A stretch of DNA of 64,000 bases from Thermosynechococcaceae cyanobacterium Okahandja (GTDB lineage: Bacteria > Cyanobacteriota > Cyanobacteriia > Thermosynechococcales > Thermosynechococcaceae). The notes beneath the pieces were generated by a model. The model was not told the origin of the DNA and ran no database searches. It worked only from the letters and a program-made list of their open reading frames with translations. The stretch lies in contig CP136945.1 of assembly GCA_041530395.1 (NCBI GenBank), forward strand, positions 434,001 through 498,000. Reading direction: 5' to 3'. Positions 1 to 64,000 of the stretch are shown here, one piece after another. How positions within the stretch are numbered: position 1 is the stretch's first letter; each line of letters begins with the position of its first letter. The position numbers and the translations under genes are program-made.

Positions 1-422
1 CGCCAGCTCGTGCAAATGATGCTGCAATGATTGGTATTGGGGCAGGACTCTTTGGTGCCGCTCTGGGGGCGGGCTTAGCTGCCCCTCGCCGACCACGCAA
101 TGAGACCACTGTGATTGTGGTGCCGCCGACCCCCACTGCCACCATGGTACCGGTTCCCACTGCGCCCATGGTACCGGTTTATCCTCATTCCCCTTACCCA
201 CCAATGATGCAAACAGGGAACCCGATGGTGTATCAGGTAATGGCTCAAAATGGCCTGATGCCGGTTGCCTGTATGCCTGGAACAGTGATGATCCAGACCA
301 TAAGCTATCCGGGGTATCCGCCGTCTCCCCCAACGTGCGCCTACCCAACGCCCTACATTCCTGCGGGAAGCTACTATGTTCAGCCGCAGACGGGGCGCTT
401 AGTGCCAGCGGTGTACTATTAA
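1..422 (+). CDS. Proline-rich hypothetical protein, 5' end cut by window
   Basis: The reading frame is open to the left edge of the window (codons from base 3), so the true start is probably outside; an internal ATG lies at 27. The visible part has a glycine/alanine-rich hydrophobic stretch (GIGAGLFGAALGAGLAAP) like a glycine zipper or membrane segment. A long Pro/Met/Tyr-rich tail follows, with several cysteines and a repeated 12-base unit (atggtaccggtt). This looks like a membrane-anchored or surface low-complexity protein. No family is recognised and no function can be given. It ends 9 bases before the next gene on the same strand. Confidence 0.55.
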   Translation, partial: PARANDAAMIGIGAGLFGAALGAGLAAPRRPRNETTVIVVPPTPTATMVPVPTAPMVPVYPHSPYPPMMQTGNPMVYQVMAQNGLMPVACMPGTVMIQTISYPGYPPSPPTCAYPTPYIPAGSYYVQPQTGRLVPAVYY

Positions 423-431
423 CGGTTAATA

Positions 432-728
432 ATGGGCGACTCCACCGATTTAACACTGCTGCGGAGTATCTTGGAACAGCATTTTGCCGAGGTTTCGGTA
501 CAGGTTTATCTTTTTGGTTCAGCGGCCCGCGGTACCCTGCGGCGCGGTTCAGATCTAGACATAGGGGTGTTACCCACTGCGCCATTGCCCTTGGGGCTGC
601 TAGCGGATCTGCGGGAGCGATTAGAAACCTCTAATTTGCTCTATCGAGTGGATGTTGTTGACCTGTCCCAAACACCATCAGAGTTTGTGGCACGGGTCAT
701 GACAGAGGGAGTGCGGTGGATCGGCTAA
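432..728 (+). CDS. MntA-like minimal nucleotidyltransferase (MNT antitoxin type)
   Basis: This 98-residue protein carries the minimal nucleotidyltransferase signature GSAARGTLRRGSDLD, in which the GS and the DxD aspartates would bind nucleotide and metal. Its length is typical of the MNT family. In characterised MntA/HepT pairs the nucleotidyltransferase neutralises the HEPN toxin by adding AMP to a tyrosine. The next gene is a HEPN-type partner whose GTG start overlaps this gene by 13 bases, so the two are translationally coupled, with the antitoxin-like gene first. The family and pairing are clear; toxin-antitoxin activity is inferred. Confidence 0.85.
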   Translation: MGDSTDLTLLRSILEQHFAEVSVQVYLFGSAARGTLRRGSDLDIGVLPTAPLPLGLLADLRERLETSNLLYRVDVVDLSQTPSEFVARVMTEGVRWIG

Positions 729-1123
729 AGGAGCGATTGGCAGTGGCCAGACAGGCTCTTGCCACCCTGAGGGAGCTACCCTTGAGCCAGAGCGAGGACA
801 AAATTATTCGTGATGCTGCTATTCAGCGCTTTGAGTACACATTGGAGGCAGTGTGGAAAGCAGCGCAACTTTATCTGCGGCAGCAAGAGGGACTCGATTT
901 GAACTCTCCCAAAGGTGTTGTGCGTGGCTGCTTCCAAGTGGGGCTATTGACCGCAGAGCAGGCTCGTTGGGCATTGCAAATGGTGGATGACCGTAACCTC
1001 ACGGCTCACACGTATAATGAGAGCGTAGCTAATGCGATTTTCTCGCGGTTGGCACAGCACGCAAGCCTCATGAATTACTGGTTAGAGGCAATGGCACGAG
1101 GAGCTAGCATGGGCAACAGTTGA
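716..1123 (+). CDS. HepT-like HEPN protein (nucleotidyltransferase substrate-binding, HI0074 family)
   Basis: This 135-residue, mostly helical protein is of the HI0074/HepT type. Near residues 93-101 it has RNLTAHTY, an exact RX4HXY motif; in HEPN RNases the Arg and His are catalytic and the Tyr is the AMPylation target of MntA. The start is GTG at 716, inside the end of the nucleotidyltransferase gene. Such pairs act as type VII toxin-antitoxin modules in other bacteria. Both partners look intact here, and cutA follows after 4 bases, so the pair may share its transcript. Confidence 0.82.
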   Translation: MDRLKERLAVARQALATLRELPLSQSEDKIIRDAAIQRFEYTLEAVWKAAQLYLRQQEGLDLNSPKGVVRGCFQVGLLTAEQARWALQMVDDRNLTAHTYNESVANAIFSRLAQHASLMNYWLEAMARGASMGNS

Positions 1124-1127
1124 AGCT

Positions 1128-1466
1128 ATGGCGAGCCTCTATCCCTACTGTGTTGTCATTGTTACCACCGCCACAGAGGCGGAAGCAACCGCTTTAGCCC
1201 AAAAACTTCTGCAGGCTCGGCTAGCGGCCTGTGTGCAAATTTACCCTATTCAGTCGCTGTACCGCTGGCAGGGGGAGATCCATCAGGATCAGGAGTGGCA
1301 ATTGCTCATTAAAACCCAGCAAGCATTATTTCCGCAGGTGCGCGATCGCCTTCAGGAGTGGCACTCCTACGACGTTCCTGAAATTATTGCCCTACCCATT
1401 GTGGCGGGGGCAGCGGCCTATCTAGATTGGCTGGCGGCGGAAACACAGGAACCGCCTAGCGATTAA
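1128..1466 (+). CDS. cutA: Divalent-cation tolerance protein CutA
   Basis: The 112-residue sequence matches the CutA family in full length: an N-terminal VVIVTTATEAEATALAQKLL strand-helix, the central CVQIYPIQSLYRW block and the EWQLLIKT segment, ending in a VPEIIALPI region. CutA is a very stable trimer with a ferredoxin-like fold, linked to copper and other divalent metals, though its cellular role is unsettled. The gene lies 4 bases after the HEPN gene and 9 bases before the permease gene, all on the plus strand, suggesting cotranscription. Confidence 0.9.
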   Translation: MASLYPYCVVIVTTATEAEATALAQKLLQARLAACVQIYPIQSLYRWQGEIHQDQEWQLLIKTQQALFPQVRDRLQEWHSYDVPEIIALPIVAGAAAYLDWLAAETQEPPSD

Positions 1467-1475
1467 GATAGGGAA

Positions 1476-2657
1476 ATGGTGTCTCTTGCCCGTAAAAACC
1501 TGTTAGAGGACTTTAGCCGCTTTTTGGTGGCCCAACTGGGCATTACCTTTGCGGTTAGCTTGGTAACGATTCAAACGGGCTTACTGGAGGGGTTTGGCCG
1601 CTCGGCAACGCTGCTGATTAACCAAAGCCAAGCGGACTTTTGGATTGCCTCCAGTGAGCTACGTTACTTTGGCTTAACCCTGCCCATTGAGTATCAGGCG
1701 GTTATTGATGCTCAAGCGGTAGAAGGAGTCGCTGTGGCAGAACCACTGCTGATGCAGTCGGCAATTTGGCGGCGCTCTGAAACCGCCAACATTGATCCGG
1801 TACAGATTATTGGTCTTGAGCCTCCAGGCTCGTTGCTACCGCTGCAAACAGTGGCGGGCGCTTCGGTCGCGGAACTCGAAGACCCCTACACGGTACTGGT
1901 GGATCAAATTGACCTTAATGCCTTATCTATTACTGCGCTAGAAGACACAGGCCAGATCAATAATTATCCGGCGGTGGTGAAAGGTTGGACGCGGGGAGTG
2001 AAGTCGATTGTGTCGAGTCCCTACGTGTTTACCTCCCTGGAAACTGCCAACCTGTACCTGTACTTTCCGCGGTTTGATGAAAATGAACCGCCGCCTACTT
2101 TTTTGCCCCTCATTGAACCCAGCAGCCGCATTACCTACGTGATGGTGAAAGCGGCTCCCGACACTGATTTGGCGGATCTACAGCAGCGCCTCAAAGCTGC
2201 TTTGCCGGATTACCAAGTCCTGAGTACGGCGGAGTTGACGCTGCTCACCCGCCGCTATTGGCTGGCCAGCACCAGTGTCGGCTTTATTTTGGGGCTAGGG
2301 GCAGGGGTGGGTATGATCGTTGGTGTGGTGATTGTGAGCCAGATTTTGTACTCCTCTGTGAGCGATCGCCTCCAGGAGTACGGTACCCTCAAGGCCATGG
2401 GGGCCTCCGACTGGTATCTCTACCGCATTATTATTGAGCAGGCACTGTGGATGGCAGTGCTAGGGTATTTGCCGGGCTTAGGCCTGTGTTGGGGGCTGGG
2501 GATGTGGACCATGCAGGCGCGGGCAATTCAAATTATTATTACGCCGCAGCTTGCCTTCGCCGTGTTTAGTACTACGGTGGTGATGTGTGTCAGTGCATCG
2601 CTGTTAGCGGTTCAGAAAGTGATGCGTCTTGACCCCGCCCACGTGTTTCGAGCGTAA
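1476..2657 (+). CDS. DevC-like ABC transporter permease (FtsX/MacB fold)
   Basis: The 393-residue protein has one N-terminal membrane helix (about residues 17-40), a periplasmic region of about 220 residues, and a C-terminal block of three hydrophobic helices with the cytoplasmic motif LQEYGTLKAMGAS typical of FtsX/MacB permeases. It resembles the DevC class, which works with a DevA ATPase and a DevB membrane-fusion protein in cyanobacterial export systems. No DevA or DevB gene is nearby, so its partners must be elsewhere. The next gene starts 3 bases after its stop. The family assignment is good; the substrate is unknown. Confidence 0.78.
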   Translation: MVSLARKNLLEDFSRFLVAQLGITFAVSLVTIQTGLLEGFGRSATLLINQSQADFWIASSELRYFGLTLPIEYQAVIDAQAVEGVAVAEPLLMQSAIWRRSETANIDPVQIIGLEPPGSLLPLQTVAGASVAELEDPYTVLVDQIDLNALSITALEDTGQINNYPAVVKGWTRGVKSIVSSPYVFTSLETANLYLYFPRFDENEPPPTFLPLIEPSSRITYVMVKAAPDTDLADLQQRLKAALPDYQVLSTAELTLLTRRYWLASTSVGFILGLGAGVGMIVGVVIVSQILYSSVSDRLQEYGTLKAMGASDWYLYRIIIEQALWMAVLGYLPGLGLCWGLGMWTMQARAIQIIITPQLAFAVFSTTVVMCVSASLLAVQKVMRLDPAHVFRA

Positions 2658-2660
2658 ATC

Positions 2661-4118
2661 ATGACTCATCTTGCGTTACCGGTTACCCCCACCGCTCAGC
2701 CAGTACTGAGTGGCTGGGAAGCCGAATTGGCAACTCTAACCCCCATTGAGCCTGCCCCCCCGCCCAACGTTTCCTCTATTCGGGCCGGTTTTGCCTGTGC
2801 CCTCCATATGCATCAGCCCACCATCCCCGCCGGCGAGAATGGCGGTTTAATTAATCATTTGCAGTATATGCTGGCGCACCCCCACGAGGGAGACAACCAC
2901 AACGCCGCCACATTTCTCTGGTGCTATCAACGGATGGGAGACTGGATTCCCGAGTTAGTGGCGCAGGGCTGCCAACCTCGCATTATGCTCGACTACTCCG
3001 GTAACTTACTCTGGGGACTTCAGCAAATGGGTCAAGAGCAAGTCCTGGAGGCGTTACGCCGGATTACGGTCGAGGCCACCTATGCCCCCTACGTGGAGTG
3101 GTTAGGGACCTGCTGGGGGCACGCGGTCATCCCCTCGACCCCCATCCCCGACATTGAGTTACACCTGCGGGCATGGCAACACCAGTTTGTATCGTTGTTT
3201 GGCACGGAAGCGCTGCGGCGAGTGCGGGGCTTTTCGCTGCCGGAAATGCATTTGCCCAACCATCCCGATACCCTGTTTACGTTGGTGGAAGCGCTGAAGC
3301 GCTGCGGCTATCGCTGGTTATTGGTGCAGGAGCACAGTGTCGAGCAGTTGGATGGCTCCCCCCTGAGCACCACGGCAAAATATGTGCCCAATCGTCTGGT
3401 GGCGCGGAATTCCCACGGGCAGGTGAGCGAGATGACCGTGTTGATTAAAACCCAAGGCTCCGATACTAAGCTGGTGGCACAGATGCAGCCGTACCACGAG
3501 GCTAAACACTTGGCCAGCCATTGGTCAGGGGCGATCGCCCCCCCCTGTGTGACCCAGATTGCCGATGGCGAAAATGGCGGTGTGATGATGAATGAGTATC
3601 CCCGCGACTTTATGCCGGTGTGGCACGCCCTCAAGGCACAGCCAGCCGCAGGGGTCGTGGGTCTCAATGGCAGTGAATACCTTGCCCTGTTGGCGGCCAA
3701 GGGAATCACCCCTGAGCAGTTTCCGCCCGTGCAAGCGGTGCAGCAGCACAAACTCTGGCAGCGGCTGGATAGCAGTTCCTGTACACCAGAGACGGTGGCG
3801 GCGGCGATCGCCGAGCTAAGTGCTACGGATCCCCACTTTTCGATGGCGGGTGCCTCATGGACCAATCACATTAGTTGGGTCAACGGCTACGAAACAGTGC
3901 TAGCGCCCATGGAGCAGTTAAGCCGGGCGTTCCATCGTCGCTACGATCCCCTTGTGGCCGCAGATCCGCAGATAACCCAGACGGCGGCTTACCAAGAGGC
4001 ACTCCTCTACCTGCTGACCTCCCAAACCAGTTGTTTTCGCTACTGGGGCAGCGGCCGCTGGACGGAGTACGCTAAAACCCTTTGTGAGCGGGGACTCGCC
4101 CTGTGTGGTTCAACCTAG
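2661..4118 (+). CDS. Glycoside hydrolase family 57 protein
   Basis: The 485-residue protein starts its conserved core with CALHMHQPTIP, the HxHQP region of GH57 enzymes. A second block around RGFSLPEMHLP contains a glutamate placed where the GH57 nucleophile is expected. GH57 members are alpha-amylases, branching enzymes or alpha-glucan transferases; the exact activity cannot be told from sequence alone, and a role in glycogen turnover is inference. There is no signal peptide, so it is probably cytoplasmic. Its last 9 bases overlap the convergent esterase gene. Confidence 0.8.
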   Translation: MTHLALPVTPTAQPVLSGWEAELATLTPIEPAPPPNVSSIRAGFACALHMHQPTIPAGENGGLINHLQYMLAHPHEGDNHNAATFLWCYQRMGDWIPELVAQGCQPRIMLDYSGNLLWGLQQMGQEQVLEALRRITVEATYAPYVEWLGTCWGHAVIPSTPIPDIELHLRAWQHQFVSLFGTEALRRVRGFSLPEMHLPNHPDTLFTLVEALKRCGYRWLLVQEHSVEQLDGSPLSTTAKYVPNRLVARNSHGQVSEMTVLIKTQGSDTKLVAQMQPYHEAKHLASHWSGAIAPPCVTQIADGENGGVMMNEYPRDFMPVWHALKAQPAAGVVGLNGSEYLALLAAKGITPEQFPPVQAVQQHKLWQRLDSSSCTPETVAAAIAELSATDPHFSMAGASWTNHISWVNGYETVLAPMEQLSRAFHRRYDPLVAADPQITQTAAYQEALLYLLTSQTSCFRYWGSGRWTEYAKTLCERGLALCGST

Positions 4119-4739
4119 GAGGCGAGTCATAAAGTCTTGGCCAAGGGCAAGGGCCGCTGAATTAATTTCGTGCCCCATGGGGAGCGCATGGAACGTCACG
4201 GGAATATTTGCCTGCTGGAGGTGGCGGTAGCTGGCTTCAGCCGCTCCTAAGGGCACCACGGGATCCGCCGTGCCATGGATCATCAGCACCGGCGGCGCAG
4301 GCGATCGCGGCGTGGGTGGGCGCACCAGATAGCCACTAAAGACCATTAAGCCCGCAAAGGGGAACTGTAACCCCAGCGCTAGGGTGAGGGCACCCCCTTG
4401 GGAAAACCCCGCCAAAACGGTTCGACTCAAGTCAATGGGCAAGTCAGCAAACCACTGCCGCAGCGCCGCTTCACTGGCCGCTAAATCCGTTGCCCCCTCA
4501 TCCAGCAGCAGCGACCCCCCAAGACTATCGTGCTGACTCAGGTCATACCACATCCGACCGCCACTCACGTAGGGATGGGGAAAGGGCGCTTCCGCCGCAT
4601 AGGTTTGTGCCGTGGGGGCAAGAAACGACCCCAAGGGCAATAGATCCGCCGCATTAGCCCCCCAGCCGTGGAGCAGTAATAGGTAGCGATCGGCGGCGAT
4701 GGGCGGATCCGGCGCACAGCGGTACTCTAGGGCCGCCAT
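4110..4739 (-). CDS. Alpha/beta-hydrolase, phospholipase/carboxylesterase family
   Basis: This 209-residue alpha/beta hydrolase has all three expected catalytic positions: Ser in GFSQGG, Asp in HGTADPVVPL and His in MGHEINSAA. The early LLLHGWGAN strand would form the oxyanion region. The architecture matches the small cytosolic carboxylesterase/acyl-protein thioesterase-like family (YpfH/EstB type). It lies 2 bases downstream of the LysR regulator gene on the same strand, so the two are probably cotranscribed. The substrate is unknown. Confidence 0.8.
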   Translation of the reverse strand: MAALEYRCAPDPPIAADRYLLLLHGWGANAADLLPLGSFLAPTAQTYAAEAPFPHPYVSGGRMWYDLSQHDSLGGSLLLDEGATDLAASEAALRQWFADLPIDLSRTVLAGFSQGGALTLALGLQFPFAGLMVFSGYLVRPPTPRSPAPPVLMIHGTADPVVPLGAAEASYRHLQQANIPVTFHALPMGHEINSAALALGQDFMTRLLG

Positions 4740-4741
4740 GG

Positions 4742-5692
4742 CTAGACCGGATTGAGTTCCTTGGTGGGCAGGGGCGGATAGCTCAAACTGGACTCAATCA
4801 TCTCCCGCCCCTCAGTAGAAACGTAATCAAAAAAGGCTTGAGCCACAACCGAAAGCTGTTTCCCCGCTGGATAGACAATGTGCCAGTGGCGTTGAATGGG
4901 AAAGTGCGCCACATCCAAAATGGTCAGTTGACCCGATTCGCGATCAAGGGCAAGGCAGTGGTGTGATAGTACCGAAATCCCTAGCCCACCGGCGATCGCC
5001 TGCTTAATGGACTCGTTACTCCCCAGTTCAAGGCGGATATTAATGGACACCCCATGCTGGGCAAAGAGTTTTTCGACCGCCTGCCGCGTGCCCGAACCCT
5101 GCTCCCGCATAATAAACGGCTCCCCTTCCAGCGCTTGAATCGGGATCCGCTGCCGTTGACTCAGGGGATGCTGGCTCGGAGCCACTACCACCAGCGGATT
5201 ATCCAAAAAGGGATGACACTCCACATCCACGTTATCGGGAGGGTAGCTCGGAATATAGAGATCGTCCATGTTGGCGCGAATGCGCTCCACCACCTGCTCG
5301 TGGTTGGTTACCGTCAGGGCAACGTCAATCCCCGGGTAGCGCTGACAAAACGGCCCGAGTAAGCGGGGGATGACGTATTTAGCGGTCGTAATCACACAGA
5401 GACGCAGGTGCCCCTGCTTCAGCCCCTTGAGGTTAGCCACCGCCATCTCAAAGCGCTCTAGGCGCTCAAAAATGTCTTGGCAGGTAGCCAACAGTTCCTT
5501 GCCAGCTTCCGTCAGGTAAAGGCGTTTGCCCACTTGCTCAAATAAGGGCATACCGACGGCTCGGGTCAACTGCTTCATCTGAATTGAAACCGTTGGCTGG
5601 GTCAGAAACAGTTCTTCCGCAGCGCGGGTAAAACTTCCGTGGCGAGCAGTGACCTCAAACACTTTAAGCTGATGTAGGGTTGCCTGTTTCAA
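4742..5692 (-). CDS. cmpR: LysR-family transcriptional regulator, CmpR-like
   Basis: The 316-residue protein has an N-terminal winged helix-turn-helix (residues 1-65, with GSFTRAAEELFLTQPTVS as the recognition region) and a C-terminal periplasmic-binding-like effector domain (from about residue 90, LRLCVITTAKYVIPRLLGPF). It looks most like CmpR, the activator of the high-light and low-CO2 response in cyanobacteria, rather than RbcR or NtcB. The cmp transporter genes are not in this window, so the symbol is tentative. The divergent upstream region contains an AT-rich inverted repeat that could be its operator. Confidence 0.68.
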   Translation of the reverse strand: MKQATLHQLKVFEVTARHGSFTRAAEELFLTQPTVSIQMKQLTRAVGMPLFEQVGKRLYLTEAGKELLATCQDIFERLERFEMAVANLKGLKQGHLRLCVITTAKYVIPRLLGPFCQRYPGIDVALTVTNHEQVVERIRANMDDLYIPSYPPDNVDVECHPFLDNPLVVVAPSQHPLSQRQRIPIQALEGEPFIMREQGSGTRQAVEKLFAQHGVSINIRLELGSNESIKQAIAGGLGISVLSHHCLALDRESGQLTILDVAHFPIQRHWHIVYPAGKQLSVVAQAFFDYVSTEGREMIESSLSYPPLPTKELNPV

Positions 5693-5784
5693 ACCTACTC
5701 TCCTTTCGTCAGCGAAGTGACTATATTAACGAACAGTGGAAAACCTCCACCGTTACATCCGCTGCCTATAGCAGCAAGACTACT

Positions 5785-5800
5785 ATAGATTAAATTCTAT
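5785..5800. promoter_or_regulatory. AT-rich inverted repeat upstream of the LysR gene
   Basis: The arms ATAGA and TCTAT flank a 6-base centre in the 201-base gap between the cmpR-like gene (minus) and the pentapeptide-repeat gene (plus). The size and AT content fit a LysR-type operator, and LysR regulators often bind between themselves and a divergent gene. Only the symmetry is seen; binding is inferred. Confidence 0.35.
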
Positions 5801-5893
5801 CAAATTTTGCATCATGATAACAAAGAATGAAGAATACTGTAGCCAAAGTAACATTGTGCCCTATCTAGCGGCAGGTAGCTCTCGGAGGGATGG

Positions 5894-6649
5894 ATGATCA
5901 TCAAGTCAACAGCGACGGTACCACGACGGTGGCTCCAAGATTGCTTGCGGGCCGGTCGCCACGAGTGGAATCTATGGCGGCAGTCCTATCCTCAGCTTAG
6001 CGTTGATCTGAGTGAAGTGAATCTGAGCGGGTTGGATTTGCGCGGCTATGACTTGCAGGGCTGCAAATTTAGCCATAGTGTGTTGCGGGGGGTTAACTTG
6101 CGGCAGGCCAGCCTCTGCTATGCCAATTTCTATGGCGCAGACCTCGAGGCCGCCAACCTTGAGGAGGCCAATTGTACGGGGGCGTTGTTTTACCGTGCGG
6201 TGGCCAACGGTAGCACCTGCCAGCGGGCCACCCTGCGGCTCGCCAATCTGCAGCAGGCACAGTTTGAGCAGGCCGACCTTACTTGGGCCACTCTTGAGCA
6301 AGCGGATGGACGGGAGGCCAATTTTCGGGCAGCGGATCTTAGCTTTGTGCAAGCTACCGCAGCAAATTTAAGCGGCGGGGGACTGGTGGCCGCTAGCCTC
6401 AATGAAGCCACGTTGCGGTTTGCCCAACTCTGCCATGGTTCCCTTGAAGAGGTGCACGCCTACCGCTGCAATTTTCAGGGGGCTAACCTTGCCTACGCGG
6501 GACTAACCCGCGGCTACTTTGCCAGAGCCTTATTTGTGAATGCCAACCTGAGCTACGCGGTGTGTTGCTGGGCCAACTTTCGCCATGCGAACCTGCAGGA
6601 CAGTTGCTGCCACCAGACAAATTTTCGGCACAGTGTTTATGTTGCTTAA
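5894..6649 (+). CDS. Pentapeptide-repeat protein
   Basis: After about 40 N-terminal residues, this 251-residue protein consists almost wholly of A(D/N)LxX pentapeptides such as ANFYGADLEAANLEEANC and ends in ANLQDSCCHQTNF. These repeats form a right-handed quadrilateral beta-helix. Cyanobacteria encode many such proteins, mostly of unknown function. There is no signal peptide. The start at 5894 is preceded by GGAGGGATGG, a good ribosome-binding site. The cysteine content of the repeat faces is fairly high. Confidence 0.88.
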   Translation: MIIKSTATVPRRWLQDCLRAGRHEWNLWRQSYPQLSVDLSEVNLSGLDLRGYDLQGCKFSHSVLRGVNLRQASLCYANFYGADLEAANLEEANCTGALFYRAVANGSTCQRATLRLANLQQAQFEQADLTWATLEQADGREANFRAADLSFVQATAANLSGGGLVAASLNEATLRFAQLCHGSLEEVHAYRCNFQGANLAYAGLTRGYFARALFVNANLSYAVCCWANFRHANLQDSCCHQTNFRHSVYVA

Positions 6650-6666
6650 TCTTATTTTTAGATTGC

Positions 6667-6864
6667 CTAGCCGTGGCTGGCTTCCATCCATTCGAAAATG
6701 CGATCTAATTGCTCAAGGCTGACAAGGCCGTACTGCCACAGCACCACGGGCAACAGGTTGACTTGCTCTTCACAGTGTTTTAGGCCAAAGTTAATCGCGG
6801 CGGTGGGCAGTGCCATCTCCCGCTGCAGAAAGTCAATAAGCCGTGTCCAACGTGGTGTCTTCAT
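6667..6864 (-). CDS. Small DUF2949-type protein
   Basis: This small protein of about 65 residues begins MKTPRWTRLIDFLQREMALP and ends VSLEQLDRIFEWMEAS. It resembles the cyanobacterial DUF2949 family of short helical proteins. The frame stays open upstream to 6924, but the conserved part begins at the internal ATG at 6864, which I take as the start. Function is unknown. It lies tail-to-tail with the pentapeptide-repeat gene with a 17-base gap. Family recall is moderate. Confidence 0.6.
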   Translation of the reverse strand: MKTPRWTRLIDFLQREMALPTAAINFGLKHCEEQVNLLPVVLWQYGLVSLEQLDRIFEWMEASHG

Positions 6865-7043
6865 AGATTTAATTCGTACCACATTCCCCTTTATCCTAAG
6901 GATAAATCTGAGAAAATGCAACATTTTGTTACAAAAGCTGACAAAGCGTTACATTTTACCCACACCTTCTCGGTGGAGAATGTTGGGATTTGAAGGCTAG
7001 TGTGACCGAGTTTCTCGCGAACGGCATCCCCCAATCGGAGGAT

Positions 7044-8060
7044 TTAAGGGGCGATCGCCTGCCCACGGGCATCTTCTAGGACAAAGCCGGCATCAGCAAT
7101 CATCTGCCAGTCTTGATGGGGAGCCTGACCGGCGGTGGTTAGGTAGTCACCCACAAAGATAGAGTTAGCGGCGTACAGCCCTAGGGGTTGGAGCGATCGC
7201 AGGTGAACTTCGCGGCCACCGGCAATGCGAATCTCTTGGCGGGGCAACAAAAAGCGAAAGAGCGTCAAGATTCGTAAACAGTGGCGGGGGGTCAAATAAT
7301 TGTGATGGGCAAAGGGGGTACCGGCAATGGGAATTAAGAAATTAACCGGCACGCTGGTGACCCCCATCTGCCGCAGGGAAAGGGCTAAATCAATCACGTC
7401 GTCATCGGATTCCCCCATCCCGAGGATGCCGCCCGAGCAGGTGGTAATCCCTGCGGCGTGAATATGGCGAAGAGTCTGAGCGCGATCATCAAACGTATGG
7501 GTGGTGCAAATGTCCTGATGGTAAGCGGCGGAGGTATTGAGGTTATGGTTGACCCGATCGACCCCTGCGGCGGCAAGGCGCTGAGCCTGTTCCGGCGAGA
7601 GGAGGCCCAAGCAGGCGCAAATTTTTAGCTCATGGCGTTCTTTGACGGCTCTTACCGCTGCCAGCACCTGTCCAAAGACCTTCTCGCTGGGCGATCGCCC
7701 CGAAATGACCATACAAAACGTGCCCGCCTTGAGGGCGGCGGCGCGATCGGCGGCTGCCAAAATTTTTTCTTGGGCAAGGAAGGGGTATTTTTCAATCTCT
7801 GCGGTGGAAATTTTGGACTGGGAGCAGTAGTGGCAGTCTTCGGAGCACAGGCCACTCTGGGCATTGAGGAGGTAGTGCAGCCGCACCCGGTTTCCCCAAT
7901 AGTGATGCCGCACCCGATAGGCCGCCGCCAGTTGCGCCAACAGTTCCGTATCCGGCGCTTGCAGTACGGCTCGCGCTTGCTCGCGGCTGAGGAGGCTATC
8001 CGCCAAGGCCAGATCCGCCATGGCCTGCCAAGAATCGGTAACGGCTACAGTTGGTGTCAT
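7044..8060 (-). CDS. bioB: Biotin synthase
   Basis: The 338-residue radical-SAM enzyme inserts sulfur into dethiobiotin in the last step of biotin synthesis. The [10 protein letters not shown] motif provides the three cysteines for the 4Fe-4S cluster. Further family blocks are [33 protein letters not shown] and [20 protein letters not shown], the last being part of the 2Fe-2S and substrate region. Length is normal. It lies 9 bases downstream of pheT on the same strand. The biotin ligase gene birA is also in the window, but 36 kb away. Confidence 0.96.
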
Positions 8061-8069
8061 AGGTCTGTT

Positions 8070-10553
8070 CTAGCTCCGTAGGGTGACGGCGTATTTGTCC
8101 ACTAAGCTGTCGCGCAGTTTTTGGTGGAGTTCATTCACTTCTGCGTCGGTGAGGGTGCGATCTGGGGCGCGGTAGGTCAAGCGAAAGGCCAAGCTGCGCT
8201 GCCCCTCAGGTACCCCCACGCCACTGTACTCATCAAATAGTTCCACGGCCTCTAAAAGGGACGAACGTCCCCCTGCCGCTTTCCAGAGGGTACGGCTGAG
8301 TTCACCAACCGTCAGCTCCCTAGGGGCAAAAAGGGCGAGGTCGCGATCGCTGGCGGGGTAGGTAGAGAAGGGCCGGAAGCGTTCCTGACCAAAGCGCTCC
8401 ACGAGGGGGGCTAACAGCACCTCTAGATCCAATTCAAAGACATAGACCGCCTCCGGTAACTCTAGGGTTGCCGCAAACTGAGGATGCAACTGGCCAAAGA
8501 TGCCGAGGTGTTCACCATTGAGGGAGAGTGTGGCCGTGCGCCCGGGGTGTAGCCGTTCATCGCGGCGATCGCTCTGGTACTCCACCGTCAGGCCAAAGCG
8601 CTGAAACACACTTTCGAGAATGCCCTTGGCTTCAAACCAACCGAGGGGTTGGGGCTGTTGAGAGCGACGCACCCACTTGCCCTGCCACGGGTCGCCACCG
8701 ATAATGCCCCCTAAGCGATCCGCCTCCCAGAGACCCTCTTCCCCTTGACCAAAGACACGCCCCACTTCAAAGCCATTCAGGGGCGGATTCCCCTGCTCTT
8801 GGTTATAGCGAAAGGCCTGCACGAGTCCGGTGATTAAATCCGACCGAAGGCAGGAAAACTCGGCCACTAACGGATTCACCACCGTCACTTGGTGGGGGTG
8901 GCTAGCCTTGACCCAAGAATAGTGCATCAATTCAGTTAAGCCCGCACCGCGAAAGGCCGCGCGAACTTCTCGCAGCAGCAGCAGATGCAGCGGCAGTGCC
9001 CCCAACTCCGCTTGGGCGGGCAGGGTTTCCTCGAAGCGATCGTAGCCGTACAGGCGCGCTACTTCTTCAATGAGATCCACTTCCCGCTCAATATCGCGAA
9101 AGCGGTAAGGCGGCACCGTCACCGACCATACGATGTTATCTTCGGTGTCTGCCTCCATGGCAGGCTGCCGCGTTAGCGTAAACCCGAGGGCGCTCAGCAG
9201 GGTTTCTACCGTCTCGGCACTCAGGTATTGCGGCTCCGGCTCATCGTCAAGGTACTCCGGCTCCGCCGTGGGCACAACAGTACCCAGCAGACGGTGCACC
9301 TGCTCAAGACGCAGCGTCAGGGTGCGCTCAAGGGGAGGACGCTGATCCACTAGGGTGGTGAAGCTGAGGCGGCCATGGGCAAGCTCCTCCAACAGGGCGA
9401 TCGCCTCGTTACTCGCGGCTTCTAGTTCGGCTGGGTTAACCCCCCGTTCGTAGCGGGCAGAGGCCTCCGTGCGCAGCCCTTGGGCACGGGCTGATTTCCG
9501 AATCACCGGACTACTAAAGAGAGCCGCTTCCAGCAGGATGTGCTGTGTACCGGCATGAACTTCGGTGGCTTCCCCCCCCATGACCCCTGCGAGGGCAACG
9601 GGGACTTCTCCCGCCGTAATCACCAGATTCTCCGGTGTCAGGTTACGGGACTGGCCATCGAGGGTTTGCAGGGTTTCCCCCGCTGCGGCGAAGCGCACAC
9701 CAATGGTCGTGCTTTGGCCAACCGCTTGCAGCCGTTCCCAATCGAAGGCATGGAGAGGCTGCCCCCACTTCAGCAAAATGTAGTTGGTAATATCCACCAC
9801 GTTATTAATGGGACGTAGGCCAGCGGCCTCTAGGCGTTGCTGCAACCACGGTGGCGAGGGCGCAACTTGAACCTCCTTGATGAGGGCACCGCGATAGGCG
9901 GGGCAGGCCAGCGCATCTGCAACCTGAATACTAAAGGCCGGTTTACGACGAGATGGTTTTGCACCGGACGCAGCAGGAGTGGGCAGGGTCAGAGGGGCAC
10001 CGGTGAGGGCGGCCACTTCACGGGCAATGCCAACCATACTGAGGGCATCGGCGCGGTTGGCGGTGGAGGTGAGGTGCAAAATGACATCGTCTAGTCCCAG
10101 CAGAGGGCGCACATCCGTGCCAACGGTGACGGGGTCGGTGAACGTATGAATCCCTTCCGAGTCTTTCGCCAGTCCTAACTCGGTCAAGGAGCAGATCATT
10201 CCTTGGGACAACACGCCGCGAAGTTTAGCCGGACGGATTTTGAGGTCAATTTTAGCGAGGTAGGCACCCGGGCGAGCCACGGGGACGTACAGCCCGGCGG
10301 CGGCGTTGGGGGCACCACATACAATCGTACTGGGTTCGTCTTCCCCCACATCCACTTGGCAGACCCGTAGCTTTTGGGCATTGGGGTGAGGGTCGCACTG
10401 CAAAATGTAGCCGACGACAACCCCCTCGGCCCACGTGCGCCGATCTTCAATCTCTTCCACTTCAAACCCCGCCATGGTGAGGCGATCGCCAAGGGTGGTG
10501 GCATCCAAGTCTGTTGAAACTAGTTCCCGTAACCAACGAAGGGAAACGCGCAT
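8070..10553 (-). CDS. pheT: Phenylalanine--tRNA ligase beta subunit
   Basis: This is the large subunit of PheRS. Domain order is as expected: an N-terminal EMAP-like tRNA-binding region (residues about 40-150, [17 protein letters not shown]), B3/B4 editing domain, B5 domain, catalytic-core-like domain and a C-terminal ferredoxin-fold anticodon-binding domain ([15 protein letters not shown] onwards). The frame is open to 10577, but the start at 10553 ([12 protein letters not shown]) has GAGGA just upstream and matches the family start. The alpha subunit gene is not adjacent, as is common in cyanobacteria. Confidence 0.95.
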
Positions 10554-10644
10554 GGAATCCTCAAAAAATGTCGCCAATTGCCATGATCCAGCCTAACGGT
10601 CAGGGGCAACCTCACACAAGCACTTAGCCCCACCTTAGCCGCCC

Positions 10645-12690
10645 CTACCCCGTGAGCGCCCCCAGCCTTAACTGTATCACCGCCTCCGGACTCATTGAGA
10701 GGCTCTTTAGCCCCAACTCCACTAACCATGGTAGCCAAGCGTCGTAGCGGACGGGGGCATCACTGCACAAACTGCACCCCAACTGTAGGGTATTGGCCTG
10801 CTGAATGAGTTGGGCGATCGCCCCCTTAACGGCCGGGTGATCTTCGTTCAACTCTGGCAGCACCCCTTCAGCATCAATCCCGAGCAGCAGGTGGGTAAGG
10901 TCATTGGTGCCAATGGTAATACCGTTAATGCCAAGGGCAGCTAGGTCAGTCATTAAGAATAAAATAGCGGGCACTTCGGCCATGACCCACAGTTCAATCC
11001 CCTGCTCAGGGCTAAGGTGGTGTTTGGCTAAGGCGCTCTGGCAGTAGGCCACATCACTAAGGTTGCGGACAAAGGGCAACACAATCCGCAGTGGTGTCTG
11101 TTCGAGGCGGTGGGCAACCGCTAGCACCTCGAGTTCTAATTCAAACAGTTCTGGCATGTGGGGGTAACGGCTCACCCCCCGCAACCCGAGCGGTGTTTCT
11201 GCCTCGAAGGCTTCCCCCCCCAGCAGTTGCCGGTAGTCCTGAGGCCGCAGATCCAAGGTGCGGTAGAACAACGGGCGCGGCGCGATCGCCCGCATAAACT
11301 GCAACAGGTGATTCATCCAGCGATCGCGCAACTGATCTTTTTCCCCCTGCCGCAACCAATGGCCGGGGTGCCGTCCCTCCAAAAACCCCAACAGCATTAG
11401 CTCAGAGCGCAACAAACCAATGCCATCACAAGGCAGCGTGCGCAGTAGCCGTAAGGCACTTAGTTGACTAACGGTCACCAAAATTTGTAGGGGGAGTTGA
11501 TGGTCAGTGATGGGGGCCGCAGGTGGCGTTGCTGTGGCCGCTTCGGCCCGTAGGGGTTGCTCAGGAAGCTGATACACCGCACCCCTATGGCCATCAAGGA
11601 ACAGGGACATTCCCGAGGTAATGGTTTGGGTGGCATTGGCGAAGCCAACAACCGCAGGACGGCCCAACTCCCGCGCCAAGACGGCACCATGACTGGTCAG
11701 CCCCCCCTGTTCACAAATAATTCCGGCAGCTGCGGTCACCAAGGGGAGCCAATGGGGAGGAATGGTTTTGGTGACTAACACCCGCCCCACAACGGCACTG
11801 GGGGCACAGGGTTCTGTCACCACCACAGCAGGGGCAATGGTCTGTCCCGGGGCGGCGGGAATGCCTTCGCCGAGCAAGGTGCGCCGCAGTACGGCTGGGG
11901 AGGGGTCAGGCCAATCCGGTTCGGCCAAGCATTGACTTAACCAAAGCTGGTTGGCACCATAATGCCATAGCCAGAGATAGGGCTGGGTTGTCACCGGACA
12001 TTGGTTCAGCAAATTTTGCCAGTCGGGTGGCAGTGTCACCGGGGAGTTGGGGGGAACCCCCTGGTGCGGCAACTGCACCCCTTGGCCGACAACTCTTGCG
12101 CCCCTCGACGGGCAGCACCACCAGCCAGAGGCCACCACGGTAGCCAGTGGGTACAGGAGCACCGCGACCCGCAACGTGCTAAAGCGCCAGCCCTGCTGCC
12201 AATAGGTGTAGAGGTTTTTCGCGTTCACCACCGCCTGATAGGCCGCTTCAATGGCTTGGTGCGCTAGGGGCACACTCGGGTTGGGCAAGACGCTGGCACT
12301 GCCAAGCCCCCAAGGGATGTCCCGCTCATCTTGCCACAGGTAGGTGGTGAGTACAAGGTGGCGATCGCCCCCCTGCTGCTGCCAGTAGTGATGGCACACC
12401 TCAAAAATGAGCGGTAAGTCTCCCACCTCAAGGGGGGGAATGTGCTGCCGCATCTCGAGGGCCAGAGCTTTTAGCGCCGTATGGCTCGGATCTGCCATCT
12501 GCCACTGGCCACAGGCCTGCTGCCAGAGGGGCACAAGCGGTATGTGCAGTTCCTGCCATAGGCTGACGGGAATCAACCAGACCGGATGGGGCGGCGGCCA
12601 TGAACGCTGTACCTGCTGCAAGGCGGCCAAGGCAGGAGAAAGCAGTTGGGATGGACACCCTTGGAGTGTTTCCAGTTGCAGGCGGGGCAC
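10645..12690 (-). CDS. PEP-utilizing enzyme, PEP synthase-like with short N-terminus
   Basis: The 681-residue protein has the middle phosphohistidine domain (GGLTSHGAVLAREL, in which His would carry phosphate) and a C-terminal PEP/pyruvate-binding barrel (GIGLLRSELMLLG, GTNDLTHLLLGIDAEG, LGCSLCSDAPVRYD). The N-terminal ATP/pyruvate domain of PEP synthase is recognisable only as a shortened and diverged region of about 280 residues, so full PEP synthase activity is doubtful. Family length is usually near 800. It lies between rel and pheT on the same strand. It may be a PpsA paralogue with another role. Confidence 0.72.
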   Translation of the reverse strand: MPRLQLETLQGCPSQLLSPALAALQQVQRSWPPPHPVWLIPVSLWQELHIPLVPLWQQACGQWQMADPSHTALKALALEMRQHIPPLEVGDLPLIFEVCHHYWQQQGGDRHLVLTTYLWQDERDIPWGLGSASVLPNPSVPLAHQAIEAAYQAVVNAKNLYTYWQQGWRFSTLRVAVLLYPLATVVASGWWCCPSRGARVVGQGVQLPHQGVPPNSPVTLPPDWQNLLNQCPVTTQPYLWLWHYGANQLWLSQCLAEPDWPDPSPAVLRRTLLGEGIPAAPGQTIAPAVVVTEPCAPSAVVGRVLVTKTIPPHWLPLVTAAAGIICEQGGLTSHGAVLARELGRPAVVGFANATQTITSGMSLFLDGHRGAVYQLPEQPLRAEAATATPPAAPITDHQLPLQILVTVSQLSALRLLRTLPCDGIGLLRSELMLLGFLEGRHPGHWLRQGEKDQLRDRWMNHLLQFMRAIAPRPLFYRTLDLRPQDYRQLLGGEAFEAETPLGLRGVSRYPHMPELFELELEVLAVAHRLEQTPLRIVLPFVRNLSDVAYCQSALAKHHLSPEQGIELWVMAEVPAILFLMTDLAALGINGITIGTNDLTHLLLGIDAEGVLPELNEDHPAVKGAIAQLIQQANTLQLGCSLCSDAPVRYDAWLPWLVELGLKSLSMSPEAVIQLRLGALTG

Positions 12691-12702
12691 AAGAACCAGT
12701 GG

Positions 12703-14931
12703 CTAAGGAGACGTGATGTCTGTCTGCTGCCGACGACGTATATTCAGCACATCCGTAATTTTTTTAATTTGAGCCAGTATATTATCCAGTTGCTTGGCAT
12801 TCACAATATCAATACACAAATCAATAATGGCCGTCCGTCCCGGATCGGTGTGGACGTTGGCTTTACGAACATTGATCTGATTATCGGTTAAACGGGTCAA
12901 AATATCTTTGAGAATACCTACGCGGTCAATGACTTCAATTTGAACATCCACCGGATAGGTTTGGGGGCGGTGCTGGGCTGCTTTGCGGTTCCAACTCACC
13001 GGAATGAGGCGATCGCCGGCAATAGATTCCAAGTTACTACAGCCCTGACGATGAATCGAAATCCCCCGACTGCCGAGGGTCACCACACCAATAATGGGTT
13101 CATCGGGCACGGGCGAACAACAGCCCGCAATATGATACACCAGCCCCTCAATACCCAAAATTGGCGAGTCACTGGGCTTAGTGGCCGCAGGAACACGATT
13201 AATGGGTGCCGTTTCGGGCGGCAGTTCAGGAGGAGCTGTTTCTGGCCGCGCCAACGTAGCCGCCCGCAGACGATTGACCACCAAATTGAGGGTAATTTCG
13301 CCATAGCCGAGGGCGGCCACCAGATCATCCACGCTTTGATAATTACTGCGCTCCGCCACCTGCTGCATCTGCGGCGATTTCAGCAGACTATCTAGACCCG
13401 ACTTACCGAGTTCTTTTTCCAGTAGCTCCCGCCCCCGCTGTAGGTTTTCATCCCGGCGCGATCGCTTGTACCATTGGCGAATCCGGTTCCGCGCCGTGGT
13501 CGTACAGACAAAATTTAGCCAATCTAAGCTGGGGTGGGCATTTTTCTGAGTGATAATTTCCACAATATCGCCATTGCGCAGCGGCGTGTCGAGGGTCACC
13601 ATGCGGCCATTCACCCGTGCCCCGGCACAGTGATTCCCCACATCCGTATGAATGTGGTAGGCAAAATCAAGGGGGGTTGACCCCTGCTGCAGCGCCATGA
13701 CATCCCCTTGGGGCGTAAACACATAGACCTCGCGATCAAACAAATCATCGCGAATGCTATCGAGGTACTCTTGGGCATCCTTGAGATCATTCTGCCAGTC
13801 AAGGAGTTGGCGCAACCACGTAAACTTTTGATCGCGACCACTCCACTGTTGAGGCAGGGAGTTACCCGCTTCTTTGTACTTCCAGTGAGCCGCAATCCCG
13901 TACTCCGAGACATGGTGCATAGCTAGGGTACGAATTTGCACCTCAAGGGGTCGCCCCCCCAAACCAATCACCACCGTATGTAATGACTGGTACTGGTTGG
14001 GCTTAGGTAGGCTAATGTAGTCCTTAAAACGACCCGGCACCGACAAAAAGCAGTCGTGAACCACCGCAAGAGCACGGTAACACTCGTCCTTAGTGGCCAC
14101 AAGAATGCGGATGCCCGCCACATCATAAATTTCGTGGAATTCCTTCTGTTGGCGTTTCATCTTTTGATAGATGCTGTAGAGGTGCTTAGGGCGGCCACTA
14201 ATTTCCAAATAGCCAAACCCCATACCCGCCAAACGCTCCTGGAGTTGCTCAATGGCCGCCGCCAACTGCGCCTCCCGATCCGCCCGTTTTTCCGCCACTA
14301 ATTCTTGGATGCGGCGGTAGTCCTCTGGTTCCAAATACTTAAACGCCAAGTCTTCCAGTTCCCACTTAATGCGCCAGATACCTAAGCGGTTGGCCAAGGG
14401 GGCAAAAACATCCCGCGTTTCCTGGGCAATGGGGCGCCGCCGCTGCTCCGGTAAATACTCCAGCGTCCGCATATTGTGCAGACGATCTGCAAGCTTAACC
14501 ACAATCACACGGATATCTTGGGCCATTGCCAAAAACATCCGCCGGAAGCTTTCCGCTTGGCGTTCGGTTTTACTGGAAAAGTTAAACTTCGAGAGTTTGG
14601 TGACCCCTTCCACCAGTCGCCGCACTTCGCTGCCAAACTCTGCCTCGAGATCCTCTGCCGTAATCGCCGTATCTTCAATCACATCGTGCAAAAAGCCTGC
14701 CGCAATCAGGGCTGAGCCGCCGCCCAAGTCTCGCAAAATACCTGCCACGGCGATGGGATGGGCAATATAGGGTTCGCCAGAGGCTCGCCGCTGCCCTTGA
14801 TGCAAGTCGTAGGCAAACTGAAAGGCGCGGCAGACAAGATCGTTTTCCTCGGTACTGGGTTGCCGCAGGCAGGTTGCTAGCCAATCGGGAAGTTCAATAT
14901 CGGTAGGGACGCTAGGGGCAAAGGCGTTCAT
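12703..14931 (-). CDS. Bifunctional (p)ppGpp synthetase/hydrolase Rel/SpoT
   Basis: This stringent-response enzyme has the full domain order: HD hydrolase (with FLHDVIEDT intact), synthetase (GIRILVATKDECYRAL, RFKDYISLPKPNQYQSLHT), TGS (YVFTPQGDVMALQQG), a helical/zinc-finger-like region with HIAGCCSPVPDEPIIG, and a C-terminal ACT domain. Both active sites look intact, so it should make and degrade (p)ppGpp. The frame is open to 15042; conserved sequence begins near the ATG at 14931, with another ATG at 14955. No strong Shine-Dalgarno separates them. It is probably the main Rel of this genome. Confidence 0.93.
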   Translation of the reverse strand: MNAFAPSVPTDIELPDWLATCLRQPSTEENDLVCRAFQFAYDLHQGQRRASGEPYIAHPIAVAGILRDLGGGSALIAAGFLHDVIEDTAITAEDLEAEFGSEVRRLVEGVTKLSKFNFSSKTERQAESFRRMFLAMAQDIRVIVVKLADRLHNMRTLEYLPEQRRRPIAQETRDVFAPLANRLGIWRIKWELEDLAFKYLEPEDYRRIQELVAEKRADREAQLAAAIEQLQERLAGMGFGYLEISGRPKHLYSIYQKMKRQQKEFHEIYDVAGIRILVATKDECYRALAVVHDCFLSVPGRFKDYISLPKPNQYQSLHTVVIGLGGRPLEVQIRTLAMHHVSEYGIAAHWKYKEAGNSLPQQWSGRDQKFTWLRQLLDWQNDLKDAQEYLDSIRDDLFDREVYVFTPQGDVMALQQGSTPLDFAYHIHTDVGNHCAGARVNGRMVTLDTPLRNGDIVEIITQKNAHPSLDWLNFVCTTTARNRIRQWYKRSRRDENLQRGRELLEKELGKSGLDSLLKSPQMQQVAERSNYQSVDDLVAALGYGEITLNLVVNRLRAATLARPETAPPELPPETAPINRVPAATKPSDSPILGIEGLVYHIAGCCSPVPDEPIIGVVTLGSRGISIHRQGCSNLESIAGDRLIPVSWNRKAAQHRPQTYPVDVQIEVIDRVGILKDILTRLTDNQINVRKANVHTDPGRTAIIDLCIDIVNAKQLDNILAQIKKITDVLNIRRRQQTDITSP

Positions 14932-15057
14932 GGCAGCAGGCAGCAGGCAAGTCATCTTACAAGTTATTGTAACGGTTCTCACCCGATTGCTGATAGCATT
15001 TCCCCTGAAGGACGTTCGTCCTACAATATAAGCTTGGGGCAATCCAATGATTCGCTA

Positions 15058-15144
15058 GGAGAGATGGCAGAGTGGTCGAATGCGCTCGACTTGAAATCGA
15101 GTGTGGCAGTGATGTCACCGAGGGTTCGAATCCCTCTCTCTCCG
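15058..15144 (+). tRNA. tRNA-Ser (UGA)
   Basis: The 87-base sequence folds as a class II tRNA. The acceptor arm GGAGAGA pairs with TCTCTCC, the anticodon loop is CTTGAAA with anticodon TGA, there is a long variable arm, and the T arm GAGGG-TTCGAAT-CCCTC is perfect. The discriminator base is G, as is usual for tRNA-Ser. CCA is not encoded. Confidence 0.96.
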
Positions 15145-15162
15145 TCCCCGTTCGCTAATAGC

Positions 15163-15190
15163 AAAAAACTGGGGAGGATTCCCCCCCCAG
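15163..15190 (-). terminator. Intrinsic terminator downstream of futA
   Basis: On the minus strand a hairpin with CTGGGG/CCCCAG arms is followed directly by six T residues. It lies 32 bases past the futA stop, between futA and tRNA-Ser, so it would end futA transcription and keep it from running antisense into the tRNA gene. Confidence 0.7.
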
Positions 15191-15221
15191 CCTAGGCTTT
15201 CTACTGGTAGCGACAGTTAAG

Positions 15222-16298
15222 TTAGCGCCAGCCCGCACGATCCATAATCCGCAGGGCTTCGGCGTTGTTCCGCCCGAACACGGCTGCGTTCACACTCTGA
15301 CCGCGGAAATTGCCAAACCGCTGCACAATTGGGTGAATGGGTACGCCCGATCGCACAGGATACTCGAAGTTAGCTTGGGCAAACAGTTCTTGTGCCTTTG
15401 GGCTAACCAAGTACTCGAGAAATCGGATAGCCGCTGCCCGGTTAGGAGCACCCGCAACAACACCCGCCCCACAGATATTGACGTGGGCACCGCGATCGCG
15501 CTGATTCGGGAAAAAGAGACCCACTTTATTCGCTACTGCTTGATCTTCTGATTTATTGGAGGCAATTAAGCGGGCTAAATAGTAATGGTTTGAAATGGCT
15601 ACTGCACCCACACCGGCGGCACAGGCGCGAATTTGGTCGGTATCCCCCCCTTGGGGTGGCCGTGCTAAGTTTTGTGCTATCCCCCGCGCCCACTGTTCGG
15701 TTTTTTGGGGACCGTGAATAGCCAAGAGTGATCCCGTCAGGGACAGGTTATAGACATTACTGGAGGTACGGGTGAGAATTTGGCCGCGCCATTTAGAGGT
15801 GGCTAAATCTTCGTAGGTGGAAAGCTGACTGGGGTTCACCTTCGATTTATCGTAGATGAGCACCCGCACGCGGCGCGACAGGCCAAACCAGTGCCCCCGA
15901 GGCTCCCGTAGGTTTGCCGGTACAATACTGGTCAAGATCCGCGACTGGATGGGTTGCAAAAGCCCCGCTTCCTGCGCACGCCATAGCCGCCCCGCATCAA
16001 CGGTAATTAACACATCGGCAGGAGAGCGGCTGCCTTCACTGCGAATCCGCTCGATTAAGGCATCCCCTTCGGCTTCGATCAGGTTGACGCGAATGCCCGT
16101 CTCTTGGGTAAAGCCATTATAAAGTGCTTTATCGGTGTCGTAGTGACGCGCTGAATAGAGGTTAATCACACCACCGGCCTGTGCTAAACGCTCCTGAGCC
16201 ATGCTCGACTCAGTAGTTTGATTTAGGGCATGATGGGCAAGGTAAGCCGCTGCCCCCGCTCCCATGCCTAATACTGCACGGCGGGCAATTTTGTCCAT
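15222..16298 (-). CDS. futA: Iron(III) ABC transporter substrate-binding protein FutA
   Basis: The 358-residue protein is a periplasmic iron-binding protein of the FutA/FbpA type. The N-terminus has twin arginines before a hydrophobic stretch ([20 protein letters not shown]), fitting Tat export. The mature part begins [19 protein letters not shown], with tyrosines typical of the Fe(III) site, and continues with [17 protein letters not shown]. The start at 16298 has GGAGAA upstream. FutB and FutC (permease and ATPase) are not in the window. Iron-dependent (Fur) control is likely, but no clear Fur box could be identified. Confidence 0.92.
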
Positions 16299-16383
16299 AG
16301 TTGAGAATTTCTCCTAAAACGATGCTAAGGGCCATTTTAATCCGCTGTTTGCGCTTTTTGCAAATCTTTAGCAGTATGCAACA

Positions 16384-16410
16384 AAAAGACTCCCCTCGCT
16401 TAAGCAGGGG
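16384..16410 (-). terminator. Terminator-like hairpin in the futA upstream region
   Basis: On the minus strand the arms CCCCT/AGGGG enclose a palindromic GCTTAAGC loop, with a T5 run shortly after. No minus-strand gene ends here, so it is either in the futA leader or stops an antisense transcript from the sulfurtransferase gene. It is weak as a terminator because the stem is only 5 bp. Confidence 0.3.
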
Positions 16411-16524
16411 TGTTGGCCAAGACGCGAAACCAGCCCCCGCTATGAAGGCTGGCGTTGTTAGTGCCGTTGGTCTGGGTTGAGGAGGTATGGCAAACTATAG
16501 CCATGTTGACCAGCCGGTTGAATC

Positions 16525-17376
16525 GTGAGTACAAGCAGCGGGCAACCCTACGTCGTAACCGCCCCTTGGTTGGCGGAGCACCTCCACGACCCTGCGGTGG
16601 TAGTGGTGGACTGTCGCTTTGACTTAATGGCACCCGAGCGAGGGCAGCAGCAGTACGATGCGGGTCACATTCTTGGTGCCTACTACCTAGATTTAGAGCA
16701 GAATTTATCGAGTCCACGCCAGTCCTTTGGGGGGCGACATCCCCTACCAGACCCCCAGAAACTAGCCGCCACCCTAGCATCGATGGGGGTGAGCGCCGAC
16801 ACCCTTGTGGTTGCCTATGATGACTCGCGCTTGGCCTATGCGGCGCGCTGTTGGTGGCTATTGCGGTGGCTGGGGCACGATCGCGTCGCTGTTTTAGACG
16901 GGGGCTACAGTCACTACGTTGCCGCCGGTTACCCAACCACAACTGAACGCCCTAAAGCTCGTCAGGGACAGATGACCCGCGCCCTACGAACCGACTGGGT
17001 GGTGGATCGCTCAGGCGTTATGGCCGCCCAAACCAACCCCCAGACGACCATTGTTGATGCGCGCGAACCCTATCGCTATCGGGGTGAGCGGGAACCCATT
17101 GATCCGGTGGCGGGGCACATTCCGGGGGCTGTGAACTACCCATGGGTGGAGATCACCGAGAGGAATGGTTGCCTGAAGTCAACGGCAGCCCTAGAGCAGT
17201 ACTGGCAACCCCTTGCTCAAGTGCCAGAAATTATCGTCTATTGTGGGTCTGGGGTGACTGCCTGTGTCGATATTTTGGGGATGGCGATCGCCGGTCTCCA
17301 GCAAACCAAGCTCTACGCGGGCAGTTGGAGTGATTGGTGCGCGTACTTACAAGCAAGCTTCCAAGATTCGTTATGA
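16525..17376 (+). CDS. sseA: Sulfurtransferase (3-mercaptopyruvate sulfurtransferase/rhodanese, SseA type)
   Basis: The 283-residue protein has two rhodanese domains. The first lacks a catalytic loop and the second carries the active cysteine in YCGSGVTAC. The CGSGVT loop is typical of mercaptopyruvate sulfurtransferases, whereas thiosulfate-specific rhodaneses usually have CRKGVT, so mercaptopyruvate is the likelier donor. The CRWWLLRWLGHDRVAVLDGG block is a family hallmark. The start is GTG at 16525. DUF3611 follows after 30 bases and may share the transcript. Confidence 0.88.
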   Translation: MSTSSGQPYVVTAPWLAEHLHDPAVVVVDCRFDLMAPERGQQQYDAGHILGAYYLDLEQNLSSPRQSFGGRHPLPDPQKLAATLASMGVSADTLVVAYDDSRLAYAARCWWLLRWLGHDRVAVLDGGYSHYVAAGYPTTTERPKARQGQMTRALRTDWVVDRSGVMAAQTNPQTTIVDAREPYRYRGEREPIDPVAGHIPGAVNYPWVEITERNGCLKSTAALEQYWQPLAQVPEIIVYCGSGVTACVDILGMAIAGLQQTKLYAGSWSDWCAYLQASFQDSL

Positions 17377-17406
17377 TAAAGCCTGAGCCATCCCCTTGCT
17401 AGCGCC

Positions 17407-17988
17407 ATGGAACGCCTTCCGGGTAATGCCCCCCCCCACCGCAGTACAACACAGCCGCTCCACCGCTTGGGTCAAGAATTGCAGCGGTTTGGCTGGATTG
17501 GCTTTTGGACGCAGGTGGTCTTGGGATTTGTCTCGCTGCTAATTATTATCATTGTTATTTTTAGCCGCAGTTTTAATCTGAATCGTTCCCAAAACAGTCC
17601 TACGTTGGGGTTGGTACTCGCCATTACGGGGCTGGTCTTTTTGGGGGTGAGCATCTACTGCTGTTATCGCTACCCCCAATTGGGTCGCCGCCTAGACCGA
17701 CCGGAAAAACGCCCCACTAAGGAGCACGTTACTCGCAGTTTGAATATTGGCCTGTGGGTCAATGTGGCAGGGATGGTCTTTACGGTGGCGGCAGCGGAAT
17801 GGAATGTGGGGATGCTGCTGCTGAAGGTATTGTCGATTCCCCAAGGGGCTGCTGTCTATGCCACGAATGTTCTCATTGAACCGCTAGAAATTTTTATTAT
17901 TCAAGCCAAGGTGAATACCATTGCCGCCCAATTAACGGGGATTATTGTTGCCCTGTGGCTGTTGCGCTGTGTGCGCCGCCCAATTTAG
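17407..17988 (+). CDS. DUF3611 family membrane protein
   Basis: The 193-residue protein has about four hydrophobic helices (around residues 35-55, 73-93, 115-135 and 165-190) and an N-terminal amphipathic segment LGQELQRFGWIGFW typical of DUF3611. The family is found in cyanobacteria and plastids, and its function is not established. It lies 30 bases downstream of the sulfurtransferase gene. A GC-rich hairpin and IS605-type sequence follow. Confidence 0.8.
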   Translation: MERLPGNAPPHRSTTQPLHRLGQELQRFGWIGFWTQVVLGFVSLLIIIIVIFSRSFNLNRSQNSPTLGLVLAITGLVFLGVSIYCCYRYPQLGRRLDRPEKRPTKEHVTRSLNIGLWVNVAGMVFTVAAAEWNVGMLLLKVLSIPQGAAVYATNVLIEPLEIFIIQAKVNTIAAQLTGIIVALWLLRCVRRPI

Positions 17989-18004
17989 CTAGGTCGGCGG
18001 GAAG

Positions 18005-18046
18005 CCCCGGACTCCATCCCCTAGCCTCCGCGTGCGGGAGTCGGGG
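18005..18046. repeat. GC-rich hairpin at the left flank of the decayed IS605-type element
   Basis: CCCCGGACTCC pairs with GGAGTCGGGG (one bulged base) across a 21-base loop. It follows the DUF3611 stop by 16 bases and is preceded by GGGAAGC, a sequence also seen at the right ends of the two tnpB relics here. It may be the subterminal left-end hairpin of the element or act as a terminator; there is no T run. Confidence 0.4.
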
Positions 18047-18152
18047 GCAAGGTGAGTGAGCGGATGAGAGCCGTGTAAGCCGTAGGCAAACAATTTGCTT
18101 GCAGAACGGCAAGCAATTTGTCACCGTAGCCGTAATATCCCGATAACTAGCT

Positions 18153-19018
18153 ATGCTAAGAGCCGTCAACAAGGTCAAAACCTACCCTACAGTTGAACAA
18201 CAATGGTATCTAGCTCAGACCTTTGGCTGTGTGCAGTGGGTCTGGAATCAGTCTCTCTCAACGTCCAAAATGCCCGATGGTCGGTATGATGCTGCTCTGC
18301 TGATTGAAGATAAAGCGGAAACGCCTGCATCTAGCAGTAATGGGAAGGCGGTTGGCATTGACCTTGGGTTGATTGATTTTGCTGTCACTTCCGATGGCTC
18401 TAAATATCGTCACCCCAAACCTCTTGCCAAACATGAGCGCAACTTGAAGGGGAAGCAGCTATCTCGGAAAAAGGATAAAATCACGGGCAAATATCGTAAG
18501 GCTAAAAGACTCGTTGCCAGAGTGCATTCTAAGATTTCACGCCTTCGAGAGGATTTTCTGCACCAGCTATCCCGCAAGATAGTGAACGAGAACCAAGTGA
18601 TGGTGGTGGAAAATCTAGCCGTGAACAACATGGTCAAGAACCACCGCCTAGCTAAGTCGATCAGTGATGCTGGTTGGGGGAGGTTTTGCACTATGTTGAA
18701 GTACAAAGCAGAGGCGGAAGGCAAGGTTTACGTGGAAGTAGGGCGTTTCTTCCCTAGCTCTCATCTTTGCGCTGAAACGCTGCTGCCCCTGCCCAAGATG
18801 GCTTTGAGCATCAGGGCATTGGACTGTCCTCATTGTGGACACAGGCATGACCGAGATGTAAATGCCGCCATCAATATCAGAAATGAAGGCTTGCGGATTT
18901 TGGCATTGGAAGTGCTTCTGCCCTTGGAGGCAATGTAAGACCAAAGCGGTATGGGCGCAAGTCCACTACGGCGGCGGCTGTTGCCTGTGAAAAGGGAAGC
19001 CAGCCCCGTACCGCCTAG
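18153..19018 (+). pseudogene. tnpB: Decayed IS605/IS1341-family TnpB (internal deletion and frameshift)
   Basis: An open frame of 261 codons (18153-18938) encodes the TnpB N-terminus (YPTVEQQWYLAQTFGCVQWV) fused near 18265 directly to the later part (PDGRYDAALLIEDKAE), so roughly 140 middle residues are missing. The three RuvC acidic sites remain (GIDLGL, VVENLAV, DRDVNAAI), but the first zinc-finger pair seems incomplete. Restoring one G at the run 18908-18909 lets the frame continue through SALGGNVRPKRYGRKS to a stop at 19018, which resembles normal TnpB tails. This is therefore a frameshifted, internally deleted relic. No tnpA is present. Confidence 0.85.
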
Positions 19019-19040
19019 CGGTCGGTGTCTGGTAGTTCAC
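18940..19040 (+). mobile_element. Right end of the IS605-type element with omega-RNA-like scaffold
   Basis: Downstream of the tnpB frame lies a GC-rich, self-complementary stretch that includes GGGAAGCC and ACCGC-cta-GCGGT, ending in GGTAGTTCAC. That ending is the usual right terminus of cyanobacterial IS605-group elements. In live elements this region yields the TnpB guide RNA. The element boundary at 19040/19041 is inferred from the terminal motif only. Confidence 0.5.
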
Positions 19041-19063
19041 AAACAACCGCTTAGTCGTAGGGC

Positions 19064-19247
19064 ATGAATCTGTTGATTTCTATTCTTGCAGCCTCAGAAC
19101 GCAACAAAGGGGCAATTTCCTCTCTGGTGCAGAAGTGCCTCGATGCCTACGAAGCTCAAATTGGGGGGGGATCGTTGCCTTACGGATGCCGAGCGGCCAA
19201 TCATTGCGCAGGGGACTGTTCCTGAGCCTACCGAGTTAGGGTCATAA
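19064..19247 (+). pseudogene. Frameshifted small ORF beside the IS right end
   Basis: An ATG at 19064 opens a frame reading LLISILAASERNKG and CLDAYEAQIGG, ending after 53 codons (stop at 19223-19225). At the run of eight G residues (19163-19170), losing one G switches to a frame reading DRCLTDAERPIIAQGTVP, which stops at 19245-19247. The combined product would be about 60 residues. It may be a small gene broken by slippage, or not a gene. No family is recognised. Confidence 0.3.
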
Positions 19248-19376
19248 TGGGGGGTAACGCTGGGCGATCGCACGTGGAAAAGGAAGCCACCCCAAAGGGT
19301 AAGGCATCGGAGTAGCAACAACGGGAATCAGAAGTAATGGAGCAGGCTGCGTAAAACACCATCGGAGGGTTAACCC

Positions 19377-19769
19377 ATGAGCGATGCTGCTACTCAATCA
19401 GAACTCGGGCAAGTGCTGGATGCGATCAAGTCCATTCAGTCCGATATAAAAGCCATGCAGTCTGATATTCAGGCCATGGACAAGAAGCTAGACCTTCACA
19501 TTGCCACGACGGCAGAAAAGTTCAACACGCTGGAGGAAAGGTTATCCGGTGAAATCAAGGCGGTACGGACTGAAATTCAGTTGGTACGGGCTGAAGTCAA
19601 AGCCTTGGATGATAAAGTGACCGTTCAAATCAAAGCCTTAGATGATAAGGTGACTGACTTGCGCGATCGCCAAAAAGTGACGGATTCCCGCCTGTGGGCG
19701 TTCATTGTGGCACTGGTGACCCTTGTCGGCGGTAGCGTGATTAAAGTCTTATGGTTTGACCGTGCATAA
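19377..19769 (+). CDS. Tail-anchored coiled-coil protein, tandem copy 1
   Basis: The 130-residue product starts MSDAATQSELGQVLDAIKSI, then forms a long coiled coil (residues about 15-100) with repeating KALDDKVT and SDIKAMQ units. It ends with a single membrane helix FIVALVTLVGGSVIKVLWF and a DRA tail, so the bulk should face the cytoplasm and the C-terminus should sit in a membrane. The start has GGAGGG 7 bases upstream. Relative to copy 2 it carries 7 extra residues early and 18 later. The overall plan resembles phage XhlA-like or Bdr-like small proteins, but I assign no function. Confidence 0.8.
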   Translation: MSDAATQSELGQVLDAIKSIQSDIKAMQSDIQAMDKKLDLHIATTAEKFNTLEERLSGEIKAVRTEIQLVRAEVKALDDKVTVQIKALDDKVTDLRDRQKVTDSRLWAFIVALVTLVGGSVIKVLWFDRA

Positions 19770-19819
19770 ACCACAGTAAACCAGTAGGGATTCAAAAGAC
19801 ACCGTTGGAGGGTTAACCC

Positions 19820-20137
19820 ATGAGTGATGCTGCCACTCAATCAGAACTCGGGCAAGTACTGGATGCGATCAAGTCCATGCAGTCTGATATTCAGGCCATG
19901 GACAAGAAGCTAGACCTTCACATTGCCACTACGGCGGAAAAGTTCAATACTCTAGAAGAGCGTCTATCCGGTGAAATCAAGGCGGTACGGGCTGAAATCA
20001 AAGCCTTAGATGATAAGGTGACTGACTTGCGCGATCGCCAAAAAGTGACGGATTCCCGCCTGTGGGCGTTCATTGTGGCACTGGTGACCCTTGTCGGCGG
20101 TAGCGTGATTAAAGTCTTATGGTTTGACCGTGCATAA
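19820..20137 (+). CDS. Tail-anchored coiled-coil protein, tandem copy 2
   Basis: The 105-residue copy is the shortest form together with copy 3: N-terminal QSELGQVLDAIKSMQSDIQA, a single KAVRAEIKALDDKVTDL linker, RDRQKVTDSR, then the membrane helix. It follows copy 1 after a 50-base spacer that contains the same GGAGGG ribosome-binding site. Its protein is identical to copy 3 and the DNA differs at only a few bases, so the 2/3 duplication is recent or the copies are being homogenised. Confidence 0.8.
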   Translation: MSDAATQSELGQVLDAIKSMQSDIQAMDKKLDLHIATTAEKFNTLEERLSGEIKAVRAEIKALDDKVTDLRDRQKVTDSRLWAFIVALVTLVGGSVIKVLWFDRA

Positions 20138-20187
20138 ACCACAGTAAACCAGTAGGGATTCAAAAGACACCGTTGGAGGGTTAACCC

Positions 20188-20505
20188 ATGAGTGATGCTG
20201 CCACTCAATCAGAACTCGGGCAAGTACTGGATGCGATCAAGTCCATGCAGTCTGATATTCAGGCCATGGACAAGAAGCTAGACCTTCACATTGCCACTAC
20301 GGCGGAAAAGTTCAATACTCTAGAAGAGCGTCTATCCGGTGAAATCAAGGCGGTACGGGCTGAAATCAAAGCCTTAGATGATAAGGTGACTGACTTGCGC
20401 GATCGCCAAAAAGTGACGGATTCCCGTCTGTGGGCGTTCATTGTGGCACTGGTGACCCTTGTCGGCGGTAGCGTAATTAAAGTCTTGTGGTTTGACCGTG
20501 CATAA
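20188..20505 (+). CDS. Tail-anchored coiled-coil protein, tandem copy 3
   Basis: The product is identical in amino-acid sequence to copy 2 (105 residues), with a few silent changes such as GCC to GTC-type shifts near the RDRQ and GGSV codons. The start-to-start distance from copy 2 is 368 bases, which includes the 50-base spacer. Selection on the protein is suggested by the changes being silent. Function is unknown. Confidence 0.8.
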   Translation: MSDAATQSELGQVLDAIKSMQSDIQAMDKKLDLHIATTAEKFNTLEERLSGEIKAVRAEIKALDDKVTDLRDRQKVTDSRLWAFIVALVTLVGGSVIKVLWFDRA

Positions 20506-20555
20506 ACCACAGTAAATCAGTAGGGATTCAAAAAACACCGTTGGAGGGTTAACCC

Positions 20556-20960
20556 ATGAGTGATGCTGCCACTCAATCAGAATTAGGGCAAGTGCTGGAT
20601 GCGATCAAGTCCATGCAGTCTGATATTCAGGCCATGGACAAGAAGCTAGACCTTCACATTGCCACTACAGCAGAAAAGTTCAACACGCTGGAGGAAAGGT
20701 TATCCGGTGAAATCAAGGCGGTACGGGCTGAAGTCAAAGCCTTAGATGATAAAGTGACCGTTCAAATCAACGCAGTGCAAACCGAAGTCAAGGCCTTAGA
20801 CAATAAGGTAACTGTTCAAATCAAAGCCTTGGACGATAAGGTGACTGACTTGCGCGATCGCCAAAAGGTGACAGATTCCCGTCTGTGGGCGTTCATTGTG
20901 GCACTGGTGACCCTTGTCGGCGGTAGCGTGATTAAAGTCTTGTGGTTTGACCGTGCATAA
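20556..20960 (+). CDS. Tail-anchored coiled-coil protein, tandem copy 4 (longest)
   Basis: At 134 residues this is the longest copy. Against copy 2 it has 29 extra residues in the middle of the coiled coil, built from repeats of the KALDDKVTVQI type (VQINAVQTEVKALDNKVTVQ). That is 87 bases, exactly the difference in start-to-start spacing. The ends, including the membrane helix and the HIP1-containing RDRQ codons, match the other copies. Confidence 0.8.
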   Translation: MSDAATQSELGQVLDAIKSMQSDIQAMDKKLDLHIATTAEKFNTLEERLSGEIKAVRAEVKALDDKVTVQINAVQTEVKALDNKVTVQIKALDDKVTDLRDRQKVTDSRLWAFIVALVTLVGGSVIKVLWFDRA

Positions 20961-21010
20961 ACCACAGTAAATCAGTAGGGATTCAGAAGGCACCGTTGGA
21001 GGGTTAACCC

Positions 21011-21361
21011 ATGAGTGATGCTGCCACTCAATCAGAACTCGGGCAAGTGCTGAATGCGATCAAGTCCATGCAGTCCGATATAAAAGCCATGCAGTCTGAT
21101 ATTCAGGCCATGGACAAGAAGCTAGACATCCACATCGCTACTACGGCGGAAAAGTTCAACACGCTAGAGGAAAGGCTATCCGGTGAAATCAAGGCTGTAG
21201 ATGCAAAACTCAGCAGCCAGATCAAAGCCCTAGACGACAAGGTGACTGACTTGCGCGATCGCCAAAAGGTGACGGATTCCCGTCTGTGGGCGTTCATTGT
21301 GGCACTGGTAACCCTTGTCGGCGGTAGCGTAATTAAGGTGCTCTGGTTTGACCGTGCATAA
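21011..21361 (+). CDS. Tail-anchored coiled-coil protein, tandem copy 5
   Basis: The 116-residue last copy has the 7-residue early insertion (SDIKAMQ) as in copy 1, and a distinct linker KAVDAKLSSQIKALDDK that is 4 residues longer than copy 2. It also has LDIHIATT instead of LDLHIATT. The array stops here: the next gene (minus strand, FAD oxidase) ends 29 bases later, and the 50-base spacer is not present after this copy. Confidence 0.8.
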   Translation: MSDAATQSELGQVLNAIKSMQSDIKAMQSDIQAMDKKLDIHIATTAEKFNTLEERLSGEIKAVDAKLSSQIKALDDKVTDLRDRQKVTDSRLWAFIVALVTLVGGSVIKVLWFDRA

Positions 21362-21390
21362 GCCGCCCTAGGCTGGCACAAATCAACCGA

Positions 21391-22512
21391 TCAGGTTTGG
21401 GGACTACGGCAAGCAAGCTCCATCTCTAGGGCTTGACTCACTAACTCGGCGGTAATCGGGGCCAGCAAAATACCGTTGCGGTAGTGGCCACTGGCAACCC
21501 ATACCCGCGGCTGAATCTGCTCAATGACCGGAGCGGGGCGATCGCAGGGACGGGGACGCTGTCCTTGCCAAGATCGCAGAAGGGGAGCCGTTTTGAGGGG
21601 TGGCCATAGATGGTTGGCGCGATCGCGCAGAGCCGCTAGAGCTTCAGGATTGCCGTTGGGCTGGCTGCCCTCAACCGTTGCTCCAACCCATACCCGTTCT
21701 GAGTCAACGGGCACAAGGTGAATATCGTCTGCGGTGAGCACTGGTGTGTTGGGCGGGGCTGGCCAAGCAAATTCAAGAGCTTGCCCTAGGACTGGTTGCA
21801 GGGGAATGGGCTGCCGTAAATGACGGGTTAAGGGGGTTGTTCCTAAGCCCGCTGCTAAAACTAGGTACTCTGTTGTTAAGGTGCCGTTGGCAAGGACAAC
21901 CTGTAGAGAGTCATCTTGGGGCCGGAGGTCTAATACCTTGCTGTGGTAGCAAAAGGTTACACCGTTGAGGGTTGCCGCTTGGCGTAGCGCTTGGGTGAGA
22001 TGACGTGGATGCACTTGGCGATCGCCCCTTGCCCACAGGGCACCCTGAACCACCTCTGGGTTAATCATTGGTACTTGTTCGAGTACCGCTGCGGGTTCGA
22101 GCCACTCTAATTGGTCATTGCCGTAAGTGCTCAGCCATGCTTGGGTCGCGATCGCCCCTTCAGTGGTAGTCATTAGCTCTAAAATCCCCTGCCGTTGGTA
22201 GGGAATGGAAGCTCCGGTGGCCGCTTCTAGTTCCGGAATTAGGGTCTCGTAGCGCGCCAGACTGGCCTGTCGCAGGCAAAAATTACGCCCCCGCCGTCGC
22301 CGACTCAACTGCACAATTAAAACGCCAAGGGCGGCACCCGTGGCCGCAAAGTCTGTGGCCGATTGTGCCTCTAGCACAACAATAGAACCCCTGACACGAC
22401 GGCTGAGTTCGTAGGCGATCGCTGCTCCTACAACCCCGGCGCCAACAACTGTAATTGTCGCAGTTGGCCTCACCTCAGCTACCCAACTCTCAATATCCAC
22501 ATATATCAACAA
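21391..22512 (-). CDS. thiO: FAD-dependent oxidase, glycine oxidase ThiO-like
   Basis: The 373-residue flavoprotein of the DAO family has a dinucleotide-binding start (ITVVGAGVVGAAIAYELS) and a C-terminal GHYRNGILLAPITAELV block, both typical of ThiO/glycine oxidases. ThiO makes dehydroglycine for thiamine thiazole synthesis. A related D-amino-acid or glycine/sarcosine oxidase role is possible, and thiG is not adjacent. It is convergent with the tandem array. Confidence 0.75.
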   Translation of the reverse strand: MLIYVDIESWVAEVRPTATITVVGAGVVGAAIAYELSRRVRGSIVVLEAQSATDFAATGAALGVLIVQLSRRRRGRNFCLRQASLARYETLIPELEAATGASIPYQRQGILELMTTTEGAIATQAWLSTYGNDQLEWLEPAAVLEQVPMINPEVVQGALWARGDRQVHPRHLTQALRQAATLNGVTFCYHSKVLDLRPQDDSLQVVLANGTLTTEYLVLAAGLGTTPLTRHLRQPIPLQPVLGQALEFAWPAPPNTPVLTADDIHLVPVDSERVWVGATVEGSQPNGNPEALAALRDRANHLWPPLKTAPLLRSWQGQRPRPCDRPAPVIEQIQPRVWVASGHYRNGILLAPITAELVSQALEMELACRSPQT

Positions 22513-22570
22513 AAAGAGGCTGCTACTCCGCCAACCCCGTAGCTCCTGCTGCGTAAAAGAATAAAGGATA

Positions 22571-22599
22571 TTGAGAAATCTAGACCCCTTCGTTATACT
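22571..22599 (+). promoter_or_regulatory. Sigma-70-type promoter of the FMN reductase gene
   Basis: TTGAGA (22571-22576) and TATACT (22594-22599) are separated by 17 bases, a near-consensus promoter. Transcription would begin near 22606. This favours translation from the ATG at 22626 over the one at 22614, which would leave only about 8 leader bases. Confidence 0.55.
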
Positions 22600-22613
22600 A
22601 ATTCATAGTCGTT

Positions 22614-24166
<1,553 letters not shown>

Positions 24167-24243
24167 TCAGTTGTAGGGATGATATGCACAAACAGTGGCC
24201 ATTGCCAAGGCTACGGTTCATTATCCCATCTGGGGGCAGCATT

Positions 24244-24813
24244 TTAGCGGGGGCGATCGCCCGCGGTGGGTAAATAGGGCAGCGCCAGATAAAAACTAGT
24301 GATGGTTTTGGCATCCACCACGTGGCCGCTGCGAATGGCCGCCTCAAACTCAGGAATCGTGAACTCTATGGTTTCAATATGCTCATCCTCATCTTGGGCA
24401 GGAGGCGTGTCTAATCGTTCTAGCTCAGTGGCCAAATAGGCATAGATGATTTCATCGGAGTAGCCCGGGGCAATATAAAACTCACCTAGGCGCTGCCACT
24501 GGTGGGCACGGTAGCCGGTTTCTTCTTCAATTTCCCGCTCAATGGTCTTAAAGGGATTTTCATGATCCTCGACCGTACCCGCCGGAAATTCGAGGAGATA
24601 CTGCTCGGTGGCAAATCGGTATTGCTTGACCAATACCAACTGACCACTAGGGGTCACGGGCACCGCTAATGCCCCCCCCGGATGCCGCACCGTTCCCATG
24701 ATGGCCACAGCGCCGTGGGGGAGGCGATACTGATTGACCTCAAAGGTAAACTTACGACTGCGGCAAAAACAGTGGCGCTCGAGTACCTCCGCCGGAATTT
24801 TGGCCTTGGTCAT
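24244..24813 (-). CDS. NUDIX hydrolase (ADP-ribose pyrophosphatase-like)
   Basis: The 189-residue protein has an exact NUDIX box, G-x5-E-x7-RE-U-x-EE-x-G-U, from GTVEDHENPF to EIEEETGY. The upstream VKQYRFATEQYLLEFPAG is typical of ADP-sugar pyrophosphatases. It would hydrolyse ADP-ribose or similar sugars. It starts 5 bases after the map stop on the same strand, so the two are likely cotranscribed. Substrate is inferred from similarity. Confidence 0.85.
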   Translation of the reverse strand: MTKAKIPAEVLERHCFCRSRKFTFEVNQYRLPHGAVAIMGTVRHPGGALAVPVTPSGQLVLVKQYRFATEQYLLEFPAGTVEDHENPFKTIEREIEEETGYRAHQWQRLGEFYIAPGYSDEIIYAYLATELERLDTPPAQDEDEHIETIEFTIPEFEAAIRSGHVVDAKTITSFYLALPYLPTAGDRPR

Positions 24814-24818
24814 AGGGG

Positions 24819-25646
24819 TTAACTCACCTGTTGGCGATCGGTGAGGATTTCGTAGCCCGTTTTGGTCACCAGCACCGTGTGCTCGAACTGGGCGGACAAG
24901 GCATTATCGACCGTTACCGCCGTCCAGCGATCGCGCAAAATGCGGACCTGCTTCGAGCCAGCATTTACAATCGGCTCAATGGCAAGGGTCATACCCGCTC
25001 GCAACCGCACGTTTTTTAGTTCATTGGTGCGAAAGTTAAACACCGAGGGTTCTTCGTGGAGATTGCGACCAACACCATGGCCGGTAAAATCCTCCACCAC
25101 CACAAAGCCATTGGCTTCGACGTAGTCTTGAATTGCGCCCGCCAAGTCCATCAGGTAGTTCCCCTCTTTAACTTGCTCGATGCCCCGATAGAGAGCTTCT
25201 TCGGCAACCTTGACCAACTTAGCAGCGGTCTCTGAAATTTGCCCCACCGGAATCGTAATACAGGAATCACCATGGAAGCCGTTGTAGTAGGCACCGGTAT
25301 CAACCTTAACAATGTCGCCGTTGCGGATGACCTTGCGGGGGCTAGGAATACCGTGAACCACTTCATTGTTAATCGAGGCGCAAATGGACGCGGGAAACCC
25401 TTGGTATCCCTTAAAGCTAGGGGTTGCCCCCATTTCGCGAATCCGTTGCTCGGCGTAAGCATCCAGATCGGCTGTGGTCATGCCCGGTTTGGTGATCTCA
25501 GCAATTTCTTTCAACACTGTGGCCACAATCCGCGACGCTTGCCGCATGATCTCGATTTCCCGCTTTGATTTAATCTCAATGCCGCGGCGGGGGCGAGTTT
25601 GCACAGGGGCAGCGGGGGGAGTGAGTAAATTACCAAGGATATTCAT
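24819..25646 (-). CDS. map: Methionine aminopeptidase, type I
   Basis: The 275-residue enzyme removes initiator methionine. The pita-bread fold shows [21 protein letters not shown], the metal ligands in [13 protein letters not shown], the [12 protein letters not shown] histidine and the [10 protein letters not shown] glutamate, all conserved. A stretch of about 28 residues precedes the core and lacks the zinc-finger extension of eukaryotic types. It is followed by the NUDIX gene. Confidence 0.95.
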
Positions 25647-25725
25647 GGCGGTTGTGACAAGGATTCTTCTTCAGGATAACGCTGTTGTGGTGCCAAGGGA
25701 AATGAACCCTACATTTCTAGCATTT

Positions 25726-27174
25726 CTAGGTACTGGCGGTGCGAAAATGCTGGTGGTACAGTTCCTTAAAGCGGCGCTGCTGCTCGTGATGCTCAACAAT
25801 TGGCAGTGGGTAGCCACAGCGGTGTCGTTCGAGGGGCGAGATATTCCCCGATAACAGATCGGCAGTATCAACGGAGCGGAGTTCCGGCAACCACTCTCGA
25901 ATATAGTCGGCTTCGGGGTCAAATTTCTGGGCTTGACTCATGGGGTTAAAAATACGTAGTGGCTTAGGATCCATGCCACTGGAGGCGCTCCACTGCCAAC
26001 CGCCGTTATTGGCGGCGAGGTCCCCATCAATGAGGCGCTGCATAAAGTAGCGCTCCCCCCACTGGGGATTAATGATGAGGTCTTTGGTCAGAAAGCTGGC
26101 GACAATCATGCGACAGCGGTTGTGCATCCAACCGGTGTGGTTTAATTGCCGCATGGCGGCATCGACGATGGGGTAGCCGGTTTCACCGCGACACCAGGCC
26201 GCAAACTGCGCCGCATCGTTCACCCAAGGGAAGCTGGCAAACCCTTTGCGATAAGGTTGCTCCGCCAATTCTGGAAACCAGTAGAGGGCGTGCTGATAGA
26301 ATTCCCGCCACGCTAGTTCCTGCTGCCAAGTGCGAATACCGGCTTGCGCTTCGTCACTGCGGGCCTGCTCTAACGCCGCCAGTGAGGCCGCCCACACCGT
26401 GCGAATGCCGATAACGCCAAATTTTAAGGCGGGGCTAATCAGGGCTGTGCCGGGTCGCCCCGGATAGTTGCGCTGCTCACCGTACTCGTAAATGGCCTGC
26501 CGGGTAAACTGCTGGAGTTGCTGTGCGGCGGCGGCTTCGCCGGGTGTTAGAATCAGTTCCCCCGACCACTCAAAGCCTAGCTCGCGGGCGCTGGGTATGG
26601 GGATGCTCCCTAGGGTGGTGGCGATCGCGCGCTCCTGCTCACTCAGGGGGCTAAAGTCGGTCGGGGTTGGCACGGGGGCTGCTTTGGGCAGGGCGGACCA
26701 ATTGCGCCAAAAGGGGGTATAGACGGTGTAGGGCTGCGCCTGCTGAGTGAGGACGGCACTGGGGGGGTGCAGTAACTGATCCCATTGGGTGTGAACCGCA
26801 ATCCCCAACGCTTTGAGGCGCTCAGCAACCGCCCGATCGCGATCGCGTCCGTAGGGTTCTACGTCCTCATGCCAGTGAACGGCCACCGCATTGAGGCCTT
26901 GGGCAACGTGGGGGATCACTTGCCGTGGATCCCCTTGAAACACCAAGAGCGTGCCTCCCCGCTGTTGATAGGCGTTGGCGAGGGCCTGTAAACACCCAAT
27001 CAAGTAGGTGACCCGTACAGCAGCCACCTCTGCCGAGCTTAATAGTGCCGGATCTAAGCAAAACAGGCCCACCACCTTTGCCGTCTGTTGCCGCGCGGTA
27101 TGAAGGCCGAGGCTATCGGCAAGGCGCAGATCACGCCGGTGCCAAAACAGGTGCAGGGGATGACTCATTAACAC
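25726..27174 (-). CDS. phr: Deoxyribodipyrimidine (CPD) photolyase, class I
   Basis: The 482-residue flavoprotein repairs cyclobutane pyrimidine dimers with blue light. It has an N-terminal antenna domain ([19 protein letters not shown]) and a C-terminal FAD domain with [35 protein letters not shown] and WWQ-like [20 protein letters not shown]. It resembles the cyanobacterial 8-HDF-type photolyase. A GGAGG ribosome-binding site precedes the start at 27174. The divergent gene begins only 18 bases away. Confidence 0.94.
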
Positions 27175-27192
27175 CTCCGAGGGAGTCTATCG

Positions 27193-28305
27193 ATGGGATG
27201 CAAAACCGTGGGGCGGTATGTCATGGCCCCGCTGAAGTACGCTACTGTCAAAATAAACCCTATGGCCTCAACATCTCTGATGGAACCGCTTCTTGACGGC
27301 ACAATTCTACGGCCTAATGGTGCTATCTCCGGTGTAGCCCGGCGGCGTTTACTGCACGTGAATGGGGTGAGTAGCGATCGCGCCAAGCAACAGCGGGACC
27401 TCAACCGTCTGGCGGACTTAACGGCGGCTCACCCGCTAGAGATTCGCGGCATTCACAACCAAACCCACGGGTTGCAGGCAGATCTATTGGAAAGTTTACT
27501 GGGCAAAGCCGAACTCTACCAGTTTTGGCCAACCGTGGCTGCCAATCCAAGCACTGGCGATCGCCGTCGTGCCTATGCCAAGCTCCTTGAGCCTCTTATT
27601 CGCCTCGAACTGGAGGACGATGCCGATATTTTGGCCATAGCTCAACCCCCTCACCTGCAAAATCGCCCCCTTAGTACCGAGAGTGCCGCAACCCTAAGCA
27701 GCCTCCTTGCCCTACCGTTTTTACAGCGGCTGGGGTGGAGTGAATTTGCCCAGTACCTCTACGGTGCCTTTCCCGCCGGAGCGCCACGACCGACCCTGCG
27801 GCTGGCCTACGAAATCGTTAAGGGACTCCAAGCCGGGGCGGAGGTGTACCTAGTGGCGCACAGTCAAGGTCTCATTATTACCGCCCTAGCGTGTCACATT
27901 GTCCGCGAATTGCTACTGCCCCAAACCAAATGGATGGAAACCCTCCATATCATTGGCTATGGCCCTGTCATCCTGTTTGCGGATTTGCCCGTGGAACTCC
28001 AGGCCCGCACCATTTTGGTGCAACATCGCCAAGATGTGGTTGCAGAGACCCTCAGCAACCTGCGCAACCTCGATGTGTGGACGAACGTGCAAACCCAACT
28101 GCAAAAAGCATTACACTACGCCGAAGATCTGCTACAGACGGTCAATAATGATAGTCATCACACCGCTAGCTTTTACTTGGGGCTACGTCCAGAGGCGGCC
28201 AGCCAGCGCTCCGCCCAGTTGCTACAGATTCTGCTGACCCAAAGCTGGCAGGCAACCCCCAGTTTGAGCGCCCTGTGTGGCAGTCGTATCATCCTTGAGC
28301 ATTGA
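27193..28305 (+). CDS. Conserved hypothetical protein, possible alpha/beta-hydrolase
   Basis: The protein of up to 370 residues has VYLVAHSQGLIITALA, a strand-nucleophile-helix resembling the lipase elbow (AHSQG in place of GxSxG), about 220 residues in. An earlier block reads LLHVNGVSS and RGIHNQTHGLQADLLESL. It may be a lipase-like hydrolase, but catalytic Asp and His are not assignable. The start at 27193 has GAGGGAG upstream; an alternative is the ATG at 27283, where conserved-looking sequence begins. It is upstream of tsaD by 15 bases. Confidence 0.6.
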   Translation: MGCKTVGRYVMAPLKYATVKINPMASTSLMEPLLDGTILRPNGAISGVARRRLLHVNGVSSDRAKQQRDLNRLADLTAAHPLEIRGIHNQTHGLQADLLESLLGKAELYQFWPTVAANPSTGDRRRAYAKLLEPLIRLELEDDADILAIAQPPHLQNRPLSTESAATLSSLLALPFLQRLGWSEFAQYLYGAFPAGAPRPTLRLAYEIVKGLQAGAEVYLVAHSQGLIITALACHIVRELLLPQTKWMETLHIIGYGPVILFADLPVELQARTILVQHRQDVVAETLSNLRNLDVWTNVQTQLQKALHYAEDLLQTVNNDSHHTASFYLGLRPEAASQRSAQLLQILLTQSWQATPSLSALCGSRIILEH

Positions 28306-28320
28306 CCCTCTGGAGGACCT

Positions 28321-29382
28321 ATGGTTCGCATTCTCGCCATTGAAACAAGTTGTGATGAAACGGCAGCCGCGGTGGTGCGCGATCGCCACATCGAGAGCAA
28401 TATCATTGCCTCTCAAGCGGAGTGCCATCAACCCTTTGGCGGCGTGGTTCCTGAAGTGGCCTCCCGTGCTCACCTGAGTAATATCAATGGGGTGATTGCC
28501 ACCGCCATGGCCGAAGCCCGGTGTGATTGGGGGGACATCGATGCCATTGCGGTCACCTGCGCCCCCGGGCTGGTGGGGTCACTCCTGATTGGGGTCACGG
28601 CGGCCAAAACCCTTGCCATGGTTCACCGCAAACCTTTGGTGGGTGTTCACCACCTAGAAGGACACCTCTACGCCTCCTATTTGGCAGAACCGAGCCTTGA
28701 GCCACCCTTTTTGTGTTTATTGGTCTCGGGTGGGCACACTAGTTTAATTGGCGTTTATGGCTGTGGCCAGTACCAATTGTTGGGCCAAACCCGCGATGAT
28801 GCCGCGGGCGAAGCCTACGACAAAGTGGCGCGGCTGCTGGGACTGGGCTACCCAGGCGGGCCGGTGTTGGATCGTTTAGCCCAACGCGGCAACCCCGATG
28901 CCTTTACCCTGCCGGAGGGCAATATCTCTCTGGCTAATGGTAAAGTTCACCCCTACGATTCGAGTTTTAGCGGCCTCAAAACAGCAGTAGCGCGGCTCGT
29001 GGCGCAACTGAAGGAGAGTCACGGGGATGACCTGCCCGTGGCCGATATTGCTGCCAGTTTTCAGAAAGCGGTTGCCCAAGCTCTCACCAAGCGGGCGATC
29101 GCGGCGGCGGTGGATCACGGCTTTAGCACCTTGGCGATTGGGGGGGGGGTGGCGGCCAACTCAGGACTGCGGCAGCACCTGACCACTGCGGCAGCGCCCC
29201 TAGGGCTGCGCCTGATTTTCCCCCCATTGCGCCTGTGTACCGATAACGCGGCCATGATTGGCTGTGCGGCGGCGGATCACGTTCGTAAGGGGGATCGCTC
29301 ACCCCTGAGTTTGGGGGCTAAGTCCCGCCTGAGTTTACTGGAACTTGGTGCCTTGTACGGCGTTGGCGCGAGCCACCATTAA
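28321..29382 (+). CDS. tsaD: tRNA N6-adenosine threonylcarbamoyltransferase TsaD
   Basis: The 353-residue protein catalyses the last step of t6A37 formation in ANN-reading tRNAs, with TsaB and TsaE. The ASKHA start [16 protein letters not shown], the metal-binding HHLEGHLYA motif, [10 protein letters not shown] and [13 protein letters not shown] are all present. GGAGG precedes the start. Its last 65 bases overlap the convergent metal permease gene, an unusually long 3' overlap. Confidence 0.97.
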
Positions 29383-30196
29383 CCACCACTGACACCCCAA
29401 AAATGGCCAGTTGACACAGCACAATGCTCGGCCCCGACGGCAAGTTAAAGGCGGCAGAGAGAAGAATCCCCGTCACAGCACTGCCCACACCCACGCCACT
29501 GGCCAGCAGCACATAGTGGGAAAATTGCCGACTCCAGAGCCGAGCGCTACAGGCGGGAATCACAACAAAGGCGCTAATGAGCAACACCCCCACCGTTTTA
29601 ATGGATACCGCCACCACCAATGCCAAGAGCGTAATAAACAGTAACCGCTGCCCGTCAACGGCCACCCCCCGCGCCACTGCCAACGTTTCGTTGACCGTCA
29701 TTAATAACTGCACCCGTAGGGTCAAGACCACAAAGAGAGCCACAATGCCGCAGAGCACACCGCTGAGCAGCAAATCCTGCGGCTGCACCGCCAGAATATC
29801 GCCAAAGAGCAAGTTATTCAAACCACCGCGATAGCGATCGGCAAAACTAAGGAGCACAATTGCTAAGGCCAAGGAGGCGGAATAGATAATGTTCAGCAGC
29901 GCATCCGTCCACAGGCGGGTACGCTCGAGCAGGTAGGTGACCACCAAGGCAAACAGAACCGCAAAGGGCAGCAGCACTAGGGAGGGGTTCAGTCCCAGTA
30001 CCACGCCCAAGCTAATCCCCAGTAGCGCCGAGTGCCCCAAGGCATCACTAAAAAAAGACAACTGCCGCAAAATGGTAAAGCTGCCGAGGGCACCCCCCAT
30101 TGCCCCCGTAAAGATGCCGCCCCAGAGTGCTCGCTGCATGAAGGGCAACTGAAACAGGTCAATGGCCCGCTCAACAATCGGCTGCCACGCCACCAT
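29318..30196 (-). CDS. Metal ABC transporter permease, ZnuB/MntB type
   Basis: The 292-residue protein has eight or nine hydrophobic helices and the ABC-3 family pattern: [20 protein letters not shown] near the start, [17 protein letters not shown], and [20 protein letters not shown] late. It would move Zn or Mn across the plasma membrane. Its ATPase and binding protein are not adjacent. The hydrophilic C-terminal 20 residues are encoded within the tsaD overlap and may be dispensable. Confidence 0.85.
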
Positions 30197-30207
30197 GGTG
30201 AAGGGGC

Positions 30208-30543
30208 TTAGGGGTTGGCCATACGGGGAATACCGAGGCTGTAATTGCGGACGCGACTATTGAGGTTATAGGCAATTTCGCCATTCATGAGCAGGGCGCG
30301 GACAAAGTGCTCAAGATCAGAGCCAATGCGGCGCAAATTGTACTCGGTTAAGTCTTCGCCCGCCGCGTTGGCCACCAGTTCCTGAAACTTGGCCTCCACC
30401 TTGGCAAGGGCAGCATCTGTCCATTCCAGTTCGTTATCTGGATCAAGGTTAAGGGTTAAGGTTTCCGTATCGGGATGAACCTCACCGTTAGTGACGTAAC
30501 CTGCGTAGAGGTGAATGTGACGGGTGGTGGACTTCAGTAGCAT
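30208..30543 (-). CDS. ndhM: NAD(P)H-quinone oxidoreductase subunit M
   Basis: The 111-residue protein is the oxygenic-photosynthesis-specific NdhM subunit of NDH-1, found at the membrane-arm/peripheral-arm junction. The start LLKSTTRHIHLYAGYVTNGE, the middle LNLDPDNELEW and the end YNLNSRVRNYSLGIPRM match this family over full length. It is the last gene before the hisIE stop with a 125-base upstream gap holding its promoter. Confidence 0.96.
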   Translation of the reverse strand: MLLKSTTRHIHLYAGYVTNGEVHPDTETLTLNLDPDNELEWTDAALAKVEAKFQELVANAAGEDLTEYNLRRIGSDLEHFVRALLMNGEIAYNLNSRVRNYSLGIPRMANP

Positions 30544-30668
30544 AGGGCAGAGGTTGAGTGCGGTAGCGGGGGAACTGCCCCCAGACGATTTTCACTATAC
30601 CAAGAATCCATTGACCCCTTCTTTAGAAAAATTGATAGCTTTCCCAAACAGGAGTAATGAATTGGCGA

Positions 30669-31313
30669 CTAGCGGCGACGCAGTTGTAACTGCTCATACA
30701 CTTGGTGCAGTGACACCCCATGATGGGCTAAGGCCACGAGGGTGTGATAGAACAAGTCGGCCACTTCCGCCGCGATCGCCTCAGGGTCGTCATCCTTGCA
30801 GGCCATGACCACTTCCGCCGTTTCTTCCCCTAATTTTTTCAGGATTTTGTTGTCGCCCGCCGCAAACAAGCTACAGGTGTAGGAGTCGGGTTGGGGGCGA
30901 TCGCGCCGCTGACAAATGACATCGTACAGTTGCGAGAGGGTATCGGCGGGGGGTGGCTCCACCTGATCGCCGAGGGCACCGTGACGGTGGAAACAACTGC
31001 GCCTGCCCGTATGGCAGGCAATGCCCCCCACCTGCTGCACACTTAAGAGCAGCGCATCGCTGTCGCAGTCATAGCGAATACTTTTGAGCCACTGCACATG
31101 ACCGGAGGTTTCACCCTTGGGCCAGAGTTCCTGCCGTGAACGACTCCAGAACCACGTCCGCCCCGTTTCTAGGGTTTTTTGGAGAGCTTCCCGATTCATC
31201 CAAGCCATCATCAGCACCGTGCCATCTAGATAGTCTTGGACAATGGCGGGTACTAACCCCCGCTCATCGTAGGCAATGCGATCAAGGGGGAGACTAAAGG
31301 CAGGCGCACTCAT
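30669..31313 (-). CDS. hisI: Bifunctional phosphoribosyl-AMP cyclohydrolase/phosphoribosyl-ATP pyrophosphatase
   Basis: The 214-residue HisIE fusion performs steps two and three of histidine synthesis. HisI comes first (residues about 10-110: [16 protein letters not shown], the zinc-site CDSDALLL and [12 protein letters not shown]). HisE follows (about 120-214: [19 protein letters not shown]). Both halves are complete. It starts just upstream of the SRP RNA gene in the same orientation. Confidence 0.95.
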
Positions 31314-31333
31314 GAACCAATCATATCTGAGCA

Positions 31334-31433
31334 GGGGGCGACCCGGAGATCACGCCTATCACAAGCATCCCGTATTGCTGCTTCCTTCCGGACCTGACAA
31401 GGTTTAGGCGTTGCGATCGCATGATTCCGAGCC
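31334..31433 (-). ncRNA. ffs: Signal recognition particle RNA, small bacterial type
   Basis: On the minus strand the conserved apical core GTCAGGTCCGGAAGGAAGCA is present in full, followed by a purine-rich return strand, and the flanks pair as a long rod (AACGCCTA with TAGGCGTG). The length of about 100 bases fits the small SRP RNA that binds Ffh. The ends are estimated from base pairing. Confidence 0.92.
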
Positions 31434-31443
31434 AATTTTTATC

Positions 31444-32352
31444 CTACCACACTCCCTCCCGTTGGCCCCTTCCCCGCTGAACCGCTGTAATGGCTTCCAC
31501 AAGGGGCGATCGCAGCGCGTCAATGTACTCCGGCCAGCCAATTAAAATCGGCTGCTGGTGAGCAAGGGTCTGCCCCTGCAAGGCATCGGCATCAAAACGC
31601 AGCGGATTCCCGGCCAAATCGGTACACACCAGCCCCGCCGCCGCCGCCAACGCCAAGGGAGCCGTCGTATCCCAGAGTTTAACCCGCTGGTTGAGGTACA
31701 GGTACAGCCCTGCCCGCCCCAAAATCACTTCAATTACCTTCAGGCCAAAGCTACCCAAAAACTGAAACTGGACTTCGGGCAGGAGGCGGTGAATGGCATC
31801 GCCGTAGGTGCGGTAGTCGCGGTAACCAATCATGACCGGACAATGGCTCTGACTCGGAGGCGGCGGACAAACGGGCAGCAGGGGCACCGGCGGGCCGCCA
31901 CTACTCATCTGTAGCAACCCCCAATCCTTGCCGCCATAGTACAGGTGATCCTGATTCGGCGCATAGATCCAACCCGCCACGGGGGTGTAGTGCTCTAGCA
32001 AGCCCACCATTAGGGAATAGCCATGACGGTGGTGAATCAGATCATCGGTGCCATCGAGCGGATCAATGAGCCAGTAGCGTGCCTTATGCTCCCGAAAGAC
32101 CGCTTGGGAGTCTGCATTTTCTTCACTAATGACCCCATCCTCGGGAAACCAAGCGCGGAATTTTTGGCTGAGGAGGCGATCTAAAAAGCGATCAATACTG
32201 GTGGCAAAGTCTTGTCGGCCTTTTTCGACCACATCAAACGGCTGCTGCGCTAGTTGGCGTGCCCGCTGTCCTGCCTGCCGCAGCAGTTGGTTAATCTGCC
32301 AAACTTGACTAGGAGTCACCGGAAGCGTTGAGGTCATTGCTGGCCTAGCCAC
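31444..32352 (-). CDS. 3'(2'),5'-bisphosphate nucleotidase/inositol monophosphatase family (CysQ-like)
   Basis: The 302-residue phosphatase has the metal-binding motifs GVISEENAD, DPLDGTDDLI and the C-terminal LWDTTAPLALA (WDxxAP-like). These define the lithium-sensitive phosphatase superfamily. CysQ-type degradation of PAP is likely, but inositol or fructose bisphosphate substrates cannot be excluded. The start may be at 32352 or the inner ATG at 32337. The downstream side abuts the SRP RNA gene. Confidence 0.82.
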   Translation of the reverse strand: MARPAMTSTLPVTPSQVWQINQLLRQAGQRARQLAQQPFDVVEKGRQDFATSIDRFLDRLLSQKFRAWFPEDGVISEENADSQAVFREHKARYWLIDPLDGTDDLIHHRHGYSLMVGLLEHYTPVAGWIYAPNQDHLYYGGKDWGLLQMSSGGPPVPLLPVCPPPPSQSHCPVMIGYRDYRTYGDAIHRLLPEVQFQFLGSFGLKVIEVILGRAGLYLYLNQRVKLWDTTAPLALAAAAGLVCTDLAGNPLRFDADALQGQTLAHQQPILIGWPEYIDALRSPLVEAITAVQRGRGQREGVW

Positions 32353-32516
32353 CTACACTCATCACAAACGGCAAAGGGGGAGACAACCATAAGTTAGGGA
32401 ATGGTTTTGACTTCCCCCCCAGTATGCCCTATCTTGCGGTGGTCAGCAGAGTTGGGCGGCGAATCTTGATAGCATAAAAGAATAACCTCTTGCCCAACAG
32501 ATGCCCACCGCTTAGC

Positions 32517-32530
32517 GACCGCAAGCGGTC
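32517..32530. promoter_or_regulatory. Inverted repeat upstream of pyruvate kinase
   Basis: GACCGC-aa-GCGGTC is a perfect 14-base inverted repeat, 46 bases before the pyk start, inside the 224-base gap between the CysQ-like gene and pyk. It could be an operator or a leader hairpin. No function is proven. Confidence 0.35.
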
Positions 32531-32576
32531 AAGCGCTCTGCAAAATACGGTAATCTGTTGAGGCTTAAATCATCAA

Positions 32577-34364
32577 GTGACTATGTCCAACCAGCCGTTG
32601 CAACGTCGCACCAAAATTGTCGCTACCATTGGCCCTGCCGTCAGTCAGCCCGATAAACTGCGCGCCCTGATTCAAGCGGGAGCCACCACCCTCCGCCTCA
32701 ACTTTTCCCACGGCACCCACGAGGATCACCAGCGTAGCATTCGCCTCATTCGCCAAATTTCCTACGAGTTGGGGCAGCCCGTGGGCATCCTTCAGGATCT
32801 CCAAGGCCCAAAAATTCGCCTCGGACGGTTTGAAAACGGCTCCATTGCCCTCAAGCGGGGCGATCGCTTCACCCTGACGAGTCGCGTCCTCATGGGGAAT
32901 CAGCACATTAGCTCGATTACCTACCCACCCCTAGCCCAAGAGGTTCCTGCGGGTGCCACGATTCTGCTGGACGATGGTCGGGTGGAAATGGTGGTCGAGG
33001 AGGTGGATAAAGCGGCGGGTGAACTCCACTGCCGGGTGGTGGTTGGCGGCCCCTTGTCCAATTCCAAGGGGGTTAACTTCCCGGGGGTTTATCTGTCGAT
33101 CAAGGCCCTGACAGAAAAAGATCGCGAGGATCTGATGTTTGGCCTGAATCAGGGGGTGGACTGGGTGGCTCTGAGTTTTGTCCGCAACCCCCAAGATGTA
33201 CTAGAAATTAAGGAACTGATTGCCAACACGGGGAAGCAGGTGCCCGTCATTGCCAAAATCGAGAAGCACGAAGCCATCGAGCAGATGGATGCGATTCTTT
33301 CCCTGTGCGATGGGGTGATGGTGGCTCGGGGTGATTTGGGGGTAGAACTGCCGGCAGAAGATGTCCCCATTTTGCAAAAACGGCTGATTGCGGCGGCCAA
33401 CCGCTTAGGCATCCCGGTGATTACCGCCACCCAAATGCTCGATAGTATGGTGAAAAGTCCGCGCCCCACCCGGGCGGAAATTTCCGATGTGGCCAATGCT
33501 ATCCTTGACGGCACCGATGCGGTCATGCTCTCCAACGAAACGGCGATGGGGGATTACCCCGTAGAAGCAGTGAAAATGATGGCCACCATTGCTGCTCGCA
33601 TCGACAACCAACCGCAATTGCGCCAAGCCAGTGCCGATCCCCTTGCCGGTCGCTCTATTCCCAACGCCATTAGCCAAGCGGTGGGGCAAATTGCCGCCCA
33701 ACTCCAAGCTAAGGCGATTATTACCCAAACCAAAAGTGGTGCAACGGCTCGGAATGTCTCGAAGTTTCGCCCCCAGATTCCTATTTTGGCGGCCACTCCC
33801 CATATTGAGGTGGCGCGGCGGCTGCAATTAGTGTGGGGGGTAGAACCGCTGTTGACGTTGGATCATCCCTCATTGCGGCAGTCCTTTCAGGCGGCCATTA
33901 ACGTTGCCCAAGAGCGGGGCTTTCTGGCGGAGGGGGATTTAGTCGTGATGACGGCGGGCACGCTCCAGGGGGTTTCCGGCTCCACCGATATGATTAAGGT
34001 GGAACTGGTGACCTCAGTGATGGGACGCGGCTGTGGCATTGGTCATGGTTCGGTGAGTGGGCCAGCGCGGGTGGTGCATGATGGCAGTCCGGTTCGCACC
34101 TTTAATAGCGGTGAAATTTTGGTTGCACCGCGTACCAGTGCCGATTTGGTGGAGGCGATTCGCAAGGCGGCAGGGATTATTACCGAGGATGATAGCCTCA
34201 CCAGCCATGCGGCAGTTCTGGGGTTGCGCTTGGGTATTCCGGTGATTGTCGGGGTTAAAAATGCCACCCACCTCATTCGCGAGGGCACCATTTTAACGAT
34301 GGATGTGGAGCGGGGGCTGGTGTATTCCGGGGCAATAGGCGCGACGCAGCGATCGCCGGAGTAG
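32577..34364 (+). CDS. pyk: Pyruvate kinase with C-terminal PEP-utilizing domain
   Basis: This 595-residue enzyme converts PEP and ADP to pyruvate and ATP. The barrel starts RRTKIVATIGPAVSQPDKL and includes VIAKIEKHEAIEQMD and the signature-type MVARGDLGVELP. After residue about 475 comes an extra PEP-synthase-like swivel domain with DSLTSHAAVLGLRLGIP, whose His is conserved; this extension is known in cyanobacterial and some Bacillus enzymes. The first codon may be the GTG at 32577 or the ATG at 32583. Confidence 0.95.
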   Translation: MTMSNQPLQRRTKIVATIGPAVSQPDKLRALIQAGATTLRLNFSHGTHEDHQRSIRLIRQISYELGQPVGILQDLQGPKIRLGRFENGSIALKRGDRFTLTSRVLMGNQHISSITYPPLAQEVPAGATILLDDGRVEMVVEEVDKAAGELHCRVVVGGPLSNSKGVNFPGVYLSIKALTEKDREDLMFGLNQGVDWVALSFVRNPQDVLEIKELIANTGKQVPVIAKIEKHEAIEQMDAILSLCDGVMVARGDLGVELPAEDVPILQKRLIAAANRLGIPVITATQMLDSMVKSPRPTRAEISDVANAILDGTDAVMLSNETAMGDYPVEAVKMMATIAARIDNQPQLRQASADPLAGRSIPNAISQAVGQIAAQLQAKAIITQTKSGATARNVSKFRPQIPILAATPHIEVARRLQLVWGVEPLLTLDHPSLRQSFQAAINVAQERGFLAEGDLVVMTAGTLQGVSGSTDMIKVELVTSVMGRGCGIGHGSVSGPARVVHDGSPVRTFNSGEILVAPRTSADLVEAIRKAAGIITEDDSLTSHAAVLGLRLGIPVIVGVKNATHLIREGTILTMDVERGLVYSGAIGATQRSPE

Positions 34365-34373
34365 GGGGCAACG

Positions 34374-35327
34374 ATGCTTTTTTTTCAGGCCAGTACCTAC
34401 CTTACAGAGCTAGTGACCCGCACCCTTCAGGCCACGTGGCAGCAGTTTCCGTGGCTGGGGCAGGAGGATATTGCCCTCACGCTACTGGTGTATCCACCGC
34501 CAATTCCGGTGAATACGGGGGGGGCGCTAACTGCCGCCGAGTTTTGGCAATATCCGGTGCCGGGTGCCAATTACCGTGGTGATGTGCCCCTGTACCCCGC
34601 CAGTGTGGTGAAGCTGTTTTATTTGGTGGCCTGCCATGAATGGTTGCACAATGGCATGCTCAAACCTGATGCCGAGCTAGAGCGTGCCATGCGGGATATG
34701 ATTGTGAACTCTAGCAATGATGCCACCGGACTCGTGGTGGATATGCTCACGGGTACGACCAGTGGCCCGTGCTTGCCGCCCGAACCCTTCCGCACATGGC
34801 AGTATCAGCGCAATATTGTCAATCGTTATTTTCAGTCCTTGGGGTGGCCGGAGTTGGCGGCCATTAACGTCAATCAAAAAACGTGGTGCGATGGTCCCTA
34901 CGGTCGTGAGCAGGAGTTTGTCGGGCGCGATCGCCAGAATCGTAATCGCTTAACTACCGATGCCACCGCCAAACTGCTCCACAGTATTGTGGGGGGGGTT
35001 GCGGTGTCTGCTGCCGCCAGTCAGGCCATGCTCGACCTGATGCGGCGCTCCTTGGATCCAGCCGTGTTAGCCACCGATCCCGAAAACCAAGTGCAAGGAT
35101 TTTTAGGGGAAGGGCTACCTCAGGGAGCCACCCTCTGGTCGAAGGCGGGGCTGACGAGCTGGGTACGCCATGATGCCGCCTATATTGAACTCCCAGGTTG
35201 TTGTCCCTATACGTTGGTGGTGTTTATCGAAAACCGAACCGCCAGCACCAACACTGAGGTATTACCCTTCATTTCCCGTCAGATTGCGGCGGGTATGCCT
35301 CCCCTAGAGGGCACCAGCGTACTGTAG
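34374..35327 (+). CDS. Serine hydrolase, class A beta-lactamase-like fold
   Basis: The 317-residue protein has an SxxK motif in YPASVVKLFYLVA, an SxN-type motif in VNSSNDATGLVVDML, and a late KAGLTSWVRHDAAYIEL that fits the third active-site element. These mark a penicillin-recognising serine hydrolase. There is no signal peptide, so a true periplasmic beta-lactamase is unlikely. Its substrate is unknown. It lies 9 bases after pyk, and its last 24 bases overlap the convergent psaK gene. Confidence 0.8.
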   Translation: MLFFQASTYLTELVTRTLQATWQQFPWLGQEDIALTLLVYPPPIPVNTGGALTAAEFWQYPVPGANYRGDVPLYPASVVKLFYLVACHEWLHNGMLKPDAELERAMRDMIVNSSNDATGLVVDMLTGTTSGPCLPPEPFRTWQYQRNIVNRYFQSLGWPELAAINVNQKTWCDGPYGREQEFVGRDRQNRNRLTTDATAKLLHSIVGGVAVSAAASQAMLDLMRRSLDPAVLATDPENQVQGFLGEGLPQGATLWSKAGLTSWVRHDAAYIELPGCCPYTLVVFIENRTASTNTEVLPFISRQIAAGMPPLEGTSVL

Positions 35328-35555
35328 GCCACTGACCACACCAGCCGCCAAGAGGTGACCAAAGCTGGTGGTGGCCAATAATTCCGGTAGCCCAAAGCCT
35401 TCAAACAAGGCGGGCAGTGAAACCGGTAAGCTAGGGCCTTTCCCCCGCGACTGAATGGCATAGCGACCAATGGCGATCGCAAACAGGTTGCACACAATGA
35501 CCACTAAGCCTACGGCAGGAGACCATGTTGTATCGGGGAGCGTAGCTAGCACCAT
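35304..35555 (-). CDS. psaK: Photosystem I reaction centre subunit PsaK
   Basis: The 83-residue subunit has two membrane helices (about residues 15-35 and 60-80) joined by the cytosolic loop IGRYAIQSRGKGPSL. The sequence LFEGFGLPELLATTSFGHLL is characteristic. PsaK sits at the edge of photosystem I and helps bind antenna and state-transition energy transfer. The start has AGGAGG upstream and a consensus TATAAT promoter element 39 bases before the ATG. Confidence 0.96.
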   Translation of the reverse strand: MVLATLPDTTWSPAVGLVVIVCNLFAIAIGRYAIQSRGKGPSLPVSLPALFEGFGLPELLATTSFGHLLAAGVVSGLQYAGAL

Positions 35556-35594
35556 CGGAACCGTTCCTCCTAAGATGGGTACAATTGCCCATGA

Positions 35595-35600
35595 ATTATA
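35595..35600 (-). promoter_or_regulatory. Minus-strand -10 element for psaK
   Basis: On the minus strand a perfect TATAAT lies 39 bases upstream of the psaK start, after GGTTCCG. No good -35 at 17 bases is visible, so an activator may be needed. Between it and the start is the near-palindrome GGGCAATTGTACCC. The promoter call rests on the consensus match and position. Confidence 0.5.
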
Positions 35601-35659
35601 CGGAACCAGCGGATCCCCCTTGGTAATTGTTCACAAAACGGTGCATCCTGTTACAAATA

Positions 35660-35707
35660 TTCAATATATTCAATTTCAATCCATTCAATGGGTTCAATCC
35701 GTTCAAT
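35660..35707 (+). repeat. TTCAAT microrepeat, mostly 9-base period, across the trpF start
   Basis: Six TTCAAT copies start at 35660, 35669, 35675, 35684, 35693 and 35702, giving spacings of 9, 6, 9, 9 and 9. The trpF ATG (35688) lies inside. A 9-base period is in phase with codons, so slippage would add or remove three residues or shift the leader without frameshift. Confidence 0.7.
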
Positions 35708-36371
35708 TAATGGTGACCCGATAGCGGTCAAAATTTGCGGCCTCACCCAAGCCGACCAAGCGGTGGCGATCGCCCGGATGGGCGTGAGTGCCCTTGGCTT
35801 TATTTGTGTACCCAACTCCCGCCGCTACATTCCCCCGTCAGCCATTGCCAGCATTTGTCAGCAGTTACCAGAGGGGGTGTTAACGGTTGGGGTTGTGGCC
35901 AACCCGACCCTTGCGGCCCTAGAGGATCTCATTCACCGCAGCCAAGTTCAGGCCATCCAACTTCACGGCGACGAGTCCCCAGCTTTTTGTGAACAGGTGC
36001 AGCAGCAATACCCCAACCTACAGGTCATCAAGGCCTTGCGCGTCAAGTCCAAAGAGACCCTAGAGGCCATCCCCGCCTACGTTCCCCATGTCAGCCGCCT
36101 GCTCCTTGATGCCTACCATCCCCAACAGTTGGGGGGTACCGGCGCTCCCTTTGACTGGAGACTGCTGCAGGATTGGCAAATTCCCTGTTCGTGGTGGCTT
36201 GCCGGTGGCATCACCCCCGAAAATTGCCGCCAAGCCGTTGCCCAGACCCGACCCCACGGCCTTGATCTGTCCAGTGGTGTGGAAATCAGTCCGGGAATTA
36301 AAGACTTGGGGCGAGTGGCCGCCCTCCTGCACGCCCTAGGGATAAATGCAGATCATCCCCTGCACTCTTAG
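35688..36371 (+). CDS. trpF: Phosphoribosylanthranilate isomerase
   Basis: The 227-residue TIM-barrel enzyme performs the third step of tryptophan synthesis. Seen are VKICGLT (catalytic Cys), IQLHGDES, LLDAYHPQQLGGTGAPFDW with the catalytic Asp, LAGGITPENC and GLDLSSGVEISPGIKD. The ATG at 35688 is within the TTCAAT repeat and gives about 13 residues before the conserved core. Its last 36 bases overlap the convergent DUF2993 gene. Confidence 0.94.
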   Translation: MGSIRSINGDPIAVKICGLTQADQAVAIARMGVSALGFICVPNSRRYIPPSAIASICQQLPEGVLTVGVVANPTLAALEDLIHRSQVQAIQLHGDESPAFCEQVQQQYPNLQVIKALRVKSKETLEAIPAYVPHVSRLLLDAYHPQQLGGTGAPFDWRLLQDWQIPCSWWLAGGITPENCRQAVAQTRPHGLDLSSGVEISPGIKDLGRVAALLHALGINADHPLHS

Positions 36372-37172
36372 GGCCTCAGCACTCAGGGACAATTCCTGCA
36401 GCGCCACCCCTGCTCCCAAATCAATGGACATCGGGGGATGAATCGTGGCTTCCCCCTGCCATTGGAGATCTGTGAGGCACAGGGTGCGTTCATCCTGCAA
36501 AGCAATCCCGGTGGTACAACACCAACACACCTGCCCTTGCTGGCCATTTTCCATGGTAAACCGCAACTCAAGATGTCCGGCACCAAGGGTTACCGCCGCC
36601 CGCACTAGGTGCCAGTTGTCGCGATCAACCCCCGCTTTCCCCAGTCCCTGCTGCTCCAGCAGCTTGAGTAACGAGCGCAACCCCGATTGCAGCAACGCCG
36701 ACCCTAACGATGCCTGCAAATCTGCTTGGGTCAGCACAAGCTCGCCGCGCACGGCCACCGGTGCCAAGAGTTTGAGGGGTTTGCCGCGCACCACTTGCCC
36801 TAGGTTGATCCGAATATGCTCCGCCTGCACGGCCACCTGCCGTAGTTGGATGCCCCGATAGCTGGCCACTCCTGCCCCAAGCCGCACCCAAGGTAAATGC
36901 CCCCGCAGCAGTTGGCGATCGCCCACATTCAAATCAATCTCTAGCCCCTCCACCGTATCCAGTTGGGAGAGCAGCCACCAGCGTAGAGCGGGCACCAGTA
37001 CCCGTGGAATCAGCCCCCGCTCAGCAACCACTGGTGGGTCGATCAGGGTTTCAGCCTCAGGGCGATCGGCAACAAGATTTGGAAGAACAGGCGACATAAC
37101 AGAGCGAGCACTCACACCACAATGGGTACTAAAAATTCCTTTACAATTTAGGCCAACACGGTGGTTTTGCAA
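36336..37172 (-). CDS. DUF2993 family lipid-binding-like protein
   Basis: The 278-residue protein has the DUF2993 pattern: after LVPALRWWLLSQLDTVEGL comes LNVGDRQLLRGHLPWVRLG and LTQADLQASLGSALLQSGL. The family is widespread in cyanobacteria and actinobacteria (LmeA-like) and is thought to bind phospholipid. No signal peptide is obvious in the first 20 residues. The true start may be an inner ATG, such as that before SPVLPNLVADRP. It overlaps trpF at the 3' end. Confidence 0.72.
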   Translation of the reverse strand: MQNHRVGLNCKGIFSTHCGVSARSVMSPVLPNLVADRPEAETLIDPPVVAERGLIPRVLVPALRWWLLSQLDTVEGLEIDLNVGDRQLLRGHLPWVRLGAGVASYRGIQLRQVAVQAEHIRINLGQVVRGKPLKLLAPVAVRGELVLTQADLQASLGSALLQSGLRSLLKLLEQQGLGKAGVDRDNWHLVRAAVTLGAGHLELRFTMENGQQGQVCWCCTTGIALQDERTLCLTDLQWQGEATIHPPMSIDLGAGVALQELSLSAEALRVQGMICIYP

Positions 37173-37502
37173 AGTGCTCTAGGCCAGATCAAAAAGTTAC
37201 CCCTAGGCCACTTTTTGCCGTGGTCACAAAAGGCGCGAACCCTTGTTAATTCAACCCTTGGGCGATCGCCCAGTTATGAATAAAACCAGTTGATAAACCA
37301 TACCAATCCCTTGGAAAGACCCGATGCCCATTGGTTATGATGACCATAGTCAGCGATTCGTGCCGATGTCATTGTGTCAGGTTGCGCCCCACCCCCCCTG
37401 AACCGGTTATCATCTGGCACTCAGGGGATGTTTGGGAGACTACTGCGGCACCTCACTCTTCACGCAGCGGATTGACGCAAACTTGACCATTCACGTCCAA
37501 CT
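37173..37502 (+). promoter_or_regulatory. 330-base region upstream of the pil operon
   Basis: No gene is seen. A hairpin at 37190-37217 (CAAAAAGT/ACTTTTTG arms) with A and T runs looks like a bidirectional weak terminator. One HIP1 site lies near 37262. TATGAT near 37336 and TATCAT near 37412 are candidate -10 elements for pilM. No ribosome-binding site of good quality precedes the pilM start. Confidence 0.4.
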
Positions 37503-38594
37503 GTGGGTGATATTGTGTTAGGGAACTTATTTGCCAAAAAAAAGCAAGGCTTGGGGATTGAACTGACCCCAGAGCGGGTCAATATTGTCCAAGTCCAACG
37601 GCAGAAGCAGGGTCTCAAGGCAAATGCCATTGTCTCGGTTCCCCTTAGTGAAGGTGCCATCGTTGACGGCCGCATTATCGACACTGTTGCCGTTGCCGAT
37701 GCCATTCGCCAAGGCATGGAAGACAAACGCATTAAGCAAAAAGAGGTGGTCAGTGCCATCCCCATGAACGAGGCGGTCATCCGCCTGATTCGGTTGCCCG
37801 CAGAGCTACCCGACTACGAGTTGCGCGAAGTGGTGCTGATGCAGGAAGCCCCCCTGTACCTCCCCTTTCCGCGGGAAGAAGCGGATGTTGACTACCAAAA
37901 ATTGGGTAGCTCCCTCGACGAAGACGGCATTGAGCGGGTAGAAATTTTGCTAGTGGGCACGCCCCGAGAAGTTACCGATGCCTACATTACCACCTTCACC
38001 CAAGCCGGACTGCAACTCACGGCCCTCGAAGTCACGAGCTTTGCCCTCATGCGTACCCTGAGAGACTCCCTGCAACAGTTTGTGGGTGAAGCCGCTGCCA
38101 TTGTTGATATTGGTGAGGAAGGCACCGAAATTAGCATTGTCAAAGATGGCATTCCCCAGTTCAACCGCAAAGTTCCCATCGGCAAAGATCGGATGCAGGA
38201 GGCCATCAGCCGAGCCATGAACTTACCCCCCTCCATGGGCGTTGACCTCATTGAAAACTTAACCGTACCCCTTGAACCCATGGATGTTACCGGTGCCCTC
38301 AACCCGAGCGGTGCTGCCATTTTGCGCGTACTGACTGACTTAGCCGATGAAATTCGCCGCTCCATCGACTTTTACCTCAACCAAGGGGAAAGCCTTGAAG
38401 TCTCGCAACTTCTGCTCGCCGGCCCCGGAGCCAGCATTGGTCAAGTGGACGAGTTCTTCAGCCAGCGGCTCAATTACTCCACCACGTTGGTTGACCCCAT
38501 TTCCCTGTTAGGATTGCAAACCCCCGAAGAGATCCCCCTAGAAAAACGCCCGGCGCTTGGCACGGCCATTGGTTTGAGCCTACGCGGAGCCTAA
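37503..38594 (+). CDS. pilM: Type IV pilus assembly protein PilM
   Basis: The 363-residue cytoplasmic actin-like ATPase of the pilus alignment complex starts near LGNLFAKKKQGLGIELTPER and has the ASKHA blocks AAAIVDIGEEGTEISIVKDG and LLLAGPGASIGQV. It binds the N-terminus of PilN. The start at 37503 is GTG; a second GTG at 37515 would also fit. It is the first gene of pilMNOQ, followed by pilN after 17 bases. Confidence 0.94.
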   Translation: MGDIVLGNLFAKKKQGLGIELTPERVNIVQVQRQKQGLKANAIVSVPLSEGAIVDGRIIDTVAVADAIRQGMEDKRIKQKEVVSAIPMNEAVIRLIRLPAELPDYELREVVLMQEAPLYLPFPREEADVDYQKLGSSLDEDGIERVEILLVGTPREVTDAYITTFTQAGLQLTALEVTSFALMRTLRDSLQQFVGEAAAIVDIGEEGTEISIVKDGIPQFNRKVPIGKDRMQEAISRAMNLPPSMGVDLIENLTVPLEPMDVTGALNPSGAAILRVLTDLADEIRRSIDFYLNQGESLEVSQLLLAGPGASIGQVDEFFSQRLNYSTTLVDPISLLGLQTPEEIPLEKRPALGTAIGLSLRGA

Positions 38595-38611
38595 CATCAG
38601 GAGCATCCCCC

Positions 38612-39310
38612 ATGTACTCAGTCGAGATTAACCTCCTAAAAGAACGCCCCGAAATTGGCGGTATGGCCACCACAACACCTGCCGTAGGGGGAGCCAGCAA
38701 TATTCCCATCATTGTTGGTGGCGTGGCGGCTATTTTCTTTGTGGGACTGGCGCTCCTTGGCTCAGTGGGAGCCAATCTCTGGCTGCAACAGCTCACTGCC
38801 AAGCAGCAAAGTATCCAAGAACGACTGGCGGCCATTTCCCCCGACCTCCAGCGCATGGATGAGATCAAGAAAGAAACCGACCAGATTCAAGCAGAAACCA
38901 AAGCCTTAGCATCAGTGTTTGACCAAGTGAAGCCCTGGTCGGCGGTCATGCGCAACATGGCCACCCAAATTCCCGCTGGCGTGCAAATTAGCCGGATCGT
39001 GCAGGGAGGAGGGAATAGCAAGGAGTTAACCATTGAAGGGTCTGCCGTCTCCTTTGAAGATGTCAGTGAGTTCCTGCTCCTGTTGCAAAACCGCTCCCCC
39101 TTCTTTGATGGCAGTGCAACTCAGTTAGTCAAAGCGGATCGCCTCGGCAACACTAACGAGGAATCGCCCGTGACCGTTTCCTTCACCATTAAGACGGCGA
39201 TCGCCTCGGTGCCGGCCTCCGAGTTACTCGATGAGTTAGCCGCTAACGGCGTAGAAGGCCTCGTGGCACGGATTCAGTTTCTTAAGGAAAAAGGAGTAGT
39301 ACAGCAATGA
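38612..39310 (+). CDS. pilN: Type IV pilus assembly protein PilN
   Basis: The 232-residue inner-membrane protein starts MYSVEINLLKERPEI, with the NLL box that docks onto PilM. One membrane helix (about residues 32-54) and a coiled coil follow, then a periplasmic ferredoxin-like region. The stop overlaps the pilO start by 4 bases (ATGA), so the two are translationally coupled. PilN and PilO form the inner-membrane alignment dimer. Confidence 0.92.
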   Translation: MYSVEINLLKERPEIGGMATTTPAVGGASNIPIIVGGVAAIFFVGLALLGSVGANLWLQQLTAKQQSIQERLAAISPDLQRMDEIKKETDQIQAETKALASVFDQVKPWSAVMRNMATQIPAGVQISRIVQGGGNSKELTIEGSAVSFEDVSEFLLLLQNRSPFFDGSATQLVKADRLGNTNEESPVTVSFTIKTAIASVPASELLDELAANGVEGLVARIQFLKEKGVVQQ

Positions 39311-40038
39311 CCCTAACTGGTGATTTTGGTGGGCCGCCGGTTCAAGAACCAGCGCCAAATTATCCAACGCTGTTTGGGGTCACCCTTACCCCCACAGTCA
39401 GTGGTATCTTAATTGCCCTTCTGGGTCTGGGGGGAGCAGTTTACCTTGCAACCCTGTTGATTGCCCCCAAAATAGAGGAAGCAGCCCAGTTGCAGACAGA
39501 AATTACCCAACAGGAAAACGACCTCTCCCAGCGGGAAGTGATCCTGAAGCAACTGAATGATGTCATTGCCGCTCGCGAGCGAACACAGTCAGAAAACGCC
39601 GATGTCCGTAGTCTGTTTGCTACCCAAGAAGCCCTTGACACCCTGCTGCTGGACATCAACCGCCTCATCCTTGCCAGCGATGCCCAGTTAAATAGCTTTC
39701 AGCCAGACAGTGCAAATTCAGGAATTGTCCAAGACGGCTCCCTAGGTCCCGACTTAAATGCCAAACTAAAACGACAGGTCACCAACGTTACCATCCAAGG
39801 TGATTTTGCCAGTGTTGTTGATGTTATGCAAAAAATTGACCAACAACAAAACTTTCTGATGATCAATAACCTAACCATGGAGCGAGTAACCGATGAGGAA
39901 AAGCCCGGAGAAATCATTGCCACCTTTCAGCTAACTGCTTATATTCCCCTCACACCGGAAGAGATTGCGGCCCTAGCACCACCACCACAAGAAGGGGGGC
40001 AGCAGCCGCAAGATCAACAGCAGCAGCAACAACAATAG
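39307..40038 (+). CDS. pilO: Type IV pilus assembly protein PilO
   Basis: The 243-residue protein has one membrane helix (about residues 28-50, VSGILIALLGLGGAVYLATL), a coiled coil and a periplasmic domain. It ends in a Pro/Gln-rich tail with a run of eight consecutive glutamines. It pairs with PilN to connect PilM with the outer-membrane secretin. The start overlaps pilN by 4 bases. The glutamine tail is unusual and probably flexible. Confidence 0.92.
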   Translation: MTLTGDFGGPPVQEPAPNYPTLFGVTLTPTVSGILIALLGLGGAVYLATLLIAPKIEEAAQLQTEITQQENDLSQREVILKQLNDVIAARERTQSENADVRSLFATQEALDTLLLDINRLILASDAQLNSFQPDSANSGIVQDGSLGPDLNAKLKRQVTNVTIQGDFASVVDVMQKIDQQQNFLMINNLTMERVTDEEKPGEIIATFQLTAYIPLTPEEIAALAPPPQEGGQQPQDQQQQQQQ

Positions 40039-40135
40039 CGAATGGTGTTGCACACAAGAGCGTACGTTTTCTGAAGAATAAGTTCACAAGCATCGGCAAA
40101 AACCCTTTGGTAGCATTTGTGAGGAGTCAAGCATC

Positions 40136-42427
40136 GTGAGTCAGCTATTACATCGTCTTGGTTTGGGGGTGGCCACAACGTCCATCATTGCCGCCAGCCA
40201 AACCCCCGGTTGGGCAACCAGTACCGAAATTACCGGTATTCGCCTTGTTACCGCGCCCAACGGCATTCAACTGCTGTTCAACATTCAAGGCAATGTGCGG
40301 CCTGCGGTGTTTACCATCAACCGTGGCAATAGTTCCATTGCCGATATTCCCAACAGTCAACTGCGGCTGCCCCAGGGCGGCGCTTTCCGTCAAGATAATC
40401 CAGCACCGGGCATTTCCTCCGTGGAGGTGGTGCAACTGGATGCCAAAACCATCCGCGTGATGGTCAACGGCATTAGCGCTGCTCCCATTGGCGAAGTGAT
40501 TCGCGAAGGACGCGATGGCCTGCAGATCAACTTTATTACGGCGGAAAGCCCGGCAGGTCCTCAGGTGCCGCCCACGGGCCAACCCATGGCAACTCCCCCC
40601 AGCAGTGGTGCTGTGCCACCCTTTTTACCGCGGGCGGTGGCTCCTCCTGTGGGTGATATGCTCATGAGCCCGGTGAATGCCGACCCAGATGTGGTGCTGT
40701 TGGCCACCAATGAACGCATTCCCCGCCTGCTGCTGCGGGAAGCACCGGTGCGGGAAGTGCTATCCCTGCTTGCCCGTGCCGCTAATATGAACGTGGTCTT
40801 TCCCGAAGGCAATGGCGATGCGGGGGGTACCACCATTTCCCTCGACATTGAAAATGAATCGGTACAGGATGTCTTTAATTATGTCCTGCGGGTCGCTAAC
40901 CTCAAGGCCAATCGCCAAGGGCGCACCATCTTTGTCGGCCAGTTTTTGCCACCGGATGCCCAGAACCGCATTGTACGCACGATTCGCCTGAATCAGATGC
41001 GGGTCTTTGGTTTAGCGGGCAGCACGCGGCAGCAGATTTCCATTGCCCAAACCGGTGGCTCCGTGGCTGGTGTTGGCACCGGTGGTGCGGGGGGCGGTGC
41101 TGGGGCTACGGCAGAAACCTCGATTGCCCGCCAGTCCACCATGGGAGAAGTGGATATTCAACTGGGGGCGGTGCAACTATTAGAGATGTACGGTGCCAAT
41201 CTGCGGGATGTGGCAATTCCCCCCAATCAACCAGCCTGTGATGAAACGGTTGACTTTAACGTTGCGGGTGCCACCCTTGAAAAAGTCTGTCGCGGCACCC
41301 TCCTGCGGGGTCTAGAGGTCATGGGGGATCCGCGCACGAATACCGTTACGTTGGTGGGCACACCGCGGAAAGTGGAAATTGCCACTCAGCTTATTCAGCA
41401 ACTGGATGTGCGCAAACGCCAAGTCATGGTCAACGTCAAGTTTATTGATGTGAACCTGCTGCGGGGTCGCACGGCCAACGCCGACTTAGTCACCAACTTT
41501 GGCTCCTCGTTGTTTGGGGCAATTTTTGACGCAACGGGGTTAACGGTGCAGCGGGGAACATTGCCGGGTGGCGTTCCCGGAGGACAAGTGATTCAGCCAC
41601 CCGTTGCCTTTCCGCCCGAACGATTTTTACTCGGACCTGAGCGTACCGTTACCCTTGATGGTGCCGGTAACATCGTCAATGACCAAACGGCACCGCCGCA
41701 ACAGTTTGTCTTACCCGGCGTGGGCGTGCCTGGGTTTTCAGTCCCCGGCTTAGGGGTAGGCCAAGCCCTGAGTAACTTTTTTGCTCAGCTACAGTTATCG
41801 ATCCAAACGGGTAACGCCACGATTCTCACCAACCCCACGCTTGTCATCCAAGAAGGTAGCGCGGCACAGGTGAACCTGACCCAAGAGATTTTCTCGGGGA
41901 TTCAGTCCCAAGCCAGTACCACGGGCACAGGCAGTGGTGCAGCAGTCGCGGCAACCACCATTACACCGATCATTCGCCCGGCGGGGGTGATCTTCAACGT
42001 TACTGTGGATCAGATTGATGACAATGGCTTTGTGACATTGCAACTCTCCCCAGAAGTGAGTGCCCCCAGCGGTACCTACTCGGTGGTCTTCCCCGGTGTG
42101 GCCAACCCCTCTACCGGCACCCTGCTGTCGCAGCGACGGATGGAGTCGGGGCGGATTCGGCTGCGAGATGGGCAAACGCTGCTGTTGGCGGGTATTATCC
42201 AAGATCAAGACCGCTCCTTGGTGACCAAAATTCCTATCTTGGGCGATATTCCCCTGTTGGGGCGGCTCTTCCGCCGCGAAAGCAACCAGCGGCAGCGCAA
42301 CGAACTAGTCGTGATGGTCACGCCTAAAATTGTGGATGATTCCCAACAGGCAGGTTTTGGCTATCAGTATTCCCCTAGCCCCAACAGTATGCCCCCCAGA
42401 ATTCAAAATCAAATTCTGCGGCCTTAA
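40136..42427 (+). CDS. pilQ: Type IV pilus secretin PilQ
   Basis: The 763-residue secretin forms the outer-membrane pore for the pilus. An export signal (HRLGLGVATTSIIAASQTPG) is followed by an AMIN domain (about residues 30-130), N-domains with ILRGLEVMGDPRTNTVTLVG, and the secretin core ending in ILGDIPLLGRLFRRES and ELVVMVTPKIV. The start is GTG at 40136 with GAGGAG upstream. A separate PilP is absent; cyanobacterial clusters usually lack it. Confidence 0.95.
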   Translation: MSQLLHRLGLGVATTSIIAASQTPGWATSTEITGIRLVTAPNGIQLLFNIQGNVRPAVFTINRGNSSIADIPNSQLRLPQGGAFRQDNPAPGISSVEVVQLDAKTIRVMVNGISAAPIGEVIREGRDGLQINFITAESPAGPQVPPTGQPMATPPSSGAVPPFLPRAVAPPVGDMLMSPVNADPDVVLLATNERIPRLLLREAPVREVLSLLARAANMNVVFPEGNGDAGGTTISLDIENESVQDVFNYVLRVANLKANRQGRTIFVGQFLPPDAQNRIVRTIRLNQMRVFGLAGSTRQQISIAQTGGSVAGVGTGGAGGGAGATAETSIARQSTMGEVDIQLGAVQLLEMYGANLRDVAIPPNQPACDETVDFNVAGATLEKVCRGTLLRGLEVMGDPRTNTVTLVGTPRKVEIATQLIQQLDVRKRQVMVNVKFIDVNLLRGRTANADLVTNFGSSLFGAIFDATGLTVQRGTLPGGVPGGQVIQPPVAFPPERFLLGPERTVTLDGAGNIVNDQTAPPQQFVLPGVGVPGFSVPGLGVGQALSNFFAQLQLSIQTGNATILTNPTLVIQEGSAAQVNLTQEIFSGIQSQASTTGTGSGAAVAATTITPIIRPAGVIFNVTVDQIDDNGFVTLQLSPEVSAPSGTYSVVFPGVANPSTGTLLSQRRMESGRIRLRDGQTLLLAGIIQDQDRSLVTKIPILGDIPLLGRLFRRESNQRQRNELVVMVTPKIVDDSQQAGFGYQYSPSPNSMPPRIQNQILRP

Positions 42428-42550
42428 GGTTCTGGGGCTGTCAGTCTCCACAATGAAGCTCAGTTACCGCCAAGCCTCGTCCTTTGGGGCGGGGTTGGGT
42501 ATTCATTGCTGTGGCACTGGCGATCGCCCCCTAGCCACTGGGACGGTGAC

Positions 42551-42904
42551 TTACATAGTGGCAATGCTATTCAATAGTTCCCAATTTTCGTTTTCGGCAA
42601 TGGCTCGGCTAATGCGGTCAAACCACTCAAAGCAGTGGTTGTGTTTTTTCAGGGTTAGCTCTTTGTTTTTCAGCACGAGGTCAAACTTGGTGACATCGGA
42701 TTGTGCTGTTGCTTTGTCAATCAACACTTCCACTGTGACCAACTGAGCCATGGAAATATCGTCGAGTGCCGTTTCCCGCGCCACAACGTAGTCTTCACCC
42801 ACGTGCGTTACCGTTAGCTCGCAGGATTGTAAGGTTTGCACTAACTGTTCTTTCAGCCGTGCTCGGGGAAGCGCAATAGTGACAACACGAGCATATCGAG
42901 CCAT
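42551..42904 (-). CDS. Conserved hypothetical protein, about 117 residues
   Basis: The protein begins MARYARVVTIALPRARLKEQ at 42904 (the frame is open further up to 42985) and continues with VTHVGEDYVVARETAL and VTVEVLIDKATAQ, ending with a charged helical region. The alternation suggests a small alpha/beta protein. There is no signal or membrane segment. No family is recognised. It is convergent with pilQ and divergent from tmk. Confidence 0.6.
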   Translation of the reverse strand: MARYARVVTIALPRARLKEQLVQTLQSCELTVTHVGEDYVVARETALDDISMAQLVTVEVLIDKATAQSDVTKFDLVLKNKELTLKKHNHCFEWFDRISRAIAENENWELLNSIATM

Positions 42905-43090
42905 AATCGTACAGTGGTAAATTGTCAATTTGCAAACTGTGGTTCCAGTGTAATGGGTATCTTCCGACTTTGACGAGGGACACACTTTGAAGGCGATCGC
43001 TAGTGCAACGGTTCACACCCCCAAGAACAGTTGGCAGTGCTCAGACAGGATGCCGCGATTATACCAGAAAATTACGCCATGTCTTGCTGA

Positions 43091-43789
43091 TTGATGCAAT
43101 CGGAGTTTCATAGGATTGACCCTCCCCGGCGGGGGTATTTTATTGTGTTTGAGGGCGGCGAGGGCGCGGGTAAAACCACTCAAGTGCACTTGCTCACCGA
43201 GTGGCTGCACGCCAGTGGTTGGCTAGAAAAGTTACGTTGCCGTGGCGTTGATCCACCGTTGGTAATCACCCGCGAACCGGGGGGGACGGCCCTTGGCCAA
43301 GATCTGCGCCAGATTCTGCTCCACACGAGGATGGAGATGGCTCCCTTAAGTGAATTACTGCTCTATGCTGCCGATCGCGCCCAACATGTGGCAACCTGCA
43401 TTCAACCCCAGTTAGCCCAAGGCGGCCTTGTGGTGTGCGATCGCTTTACGGCCTCAACGGTAGCCTACCAAGGGTATGGCCGGGGCTTGGATCTGGCGTT
43501 AATTGATCAGGTTAACCACATTGCGACGGGGGGGCTAAGGCCGGATCTGGTGCTATGGCTGGATGTGGCTGCTGAAGTGGGTCTAGAGCGGAGTCGGCAG
43601 CGGGGCGGCGGCGATCGCTTTGAGCAGGCCACCTTGGCTTTCCATGAGCGGGTGCGCAGCGGTTTTGCAGCTCAAGCGGCTAGGGGGGGCGATCGCTGGT
43701 TGCGTATTGATGCGAGTGCGCCCCCAGACACCCTACAGACGGTCATTCAAACCTGTGTGGGGCAGCATTTACAGCGGTGGTATAGCTAG
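43091..43789 (+). CDS. tmk: Thymidylate kinase
   Basis: The 232-residue enzyme phosphorylates dTMP. The P-loop is FEGGEGAGKTTQVHLL, followed by TREPGGTALGQDLR (the DR/E motif region) and CDRFTASTVAYQGYGRGLD. About 12 residues precede the usual start. The first codon may be the TTG at 43091 or the ATG at 43094. Its last 21 bases overlap the convergent birA gene. Confidence 0.95.
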   Translation: MMQSEFHRIDPPRRGYFIVFEGGEGAGKTTQVHLLTEWLHASGWLEKLRCRGVDPPLVITREPGGTALGQDLRQILLHTRMEMAPLSELLLYAADRAQHVATCIQPQLAQGGLVVCDRFTASTVAYQGYGRGLDLALIDQVNHIATGGLRPDLVLWLDVAAEVGLERSRQRGGGDRFEQATLAFHERVRSGFAAQAARGGDRWLRIDASAPPDTLQTVIQTCVGQHLQRWYS

Positions 43790-44488
43790 GGTCACATGGC
43801 CGCTGGCGACAGCCATGATCTCGCCGTTGGCTAAGCGCACCTGTAGATGTCCGCTATCGTTGATGCCTACCCCTTCCCCTCGGCAGAGGAGGCGTTCTGG
43901 TTGCTGCGGATGGCTCACGCACAAGGAACGTCCCTGCAAAAAATCCCGCTGCTGAACGGCCGTTAGCCCATCCCTAGCATGGCTCCAGCACCACAGTAGC
44001 TCTTCGCGCACAGTCACCAACAGTTCCAACACGGTGGGCACGGCATTGGCACTCAAGGCCTGCAAACTCACCGCTTGCGGTAGCGCCTCCTCGGGTAGAT
44101 GTCGGTTCAGACCAACCCCCACCACAAGCCATGCTTGGTGCTGCTCACACAGAATGCCCGCCAGTTTTTTGCCTGCGGCCATCACATCGTTCGGCCACTT
44201 AATCTGGAGTTGATGCCGCAGTGCCGGCACCAGCAATTCCACCGCTTGTACGACTGCTAAACCCGCCAGTAAACTAGGGGCAGCGATCGCACCAGTGTTA
44301 GCGAGCACAAACGAGGCGGTAAAGCCCCCCGAAACCCAGCGCCGCCCGTACTGACCCCGTCCGTGGGTTTGGTGAGGGGTATAGATCACTTGGCCATGAT
44401 AGAGGCGACTGAGGTGACGCGCAGCCCATGCATTGGTGCTGTCGCAGGTGTCTAACCATGTTAGCCATGGCAGGGAAGGCGAACTCAC
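43769..44488 (-). CDS. birA: Biotin--[acetyl-CoA carboxylase] ligase
   Basis: The 239-residue enzyme attaches biotin to the carboxylase carrier protein. GRGQYGRRWVSGG binds biotinoyl-AMP, and IKWPNDVMAAGKKLAGIL holds the catalytic lysine. The N-terminal DNA-binding domain of E. coli BirA is absent, so it is a ligase only, as usual in cyanobacteria. accA lies nearby on the same strand but bioB is 36 kb away. Confidence 0.93.
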   Translation of the reverse strand: MSSPSLPWLTWLDTCDSTNAWAARHLSRLYHGQVIYTPHQTHGRGQYGRRWVSGGFTASFVLANTGAIAAPSLLAGLAVVQAVELLVPALRHQLQIKWPNDVMAAGKKLAGILCEQHQAWLVVGVGLNRHLPEEALPQAVSLQALSANAVPTVLELLVTVREELLWCWSHARDGLTAVQQRDFLQGRSLCVSHPQQPERLLCRGEGVGINDSGHLQVRLANGEIMAVASGHVTLAIPPL

Positions 44489-44522
44489 GGTTCCTGCGTG
44501 CCGTAACTGAGGGTACCGCGCC

Positions 44523-45227
44523 CTAGAAGTTTGGCTGGTGGCGAATTAAGTTAAGGAACTCTTCGCGGGTTTTTTGATCATCGCGGAACACCCCCAGCAT
44601 CGAGCTAGTCACCGTCCAAGAGCCGGGCTTTTGCACCCCGCGCATGACCATGCACATATGGGTAGCCTCCATCACGACCGCCACGCCCTTGGGGTCAAGG
44701 ACGGTTTCAATGGCTTCGGCAACTTGACGGGTCAAGCGTTCCTGCACCTGCAGCCGACGGGCATACATTTCCACAATCCGGGCTAATTTACTCAGGCCAA
44801 TCACCCGCTGGTTGGGAATATAGGCCACGTGGGCTTTGCCGATAAAAGGGAGCATGTGGTGTTCACAAAGGCTAAAGAAGTTGATGTCCCGCACCAAGAC
44901 CATTTCGTCATGGCCTTCGTCAAAAATGGCACCGTTGACTAAGGTTTCGAGGGATTGGCTGTAGCCACTGGTGAGGAATTGCATGGCCTCAGCAACGCGC
45001 TTGGGGGTTTTGAGTAGCCCCTCCCGCTCCGGGTCTTCACCCACATTCAGCAAAATGCTCCGCACGGCTGCCATCATTTCTTCTTTGGCCACATCGGCTT
45101 GGGGCGGCTGCAGAACGGCCTCTTTACCTTGATGGGTGTTGCGGTCGGGGAGGACGGTGGGAGTGGTGGCTTTGCCGTTAGCGATCGATTCGGGCATATT
45201 CAAGCGGTTAGGAGAAGAACTCATCAT
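44523..45227 (-). CDS. folE: GTP cyclohydrolase I
   Basis: The 234-residue enzyme makes 7,8-dihydroneopterin triphosphate for folate and pterins. Zinc ligands are in [10 protein letters not shown] and [13 protein letters not shown], and [22 protein letters not shown] is conserved. About 50 low-conservation residues precede the core. It is the last gene of the ado-aar-accA-SDR-folE series, 39 bases after the SDR gene. Confidence 0.96.
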
Positions 45228-45266
45228 AGAACTAGGAAAAATTCAGTTGCAGGATTGAAGGCGAGC

Positions 45267-45974
45267 TTAGAGGGTTCCGCCAAGGGGCATGATCACTAGC
45301 TCTTCGACTAAGGCATTTGGGGGGAGCAGGGTGGTCGTTAAAATGGTTTCAGCAATCGTTGCGGCGTTAAGCATACCGCTGCGGTCAAAGTCGCCGTCCA
45401 CCTGTTCCCAGATGGGAGTATCAACAGCGCCCGGACAAATGGCACTCACGCGAATGCCATGGGCGCGTTCTTCACACGCCAATGCTTTGGTCAGTCCCAT
45501 CAGGGCAAACTTAGAGACGCAATAAGCTCCCCAGTCAGGAAAAACCTGCTTGCCAGCGATTGACACTACGTTTACTATCGTACCGCACTGGCGCGATCGC
45601 ATTTGGGGGAGCACGGCTTGGGCACAAAGTAGGGCGCTGGTCAGGTTGACGTTCAGTAGGGTCTGCCAGTCCGCTAGGGGTTGGTCAATGAGGGGTACAG
45701 TTTGCGCCATCCCCGCATTGTTCACAAGGCAATGCACATCGCCGACGGTGGCTACAATCTCTTCAAGGCGCGATTTGGCCGACAGCGGATCGGCAAAATC
45801 AAGGGTGTGGGTGCTGGCATGTACGCCACAGGCAACCACTTGGGCATGAACCGCTGCAAGCTTAGCGGGCGATCGCCCCAGCAGTACCACATTAAAGCCA
45901 GCCTTCGCAAAGGCCACAGCGGTGGCAGCGCCAATACCACTACTGGCACCAGTAATTAGAACCTGTTGGGTCAT
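45267..45974 (-). CDS. Short-chain dehydrogenase/reductase
   Basis: The 235-residue SDR has the NAD(P) motif [20 protein letters not shown], the NNAG motif ([12 protein letters not shown]), and the catalytic YCVSKFALM (Tyr-x3-Lys) with a Ser upstream. Its start overlaps the accA stop by 4 bases. It could be a ketoacyl or aldehyde reductase. The conserved position next to accA and the alkane genes is suggestive, but the substrate is not known. Confidence 0.85.
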
Positions 45975-46945
45975 AGGGCTTGACTAAAGACCCCCATGCG
46001 GCGGAATTTTTGATAGCGGAGTTCCCGCCGTTCACTGCTACTGAGCGCCTGCACCTCTGCTAAGTTGCGGAGGAGTGCCGCTTTTAAGTTCTCTGCCGCT
46101 TCAACGGGGTTACTATGGGCCGCCCCCACCGGCTCGGGCACAATTTCATCTATGATACCTAGCTTCAGCAGGTCCTTCGCGGTAATTTTCAGTGCCTCTG
46201 CCGCTTGGGGTGCTTTTTGGGCATCGCGCCAGAGAATGGCCGCACAGGCTTCGGGGGGGGCAACGCTATAAACGGCGTGCTCAAACATCAACAGGCGATC
46301 GCCCACGCCAATTGCTAGGGCACCGCCTGACCCTCCTTCGCCAATCACCGTACACAGAATTGGCACCTCAAAGCGGAACATCTCCCGCAGATTGTAGGCA
46401 ATGGCTTCCCCTTGGCCAAATTTTTCCGCATCTACCCCCGCCCAAGCCGCTGGCGTATCAATGAAGGTGAGAATTGGCATTTGAAAGCGGTTGGCGTGCT
46501 CCATCAGCCGCAGCGCCTTGCGATAGCCCCCCGGCGAGGCCATGCCAAAGTTACGAGCCACATTATCTTTGGTGTCCCGCCCTTTTTGCTGCCCCAGCAT
46601 CACCACCGGCTGACCGTTCAGGCGACCCACCCCTCCCACAAGAGCCGGGTCATCACTGCCACGGCGATCGCCATGAAGTTCCACCCACTCATCACTAATG
46701 GCCTGAATGTAGTCTAGAGTACTGGGGCGCCGGGGATGCCGCGCCACCTGGAGGGTTTGCCCCGGGGTCAGCTTACTAAAAATTTCCTGACGCAGATGCT
46801 TAGCGCGCTCCTCTAGCTCGTGGATTTGCTCCGAGACATCCACACCAAACTCCGAAGACTTGTCCCGTACCTGCTGGATTTGGGCCTCTAGCTCGACGAG
46901 GGGTTTTTCAAAGTCCAACAGGAGGGTGCGACGTTCATTGGCCAT
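45971..46945 (-). CDS. accA: Acetyl-CoA carboxylase carboxyltransferase subunit alpha
   Basis: The 324-residue subunit transfers carboxyl from biotin to acetyl-CoA to form malonyl-CoA. The helical N-terminus ([20 protein letters not shown]), [40 protein letters not shown] and [17 protein letters not shown] blocks are all present. It lies between aar and the SDR gene, so it supplies fatty-acid synthesis that feeds alkane formation. Confidence 0.97.
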
Positions 46946-47011
46946 AGACGGTTGAATTCCTTAAAACGTGAGTTGTGAGAGCGATGAACCTAACGAATCT
47001 ATCTCATCCAT

Positions 47012-48040
47012 CTAATCCATATTGAATAACAGTGGCTTAAACCCATGCTTGCGAGACACCTCGCCAATCTGTTGCATTTTCTTAACGGTAATTTGGTTGC
47101 GCCCCCACGAAAAGTTGGTGTGCCACCCCTCAAATTCGAGGAGCATTGCCTCGGCAAAGCAAGCAAACATCTGCCGTGAGGGCACATTCATACTGACAAT
47201 TTCCATAATCTTCCAGTCAATATCTAGGGCGTGCTCCACAATGCCGCCACTAAGCACATGAATCTCGGGATGCTGAATTTTCGTGCCCATATTTTTGGGG
47301 TAGCCGCCGTCAATCATCAGAGATGGTGTTTTAAGCTGCTCTGGGGCAAGCTCTACCCCCTTGGGCATACTGGCCACCCAAACCACAATATCCGCTAAGG
47401 GTAATGCATCCATTAACTCAAGGATTTTGCCGCGACCGAGTTCCGCCTGCAACTCTTCGAGGCGATCGCGATTGCGAGCAACCAGCAACAGGTCTTGAAC
47501 ATCTAACTGGGTGTTTAACCAACGGCACACGGCACTGCCAATATCGCCCGTGGCACCACACACCGCAACCGTTGCACTTGTAAGATCAATGCCTACCTGT
47601 GGCGCGGCTTGTTCAATTTGCTGGCAGATAATATAGGCGGTGTGGGTATTACCGGTGGTAAAACGGCGAAAATCGAGTTCAATGTTCCGCACATGGGACA
47701 TTTTCTCGAGGTCAAAATTCTCAAAAATAATCGAGGAGAACCCCCCCAGTGCCGTAATGTCAATATTATGCTTCTGGGCATGGGCCATCGCGTTGATAAT
47801 TTTGCGGGTTGCCGCCTTGACCCGCTGATTGGCCAGCATCTCCGGCAAAAAGCAGGATTCAACGTATTTCCCGTAAATGGTTTTACCCGTTACACTGGTC
47901 ACCGTAATGTCATCAACGATTTGCGGCGGTGCCATGCACCAAAACTCAAGACCTTGATCGGCGTATTCAGGATAACCTAGCTGGTGGGCAACCGCCTGAG
48001 CATGCTCAAGATTCGTCAGATGACCAATTAATCCAAACAT
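47012..48040 (-). CDS. aar: Long-chain acyl-[acyl-carrier-protein] reductase
   Basis: The 342-residue enzyme reduces acyl-ACP to fatty aldehyde with NADPH. The start [20 protein letters not shown], the binding site [17 protein letters not shown] and the [16 protein letters not shown] region with the catalytic cysteine match the cyanobacterial family over full length. The aldehyde is handed to ADO, whose gene lies 37 bases upstream on the same strand. Confidence 0.97.
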
Positions 48041-48077
48041 ATAGGGTGACTAAACGTAACGGTATATTAAGCCACCA

Positions 48078-48773
48078 TTATGCCGCAGTCAGGCCATAAA
48101 CGGACATCTTCATAATCTCGCGGGTGGTAAAGCCAATGTTTTCGAGGGCACCACTGTACTGGATCATAAAGTCTTCAACCAGCGCATCTTTTTCCATGCC
48201 TAGCACCTTGGCATCGGCTTCAACAGCGTTGAGCATTTTCCAGACAATCGGTAGGTTGTCGCGGTTGGCCTGCTCTAGTTCCGCTTTTACGCTAGAGAAA
48301 TTCTCCTTCAGCCACACTTCGCCAAAGTTAAGGTGGGTGTATTCATCCTTGACAACCCCCTCGGTAATTTTGCGGGCAAAGGGGTCGGCCATGGGGATAT
48401 AGATGTTGTAGGCGGCGATCGCGAAACACTCAATAATCAGGGCTTGAATTAACAGGCAAGTGGCGATCTGTCCGGCGGCGGCGGCTGCTTGGAAGTTACC
48501 GTGTAACTGGGCAAAGAAGGCCTTAGCAAAGTCCATATCGGGGGTCACACTGAGGTTACGCCCACAGGCTTCAAAGCCTTTTTGGTGGCGCGCCTCCATT
48601 TTGGCTAGGCGAACCAACTCATCTTGGTGCTGTGGTAGGAGGTCGGCCAGTTGCATATAGTTATCGTGAGCTTCCCGCTCCCCTTCGATGACAATGGCAT
48701 TGATGCGACTGTAGGCATCTTTGTAGTGGTCACTGGCGTAGTCCAGTACGGTGGTTGCGGCAGCCGTCGTCAT
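48078..48773 (-). CDS. ado: Aldehyde deformylating oxygenase
   Basis: The 231-residue ferritin-like di-iron enzyme converts fatty aldehydes to alkanes and formate. Metal-ligand helices are visible: [43 protein letters not shown] and [12 protein letters not shown]. The frame extends to 48791, but the ATG at 48773 has GGAGAG 8 bases upstream and matches family starts. A TATGAT -10 candidate lies at 48819-48824. aar follows. Confidence 0.97.
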
Positions 48774-48963
48774 TGCAAACTCTCCTAACACATTTACTGG
48801 GGTGGCAAGACTTCCGTTATCATACCGCAGACGGGATCGGATGGGGGCAAGTCCTGTTCCAGAAATTTTTAAGCCTGTCCATAGAAGCCATTGAGTCCCG
48901 CTGCCACCGATGGAGTCCTTGTACGTCTGACCCAGATTGAATGCTAGGATAGGTTAGAAAACT

Positions 48964-49037
48964 CGGGATGTAGCGCAGCTTGGTAGCGCATCTGCTTTGG
49001 GAGCAGAGGGTCGCAGGTTCAAATCCTGTCATCCCGA
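48964..49037 (+). tRNA. tRNA-Pro (UGG)
   Basis: The 74-base sequence has the acceptor CGGGATG/CATCCCG, a D arm with GCGC, the anticodon arm TCTGC-TTTGGGA-GCAGA with anticodon TGG, and the T arm GCAGG-TTCAAAT-CCTGT. The discriminator is A. CCA is not encoded. Confidence 0.96.
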
Positions 49038-49115
49038 TATACTTAGATAGATTAAAAGTTAAAGTTGTGATCATCATCACTGGCATTTTACGACTCCATC
49101 AGTAATACTAGAGAG

Positions 49116-49137
49116 TGACTCAGTACTATCCGAGTCA
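49116..49137. promoter_or_regulatory. Inverted repeat upstream of the RHH gene
   Basis: TGACTC and GAGTCA flank 10 bases. Ribbon-helix-helix proteins often autoregulate by binding such symmetric sites in their own upstream region, and this lies 69 bases before the RHH start. Operator function is inferred. Confidence 0.4.
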
Positions 49138-49159
49138 TCAACAGGGAACACACAACGAG

Positions 49160-49194
49160 CCGGCAGACTGTAAGTAAGTTTGTCGGTTTTTTTT
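49160..49194 (+). terminator. Intrinsic terminator directly before the RHH gene
   Basis: CCGGCAGACT pairs with AGTTTGTCGG (10 bp, two G-U pairs) around a 7-base loop, followed by eight T residues. It ends 11 bases before the ATG at 49206. It may terminate the tRNA-Pro transcript or attenuate the RHH gene. Confidence 0.75.
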
Positions 49195-49205
49195 GGGTTG
49201 CGTTC

Positions 49206-49586
49206 ATGCCTCGTAAGAAAGTTACCCTTAGCCTTGATCCAGAACTCTACAGAACACTCCAGTGTTGGCAGGTACAACAGGGCTATGACTCCCTCAGTGA
49301 AGCCATCCGCACGATTTTGCAGCAGCATTTTCAGCCGCCTGCCCTTAGCTGTCCAACGCTTCTACAGCGTTTAACGGCCTTGGAGAAGCAGGTGACGGAT
49401 CTGCAGGCACAACTGCGGCCACCACAACCCGCTCTAGAGGAACTGACCCTAGCGGATTTGGAGGTGCTCAACCGCGCTCAGTTGGTGGCGATCGCCCGGG
49501 ATTTGGGAGTATATAGCTACAAGCTAAATAACCCAGCACTGCGACAAGCCATCCTCGCGGCCAAGCGGCAAATTTATGGGCACTAG
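49206..49586 (+). CDS. Ribbon-helix-helix protein with C-terminal SAP/Rho-N-like segment
   Basis: The 126-residue protein starts with RKKVTLSLDPELYRTLQCW and GYDSLSEAIRTILQQHF, the strand-helix-helix of the CopG/Arc fold. A short coiled coil (LLQRLTALEKQVTDLQAQL) and a helical end LNRAQLVAIARDLGVYSYKL, which resembles SAP or Rho N-terminal motifs, follow. Thus it is probably a DNA-binding dimer with a second nucleic-acid-binding part. No Shine-Dalgarno is visible, and a strong terminator lies just upstream. Targets are unknown. Confidence 0.72.
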   Translation: MPRKKVTLSLDPELYRTLQCWQVQQGYDSLSEAIRTILQQHFQPPALSCPTLLQRLTALEKQVTDLQAQLRPPQPALEELTLADLEVLNRAQLVAIARDLGVYSYKLNNPALRQAILAAKRQIYGH

Positions 49587-49633
49587 CGGGGATGGTATGC
49601 TGGGTGGGTAACGTCTGAGCCTGTCATCTGCCT

Positions 49634-50527
49634 GTGGTTGAGGTCAACAGCACCAATCGATCCCGTTTGTGGTGGGCGGCCATTAAACTGCCGATGTACA
49701 GTGTGGCCGTGATGCCTATTTGGTTAGGTAGCGCGATCGCCTGGGGAGAAACGGGACAATTACAGCGCCTGCCGTTTGGCTTATTTTTGGCGGCGGCAAT
49801 TCTCATTCTTGTCTGGCTGAATCTCAGTAATGATGTGTTTGATGCTGAGACGGGCATTGACCGCCACAAGTACCACTCGGTGGTGAATTTAACGGGTAAG
49901 AAGCAATTAGTGTTTGCCCTGAGCAATCTCTGCCTCCTGATGGGGCTAGGGGGGATTGCTGCCATTAGCTGGTGGCAGCAGGATGCCACGGTACTACTAC
50001 TAGTGCTGCTGTGTTGCGCGTTGGGCTACAGCTATCAAGGCCCCCCCTTTCGGTTGGGCTACCTTGGCCTAGGAGAGCCTATCTGTTTTGTGTGCTTTGG
50101 GCCGTTGGCGATCGCTGCCGCCTACTATAGCCAAACCCAAACGTGGTCGAGCAGTATCCTGCCCGCAGCGGTATTAAATGGCTTAAGTACAACTCTCATT
50201 CTCTTTTGCTCCCACTTTCATCAGGTGGCGGATGATGTCGCTGCCGGGAAGCGATCGCCCGTGGTGCGCCTCGGCACCGGCCGCAGTGCCCAAGTGGTTT
50301 ATGCCAGTTGCCTTCTTTTTTATGCTTGGCTTGTGGCCAGCGTGCTCTGGCGGGGGATGCCATGGCCGACCCTACTTGCCCTAAGCACCCTCCCTTGGGC
50401 GATTTACTTGTGCCAGCGGTTACACCAGTTTCACGCGATACCCGAGCAGATTAAAGAGTCAAAATTTATTGCCGTCCAGTTCCATTTTTGGAGCAGTTTA
50501 CTCGTGGGGCTAGGCTACCTGCTGTGA
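49634..50527 (+). CDS. menA: 2-carboxy-1,4-naphthoquinone phytyltransferase
   Basis: The 297-residue UbiA-family membrane enzyme attaches the phytyl chain in phylloquinone synthesis, needed by photosystem I. About eight membrane helices are predicted. The prenyl-diphosphate/Mg sites are LSNDVFDAETGIDRHK and HFHQVADDVAAGKRS. The start is GTG at 49634. The last 13 bases overlap the convergent small gene. Confidence 0.9.
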   Translation: MVEVNSTNRSRLWWAAIKLPMYSVAVMPIWLGSAIAWGETGQLQRLPFGLFLAAAILILVWLNLSNDVFDAETGIDRHKYHSVVNLTGKKQLVFALSNLCLLMGLGGIAAISWWQQDATVLLLVLLCCALGYSYQGPPFRLGYLGLGEPICFVCFGPLAIAAAYYSQTQTWSSSILPAAVLNGLSTTLILFCSHFHQVADDVAAGKRSPVVRLGTGRSAQVVYASCLLFYAWLVASVLWRGMPWPTLLALSTLPWAIYLCQRLHQFHAIPEQIKESKFIAVQFHFWSSLLVGLGYLL

Positions 50528-50793
50528 TCCGCATCGGGCTTAACGGACCACTGGTACTCTACCCTGCCACCCTTGAGTTGCCACTCTTCTTCAAATTGTT
50601 TTTGCAGCCGCAGGGCTTTGCGCAAATGAATGACGGCGGTGTGCAGTTGCTGATAAGCAGCAGAACTGGGGGGCAGCGACGGCAATGAAACCTGCTCTAA
50701 AATCTGGAGCAGGGACTCGTAGTGAATGTGGGATGGCAAGGGGACAGGGGAACGCGCTGAAGAAGAAAGGGGCACAGAACAAATAACCTCCAT
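50515..50793 (-). CDS. Small hypothetical protein, possibly DUF5340
   Basis: The 92-residue product from the ATG at 50793 (frame open to 50880) has LPSHIHYESLLQILEQVSLP, QLHTAVIHLRKALRLQKQFE and a final VEYQWSVK. The pattern resembles the small cyanobacterial DUF5340 proteins, but I am unsure. Two helices and a terminal strand are likely. It follows the GNAT gene on the same strand, with its start 29 bases after the GNAT stop. Confidence 0.55.
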   Translation of the reverse strand: MEVICSVPLSSSARSPVPLPSHIHYESLLQILEQVSLPSLPPSSAAYQQLHTAVIHLRKALRLQKQFEEEWQLKGGRVEYQWSVKPDADHSR

Positions 50794-50821
50794 AGGAAGC
50801 AAAAAGTAAGGGAACAGGCGC

Positions 50822-51439
50822 TTAGCGGCGGCGCGGTCGTCGATAGGTGAGTCGTTCGGAGCGATCGCGCTCGTAGGCAATGAGGCGACCGTAAATCTCG
50901 TGTTTCGTTAAATTCAGGGAAAAGAAAACATGCCGCCGTGGATTGCCAAACCCCTTGCGGGTAAAGAACTTCACTGCCGCCGTATTGGCAGGATCCGTAT
51001 CAACTAGCATAAACCGCGCCCCCTCCTCAATCATCCGCTCGATGAGTTTATCCACCAGTTTATCGGCTACTCCTCGCCGTTGGTAGTCAGGGTGTACCCC
51101 GAGCCAGTTGATGTAACCATACACCCACGGCGCTTTACTAATAATGGTGCCAAGGACAAATCCGGCAACTTGGGTGTCTGCTTCTGCCACTAGACAGTAT
51201 TCCGGATCCGTATTGTAAAAGCCAATCACCTCCCACTCATCCCAAATGCGGTACAGGGAGGGGTACAAATCACTGGTAAAGAGCGCTTCCCCCAGATGGA
51301 ACACGGGCGCAATATCGTCAATATTCATCTCCCGAATCAGGATATTAACCGGCTCGGTACGTTCCTCTTCGGGGGTGGGAACAACGGTATCTAGCGCCGC
51401 AAGATTCGGCTCGACGGGATCATCGCTATGAAGGGACAT
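50822..51439 (-). CDS. GNAT-family N-acetyltransferase
   Basis: The 205-residue protein has the GNAT fold from about residue 35 (NILIREMNIDDIAPVFHLGE). The acetyl-CoA loop is HPDYQRRGVADKLVDKLIE, and TDPANTAAVKFFTRKGF is motif B. A RimI-like protein or small-molecule acetylation is possible. A non-conserved acidic N-terminus of 30 residues precedes the domain. It lies between the transglutaminase-like gene and the small DUF5340-like gene. Confidence 0.85.
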   Translation of the reverse strand: MSLHSDDPVEPNLAALDTVVPTPEEERTEPVNILIREMNIDDIAPVFHLGEALFTSDLYPSLYRIWDEWEVIGFYNTDPEYCLVAEADTQVAGFVLGTIISKAPWVYGYINWLGVHPDYQRRGVADKLVDKLIERMIEEGARFMLVDTDPANTAAVKFFTRKGFGNPRRHVFFSLNLTKHEIYGRLIAYERDRSERLTYRRPRRR

Positions 51440-51468
51440 ACAAACTTAGATCGCAGACTACTTCTAGG

Positions 51469-53202
51469 TTACCGTGAAGTACCGCTGTGCTGCCCCGGTG
51501 CCCCAAGCTCCGCGTGAATTGTGAAGCGCACATGGTTGAGTGCTAAGTCCCCAAGCCGCACACCGCGATCGCGATAGTTGGTGGTTTCAAAGCGCATCCC
51601 TTTGCTGGCCTCAACGTGGTACCAAGGCAACCCCATAAAAAATCGCGTTGGGTAAGGGCCGCGTTCCACCACGTCATCCGGATTAGATTCCATCGGCAGC
51701 CAACCAATGCCGGGCACATAAAACTCTAGCCACACATGGTTGTAGGTGGGTTCTAACGGAATCCCCCGCTGTTCAGGATAGGGGGGACACTTGTAGCGGC
51801 CTACGGTACGGCAGGCAATGCCGTTGAGGCGGGCCAACGCCAACAGCACCCCCACGTATTCACCACAGGAGCCAACGCCCCGCTCGAGGACTAAATCTGG
51901 GGTTTCAATTTTGGGGCGCAGGGCATAGCTGAGGCGATCGTAGACATAGTTACGAATTTTCAGCATCTTGCGTAGGATATTTGTCTCAGTGCCCACCGCC
52001 ACCTGTGCCGCCTCCTGGACAATAGGTTTATCCATGGCCAATTCATCGTTGTCCACCAGGTACTGCTCGGCAAACCCCGCGGGCAGTTCTAGGGACTCAT
52101 CAATATCGTCGGGGGTGAGGTGGTACTTGATGCCCCGTACCTCTAGCCACGCCCGCCAGCCGAAAAGGCGCGCCTCATGGGGACGCAACTCCGGAAAATC
52201 AAAGACAGCCACCTGTTGATCCCCCACTGTTTCCAGCCGAAAGGGGGTGCCCAGTGGCTCGACCCGTAAGAGCTTTTGGCGCAGCGAGTTGGCCGGCAAC
52301 GCAATCCGCCACTCGAGGTTATCGAGGTGCAGCGCATCCAAGGGAGAGATTTCTTCGAGGTAGGCCATCTCCAGCAGATAGCCATTGGAGAGCGTATAGT
52401 GCTGGCGCGGCGCAAAGATTAACGGATGAATGGCACAAAGATCGCGGTGGGCAATTTCTAGGGGCATCTCCCGGTTGTTGGGGTTGTCCCGCAGATAGGG
52501 TTCTTCACCGCCGTAAGCCACCCACGCCTGCCCCACCCCATCAAAGGTGAGGGCAGTTGGCTGAGCAAAGGGCGTTAGGGCGGCGGCTTGCAACGTTCCT
52601 GTCTGACGGTCTAGGCAATACACCGACTGCTCGAGGCGATCGCTCACCCATAGGTACCCCCCATGGAGGGCTAAATTTTCCTCGCCAATACCCGGAGCCG
52701 AGAATCGGCGAACCTCCCTCGCCTGATGGTCAAAGCAGTGAATATAGCCAGATTTTTGGCAGGCCACGTAAATAGCCGTTTCATCTACCGCTACACCGTA
52801 GATGGGATAGTGGCAGCGCAAGACCCGCTCCACGTGCCACTCCGGTAAATGACAGCGGTATAGGGTATCCTCGCGACAAAACCAGAGGGTGTCTTGGTAA
52901 ACACACAACCCCGCCGCATCTAAAAACGGATCAAGATTGTAGGGGTTGAGGATTTCGCTGTGGTCGTTTTCAGGATTGATGAGCAGGATAAAGCCCCGCA
53001 CCCGATCCAAGGCCAATAGGCTCGCACCTAAGGTGGCTTGGCAAAAGGGCAGGCGGGGCAGTTGCCGTAACCATAGGGCATTGGGATCTACCCATGCCAA
53101 TCCATGCAGTTGGTAGGCACCCAAAGGCCGAACCGTTCGCCAACCACCGTCCATGAAGGGCGACGCTGACTCGACCTCCAGCACATCCGTAGCATCAGGC
53201 AT
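51469..53202 (-). CDS. Transglutaminase-like protein with N-terminal beta-propeller-like region
   Basis: The 577-residue protein has two parts. Residues about 20-280 show repeated strands such as GLCVYQDTLWFCREDTLYRC and VDETAIYVACQKSGYIHCFD, as in a TIGR03032-like or NHL-type propeller. Residues about 390-570 form a transglutaminase-like domain with Cys in GVGSCGEYVGVLLALAR, His in TYNHVWLEFY and an acidic residue in MESNPDD. It may be a peptidase or scaffold. It has no signal peptide and no assigned substrate. Confidence 0.75.
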   Translation of the reverse strand: MPDATDVLEVESASPFMDGGWRTVRPLGAYQLHGLAWVDPNALWLRQLPRLPFCQATLGASLLALDRVRGFILLINPENDHSEILNPYNLDPFLDAAGLCVYQDTLWFCREDTLYRCHLPEWHVERVLRCHYPIYGVAVDETAIYVACQKSGYIHCFDHQAREVRRFSAPGIGEENLALHGGYLWVSDRLEQSVYCLDRQTGTLQAAALTPFAQPTALTFDGVGQAWVAYGGEEPYLRDNPNNREMPLEIAHRDLCAIHPLIFAPRQHYTLSNGYLLEMAYLEEISPLDALHLDNLEWRIALPANSLRQKLLRVEPLGTPFRLETVGDQQVAVFDFPELRPHEARLFGWRAWLEVRGIKYHLTPDDIDESLELPAGFAEQYLVDNDELAMDKPIVQEAAQVAVGTETNILRKMLKIRNYVYDRLSYALRPKIETPDLVLERGVGSCGEYVGVLLALARLNGIACRTVGRYKCPPYPEQRGIPLEPTYNHVWLEFYVPGIGWLPMESNPDDVVERGPYPTRFFMGLPWYHVEASKGMRFETTNYRDRGVRLGDLALNHVRFTIHAELGAPGQHSGTSR

Positions 53203-53219
53203 GAGACATCCCGCCGCAA

Positions 53220-55694
53220 CTATTCCACCGCTTGGGGCAACAGTTCACGCCGTTGCTGCGGTTGGATTTTCACTTGACCGGACTCATCCACATCAATGAG
53301 GGCGGTATCCCCTTCGCGGATGCGGCCGGAGAGCATTTCCTCAGCGAGGGTGTCTTCGAGCAGCCGCATGATCGCTCGCCGTAGTGGCCGCGCCCCGTAG
53401 CTGGGGTTATAGCCTTCGTCAATGAGCCGCTCTTTGAAGCGATCGGTGACTTCGAGGGCAATCCCTTTTTCGGTGAGGCGCGAGAACACTTCCTTGAGCA
53501 GAATGTCGGCAATTTGCTTGACTTCGTCTTTGGTGAGTTGCCGGAAGACAATAATTTCGTCGAGGCGGTTGAGGAACTCAGGTCGGAAGTATTGCTTCAG
53601 TTCCTCGTTCACCAAGGAGCGAATGCGGTTGTACTGGGACTCTGCCGCATCCTCTGCGCCAAACTCAAAACCGAGACCACCTGCACCTTTTTCAATGACC
53701 TTGGAGCCAATGTTGGAGGTCATGATCAGCAGGGTATTTTTGAAGTCAACGGTGCGCCCTTTCGAGTCGGTGAGGCGGCCATCCTCCAAGATTTGCAACA
53801 GCAGGTTAAACACATCGGGATGCGCTTTTTCAATTTCATCAAAGAGCACCACGGTGTAGGGACGGCGACGTACCGCTTCGGTAAGCTGCCCCCCTTCGTT
53901 GTAGCCGACGTAGCCAGGGGGAGAACCAATGAGTTTAGAGACGGTGTGCCGCTCCATGTACTCGGACATATCAAGGCGGATCATGGCCTCTTCGGAGCCA
54001 AAGAAGTAAGCGGCCAAGGCTTTAGTTAACTCGGTTTTACCCACACCGGTGGGGCCAGAGAAGATGAAACTGGCAATGGGACGGTTGGGGTTTTTCAGTC
54101 CGACGCGAGCACGGCGAATAGCCCGAGAAATGGCTTTCACGGCTTCGTCTTGGCCAATCACCCGCTGGTGCAGGGTATCCTCCATGTGCAGCAGTTTTTC
54201 CGATTCGGTTTCGGTCAGTTTGCTCACGGGCACCCCTGTCCAAGAGGCCACAATGTGCGCAATGTCCTCTTCGGTTACGACCGGCGTGTCTTCTTCGCCA
54301 GTGGTGGTTTCGGCTTTTTTCTGCTGGGCAATGGCGCGGATTTGCGCCTTCAGTTCCATTTCGCGATCGCGCAGTTCCCCGGCCTTGTCAAAGTTTTGGG
54401 CACGGACGGCATCGTCCTTTTCCTTGAGGACTTGCCGCAGTTCTTTATCCAAGTCCTTGGCTGCCGGAGGCAGTTGCGAGTTAATGAGGCGCACCCGTGA
54501 GCCAGCCTCGTCAATGAGGTCAATGGCTTTGTCCGGCAGGTAGCGATCGCTAATGTAACGATCCGAGAGCTTTGCAGCGGCTTCGAGGGCTTCATCGGAA
54601 ATTTTCAGCTTGTGATGTTTCTCGTAGCGCTCCCGCAGGCCGTACAGAATCTCGATGGTTTCTTCCACGGAAGGCTCACCCACCATCACCGGCTGAAAGC
54701 GGCGCTCTAGGGCAGCATCCCGCTCAATGTGCTTGCGGTATTCATCGAGGGTGGTGGCACCAATGCACTGCAACTCACCGCGGGCAAGGGCAGGCTTGAG
54801 GATGTTGGCCGCATCGATGGCCCCTTCGGCGGCACCCGCACCAATCAGGGTATGCACTTCATCAATCACTAGGATGACGTTTCCCGCTTGGCGAATCTCG
54901 TCCATGATTTTTTTCAGGCGCTCTTCAAATTCGCCGCGGTACTTGGTACCCGCCACCAGTAGGCCAATATCGAGGGTGACCACCCGCTTATCTTCAAGAA
55001 TATCCGGCACATCCTTATTGGCAATGCGCTGAGCCAACCCTTCGGCGATCGCCGTTTTGCCGACACCCGGTTCACCGATCAGCACCGGATTATTCTTTGT
55101 GCGCCGTCCCAGAATTTGAATTACCCGCTCAATTTCTTTTTGCCGCCCCACCACTGGATCTAGCTTGCCATCAATGGCCATCTGAGTGAGGTTGGCACCG
55201 AATTCATCAAGGGTTGGGGTTTTGGTGCGACCTTGACTGGCACCTGCGGCCACTTCGGCGGTTTCCCCCAGCATCCGAATCACTTGGGTGCGCACCTTCG
55301 AGAGGTCAACGCCCAAATTTTCCAGAACCCGCGCCGCTACGCCTTCCCCTTCGCGGATTAAGCCCAACAGGAGGTGCTCGGTGCCGATGTAGTTGTGCCC
55401 CAGTTGACGCGCTTCCTCTAGAGACAGTTCAAGGACGCGCTTGGCACGGGGAGTAAAGGGAATTTCGACAGCGACGAAGCCAGAGCCGCGGCCAATAATT
55501 TTTTCCACCTCAATCCGAGCATCCTTGAGGTTAACCCCCATCGAGCGCAATACCTTGGCAGCCACACCTGTGCCTTCGCCAATCAGACCGAGGAGGATTT
55601 GTTCAGTGCCGACAAAGTTATGTCCGAGGCGGCGTGCCTCTTCCTGTGCCAGCATGATGACTTTAATGGCTTTTTCTGTAAACCGTTCAAACAT
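53220..55694 (-). CDS. clpC: ATP-dependent Clp protease ATP-binding subunit ClpC
   Basis: The 824-residue HSP100 unfoldase has two N-terminal Clp repeats ([18 protein letters not shown] and [18 protein letters not shown]), AAA1 with [14 protein letters not shown], a middle UVR-containing region ([20 protein letters not shown]), and AAA2 with [14 protein letters not shown]. The start [20 protein letters not shown] is typical. In cyanobacteria ClpC works with ClpP3/ClpR and is essential. No clpP is adjacent. Confidence 0.97.
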
Positions 55695-55875
55695 GACCCT
55701 TCCCCTAATGGCTCCTGCGTGCTGGTAACACTAATCTTAACACGTCCATTTTGACCCGTTTTTGTGTGCAAACTTACCCACCACTTTAGACATTAATTCC
55801 AATTTTTGCAGGTGCGGTTGCCCGTATCGACATTCAAGCGAGACAACTCAGGATAGACTACAGGTGCCGTGTTGA

Positions 55876-56616
55876 ATGGAGCTTGTTGTCATGCTGGATC
55901 ATATGCACCCTCGCGCCTTCATTTTTGATATGGATGGGGTCATCTGCCACACGATGCCCTACCACCTACAGGCATGGGAAGTCTATGTGGAGCGCACCCC
56001 AGAACTGCGGGGACAGGTGGATCTCCAACAACTGCGTCAGATGGGGGGCAAGCGCAATGCGGAGCTACTGCCGGAACTACTGGGTCGCCCGATAACACCA
56101 GCGGAGCTACAGCAGTGGAGCGAGGGGAAAGAGGCGGTGTTTCGCGAACTCTTGGCACCGCACCTAGAACTGTTGCCGGGTGTGCTCCCTTTCCTGAAAA
56201 CGGCAAAAACCCTTGGTTACCGACTCGGGCTAGGAACCTCTGCCTGTGCCGCCAATGTGGACTTAATTCTTAGTTGTGAGGGGGTTGGCACCTTCTTCGA
56301 TACGGTGGTGATGGAGGCGGATGTGCAGCGGGGCAAGCCGGATCCAGAATGCTACCTGCTGGTGGCGCAACGGTTGGAGGTACCGCCGCAACAGTGTGTT
56401 GTGTTTGAAGATGCTGTGGCGGGGGTGCTTGCGGCTGTCCGGGCGGGTATGACCTGCTGGGGTGTGCTCACAACCCAACCGGAGCGTGCCTTGCGGGAGG
56501 CAGGGGCAACGGTCTGTATTCCGGACTTCACCGATCCTAGGGTCGAAACCTTACTGTGCGACCCGGCGATCGCCCCGTGTAACCCGCACCCCAGTATTCA
56601 ATCTCTACATTATTAG
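55876..56616 (+). CDS. HAD-superfamily hydrolase, beta-phosphoglucomutase-like
   Basis: The protein of about 246 residues has motif I AFIFDMDGVICHT with two catalytic Asp, a helical cap, LGTSACAANVDLIL (motif II), RGKPDPECYLLVA (motif III Lys) and VVFEDAVAGVLAA (motif IV). It is likely a phosphatase or phosphomutase for sugars. Starts at 55876, 55891 and 55906 are possible; GGAG precedes 55891 by 9 bases. Its neighbours give no functional clue. Confidence 0.85.
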   Translation: MELVVMLDHMHPRAFIFDMDGVICHTMPYHLQAWEVYVERTPELRGQVDLQQLRQMGGKRNAELLPELLGRPITPAELQQWSEGKEAVFRELLAPHLELLPGVLPFLKTAKTLGYRLGLGTSACAANVDLILSCEGVGTFFDTVVMEADVQRGKPDPECYLLVAQRLEVPPQQCVVFEDAVAGVLAAVRAGMTCWGVLTTQPERALREAGATVCIPDFTDPRVETLLCDPAIAPCNPHPSIQSLHY

Positions 56617-56642
56617 TATCTTAGTATCTGAACTAGTAAGAG

Positions 56643-56873
56643 TTGGGAGTCAGAGAACATCATTGTCGGGAGTGTGGGTATCGGACACATCGGGATCATG
56701 CCGCCGCAGAGATGGTGTTGCATCGTGGACGAGAAAATGTAGTAGCCCAGGGACTCTGGGGAAGGGAAACCGCCTGTCAAGTCGGTCTGTCGGGGGTCGT
56801 TGACCTAGACAAGTGGCGTGGGGCAGGAATGCCCAACCGTGAGGTTGGGAAGCCCGTGCTGTACCAGTAGGGT
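56643..56873 (+). pseudogene. tnpB: TnpB C-terminal relic with right-end hairpin
   Basis: A frame of about 75 codons encodes HHCRECGYRTHRDHAAAEMV, the second half of a TnpB zinc finger with the last RuvC Asp, followed by a tail ending GMPNREVGKPVLYQ. The rest of TnpB is absent. The tail is encoded by DNA with the hairpin CCCAACC-gtga-GGTTGGG and AAGCCC, matching the guide-RNA end of IS605-group elements. It is a 5'-truncated remnant with no promoter. Confidence 0.78.
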
Positions 56874-56980
56874 CAGCGTCGGGAGGATGTCACGATTGTA
56901 CGCTCAAGAAAATAATTGTAAGCGTTAGGATAAACGAAACACTAGCGCATAAATCATCGTTGTCTTAGCCCTGTCAGCGT

Positions 56981-59143
56981 ATGCTTGCCTACTGTACCCA
57001 TACCAAGTGCTCCCATCCCCGCAATGAATTAGCTGATCTAGAGTCTGTGGCAAAGGGTGAGCGGATTGGTAACAGATTTTGTTTGACTTGCGGTATGCCC
57101 TTGATCTTAGGCGGTCGGTACGTTGCGCAGCGAGTTTTGGGGCAAGGGGGCTTTGGTATTACTTACCTAGCTCAGGACTTGGATATTCCCGGAAAACGCC
57201 AGTGCGTGATCAAGCAGTTCCAACCAGATACGACCGACCCAGACTTACTTGCAACAGCCGAAGACTTATTCAAGCGTGAAGCAGTCGTCCTCACACAGCT
57301 AGGTGAACACCCGCAAATACCTAGTCTTTTAGCATTTTTTCAAGAGCGAGCACCTAGCGTAATAGAGGGAGGCGGACAACAATACTTTTATCTGGTTCAG
57401 GAATTTATTGATGGTGAAACCCTTGCCGATGAATTAGAGCAGCAGGGTCGATTTAGTGAAGAGAAAGTTCGACATGTTCTAAAAGAACTCTTGCCAGTTT
57501 TGGATTATATCCATCAGAAAGGAGTGATTCACCGAGACATTAAGCCCACTAACATTATGCGCCAATCGTCCGAGAACAGTAAATTCCCGGGGCAGCAGCG
57601 GCTTTACCTCATCGATTTTGGGGCTGTCAAACAAATTTCGCAAGTCACCCAAGTTGTTAAAGGCAGTACAAGAATTTACACAGAGCATTATGCTGCCCCT
57701 GAGCAAGCTAGGGGAGAACGTGTCTTTCCTAGCTCAGATCTCTACGCTCTTGCTGTAACCTGTCTGGTTTTGCTCACGGGTAAACAGCCGGAAGATTTAT
57801 TCGATCCCTATCACCACCGTTGGCGTTGGCAGCACTACGCTCACGTCAGCCTACAACTAGAAAAGGTTCTGGAGCGGATGCTAGCCATTAACCCTAATGA
57901 TCGTTATCAATCTGCCAGAGAAGTAGAAGAGGCACTGAAGAATAAACCTAAAACACCATTCCCACTGGTGTTATTACTCATGCTAGTGATGCTATGGGCA
58001 GTAAACACAGCCAATACAATAGTAGCAATGAAGGAATTAGTTTGGCAGCCCATACTGGAGTGGCTTATGGATCTTATGTATAAGAGAACTCTAAAGCAAG
58101 ATGAAGCAATAGAGTTGTTACATCGGTGGTTTAGGAGCAAGCCAGAAATTTTTGGCCGCAATTATAATCTTGAGCCAGCTCATCAGTTACTCACTGGTTC
58201 GCTTCTGAATGACGTGGTTGATAAGTCGATACCTTTTTTACAGACTAACAATGCCTATTACGTCTATCAAAATTATGAGATTGAGTCACCACCAGTTAAT
58301 TTTCGCTCTGAAGAAAGGAAAGCAGAAATAACTTTCAAAGTTTATGAAACTGCTATATTGTATCAAAATAACGAGCCACTAAATCAAATCTCAACTCAAA
58401 AGCTCTATACCTACACAATAGTTTACGACGAACAAAGTAATTCGTGGAAAATTTCTGATACTTTTCCGTCATTATTGGATGATTTTCCATCATTAGACGA
58501 GGGAAGCATTCTAGACCAAGATGAGGCAGTAGAGTTATTACATCGGTGGTTTAGCAGTAAACCAGATATTTTTGGCTACAACTACAACCTCACTCCAGCC
58601 TATGAGTTACTCACCGGCTCACTTCTGAATGAAGTGGTTGATAAGTCGATACCATGGTTAAAAAATAATAATGCCTACTATACTTATCAAGATTATCAAA
58701 TTGACTCGCCACCGACTTACTTCTATCGTGAAGTAGGAAAAGCAGAAATAACTGTCAATATCCGTGAAGTTAATACCTTGCATCAAAAGGGTAAACCACC
58801 CAATCAAACATCAGTCTATAAGCTCTATACTTACACGATAGTTTACGACGAACAAAGTAATTCGTGGAAAATTTCTAGCGTGGTTCCTGCATCTCCTCAA
58901 CTTGGGTGGAAGAAGGCTTGTGGTTCAACTTATGCGGCTGAAAGTTATTGGTGGCCTGTGCGTGGGCCGAGTGCTGCCCTCAGTGTTGTTAAGGAAAAGT
59001 ACTGTGGTGACGCACTCATTGTGGAGAATCAAACCCAAGCCGCCAGCTTTCGTAATCAGGAAGATGCTGAAGAGTTTGCAACATTACTCAGTCAAGCCAC
59101 CGGTTACCGCTTCTACGTGGGTGAGCCAAAATGGGTAGATTAG
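56981..59143 (+). CDS. Serine/threonine protein kinase with tandem IMS-like domains
   Basis: The 720-residue protein begins with a four-cysteine zinc ribbon (C5, C10, C34, C37). The kinase domain (about 43-310) has the GQGGFGITYLA loop, IKQF lysine, VIHRDIKPTNIM and LIDFGAVKQ, all intact. A membrane helix at about 326-349 follows. Two copies of about 130 residues (about 373-505 and 513-645, starting QDEAIELLHRWF and QDEAVELLHRWF) look like ARC6-type IMS (DUF4101) domains. A short C-terminal SPOR-like end follows. Codon use is more AT-rich than neighbours. It is probably a membrane sensor kinase; targets are unknown. Confidence 0.85.
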   Translation: MLAYCTHTKCSHPRNELADLESVAKGERIGNRFCLTCGMPLILGGRYVAQRVLGQGGFGITYLAQDLDIPGKRQCVIKQFQPDTTDPDLLATAEDLFKREAVVLTQLGEHPQIPSLLAFFQERAPSVIEGGGQQYFYLVQEFIDGETLADELEQQGRFSEEKVRHVLKELLPVLDYIHQKGVIHRDIKPTNIMRQSSENSKFPGQQRLYLIDFGAVKQISQVTQVVKGSTRIYTEHYAAPEQARGERVFPSSDLYALAVTCLVLLTGKQPEDLFDPYHHRWRWQHYAHVSLQLEKVLERMLAINPNDRYQSAREVEEALKNKPKTPFPLVLLLMLVMLWAVNTANTIVAMKELVWQPILEWLMDLMYKRTLKQDEAIELLHRWFRSKPEIFGRNYNLEPAHQLLTGSLLNDVVDKSIPFLQTNNAYYVYQNYEIESPPVNFRSEERKAEITFKVYETAILYQNNEPLNQISTQKLYTYTIVYDEQSNSWKISDTFPSLLDDFPSLDEGSILDQDEAVELLHRWFSSKPDIFGYNYNLTPAYELLTGSLLNEVVDKSIPWLKNNNAYYTYQDYQIDSPPTYFYREVGKAEITVNIREVNTLHQKGKPPNQTSVYKLYTYTIVYDEQSNSWKISSVVPASPQLGWKKACGSTYAAESYWWPVRGPSAALSVVKEKYCGDALIVENQTQAASFRNQEDAEEFATLLSQATGYRFYVGEPKWVD

Positions 59144-60087
59144 AGAAGTCTAACTCACAGGAGTCACAGAAGTCTGGCTACATCATGACTAAACGGTCGG
59201 GAATGCCACCTGAATCATTAAGGATGCTGATTTGCTTACTGCTTGCCACGGGTCTATTGCTGCTGATTATTTTTGTCATCTTACCCAAAATGCCGCAAAC
59301 CCAACCGGAAAATGTGCCAACTGCCGAACCGCAAACACCAACACCTCAACCCGACTCACCGCATTCTCAAGAGAAAGAGGTTTCAAATCCCTCTCCAGCC
59401 CCTAGGCAGTTTATCAATATTAACTATGAAAATGCCGCTGCTTACGTGGCTCAAATTCCAGCTAAGTATGTTGTGCTTACGTTTGACGATGGTCCGATGC
59501 CAGAATATACGCTGCCAATTCTAAATACGTTACGCCAATATGGCATGAAGGCAACCTTTTTTGTTATTGGTGCTCGCGTGGCTCAGCACTGTGATATTTT
59601 GCAGCGCATCCGTCAAGACGGTCATGAAATTGCTAATCATACCTATAGTCATCCGCGGTTAACGCAGTTGTCTCCTGAGCAAATGCAGAGGGAACTGATG
59701 AAGACTCAGCAGGTGATTCGTCAATGCTTGCAACCAATTGATAAAACCTATCAGCCCCGTTGGTTTCGTGCACCCTATGGTGCTCAAAATGCTGAGGTGG
59801 TGGCTCGCGTGAACCGTCTTGGCATGAACTCGGCATTGTGGTCGCTGGATACGCAGGATTGGCATATTGAAACCACGGCAGAGATGATTGCTGAGGATGT
59901 GATACAGGGGGGCGATCGCCAACTGGTGCTAATGCATGATGGTACGGAGTATAACGAAGCCATGAGAGCTAATCTGATCGTGAATCCTAGCCGTCAACCA
60001 ACAGCTGATGCCTTGAGCCGGATTCTGGCCAATTACCGCGCCAATGGAATCTCAACGCTGACCCTCTCTGAAGCATTCAAGGACTAA
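59131..60087 (+). CDS. Polysaccharide deacetylase, NodB family
   Basis: The 318-residue protein has one membrane anchor (about residues 29-51), a Pro-rich linker, and a NodB domain with VVLTFDDGPMPEYTLPIL, HEIANHTYSHPRLT (metal His), WFRAPYGAQ, SLDTQDWHIE and VLMHDG. All five motifs are conserved, so it should deacetylate peptidoglycan or another N-acetyl polymer outside the membrane. The start at 59131 overlaps the kinase stop by 13 bases and has GGTGAG upstream; ATG 59185 is an alternative. Confidence 0.88.
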   Translation: MGRLEKSNSQESQKSGYIMTKRSGMPPESLRMLICLLLATGLLLLIIFVILPKMPQTQPENVPTAEPQTPTPQPDSPHSQEKEVSNPSPAPRQFININYENAAAYVAQIPAKYVVLTFDDGPMPEYTLPILNTLRQYGMKATFFVIGARVAQHCDILQRIRQDGHEIANHTYSHPRLTQLSPEQMQRELMKTQQVIRQCLQPIDKTYQPRWFRAPYGAQNAEVVARVNRLGMNSALWSLDTQDWHIETTAEMIAEDVIQGGDRQLVLMHDGTEYNEAMRANLIVNPSRQPTADALSRILANYRANGISTLTLSEAFKD

Positions 60088-62222
60088 AAGCCATAGTGTT
60101 CGATGGCTTCTAAAATGCCTTCGGCGTAGTGCCCCTTGGCAAAGTAGATATGAGGGCGGTCCCGCAGTCTTTCGAGTTCTGGGCTATGGTTGCCCACCAC
60201 CACCGCTAAGGTATTGCCGGTGAGCATTTGCTCATCATTGCCGGAGTCCCCCGCCACCAGCAATTTTTGCAGCGGATAGCCCCACTTCAGGGCAAGGTAG
60301 CGCAGGGCATCGCCTTTAGAGGCGCGCAGAGGCAAAATATCTAAAAACTGGCTGTGGGAAAAAATTGAGCGGCAGTGAAGTTTTTGCTGGCGTAGGAGTC
60401 GCAGTACGGGGGTAATGGAGGGCAAAACGTCTGTATCGACCGTATAGCTAATTTTGTGGGGGCGTTGATTTTCGCTGGTCTGGAGGCTAAGCCCCGGCAC
60501 GCTGGCAAGGGTATCTCTGACCCGCTCGGGTTCCCAACGATAGCTAATGTGCTGGGTCCAGCTTGTATCGGGCACTAAGTGGGGGCCGTAGTGAATTTCA
60601 CTGCCGACAGAGGTAATGAGCACATCCGGTAAGGGAACGCCCCATTCGTTTAAGACCTCAAGGGTAATTTCTAGGTGACGACCGGTGGCCACCCCAAAGC
60701 CTAGCTCTGGTCGCTGCTGCAGCAGTTCCAAGAGGTGCTCAAGGGCGGGGCGATCGCCAATGAGGGTGTTGTCAATATCACTCACCAGCAGTCGGTCAAG
60801 GGTGAGTAGCCGATTGCGACTGGTGGCATTGCGGCGGTAGGGAGCCGCTTGGCGTTGCACACTGAGGGCGGGTAGCACTGATTTTTCCGCCAGTTGGGCG
60901 ATAGCTGTGAGGTAAGCCTCCACATGACTTTGCCACGAATAGTGCTGCTGTACCCCCTGCAAACCGTTTTCTGACCACTCCTGCCACTGGCGATCGCTGG
61001 TAAAAGCACGGTGTAAGGCGGTGCGAATGGCTTCGGGGTCGAGGGCATCAAAGAGTAAGCCATTGCGGCAGTTGCGGATAATTTCCTTGGGGCCACCATC
61101 GGCGGTGGCTAAGATGGGCAGACCGCAGGCGGAAGCTTCAATGAGGGTGAGGCCAAAGGGTTCAGTCAAGGCCGGATTGATAAATACCCCCCGCTGCTGT
61201 GCCGCCAAACGGTAGAGATCCGGCACCTCGTCGCTGGTGTGGGTTTTGGGGTAGGCCACCTTACCGTAAAGATCGTAGCGATCCACAAGCGTAAAAAGCT
61301 CGGTTAAGACTTGGCGGGGGCTGGCCTCCATTTTGCTGATGTCGGTGCGGTTCCCCAGTACCAACACAAGGTTGGCTCGCTCTTGCAGCATCGGATCAGT
61401 GCCATACACCTTCACTAATGCGGCAATATTTTTGCGGGGGACGGGTCGCGATAAGCAGAAAATAAAGGGCTTCTCTGGCTCCACCAAAAACCGCCGTAAT
61501 TCTTTACGCATGGGCAGGTTCGGACTCACCGGCCCCGGGTAAAAGCGTTCGGTATCGACCCCAGGCGGAATCACCGCCATGCGCTCTGGATTGTAATGGT
61601 CGTAAAGGCCGTACTGCTCTTCCACCTCCTGGTGGGTACTGGCAATAATCAGCGCCGCACTGGCAAGGGTTTGCTCTTCTGCTTCGATGCGGGTTGTAAA
61701 ATGAAATTGCTCCTCAATGACCTCCGGTTTACTGCCCTGATCCAGCAGCCGCTGCCGTTTAACGCGCCCCAAGGAGTGCCCCGTATGCACCAAGGGCACC
61801 CCCAACCAACCGGCAACGCGGCAGCCAACATAACCGGCATCCGCATAGTGGCTGTGAATCACATCCGGCATCCGCCCACTCTGGCGTAAATGGCGCAGCA
61901 GTTCGTCGGCAAAAACATCAAGGTAAGGCCAGAGCACTTCTTTGCGCAGGTAACGGCGCGGTCCGCAAGCGAGGCGCACAATTCGGGCGCGATCGGCAAT
62001 GGCTTCAATGGGTTGGGCGTAGTCGGCACTCACTTTGGGGTCGTTAATCAACCGAGTGACCAGATCCACTTGTGCCACGTGGGGATGAGCCGCTAACTTG
62101 CGCGCCAGTTCAACAACGTAGCGGGTTTGGCCGCCGGTATCAGCATCCCGTCCCAATTCAAGGCGATCGCCGCGAATTAAGCCATGAACACTGATGAGGA
62201 CAATGTATAATCCCTGTTGCAT
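60084..62222 (-). CDS. spsA: Sucrose-phosphate synthase with C-terminal phosphatase-like domain
   Basis: The 712-residue protein joins a GT-B glycosyltransferase (about 1-450: LGRDADTGGQTRYVVELAR, HSHYADAGYVGCRVAGWLG, EPFGLTLIEASACGLPILA) to a HAD domain (about 465-712). The HAD domain keeps DIDNTL, TSVGSEIHYG, a Lys in RASKGDALRYL and VAGDSGNDEQML. All phosphatase motifs look intact, so it may make sucrose from UDP-glucose and fructose-6-phosphate by itself. In some cyanobacterial SPS proteins this domain is inactive. It is convergent with the deacetylase (4-base overlap). Confidence 0.93.
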   Translation of the reverse strand: MQQGLYIVLISVHGLIRGDRLELGRDADTGGQTRYVVELARKLAAHPHVAQVDLVTRLINDPKVSADYAQPIEAIADRARIVRLACGPRRYLRKEVLWPYLDVFADELLRHLRQSGRMPDVIHSHYADAGYVGCRVAGWLGVPLVHTGHSLGRVKRQRLLDQGSKPEVIEEQFHFTTRIEAEEQTLASAALIIASTHQEVEEQYGLYDHYNPERMAVIPPGVDTERFYPGPVSPNLPMRKELRRFLVEPEKPFIFCLSRPVPRKNIAALVKVYGTDPMLQERANLVLVLGNRTDISKMEASPRQVLTELFTLVDRYDLYGKVAYPKTHTSDEVPDLYRLAAQQRGVFINPALTEPFGLTLIEASACGLPILATADGGPKEIIRNCRNGLLFDALDPEAIRTALHRAFTSDRQWQEWSENGLQGVQQHYSWQSHVEAYLTAIAQLAEKSVLPALSVQRQAAPYRRNATSRNRLLTLDRLLVSDIDNTLIGDRPALEHLLELLQQRPELGFGVATGRHLEITLEVLNEWGVPLPDVLITSVGSEIHYGPHLVPDTSWTQHISYRWEPERVRDTLASVPGLSLQTSENQRPHKISYTVDTDVLPSITPVLRLLRQQKLHCRSIFSHSQFLDILPLRASKGDALRYLALKWGYPLQKLLVAGDSGNDEQMLTGNTLAVVVGNHSPELERLRDRPHIYFAKGHYAEGILEAIEHYGF

Positions 62223-62294
62223 AACTCTTCCCCTTGTGTGGTTGGTTGCTCACCCAGTTGGGGATCACAGTTCTTTTTCACCCTACCGAAGATC

Positions 62295-63026
62295 ATGGCA
62301 ATTGTCCAAAATAGTGTGTCGCCACCTGCTGCCATTGCCCTCAAGGAGGTGTCCTTTGGCTGGTTACCGGAGCGGCTGCTGCTGCATCGCGTCTCCCTGA
62401 GTATTCCCCGAGGGCAATTGTGGATGCTACTCGGTCGCAACGGCAGTGGGAAATCCACTCTCATTCGTCTGTTGGCAGGGTTGCTGCCTCCTGCGGCGGG
62501 TGAATGTTCCGTTGAGCAACCCCTTGGCTTTGTCTTTCAAAATCCAGATCATCAACTGGTGATGCCCAGCGTGGGGGCGGATATTGCCTTTAGTTTGAAT
62601 GGTGAATCTTTGAACTACTGGCAGGTGCGCGAGCGGGTGAGTGCCGCGTTGCAGGCGGTAAACTTACAGGGCTTGGAACGCCGCCCCATCTATGCCCTCA
62701 GCGGCGGCCAAAAACAGCGGGTGGCTATTGCTGGGGCGATCGCCCGTCAGTGTCGCGTTCTGCTGTTGGATGAACCCACCGCCTTACTGGATCCCGAGAG
62801 CCAGCAGGAGTTACTGGGCTATGTGCGGCAACTGGTCAACCGTGAAGGCATGACGGCGCTATGGGTGACCCACCGTTTGGATGAACTGACCCAAGCGGAC
62901 GGTGCCATTGTCTTAGATCAAGGCAAAATTATTGGCCAAGGGGCACCCCCTGCCATGATGCCTTTGATTTATCAGCAACAAACCCTAGCCAGCAATGGCG
63001 ATTCAGGTGTCTTGGGCGGCAATTAA
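62295..63026 (+). CDS. ABC transporter ATP-binding protein, ECF/CbiO type
   Basis: The protein of about 243 residues has Walker A GRNGSGKSTLIRL, Q-loop VFQNPDHQLVMPSVGADIAF, signature LSGGQKQRVAIAGAIA, Walker B LLLDEPTALLDPES and WVTHRLDEL. The FQNPDHQ block is typical of energy-coupling-factor ATPases for cobalt, nickel or vitamins. The frame is open to 62217, but ATG 62295 fits the family start. No transmembrane partner is adjacent. Confidence 0.85.
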   Translation: MAIVQNSVSPPAAIALKEVSFGWLPERLLLHRVSLSIPRGQLWMLLGRNGSGKSTLIRLLAGLLPPAAGECSVEQPLGFVFQNPDHQLVMPSVGADIAFSLNGESLNYWQVRERVSAALQAVNLQGLERRPIYALSGGQKQRVAIAGAIARQCRVLLLDEPTALLDPESQQELLGYVRQLVNREGMTALWVTHRLDELTQADGAIVLDQGKIIGQGAPPAMMPLIYQQQTLASNGDSGVLGGN

Positions 63027-63374
63027 AAGGGCGCAGGTACTAAAGCCAACGAGTAGAGGCATCAGGGACTGATACCAGCAGCTTAGGCCGGTTGTCACTA
63101 GGGCGATCGCCAACGCCAACCATTGTAACCGTCGCTGCTGCGGCGAAATTGCAGTGGGCAATTCAATGAGTTGCAGCGCTTGAGACGGCAGCGGTAAGGG
63201 CATGACCCCTCCGGGTGGGAATGCCCAGTACTGGTACTGCTCCACAAACAAATCTGTCCAGCCGTGCTCGTGACACCATGCCAATGCCGATGTGTAGGAG
63301 TATTTTAGTAACGCAGAGGGGCAGTTCATACTGGACTCAAAAGGGTAAAGCTTGAACCTTTCTATTGCGACCAT
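63003..63374 (-). CDS. Small membrane-associated hypothetical protein
   Basis: From the ATG at 63374 (alternative 63329) the product of about 107-123 residues has SYTSALAWCHEHGWTDLF and YQYWAFPPGGVMPLPLP, then two hydrophobic stretches (LQWLALAIALVTTGLSCWY and MPLLVGFSTCALLIAA). AGGAGG lies 15 bases before 63374. It seems a conserved two-helix membrane protein of unknown function. Its 3' end overlaps the ATPase gene by 24 bases. Confidence 0.6.
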   Translation of the reverse strand: MVAIERFKLYPFESSMNCPSALLKYSYTSALAWCHEHGWTDLFVEQYQYWAFPPGGVMPLPLPSQALQLIELPTAISPQQRRLQWLALAIALVTTGLSCWYQSLMPLLVGFSTCALLIAAQDT

Positions 63375-63448
63375 AACAGACAGGAGCAACCCTCCTAAAT
63401 GGCTTGTTGTAACTCTTAATCGTTTGGTTTCAGAGAATAAACAAATGA

Positions 63449-63478
63449 AACAGCCACGCATCTGAGGGGATGGCTGTT
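63449..63478. promoter_or_regulatory. Inverted repeat upstream of the metal ATPase gene
   Basis: AACAGCCA and TGGCTGTT (perfect 8-base arms) flank 14 bases in the divergent region between the small membrane protein gene and the P-type ATPase gene, 64 bases before the latter's ATG. It may be a metal-regulator site or a transcript hairpin. Confidence 0.35.
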
Positions 63479-63542
63479 GTATGTTACGCCCTAAACAAAC
63501 GTTATAAGCTGGGAAACAATGGCCAGTAAAAGGCAGGATGCA

Positions 63543-64000
63543 ATGGCACAGGAGATTGTCCATGCCACCGCAGGACGGGTACGATTTCGCGTGCCGCGGC
63601 TGCGTCAAGATGCTGACTATGCAGAACTGGTGGTGCAGTTACTGGAGTCGTTGGCAATTGTGGAGCGGGTGCGTCTCAACCGCCAAGCGGCCACGGTGGT
63701 GGTGGAGTATCAACCCCACTTACTGAGCGCCGCCACCATTCACGAGAGCCTGAGTCGCTGCTTTGACCAAGCAACGGTGGCCACGCCCCAGCCGTTTCCC
63801 CCCACGGCAGCCCCCGCCGATGCGATCGCCCTCGAAGATTACGAAGCGCAAGTGGAGGCGGATGCCCGTCTTGAAACGGATTGGGAACGCTTAGGGCTAC
63901 CCCTTGTAGCCTTGGGAATATCCCTGCTGAGCGTCCCGTTTGAACTGCCTTTTGTCGTAGTGGGGGCAACGGTTCTGGCCAGTGCATGGCCATGGTTTCA
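63543..64000 (+). CDS. Heavy-metal P-type ATPase, N-terminal part (cut by window end)
   Basis: The open frame from ATG 63543, with AGGA just upstream, runs off the right edge after 152 codons. Residues 5-80 (IVHATAGRVRFRVPRLRQDA) form an HMA-like domain without the CxxC metal motif. An acidic linker follows, then the start of a hydrophobic helix pair (LGLPLVALGISLLSVPFELP). This is the layout of HMA_2-type P-type ATPases or HMA-domain membrane proteins. The DKTGT catalytic motif lies beyond the window, so the call is tentative. Confidence 0.6.
   Translation, partial: MAQEIVHATAGRVRFRVPRLRQDADYAELVVQLLESLAIVERVRLNRQAATVVVEYQPHLLSAATIHESLSRCFDQATVATPQPFPPTAAPADAIALEDYEAQVEADARLETDWERLGLPLVALGISLLSVPFELPFVVVGATVLASAWPWF

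Follow-up and report, generated by a model that had tools for sequence, protein, structure and literature searches.

Five adjacent genes for predicted tail-anchored coiled coils belong to a dispersed family in a Thermosynechococcaceae cyanobacterium

Introduction

Bacteria commonly encode small tail-anchored coiled coils, most of them annotated as hypothetical. At the locus described here five of them lie side by side, which raises two questions: why would a chromosome carry so many copies of one small protein, and do their different lengths matter? The window is a stretch of 64,000 nucleotides from the heat-loving Thermosynechococcaceae cyanobacterium Okahandja (contig CP136945.1, positions 434,001 to 498,000, forward strand). 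An earlier note on this DNA had placed five same-strand genes for one protein type at positions 19377-21361, which proved right to the base (Table 1), and had suggested that either dosage or length diversity is selected.

Table 1. Genes and spacers of the array, in positions of the window.
Feature	Position	Strand	Description
Copy 1	19377..19769	+	130 aa tail-anchored coiled coil (predicted); ORF and C-terminal model match
Copy 2	19820..20137	+	105 aa; ORF; protein identical to copy 3
Copy 3	20188..20505	+	105 aa; ORF
Copy 4	20556..20960	+	134 aa, longest stalk in the array; ORF
Copy 5	21011..21361	+	116 aa; ORF; AlphaFold2 model a single helix
Spacer 1	19770..19819	+	50 nt, GGAGGG; identical to spacer 2
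Spacer 2	20138..20187	+	50 nt, GGAGGG; identical to spacer 1
Spacer 3	20506..20555	+	50 nt, GGAGGG; 2 differences from spacer 1
Spacer 4	20961..21010	+	50 nt, GGAGGG; 3 differences from spacer 1

Organization of the Array

The near-identical spacers reported in the earlier note are present between all five genes; they are of one length, differ pairwise at 0 to 3 positions and share the ribosome-binding-like GGAGGG. Repeat analysis gives tandem unit spacings of 368, 368, 455, and 401 nt. Copies 2 and 3 do encode identical proteins, their genes being separated by 3 synonymous differences only. A site scan found no terminator-like site on the + strand within the spacers, an arrangement that would be compatible with a single transcript. 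The scans were otherwise not informative, with two promoter sites (2.3 expected), both within genes, and five sites resembling terminators against 2.4 expected, every one of them on the minus strand. Between 19770 and 21010 the spacers differ at no more than 3 of 50 positions, though the genes themselves are up to 0.48 apart in synonymous distance; either exchange tracts or a constrained leader may account for this. The three window neighbors examined encode a DUF3611 protein, an IS605 OrfB and an FAD oxidoreductase.

Domain Layout of the Proteins

Read from sequence, the family layout consists of a conserved N-terminal segment, a neck, a stalk and a nearly invariant C-terminal anchor. The neck is one of two interchangeable types, and the stalk is made of 7- and 11-residue units. 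Each window copy has a single strongly hydrophobic window of 19 residues (Kyte-Doolittle 2.19), which ends 3 residues before the C-terminus, and the next-best window elsewhere scores at most 0.34. The anchor motif R/T-L-W is found in 55 of the 55 ORFs examined. AlphaFold2, run on copy 5 with a five-sequence alignment, gives a continuous helix over residues 2-115; this is a monomer model, silent on oligomer and topology. ORFs, hydropathy and the modeled helix thus agree with the conserved N-terminus, variable coil and single C-terminal membrane helix that had been proposed. Copy 4 is 29 residues longer than copy 2, and the residues that they have in common are identical.

The window necks read I-A-T-T-A-E, one residue off the β-layer consensus [aliphatic]-A-T-K-[polar]-[DE] (T, not K, at the fourth position) as it stands in the part of the source available, according to which β-layers form in trimers (PMC4786415). 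The monomer model of copy 5 is an unbroken helix.

A Dispersed Multigene Family

The window array belongs to a dispersed multigene family. A protein search of its own chromosome (2,817,282 bases, one contig) returned 27 matches, and the gene-level count is 15 intact copies and 2 wrecks. Besides the five window genes, the intact copies comprise a second array of seven (array B; minus strand, 1704-1707 kb, with 64-nt spacers) and three single genes near 2305, 2653, and 2797 kb. The wreck near 1006 kb is a family copy interrupted by stop codons and by a break in its frame. The other, near 394 kb (L014:4677-6099), is a fragment without the N-terminus, in antisense overlap with a truncated GmrSD-like gene that has itself lost most of its N-terminal domain; this overlap is a recombination scar. 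The neighbors of the family loci vary from place to place and, for the intact copies, are mostly ordinary genes. The co-occurring neighbors to which the earlier note had looked for clues are not conserved, and across the family loci compared none hints at a partner.

Relatives and Copy Number at Shared Sites

A ten-row alignment found matches in 28 of 388 cyanobacterial genomes (E up to 1e-6), and a one-protein search found them in 21 of 58 genomes (E up to 0.001), the own genome being included in both counts. With the alignment all 11 Thermosynechococcus genomes searched gave a match, and all of them carry the family or its remains. For a count of copies per genome, as had been proposed, 40 regions from eleven other genomes were scanned for ORFs with a C-terminus model. 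An ORF was scored as intact if it starts with M or V and has at least 85 residues, a rule that six further ORFs fail. In the fetched regions the number of intact ORFs runs from 15 in the own genome to none, with 11 in G012, 8 in G008, 7 in G001, 6 in G005, 3 each in G003 and G007, and 1 each in G002 and G010 (shortened in the latter), 55 in all genomes together. The fetched regions of G004 hold a decayed remnant only. The sole fetched family gene of G006 (L059, about 6100-6780) has a frame change within a 33-nt repeat tract, which could be decay, phase variation or sequence error. Given the remnant in G004 and the broken copy in G006, the function of the family is dispensable.

Direct flank comparison identified a site orthologous on both sides in G001, G005, G008, and G009, with 1, 3, 3, and 1 copies, respectively, the G009 copy being without an intact start. 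Because copy number differs at one orthologous site, tandem change recurs and is no artefact of assembly. A single-strain assembly artefact, considered in the earlier note, is also rejected on other grounds: the array copies differ synonymously, the genome is one contig, and arrays are present elsewhere, both at further loci and in species other than this one. Likewise, the orthologues are not always single members of a known family, as multi-copy sites exist and the window copies reach no curated cut-off. At a second site both flanks are common to G002 (a remnant) and G008 (2 copies), and one flank is common to G001 (1 copy). A third site, common on the upstream side only, has 3, 1, and 1 copies in G001, G005, and G008. 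In G005 what lies downstream of this third site is the upstream flank of the second site in inverted orientation (L057 right; L049 and L063 upstream), so that the family gene sits at a rearrangement junction; it looks as if two family copies had recombined there. Two more sites have single copies in several species, with both sides conserved where compared.

By flank comparison, none of the own-genome loci is orthologous to a family locus of another genome; the one or two ORFs that two of them have in common with relatives are not synteny. A comparison of five own-genome loci (A to E) with possible empty sites in 20 regions aligned only one flank each time, bar short matches, because gene order is scrambled between this genome and the others. 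Family copies have evidently been gained, lost and shuffled by recombination.

Selection on the Anchor and the Stalk

Codon counts, which were taken from gapped protein alignments and are less certain within repeats, give dN of 0-0.034 and dS of 0.042-0.482 for the ten pairs of window copies, whose aligned residues are 94-100% identical. Copies 2 and 4 have 105 codons in common, with 19 synonymous and 0 nonsynonymous changes (chance about 9e-13 under neutrality), and over the last 40 codons there are 0 nonsynonymous changes in 10 of 10 pairs. This pattern of codon changes shows the anchor to be under strong purifying selection. The stalk is freer than the anchor and tolerant of amino-acid change, with 10 synonymous and 11 nonsynonymous changes within it between copies 1 and 4. 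The 21 pairs of the second array span dN of 0.003-0.166 and dS of 0.111-0.598; most of the high dN values belong to pairs whose necks differ, and copy B1 has five nonsynonymous changes in its tail relative to each of the other copies.

Synonymous distances of 0.04 to 0.48 mean that the window array is not a fresh amplification. Recent amplification for dosage is accordingly rejected for most copies (dS up to 0.48); copies 2 and 3 alone are close. The proposal that dosage or length diversity is selected therefore stands better in its second half: length varies while the anchor is frozen, a pattern for which dosage alone gives no explanation.

Exchange of Modules and Steps in Length

Several copies are patchworks. 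Copies 1 and 2 have seven consecutive silent codon differences (NTLEERL) and then match to the end bar one codon; copy 4 agrees with copy 1 over the NTLEERL stretch and differs from it in the stalk. In gene D (near 2797 kb) approximately the first 100 codons are closest to array A or gene C, and the tail is closest to array B, within which the two necks, MDKKLDIHIATT and LYDLTLEVRTNQATT, alternate. These three patterns point to exchange between copies and also between loci; the copies are mosaics that swap modules.

The shortest member has 94 aa and the longest 228. Gaps were compared in 26 nearest-neighbor pairs of at least 85% identity (pairs share members), drawn from 54 full-length members; 27 of the 30 gaps fit whole coiled-coil turns (11k/3 rounded: 4, 7, 11, 18, 22, 29, 33). 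The share expected under uniform choice is 26.6%, and the exceptions are gaps of 14, 25, and 79. The hydrophobic period, examined in seven members, peaks between 3.55 and 3.67. Whole-turn gaps combined with this period mean that the length steps keep the face of the coiled coil. Phase-keeping steps could arise from slippage of 21- and 33-nt units without selection. Fixed ends joined by a rod whose length changes in set steps suggest, short of proof, that a mix of lengths may be useful to the cell. The family is a clean case of protein evolution by phase-keeping units.

Relation to Known Proteins

None of the window copies reaches a curated cut-off in Pfam or NCBIfam, and a narrow search of the literature found no description of the family, in line with the earlier note, which had not recognized a described system. 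Tail-anchored coiled coils and repeat-length families are known kinds. CCDC90-like/DUF1640 proteins (PF07798; MCUR1-related membrane proteins) likewise have a coil followed by a C-terminal anchor. The gathering score of 33.5 bits lies above the 15.4 bits of copy 4 and the 16.6 bits of copy 5; at E up to 0.01 the model is matched by 20 of 53 members (best 5.4e-8; E-values only for non-window members). By contrast with those proteins, the family here has no separate head domain and the AlphaFold2 model no helix break. Solved structures matched at E up to 0.01 number five and are viral coiled-coil proteins or mimics. These structures, the weak matches and the many matches to coiled-coil models below the cut-off are taken as composition.

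Plasmid records gave 10 matches in 72,556, nine from Synechocystis and one from Stanieria. SGL_RS00975 (pSYSA) and SGL_RS00230 (pSYSM) of Synechocystis PCC 6803, both annotated as hypothetical, share a short N-terminal segment, 11-residue coil units and one C-terminal helix with the proteins of the window. Profile comparison aligns 99 columns, which take in the coil and the anchor region, at 96.1% probability. They differ in the N-terminus and tail, their identity being 40-43% over 75% of copy 5, much of it coil, and the two annotated regions contain no tandem array. On pSYSA the coil-plus-helix gene (L132:5941-6582) follows cas1-cas2, and an XhlA-family gene adjoins it on the other strand. 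This neighbor is probably Ssl7074.

The Bdr proteins of Borrelia offer an analogy by description, as a paralogous family that varies in repeat number. In the part of the source available their function is given as unknown and orthologues differ in repeat number (bdrT, about 9 vs. 6), but the genes lie on plasmids of Borrelia, the phage-like cp32s among them (PMC3303823).

Proposed Function and Alternatives

The explanation that we hold with moderate confidence sees the array as one portion of a dispersed family whose members would act as tail-anchored coiled-coil spacers, length-set rods that would co-assemble into bundles. From the layout, selection, mosaicism and length steps described above, we infer that the window proteins are most likely cytoplasmic spacers of graded length. 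Their anchor would be inserted in either the plasma or the thylakoid membrane, and the rod would extend into the cytoplasm. The copies of one array, presumably made from one transcript, may co-assemble via their near-identical ends into parallel bundles, in which stalk length would set the distance of the conserved tip from the membrane. The N-terminal tip might hold a partner, or the bundle itself might brace or crowd the membrane. Redundant copies would then stay intact because a damaged subunit would poison a co-assembled bundle. A narrower form of this explanation, which we put forward tentatively and consider rather doubtful, is that the proteins are co-assembling membrane rulers: rods with the same foot, nearly the same tip and graded lengths, remodeled by recombination in phase-keeping steps, whose mix sets membrane spacing. 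If so, the spacing could be, for example, the gap separating two membranes or the distance from a membrane to a docked complex. One lineage here provides a natural length series with fixed ends, clear selection and orthologous sites that differ in copy number, which makes coiled-coil length as a tunable bacterial spacer directly testable.

The strongest rival is a near-neutral birth-and-death family with a weak function, a small membrane-tethered helix whose role is modest or redundant and in which recombination between long direct repeats lets copy number and stalk length drift. We regard it as possible though not probable. The range of intact copies in the fetched regions, the wrecks in several genomes and the scatter of loci, with those of the own genome not common to relatives, are what such a family would leave behind, but the ends of every window copy are under strong purifying selection. 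It is unlikely that the proteins form a cytoskeletal scaffold polymerizing under the membrane like other cyanobacterial coiled-coil-rich proteins. Coiled-coil make-up and membrane anchor would suit such a role, and Synechocystis Slr7083 is located at the cell periphery and affects motility. The candidates covered in the available part of that report, likened to the family by description, are however about 280-650 aa long, and Thermosynechococcus elongatus Tlr0420 gave no discernible structures in vitro (PMC7002697).

Phage exclusion or another defense role at the membrane is quite improbable. The surroundings of the pSYSA relative and the family fragment abutting the truncated GmrSD-like gene would fit it, as would a relative of Ssl7074 from a Synechocystis 6714 prophage, which in the part of the source available is co-expressed with a repressor-like gene (PMC4060947). 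The plasmid proteins are distant relatives, though, and intact copies of the own genome mostly have ordinary neighbors. PADLOC gave no strong full-length match to a defense protein model for ten members; its weak matches cover only stretches of long models of coiled coils, the best (9.1e-8, to LeoA) in 2 of the 10. Least probable is an XhlA-like phage holin or hemolysin; the earlier note had raised a holin-like (XhlA) role. All five window copies share with XhlA (PF10779) the order of a short coil and one C-terminal membrane helix, and copy 5 weakly matches PHROG families named hemolysin (8.7e-4). Yet the window copies are longer in the stalk, copy 5 reaches 14.9 bits against a gathering score of 34.7, and XhlA is absent among the best 25 of 180 families matched by a 53-member set. 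Furthermore, no lysis gene is present among the three window neighbors examined, and neither viral contigs (searched by pattern) nor 50,697 phage records (tblastn) gave a relative of the family. P0002 and P0003, two of the plasmid proteins from Synechocystis, likewise yielded none, so that no phage setting was found. A remote link to XhlA may nevertheless exist, as the small gene beside SGL_RS00975 passes the XhlA cut-off.

IS605-Type Genes Near Family Loci

An IS605 OrfB/TnpB-type gene (window 18153-18938; OrfB_IS605, 90.8 bits) ends approximately 440 nt upstream of the array. That the family is a mobile passenger of this gene was considered, found to be weak and rejected: TnpB-like genes lie at 4 of 46 fetched family loci outside the window (one of them weak, at 25% identity) and in the window itself, vs. 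0 of 20 control loci, the controls being flank regions of related genomes that cover 197 kb against 572 kb for the family loci. A second TnpB-like stretch is present in the window at 56640-56849.
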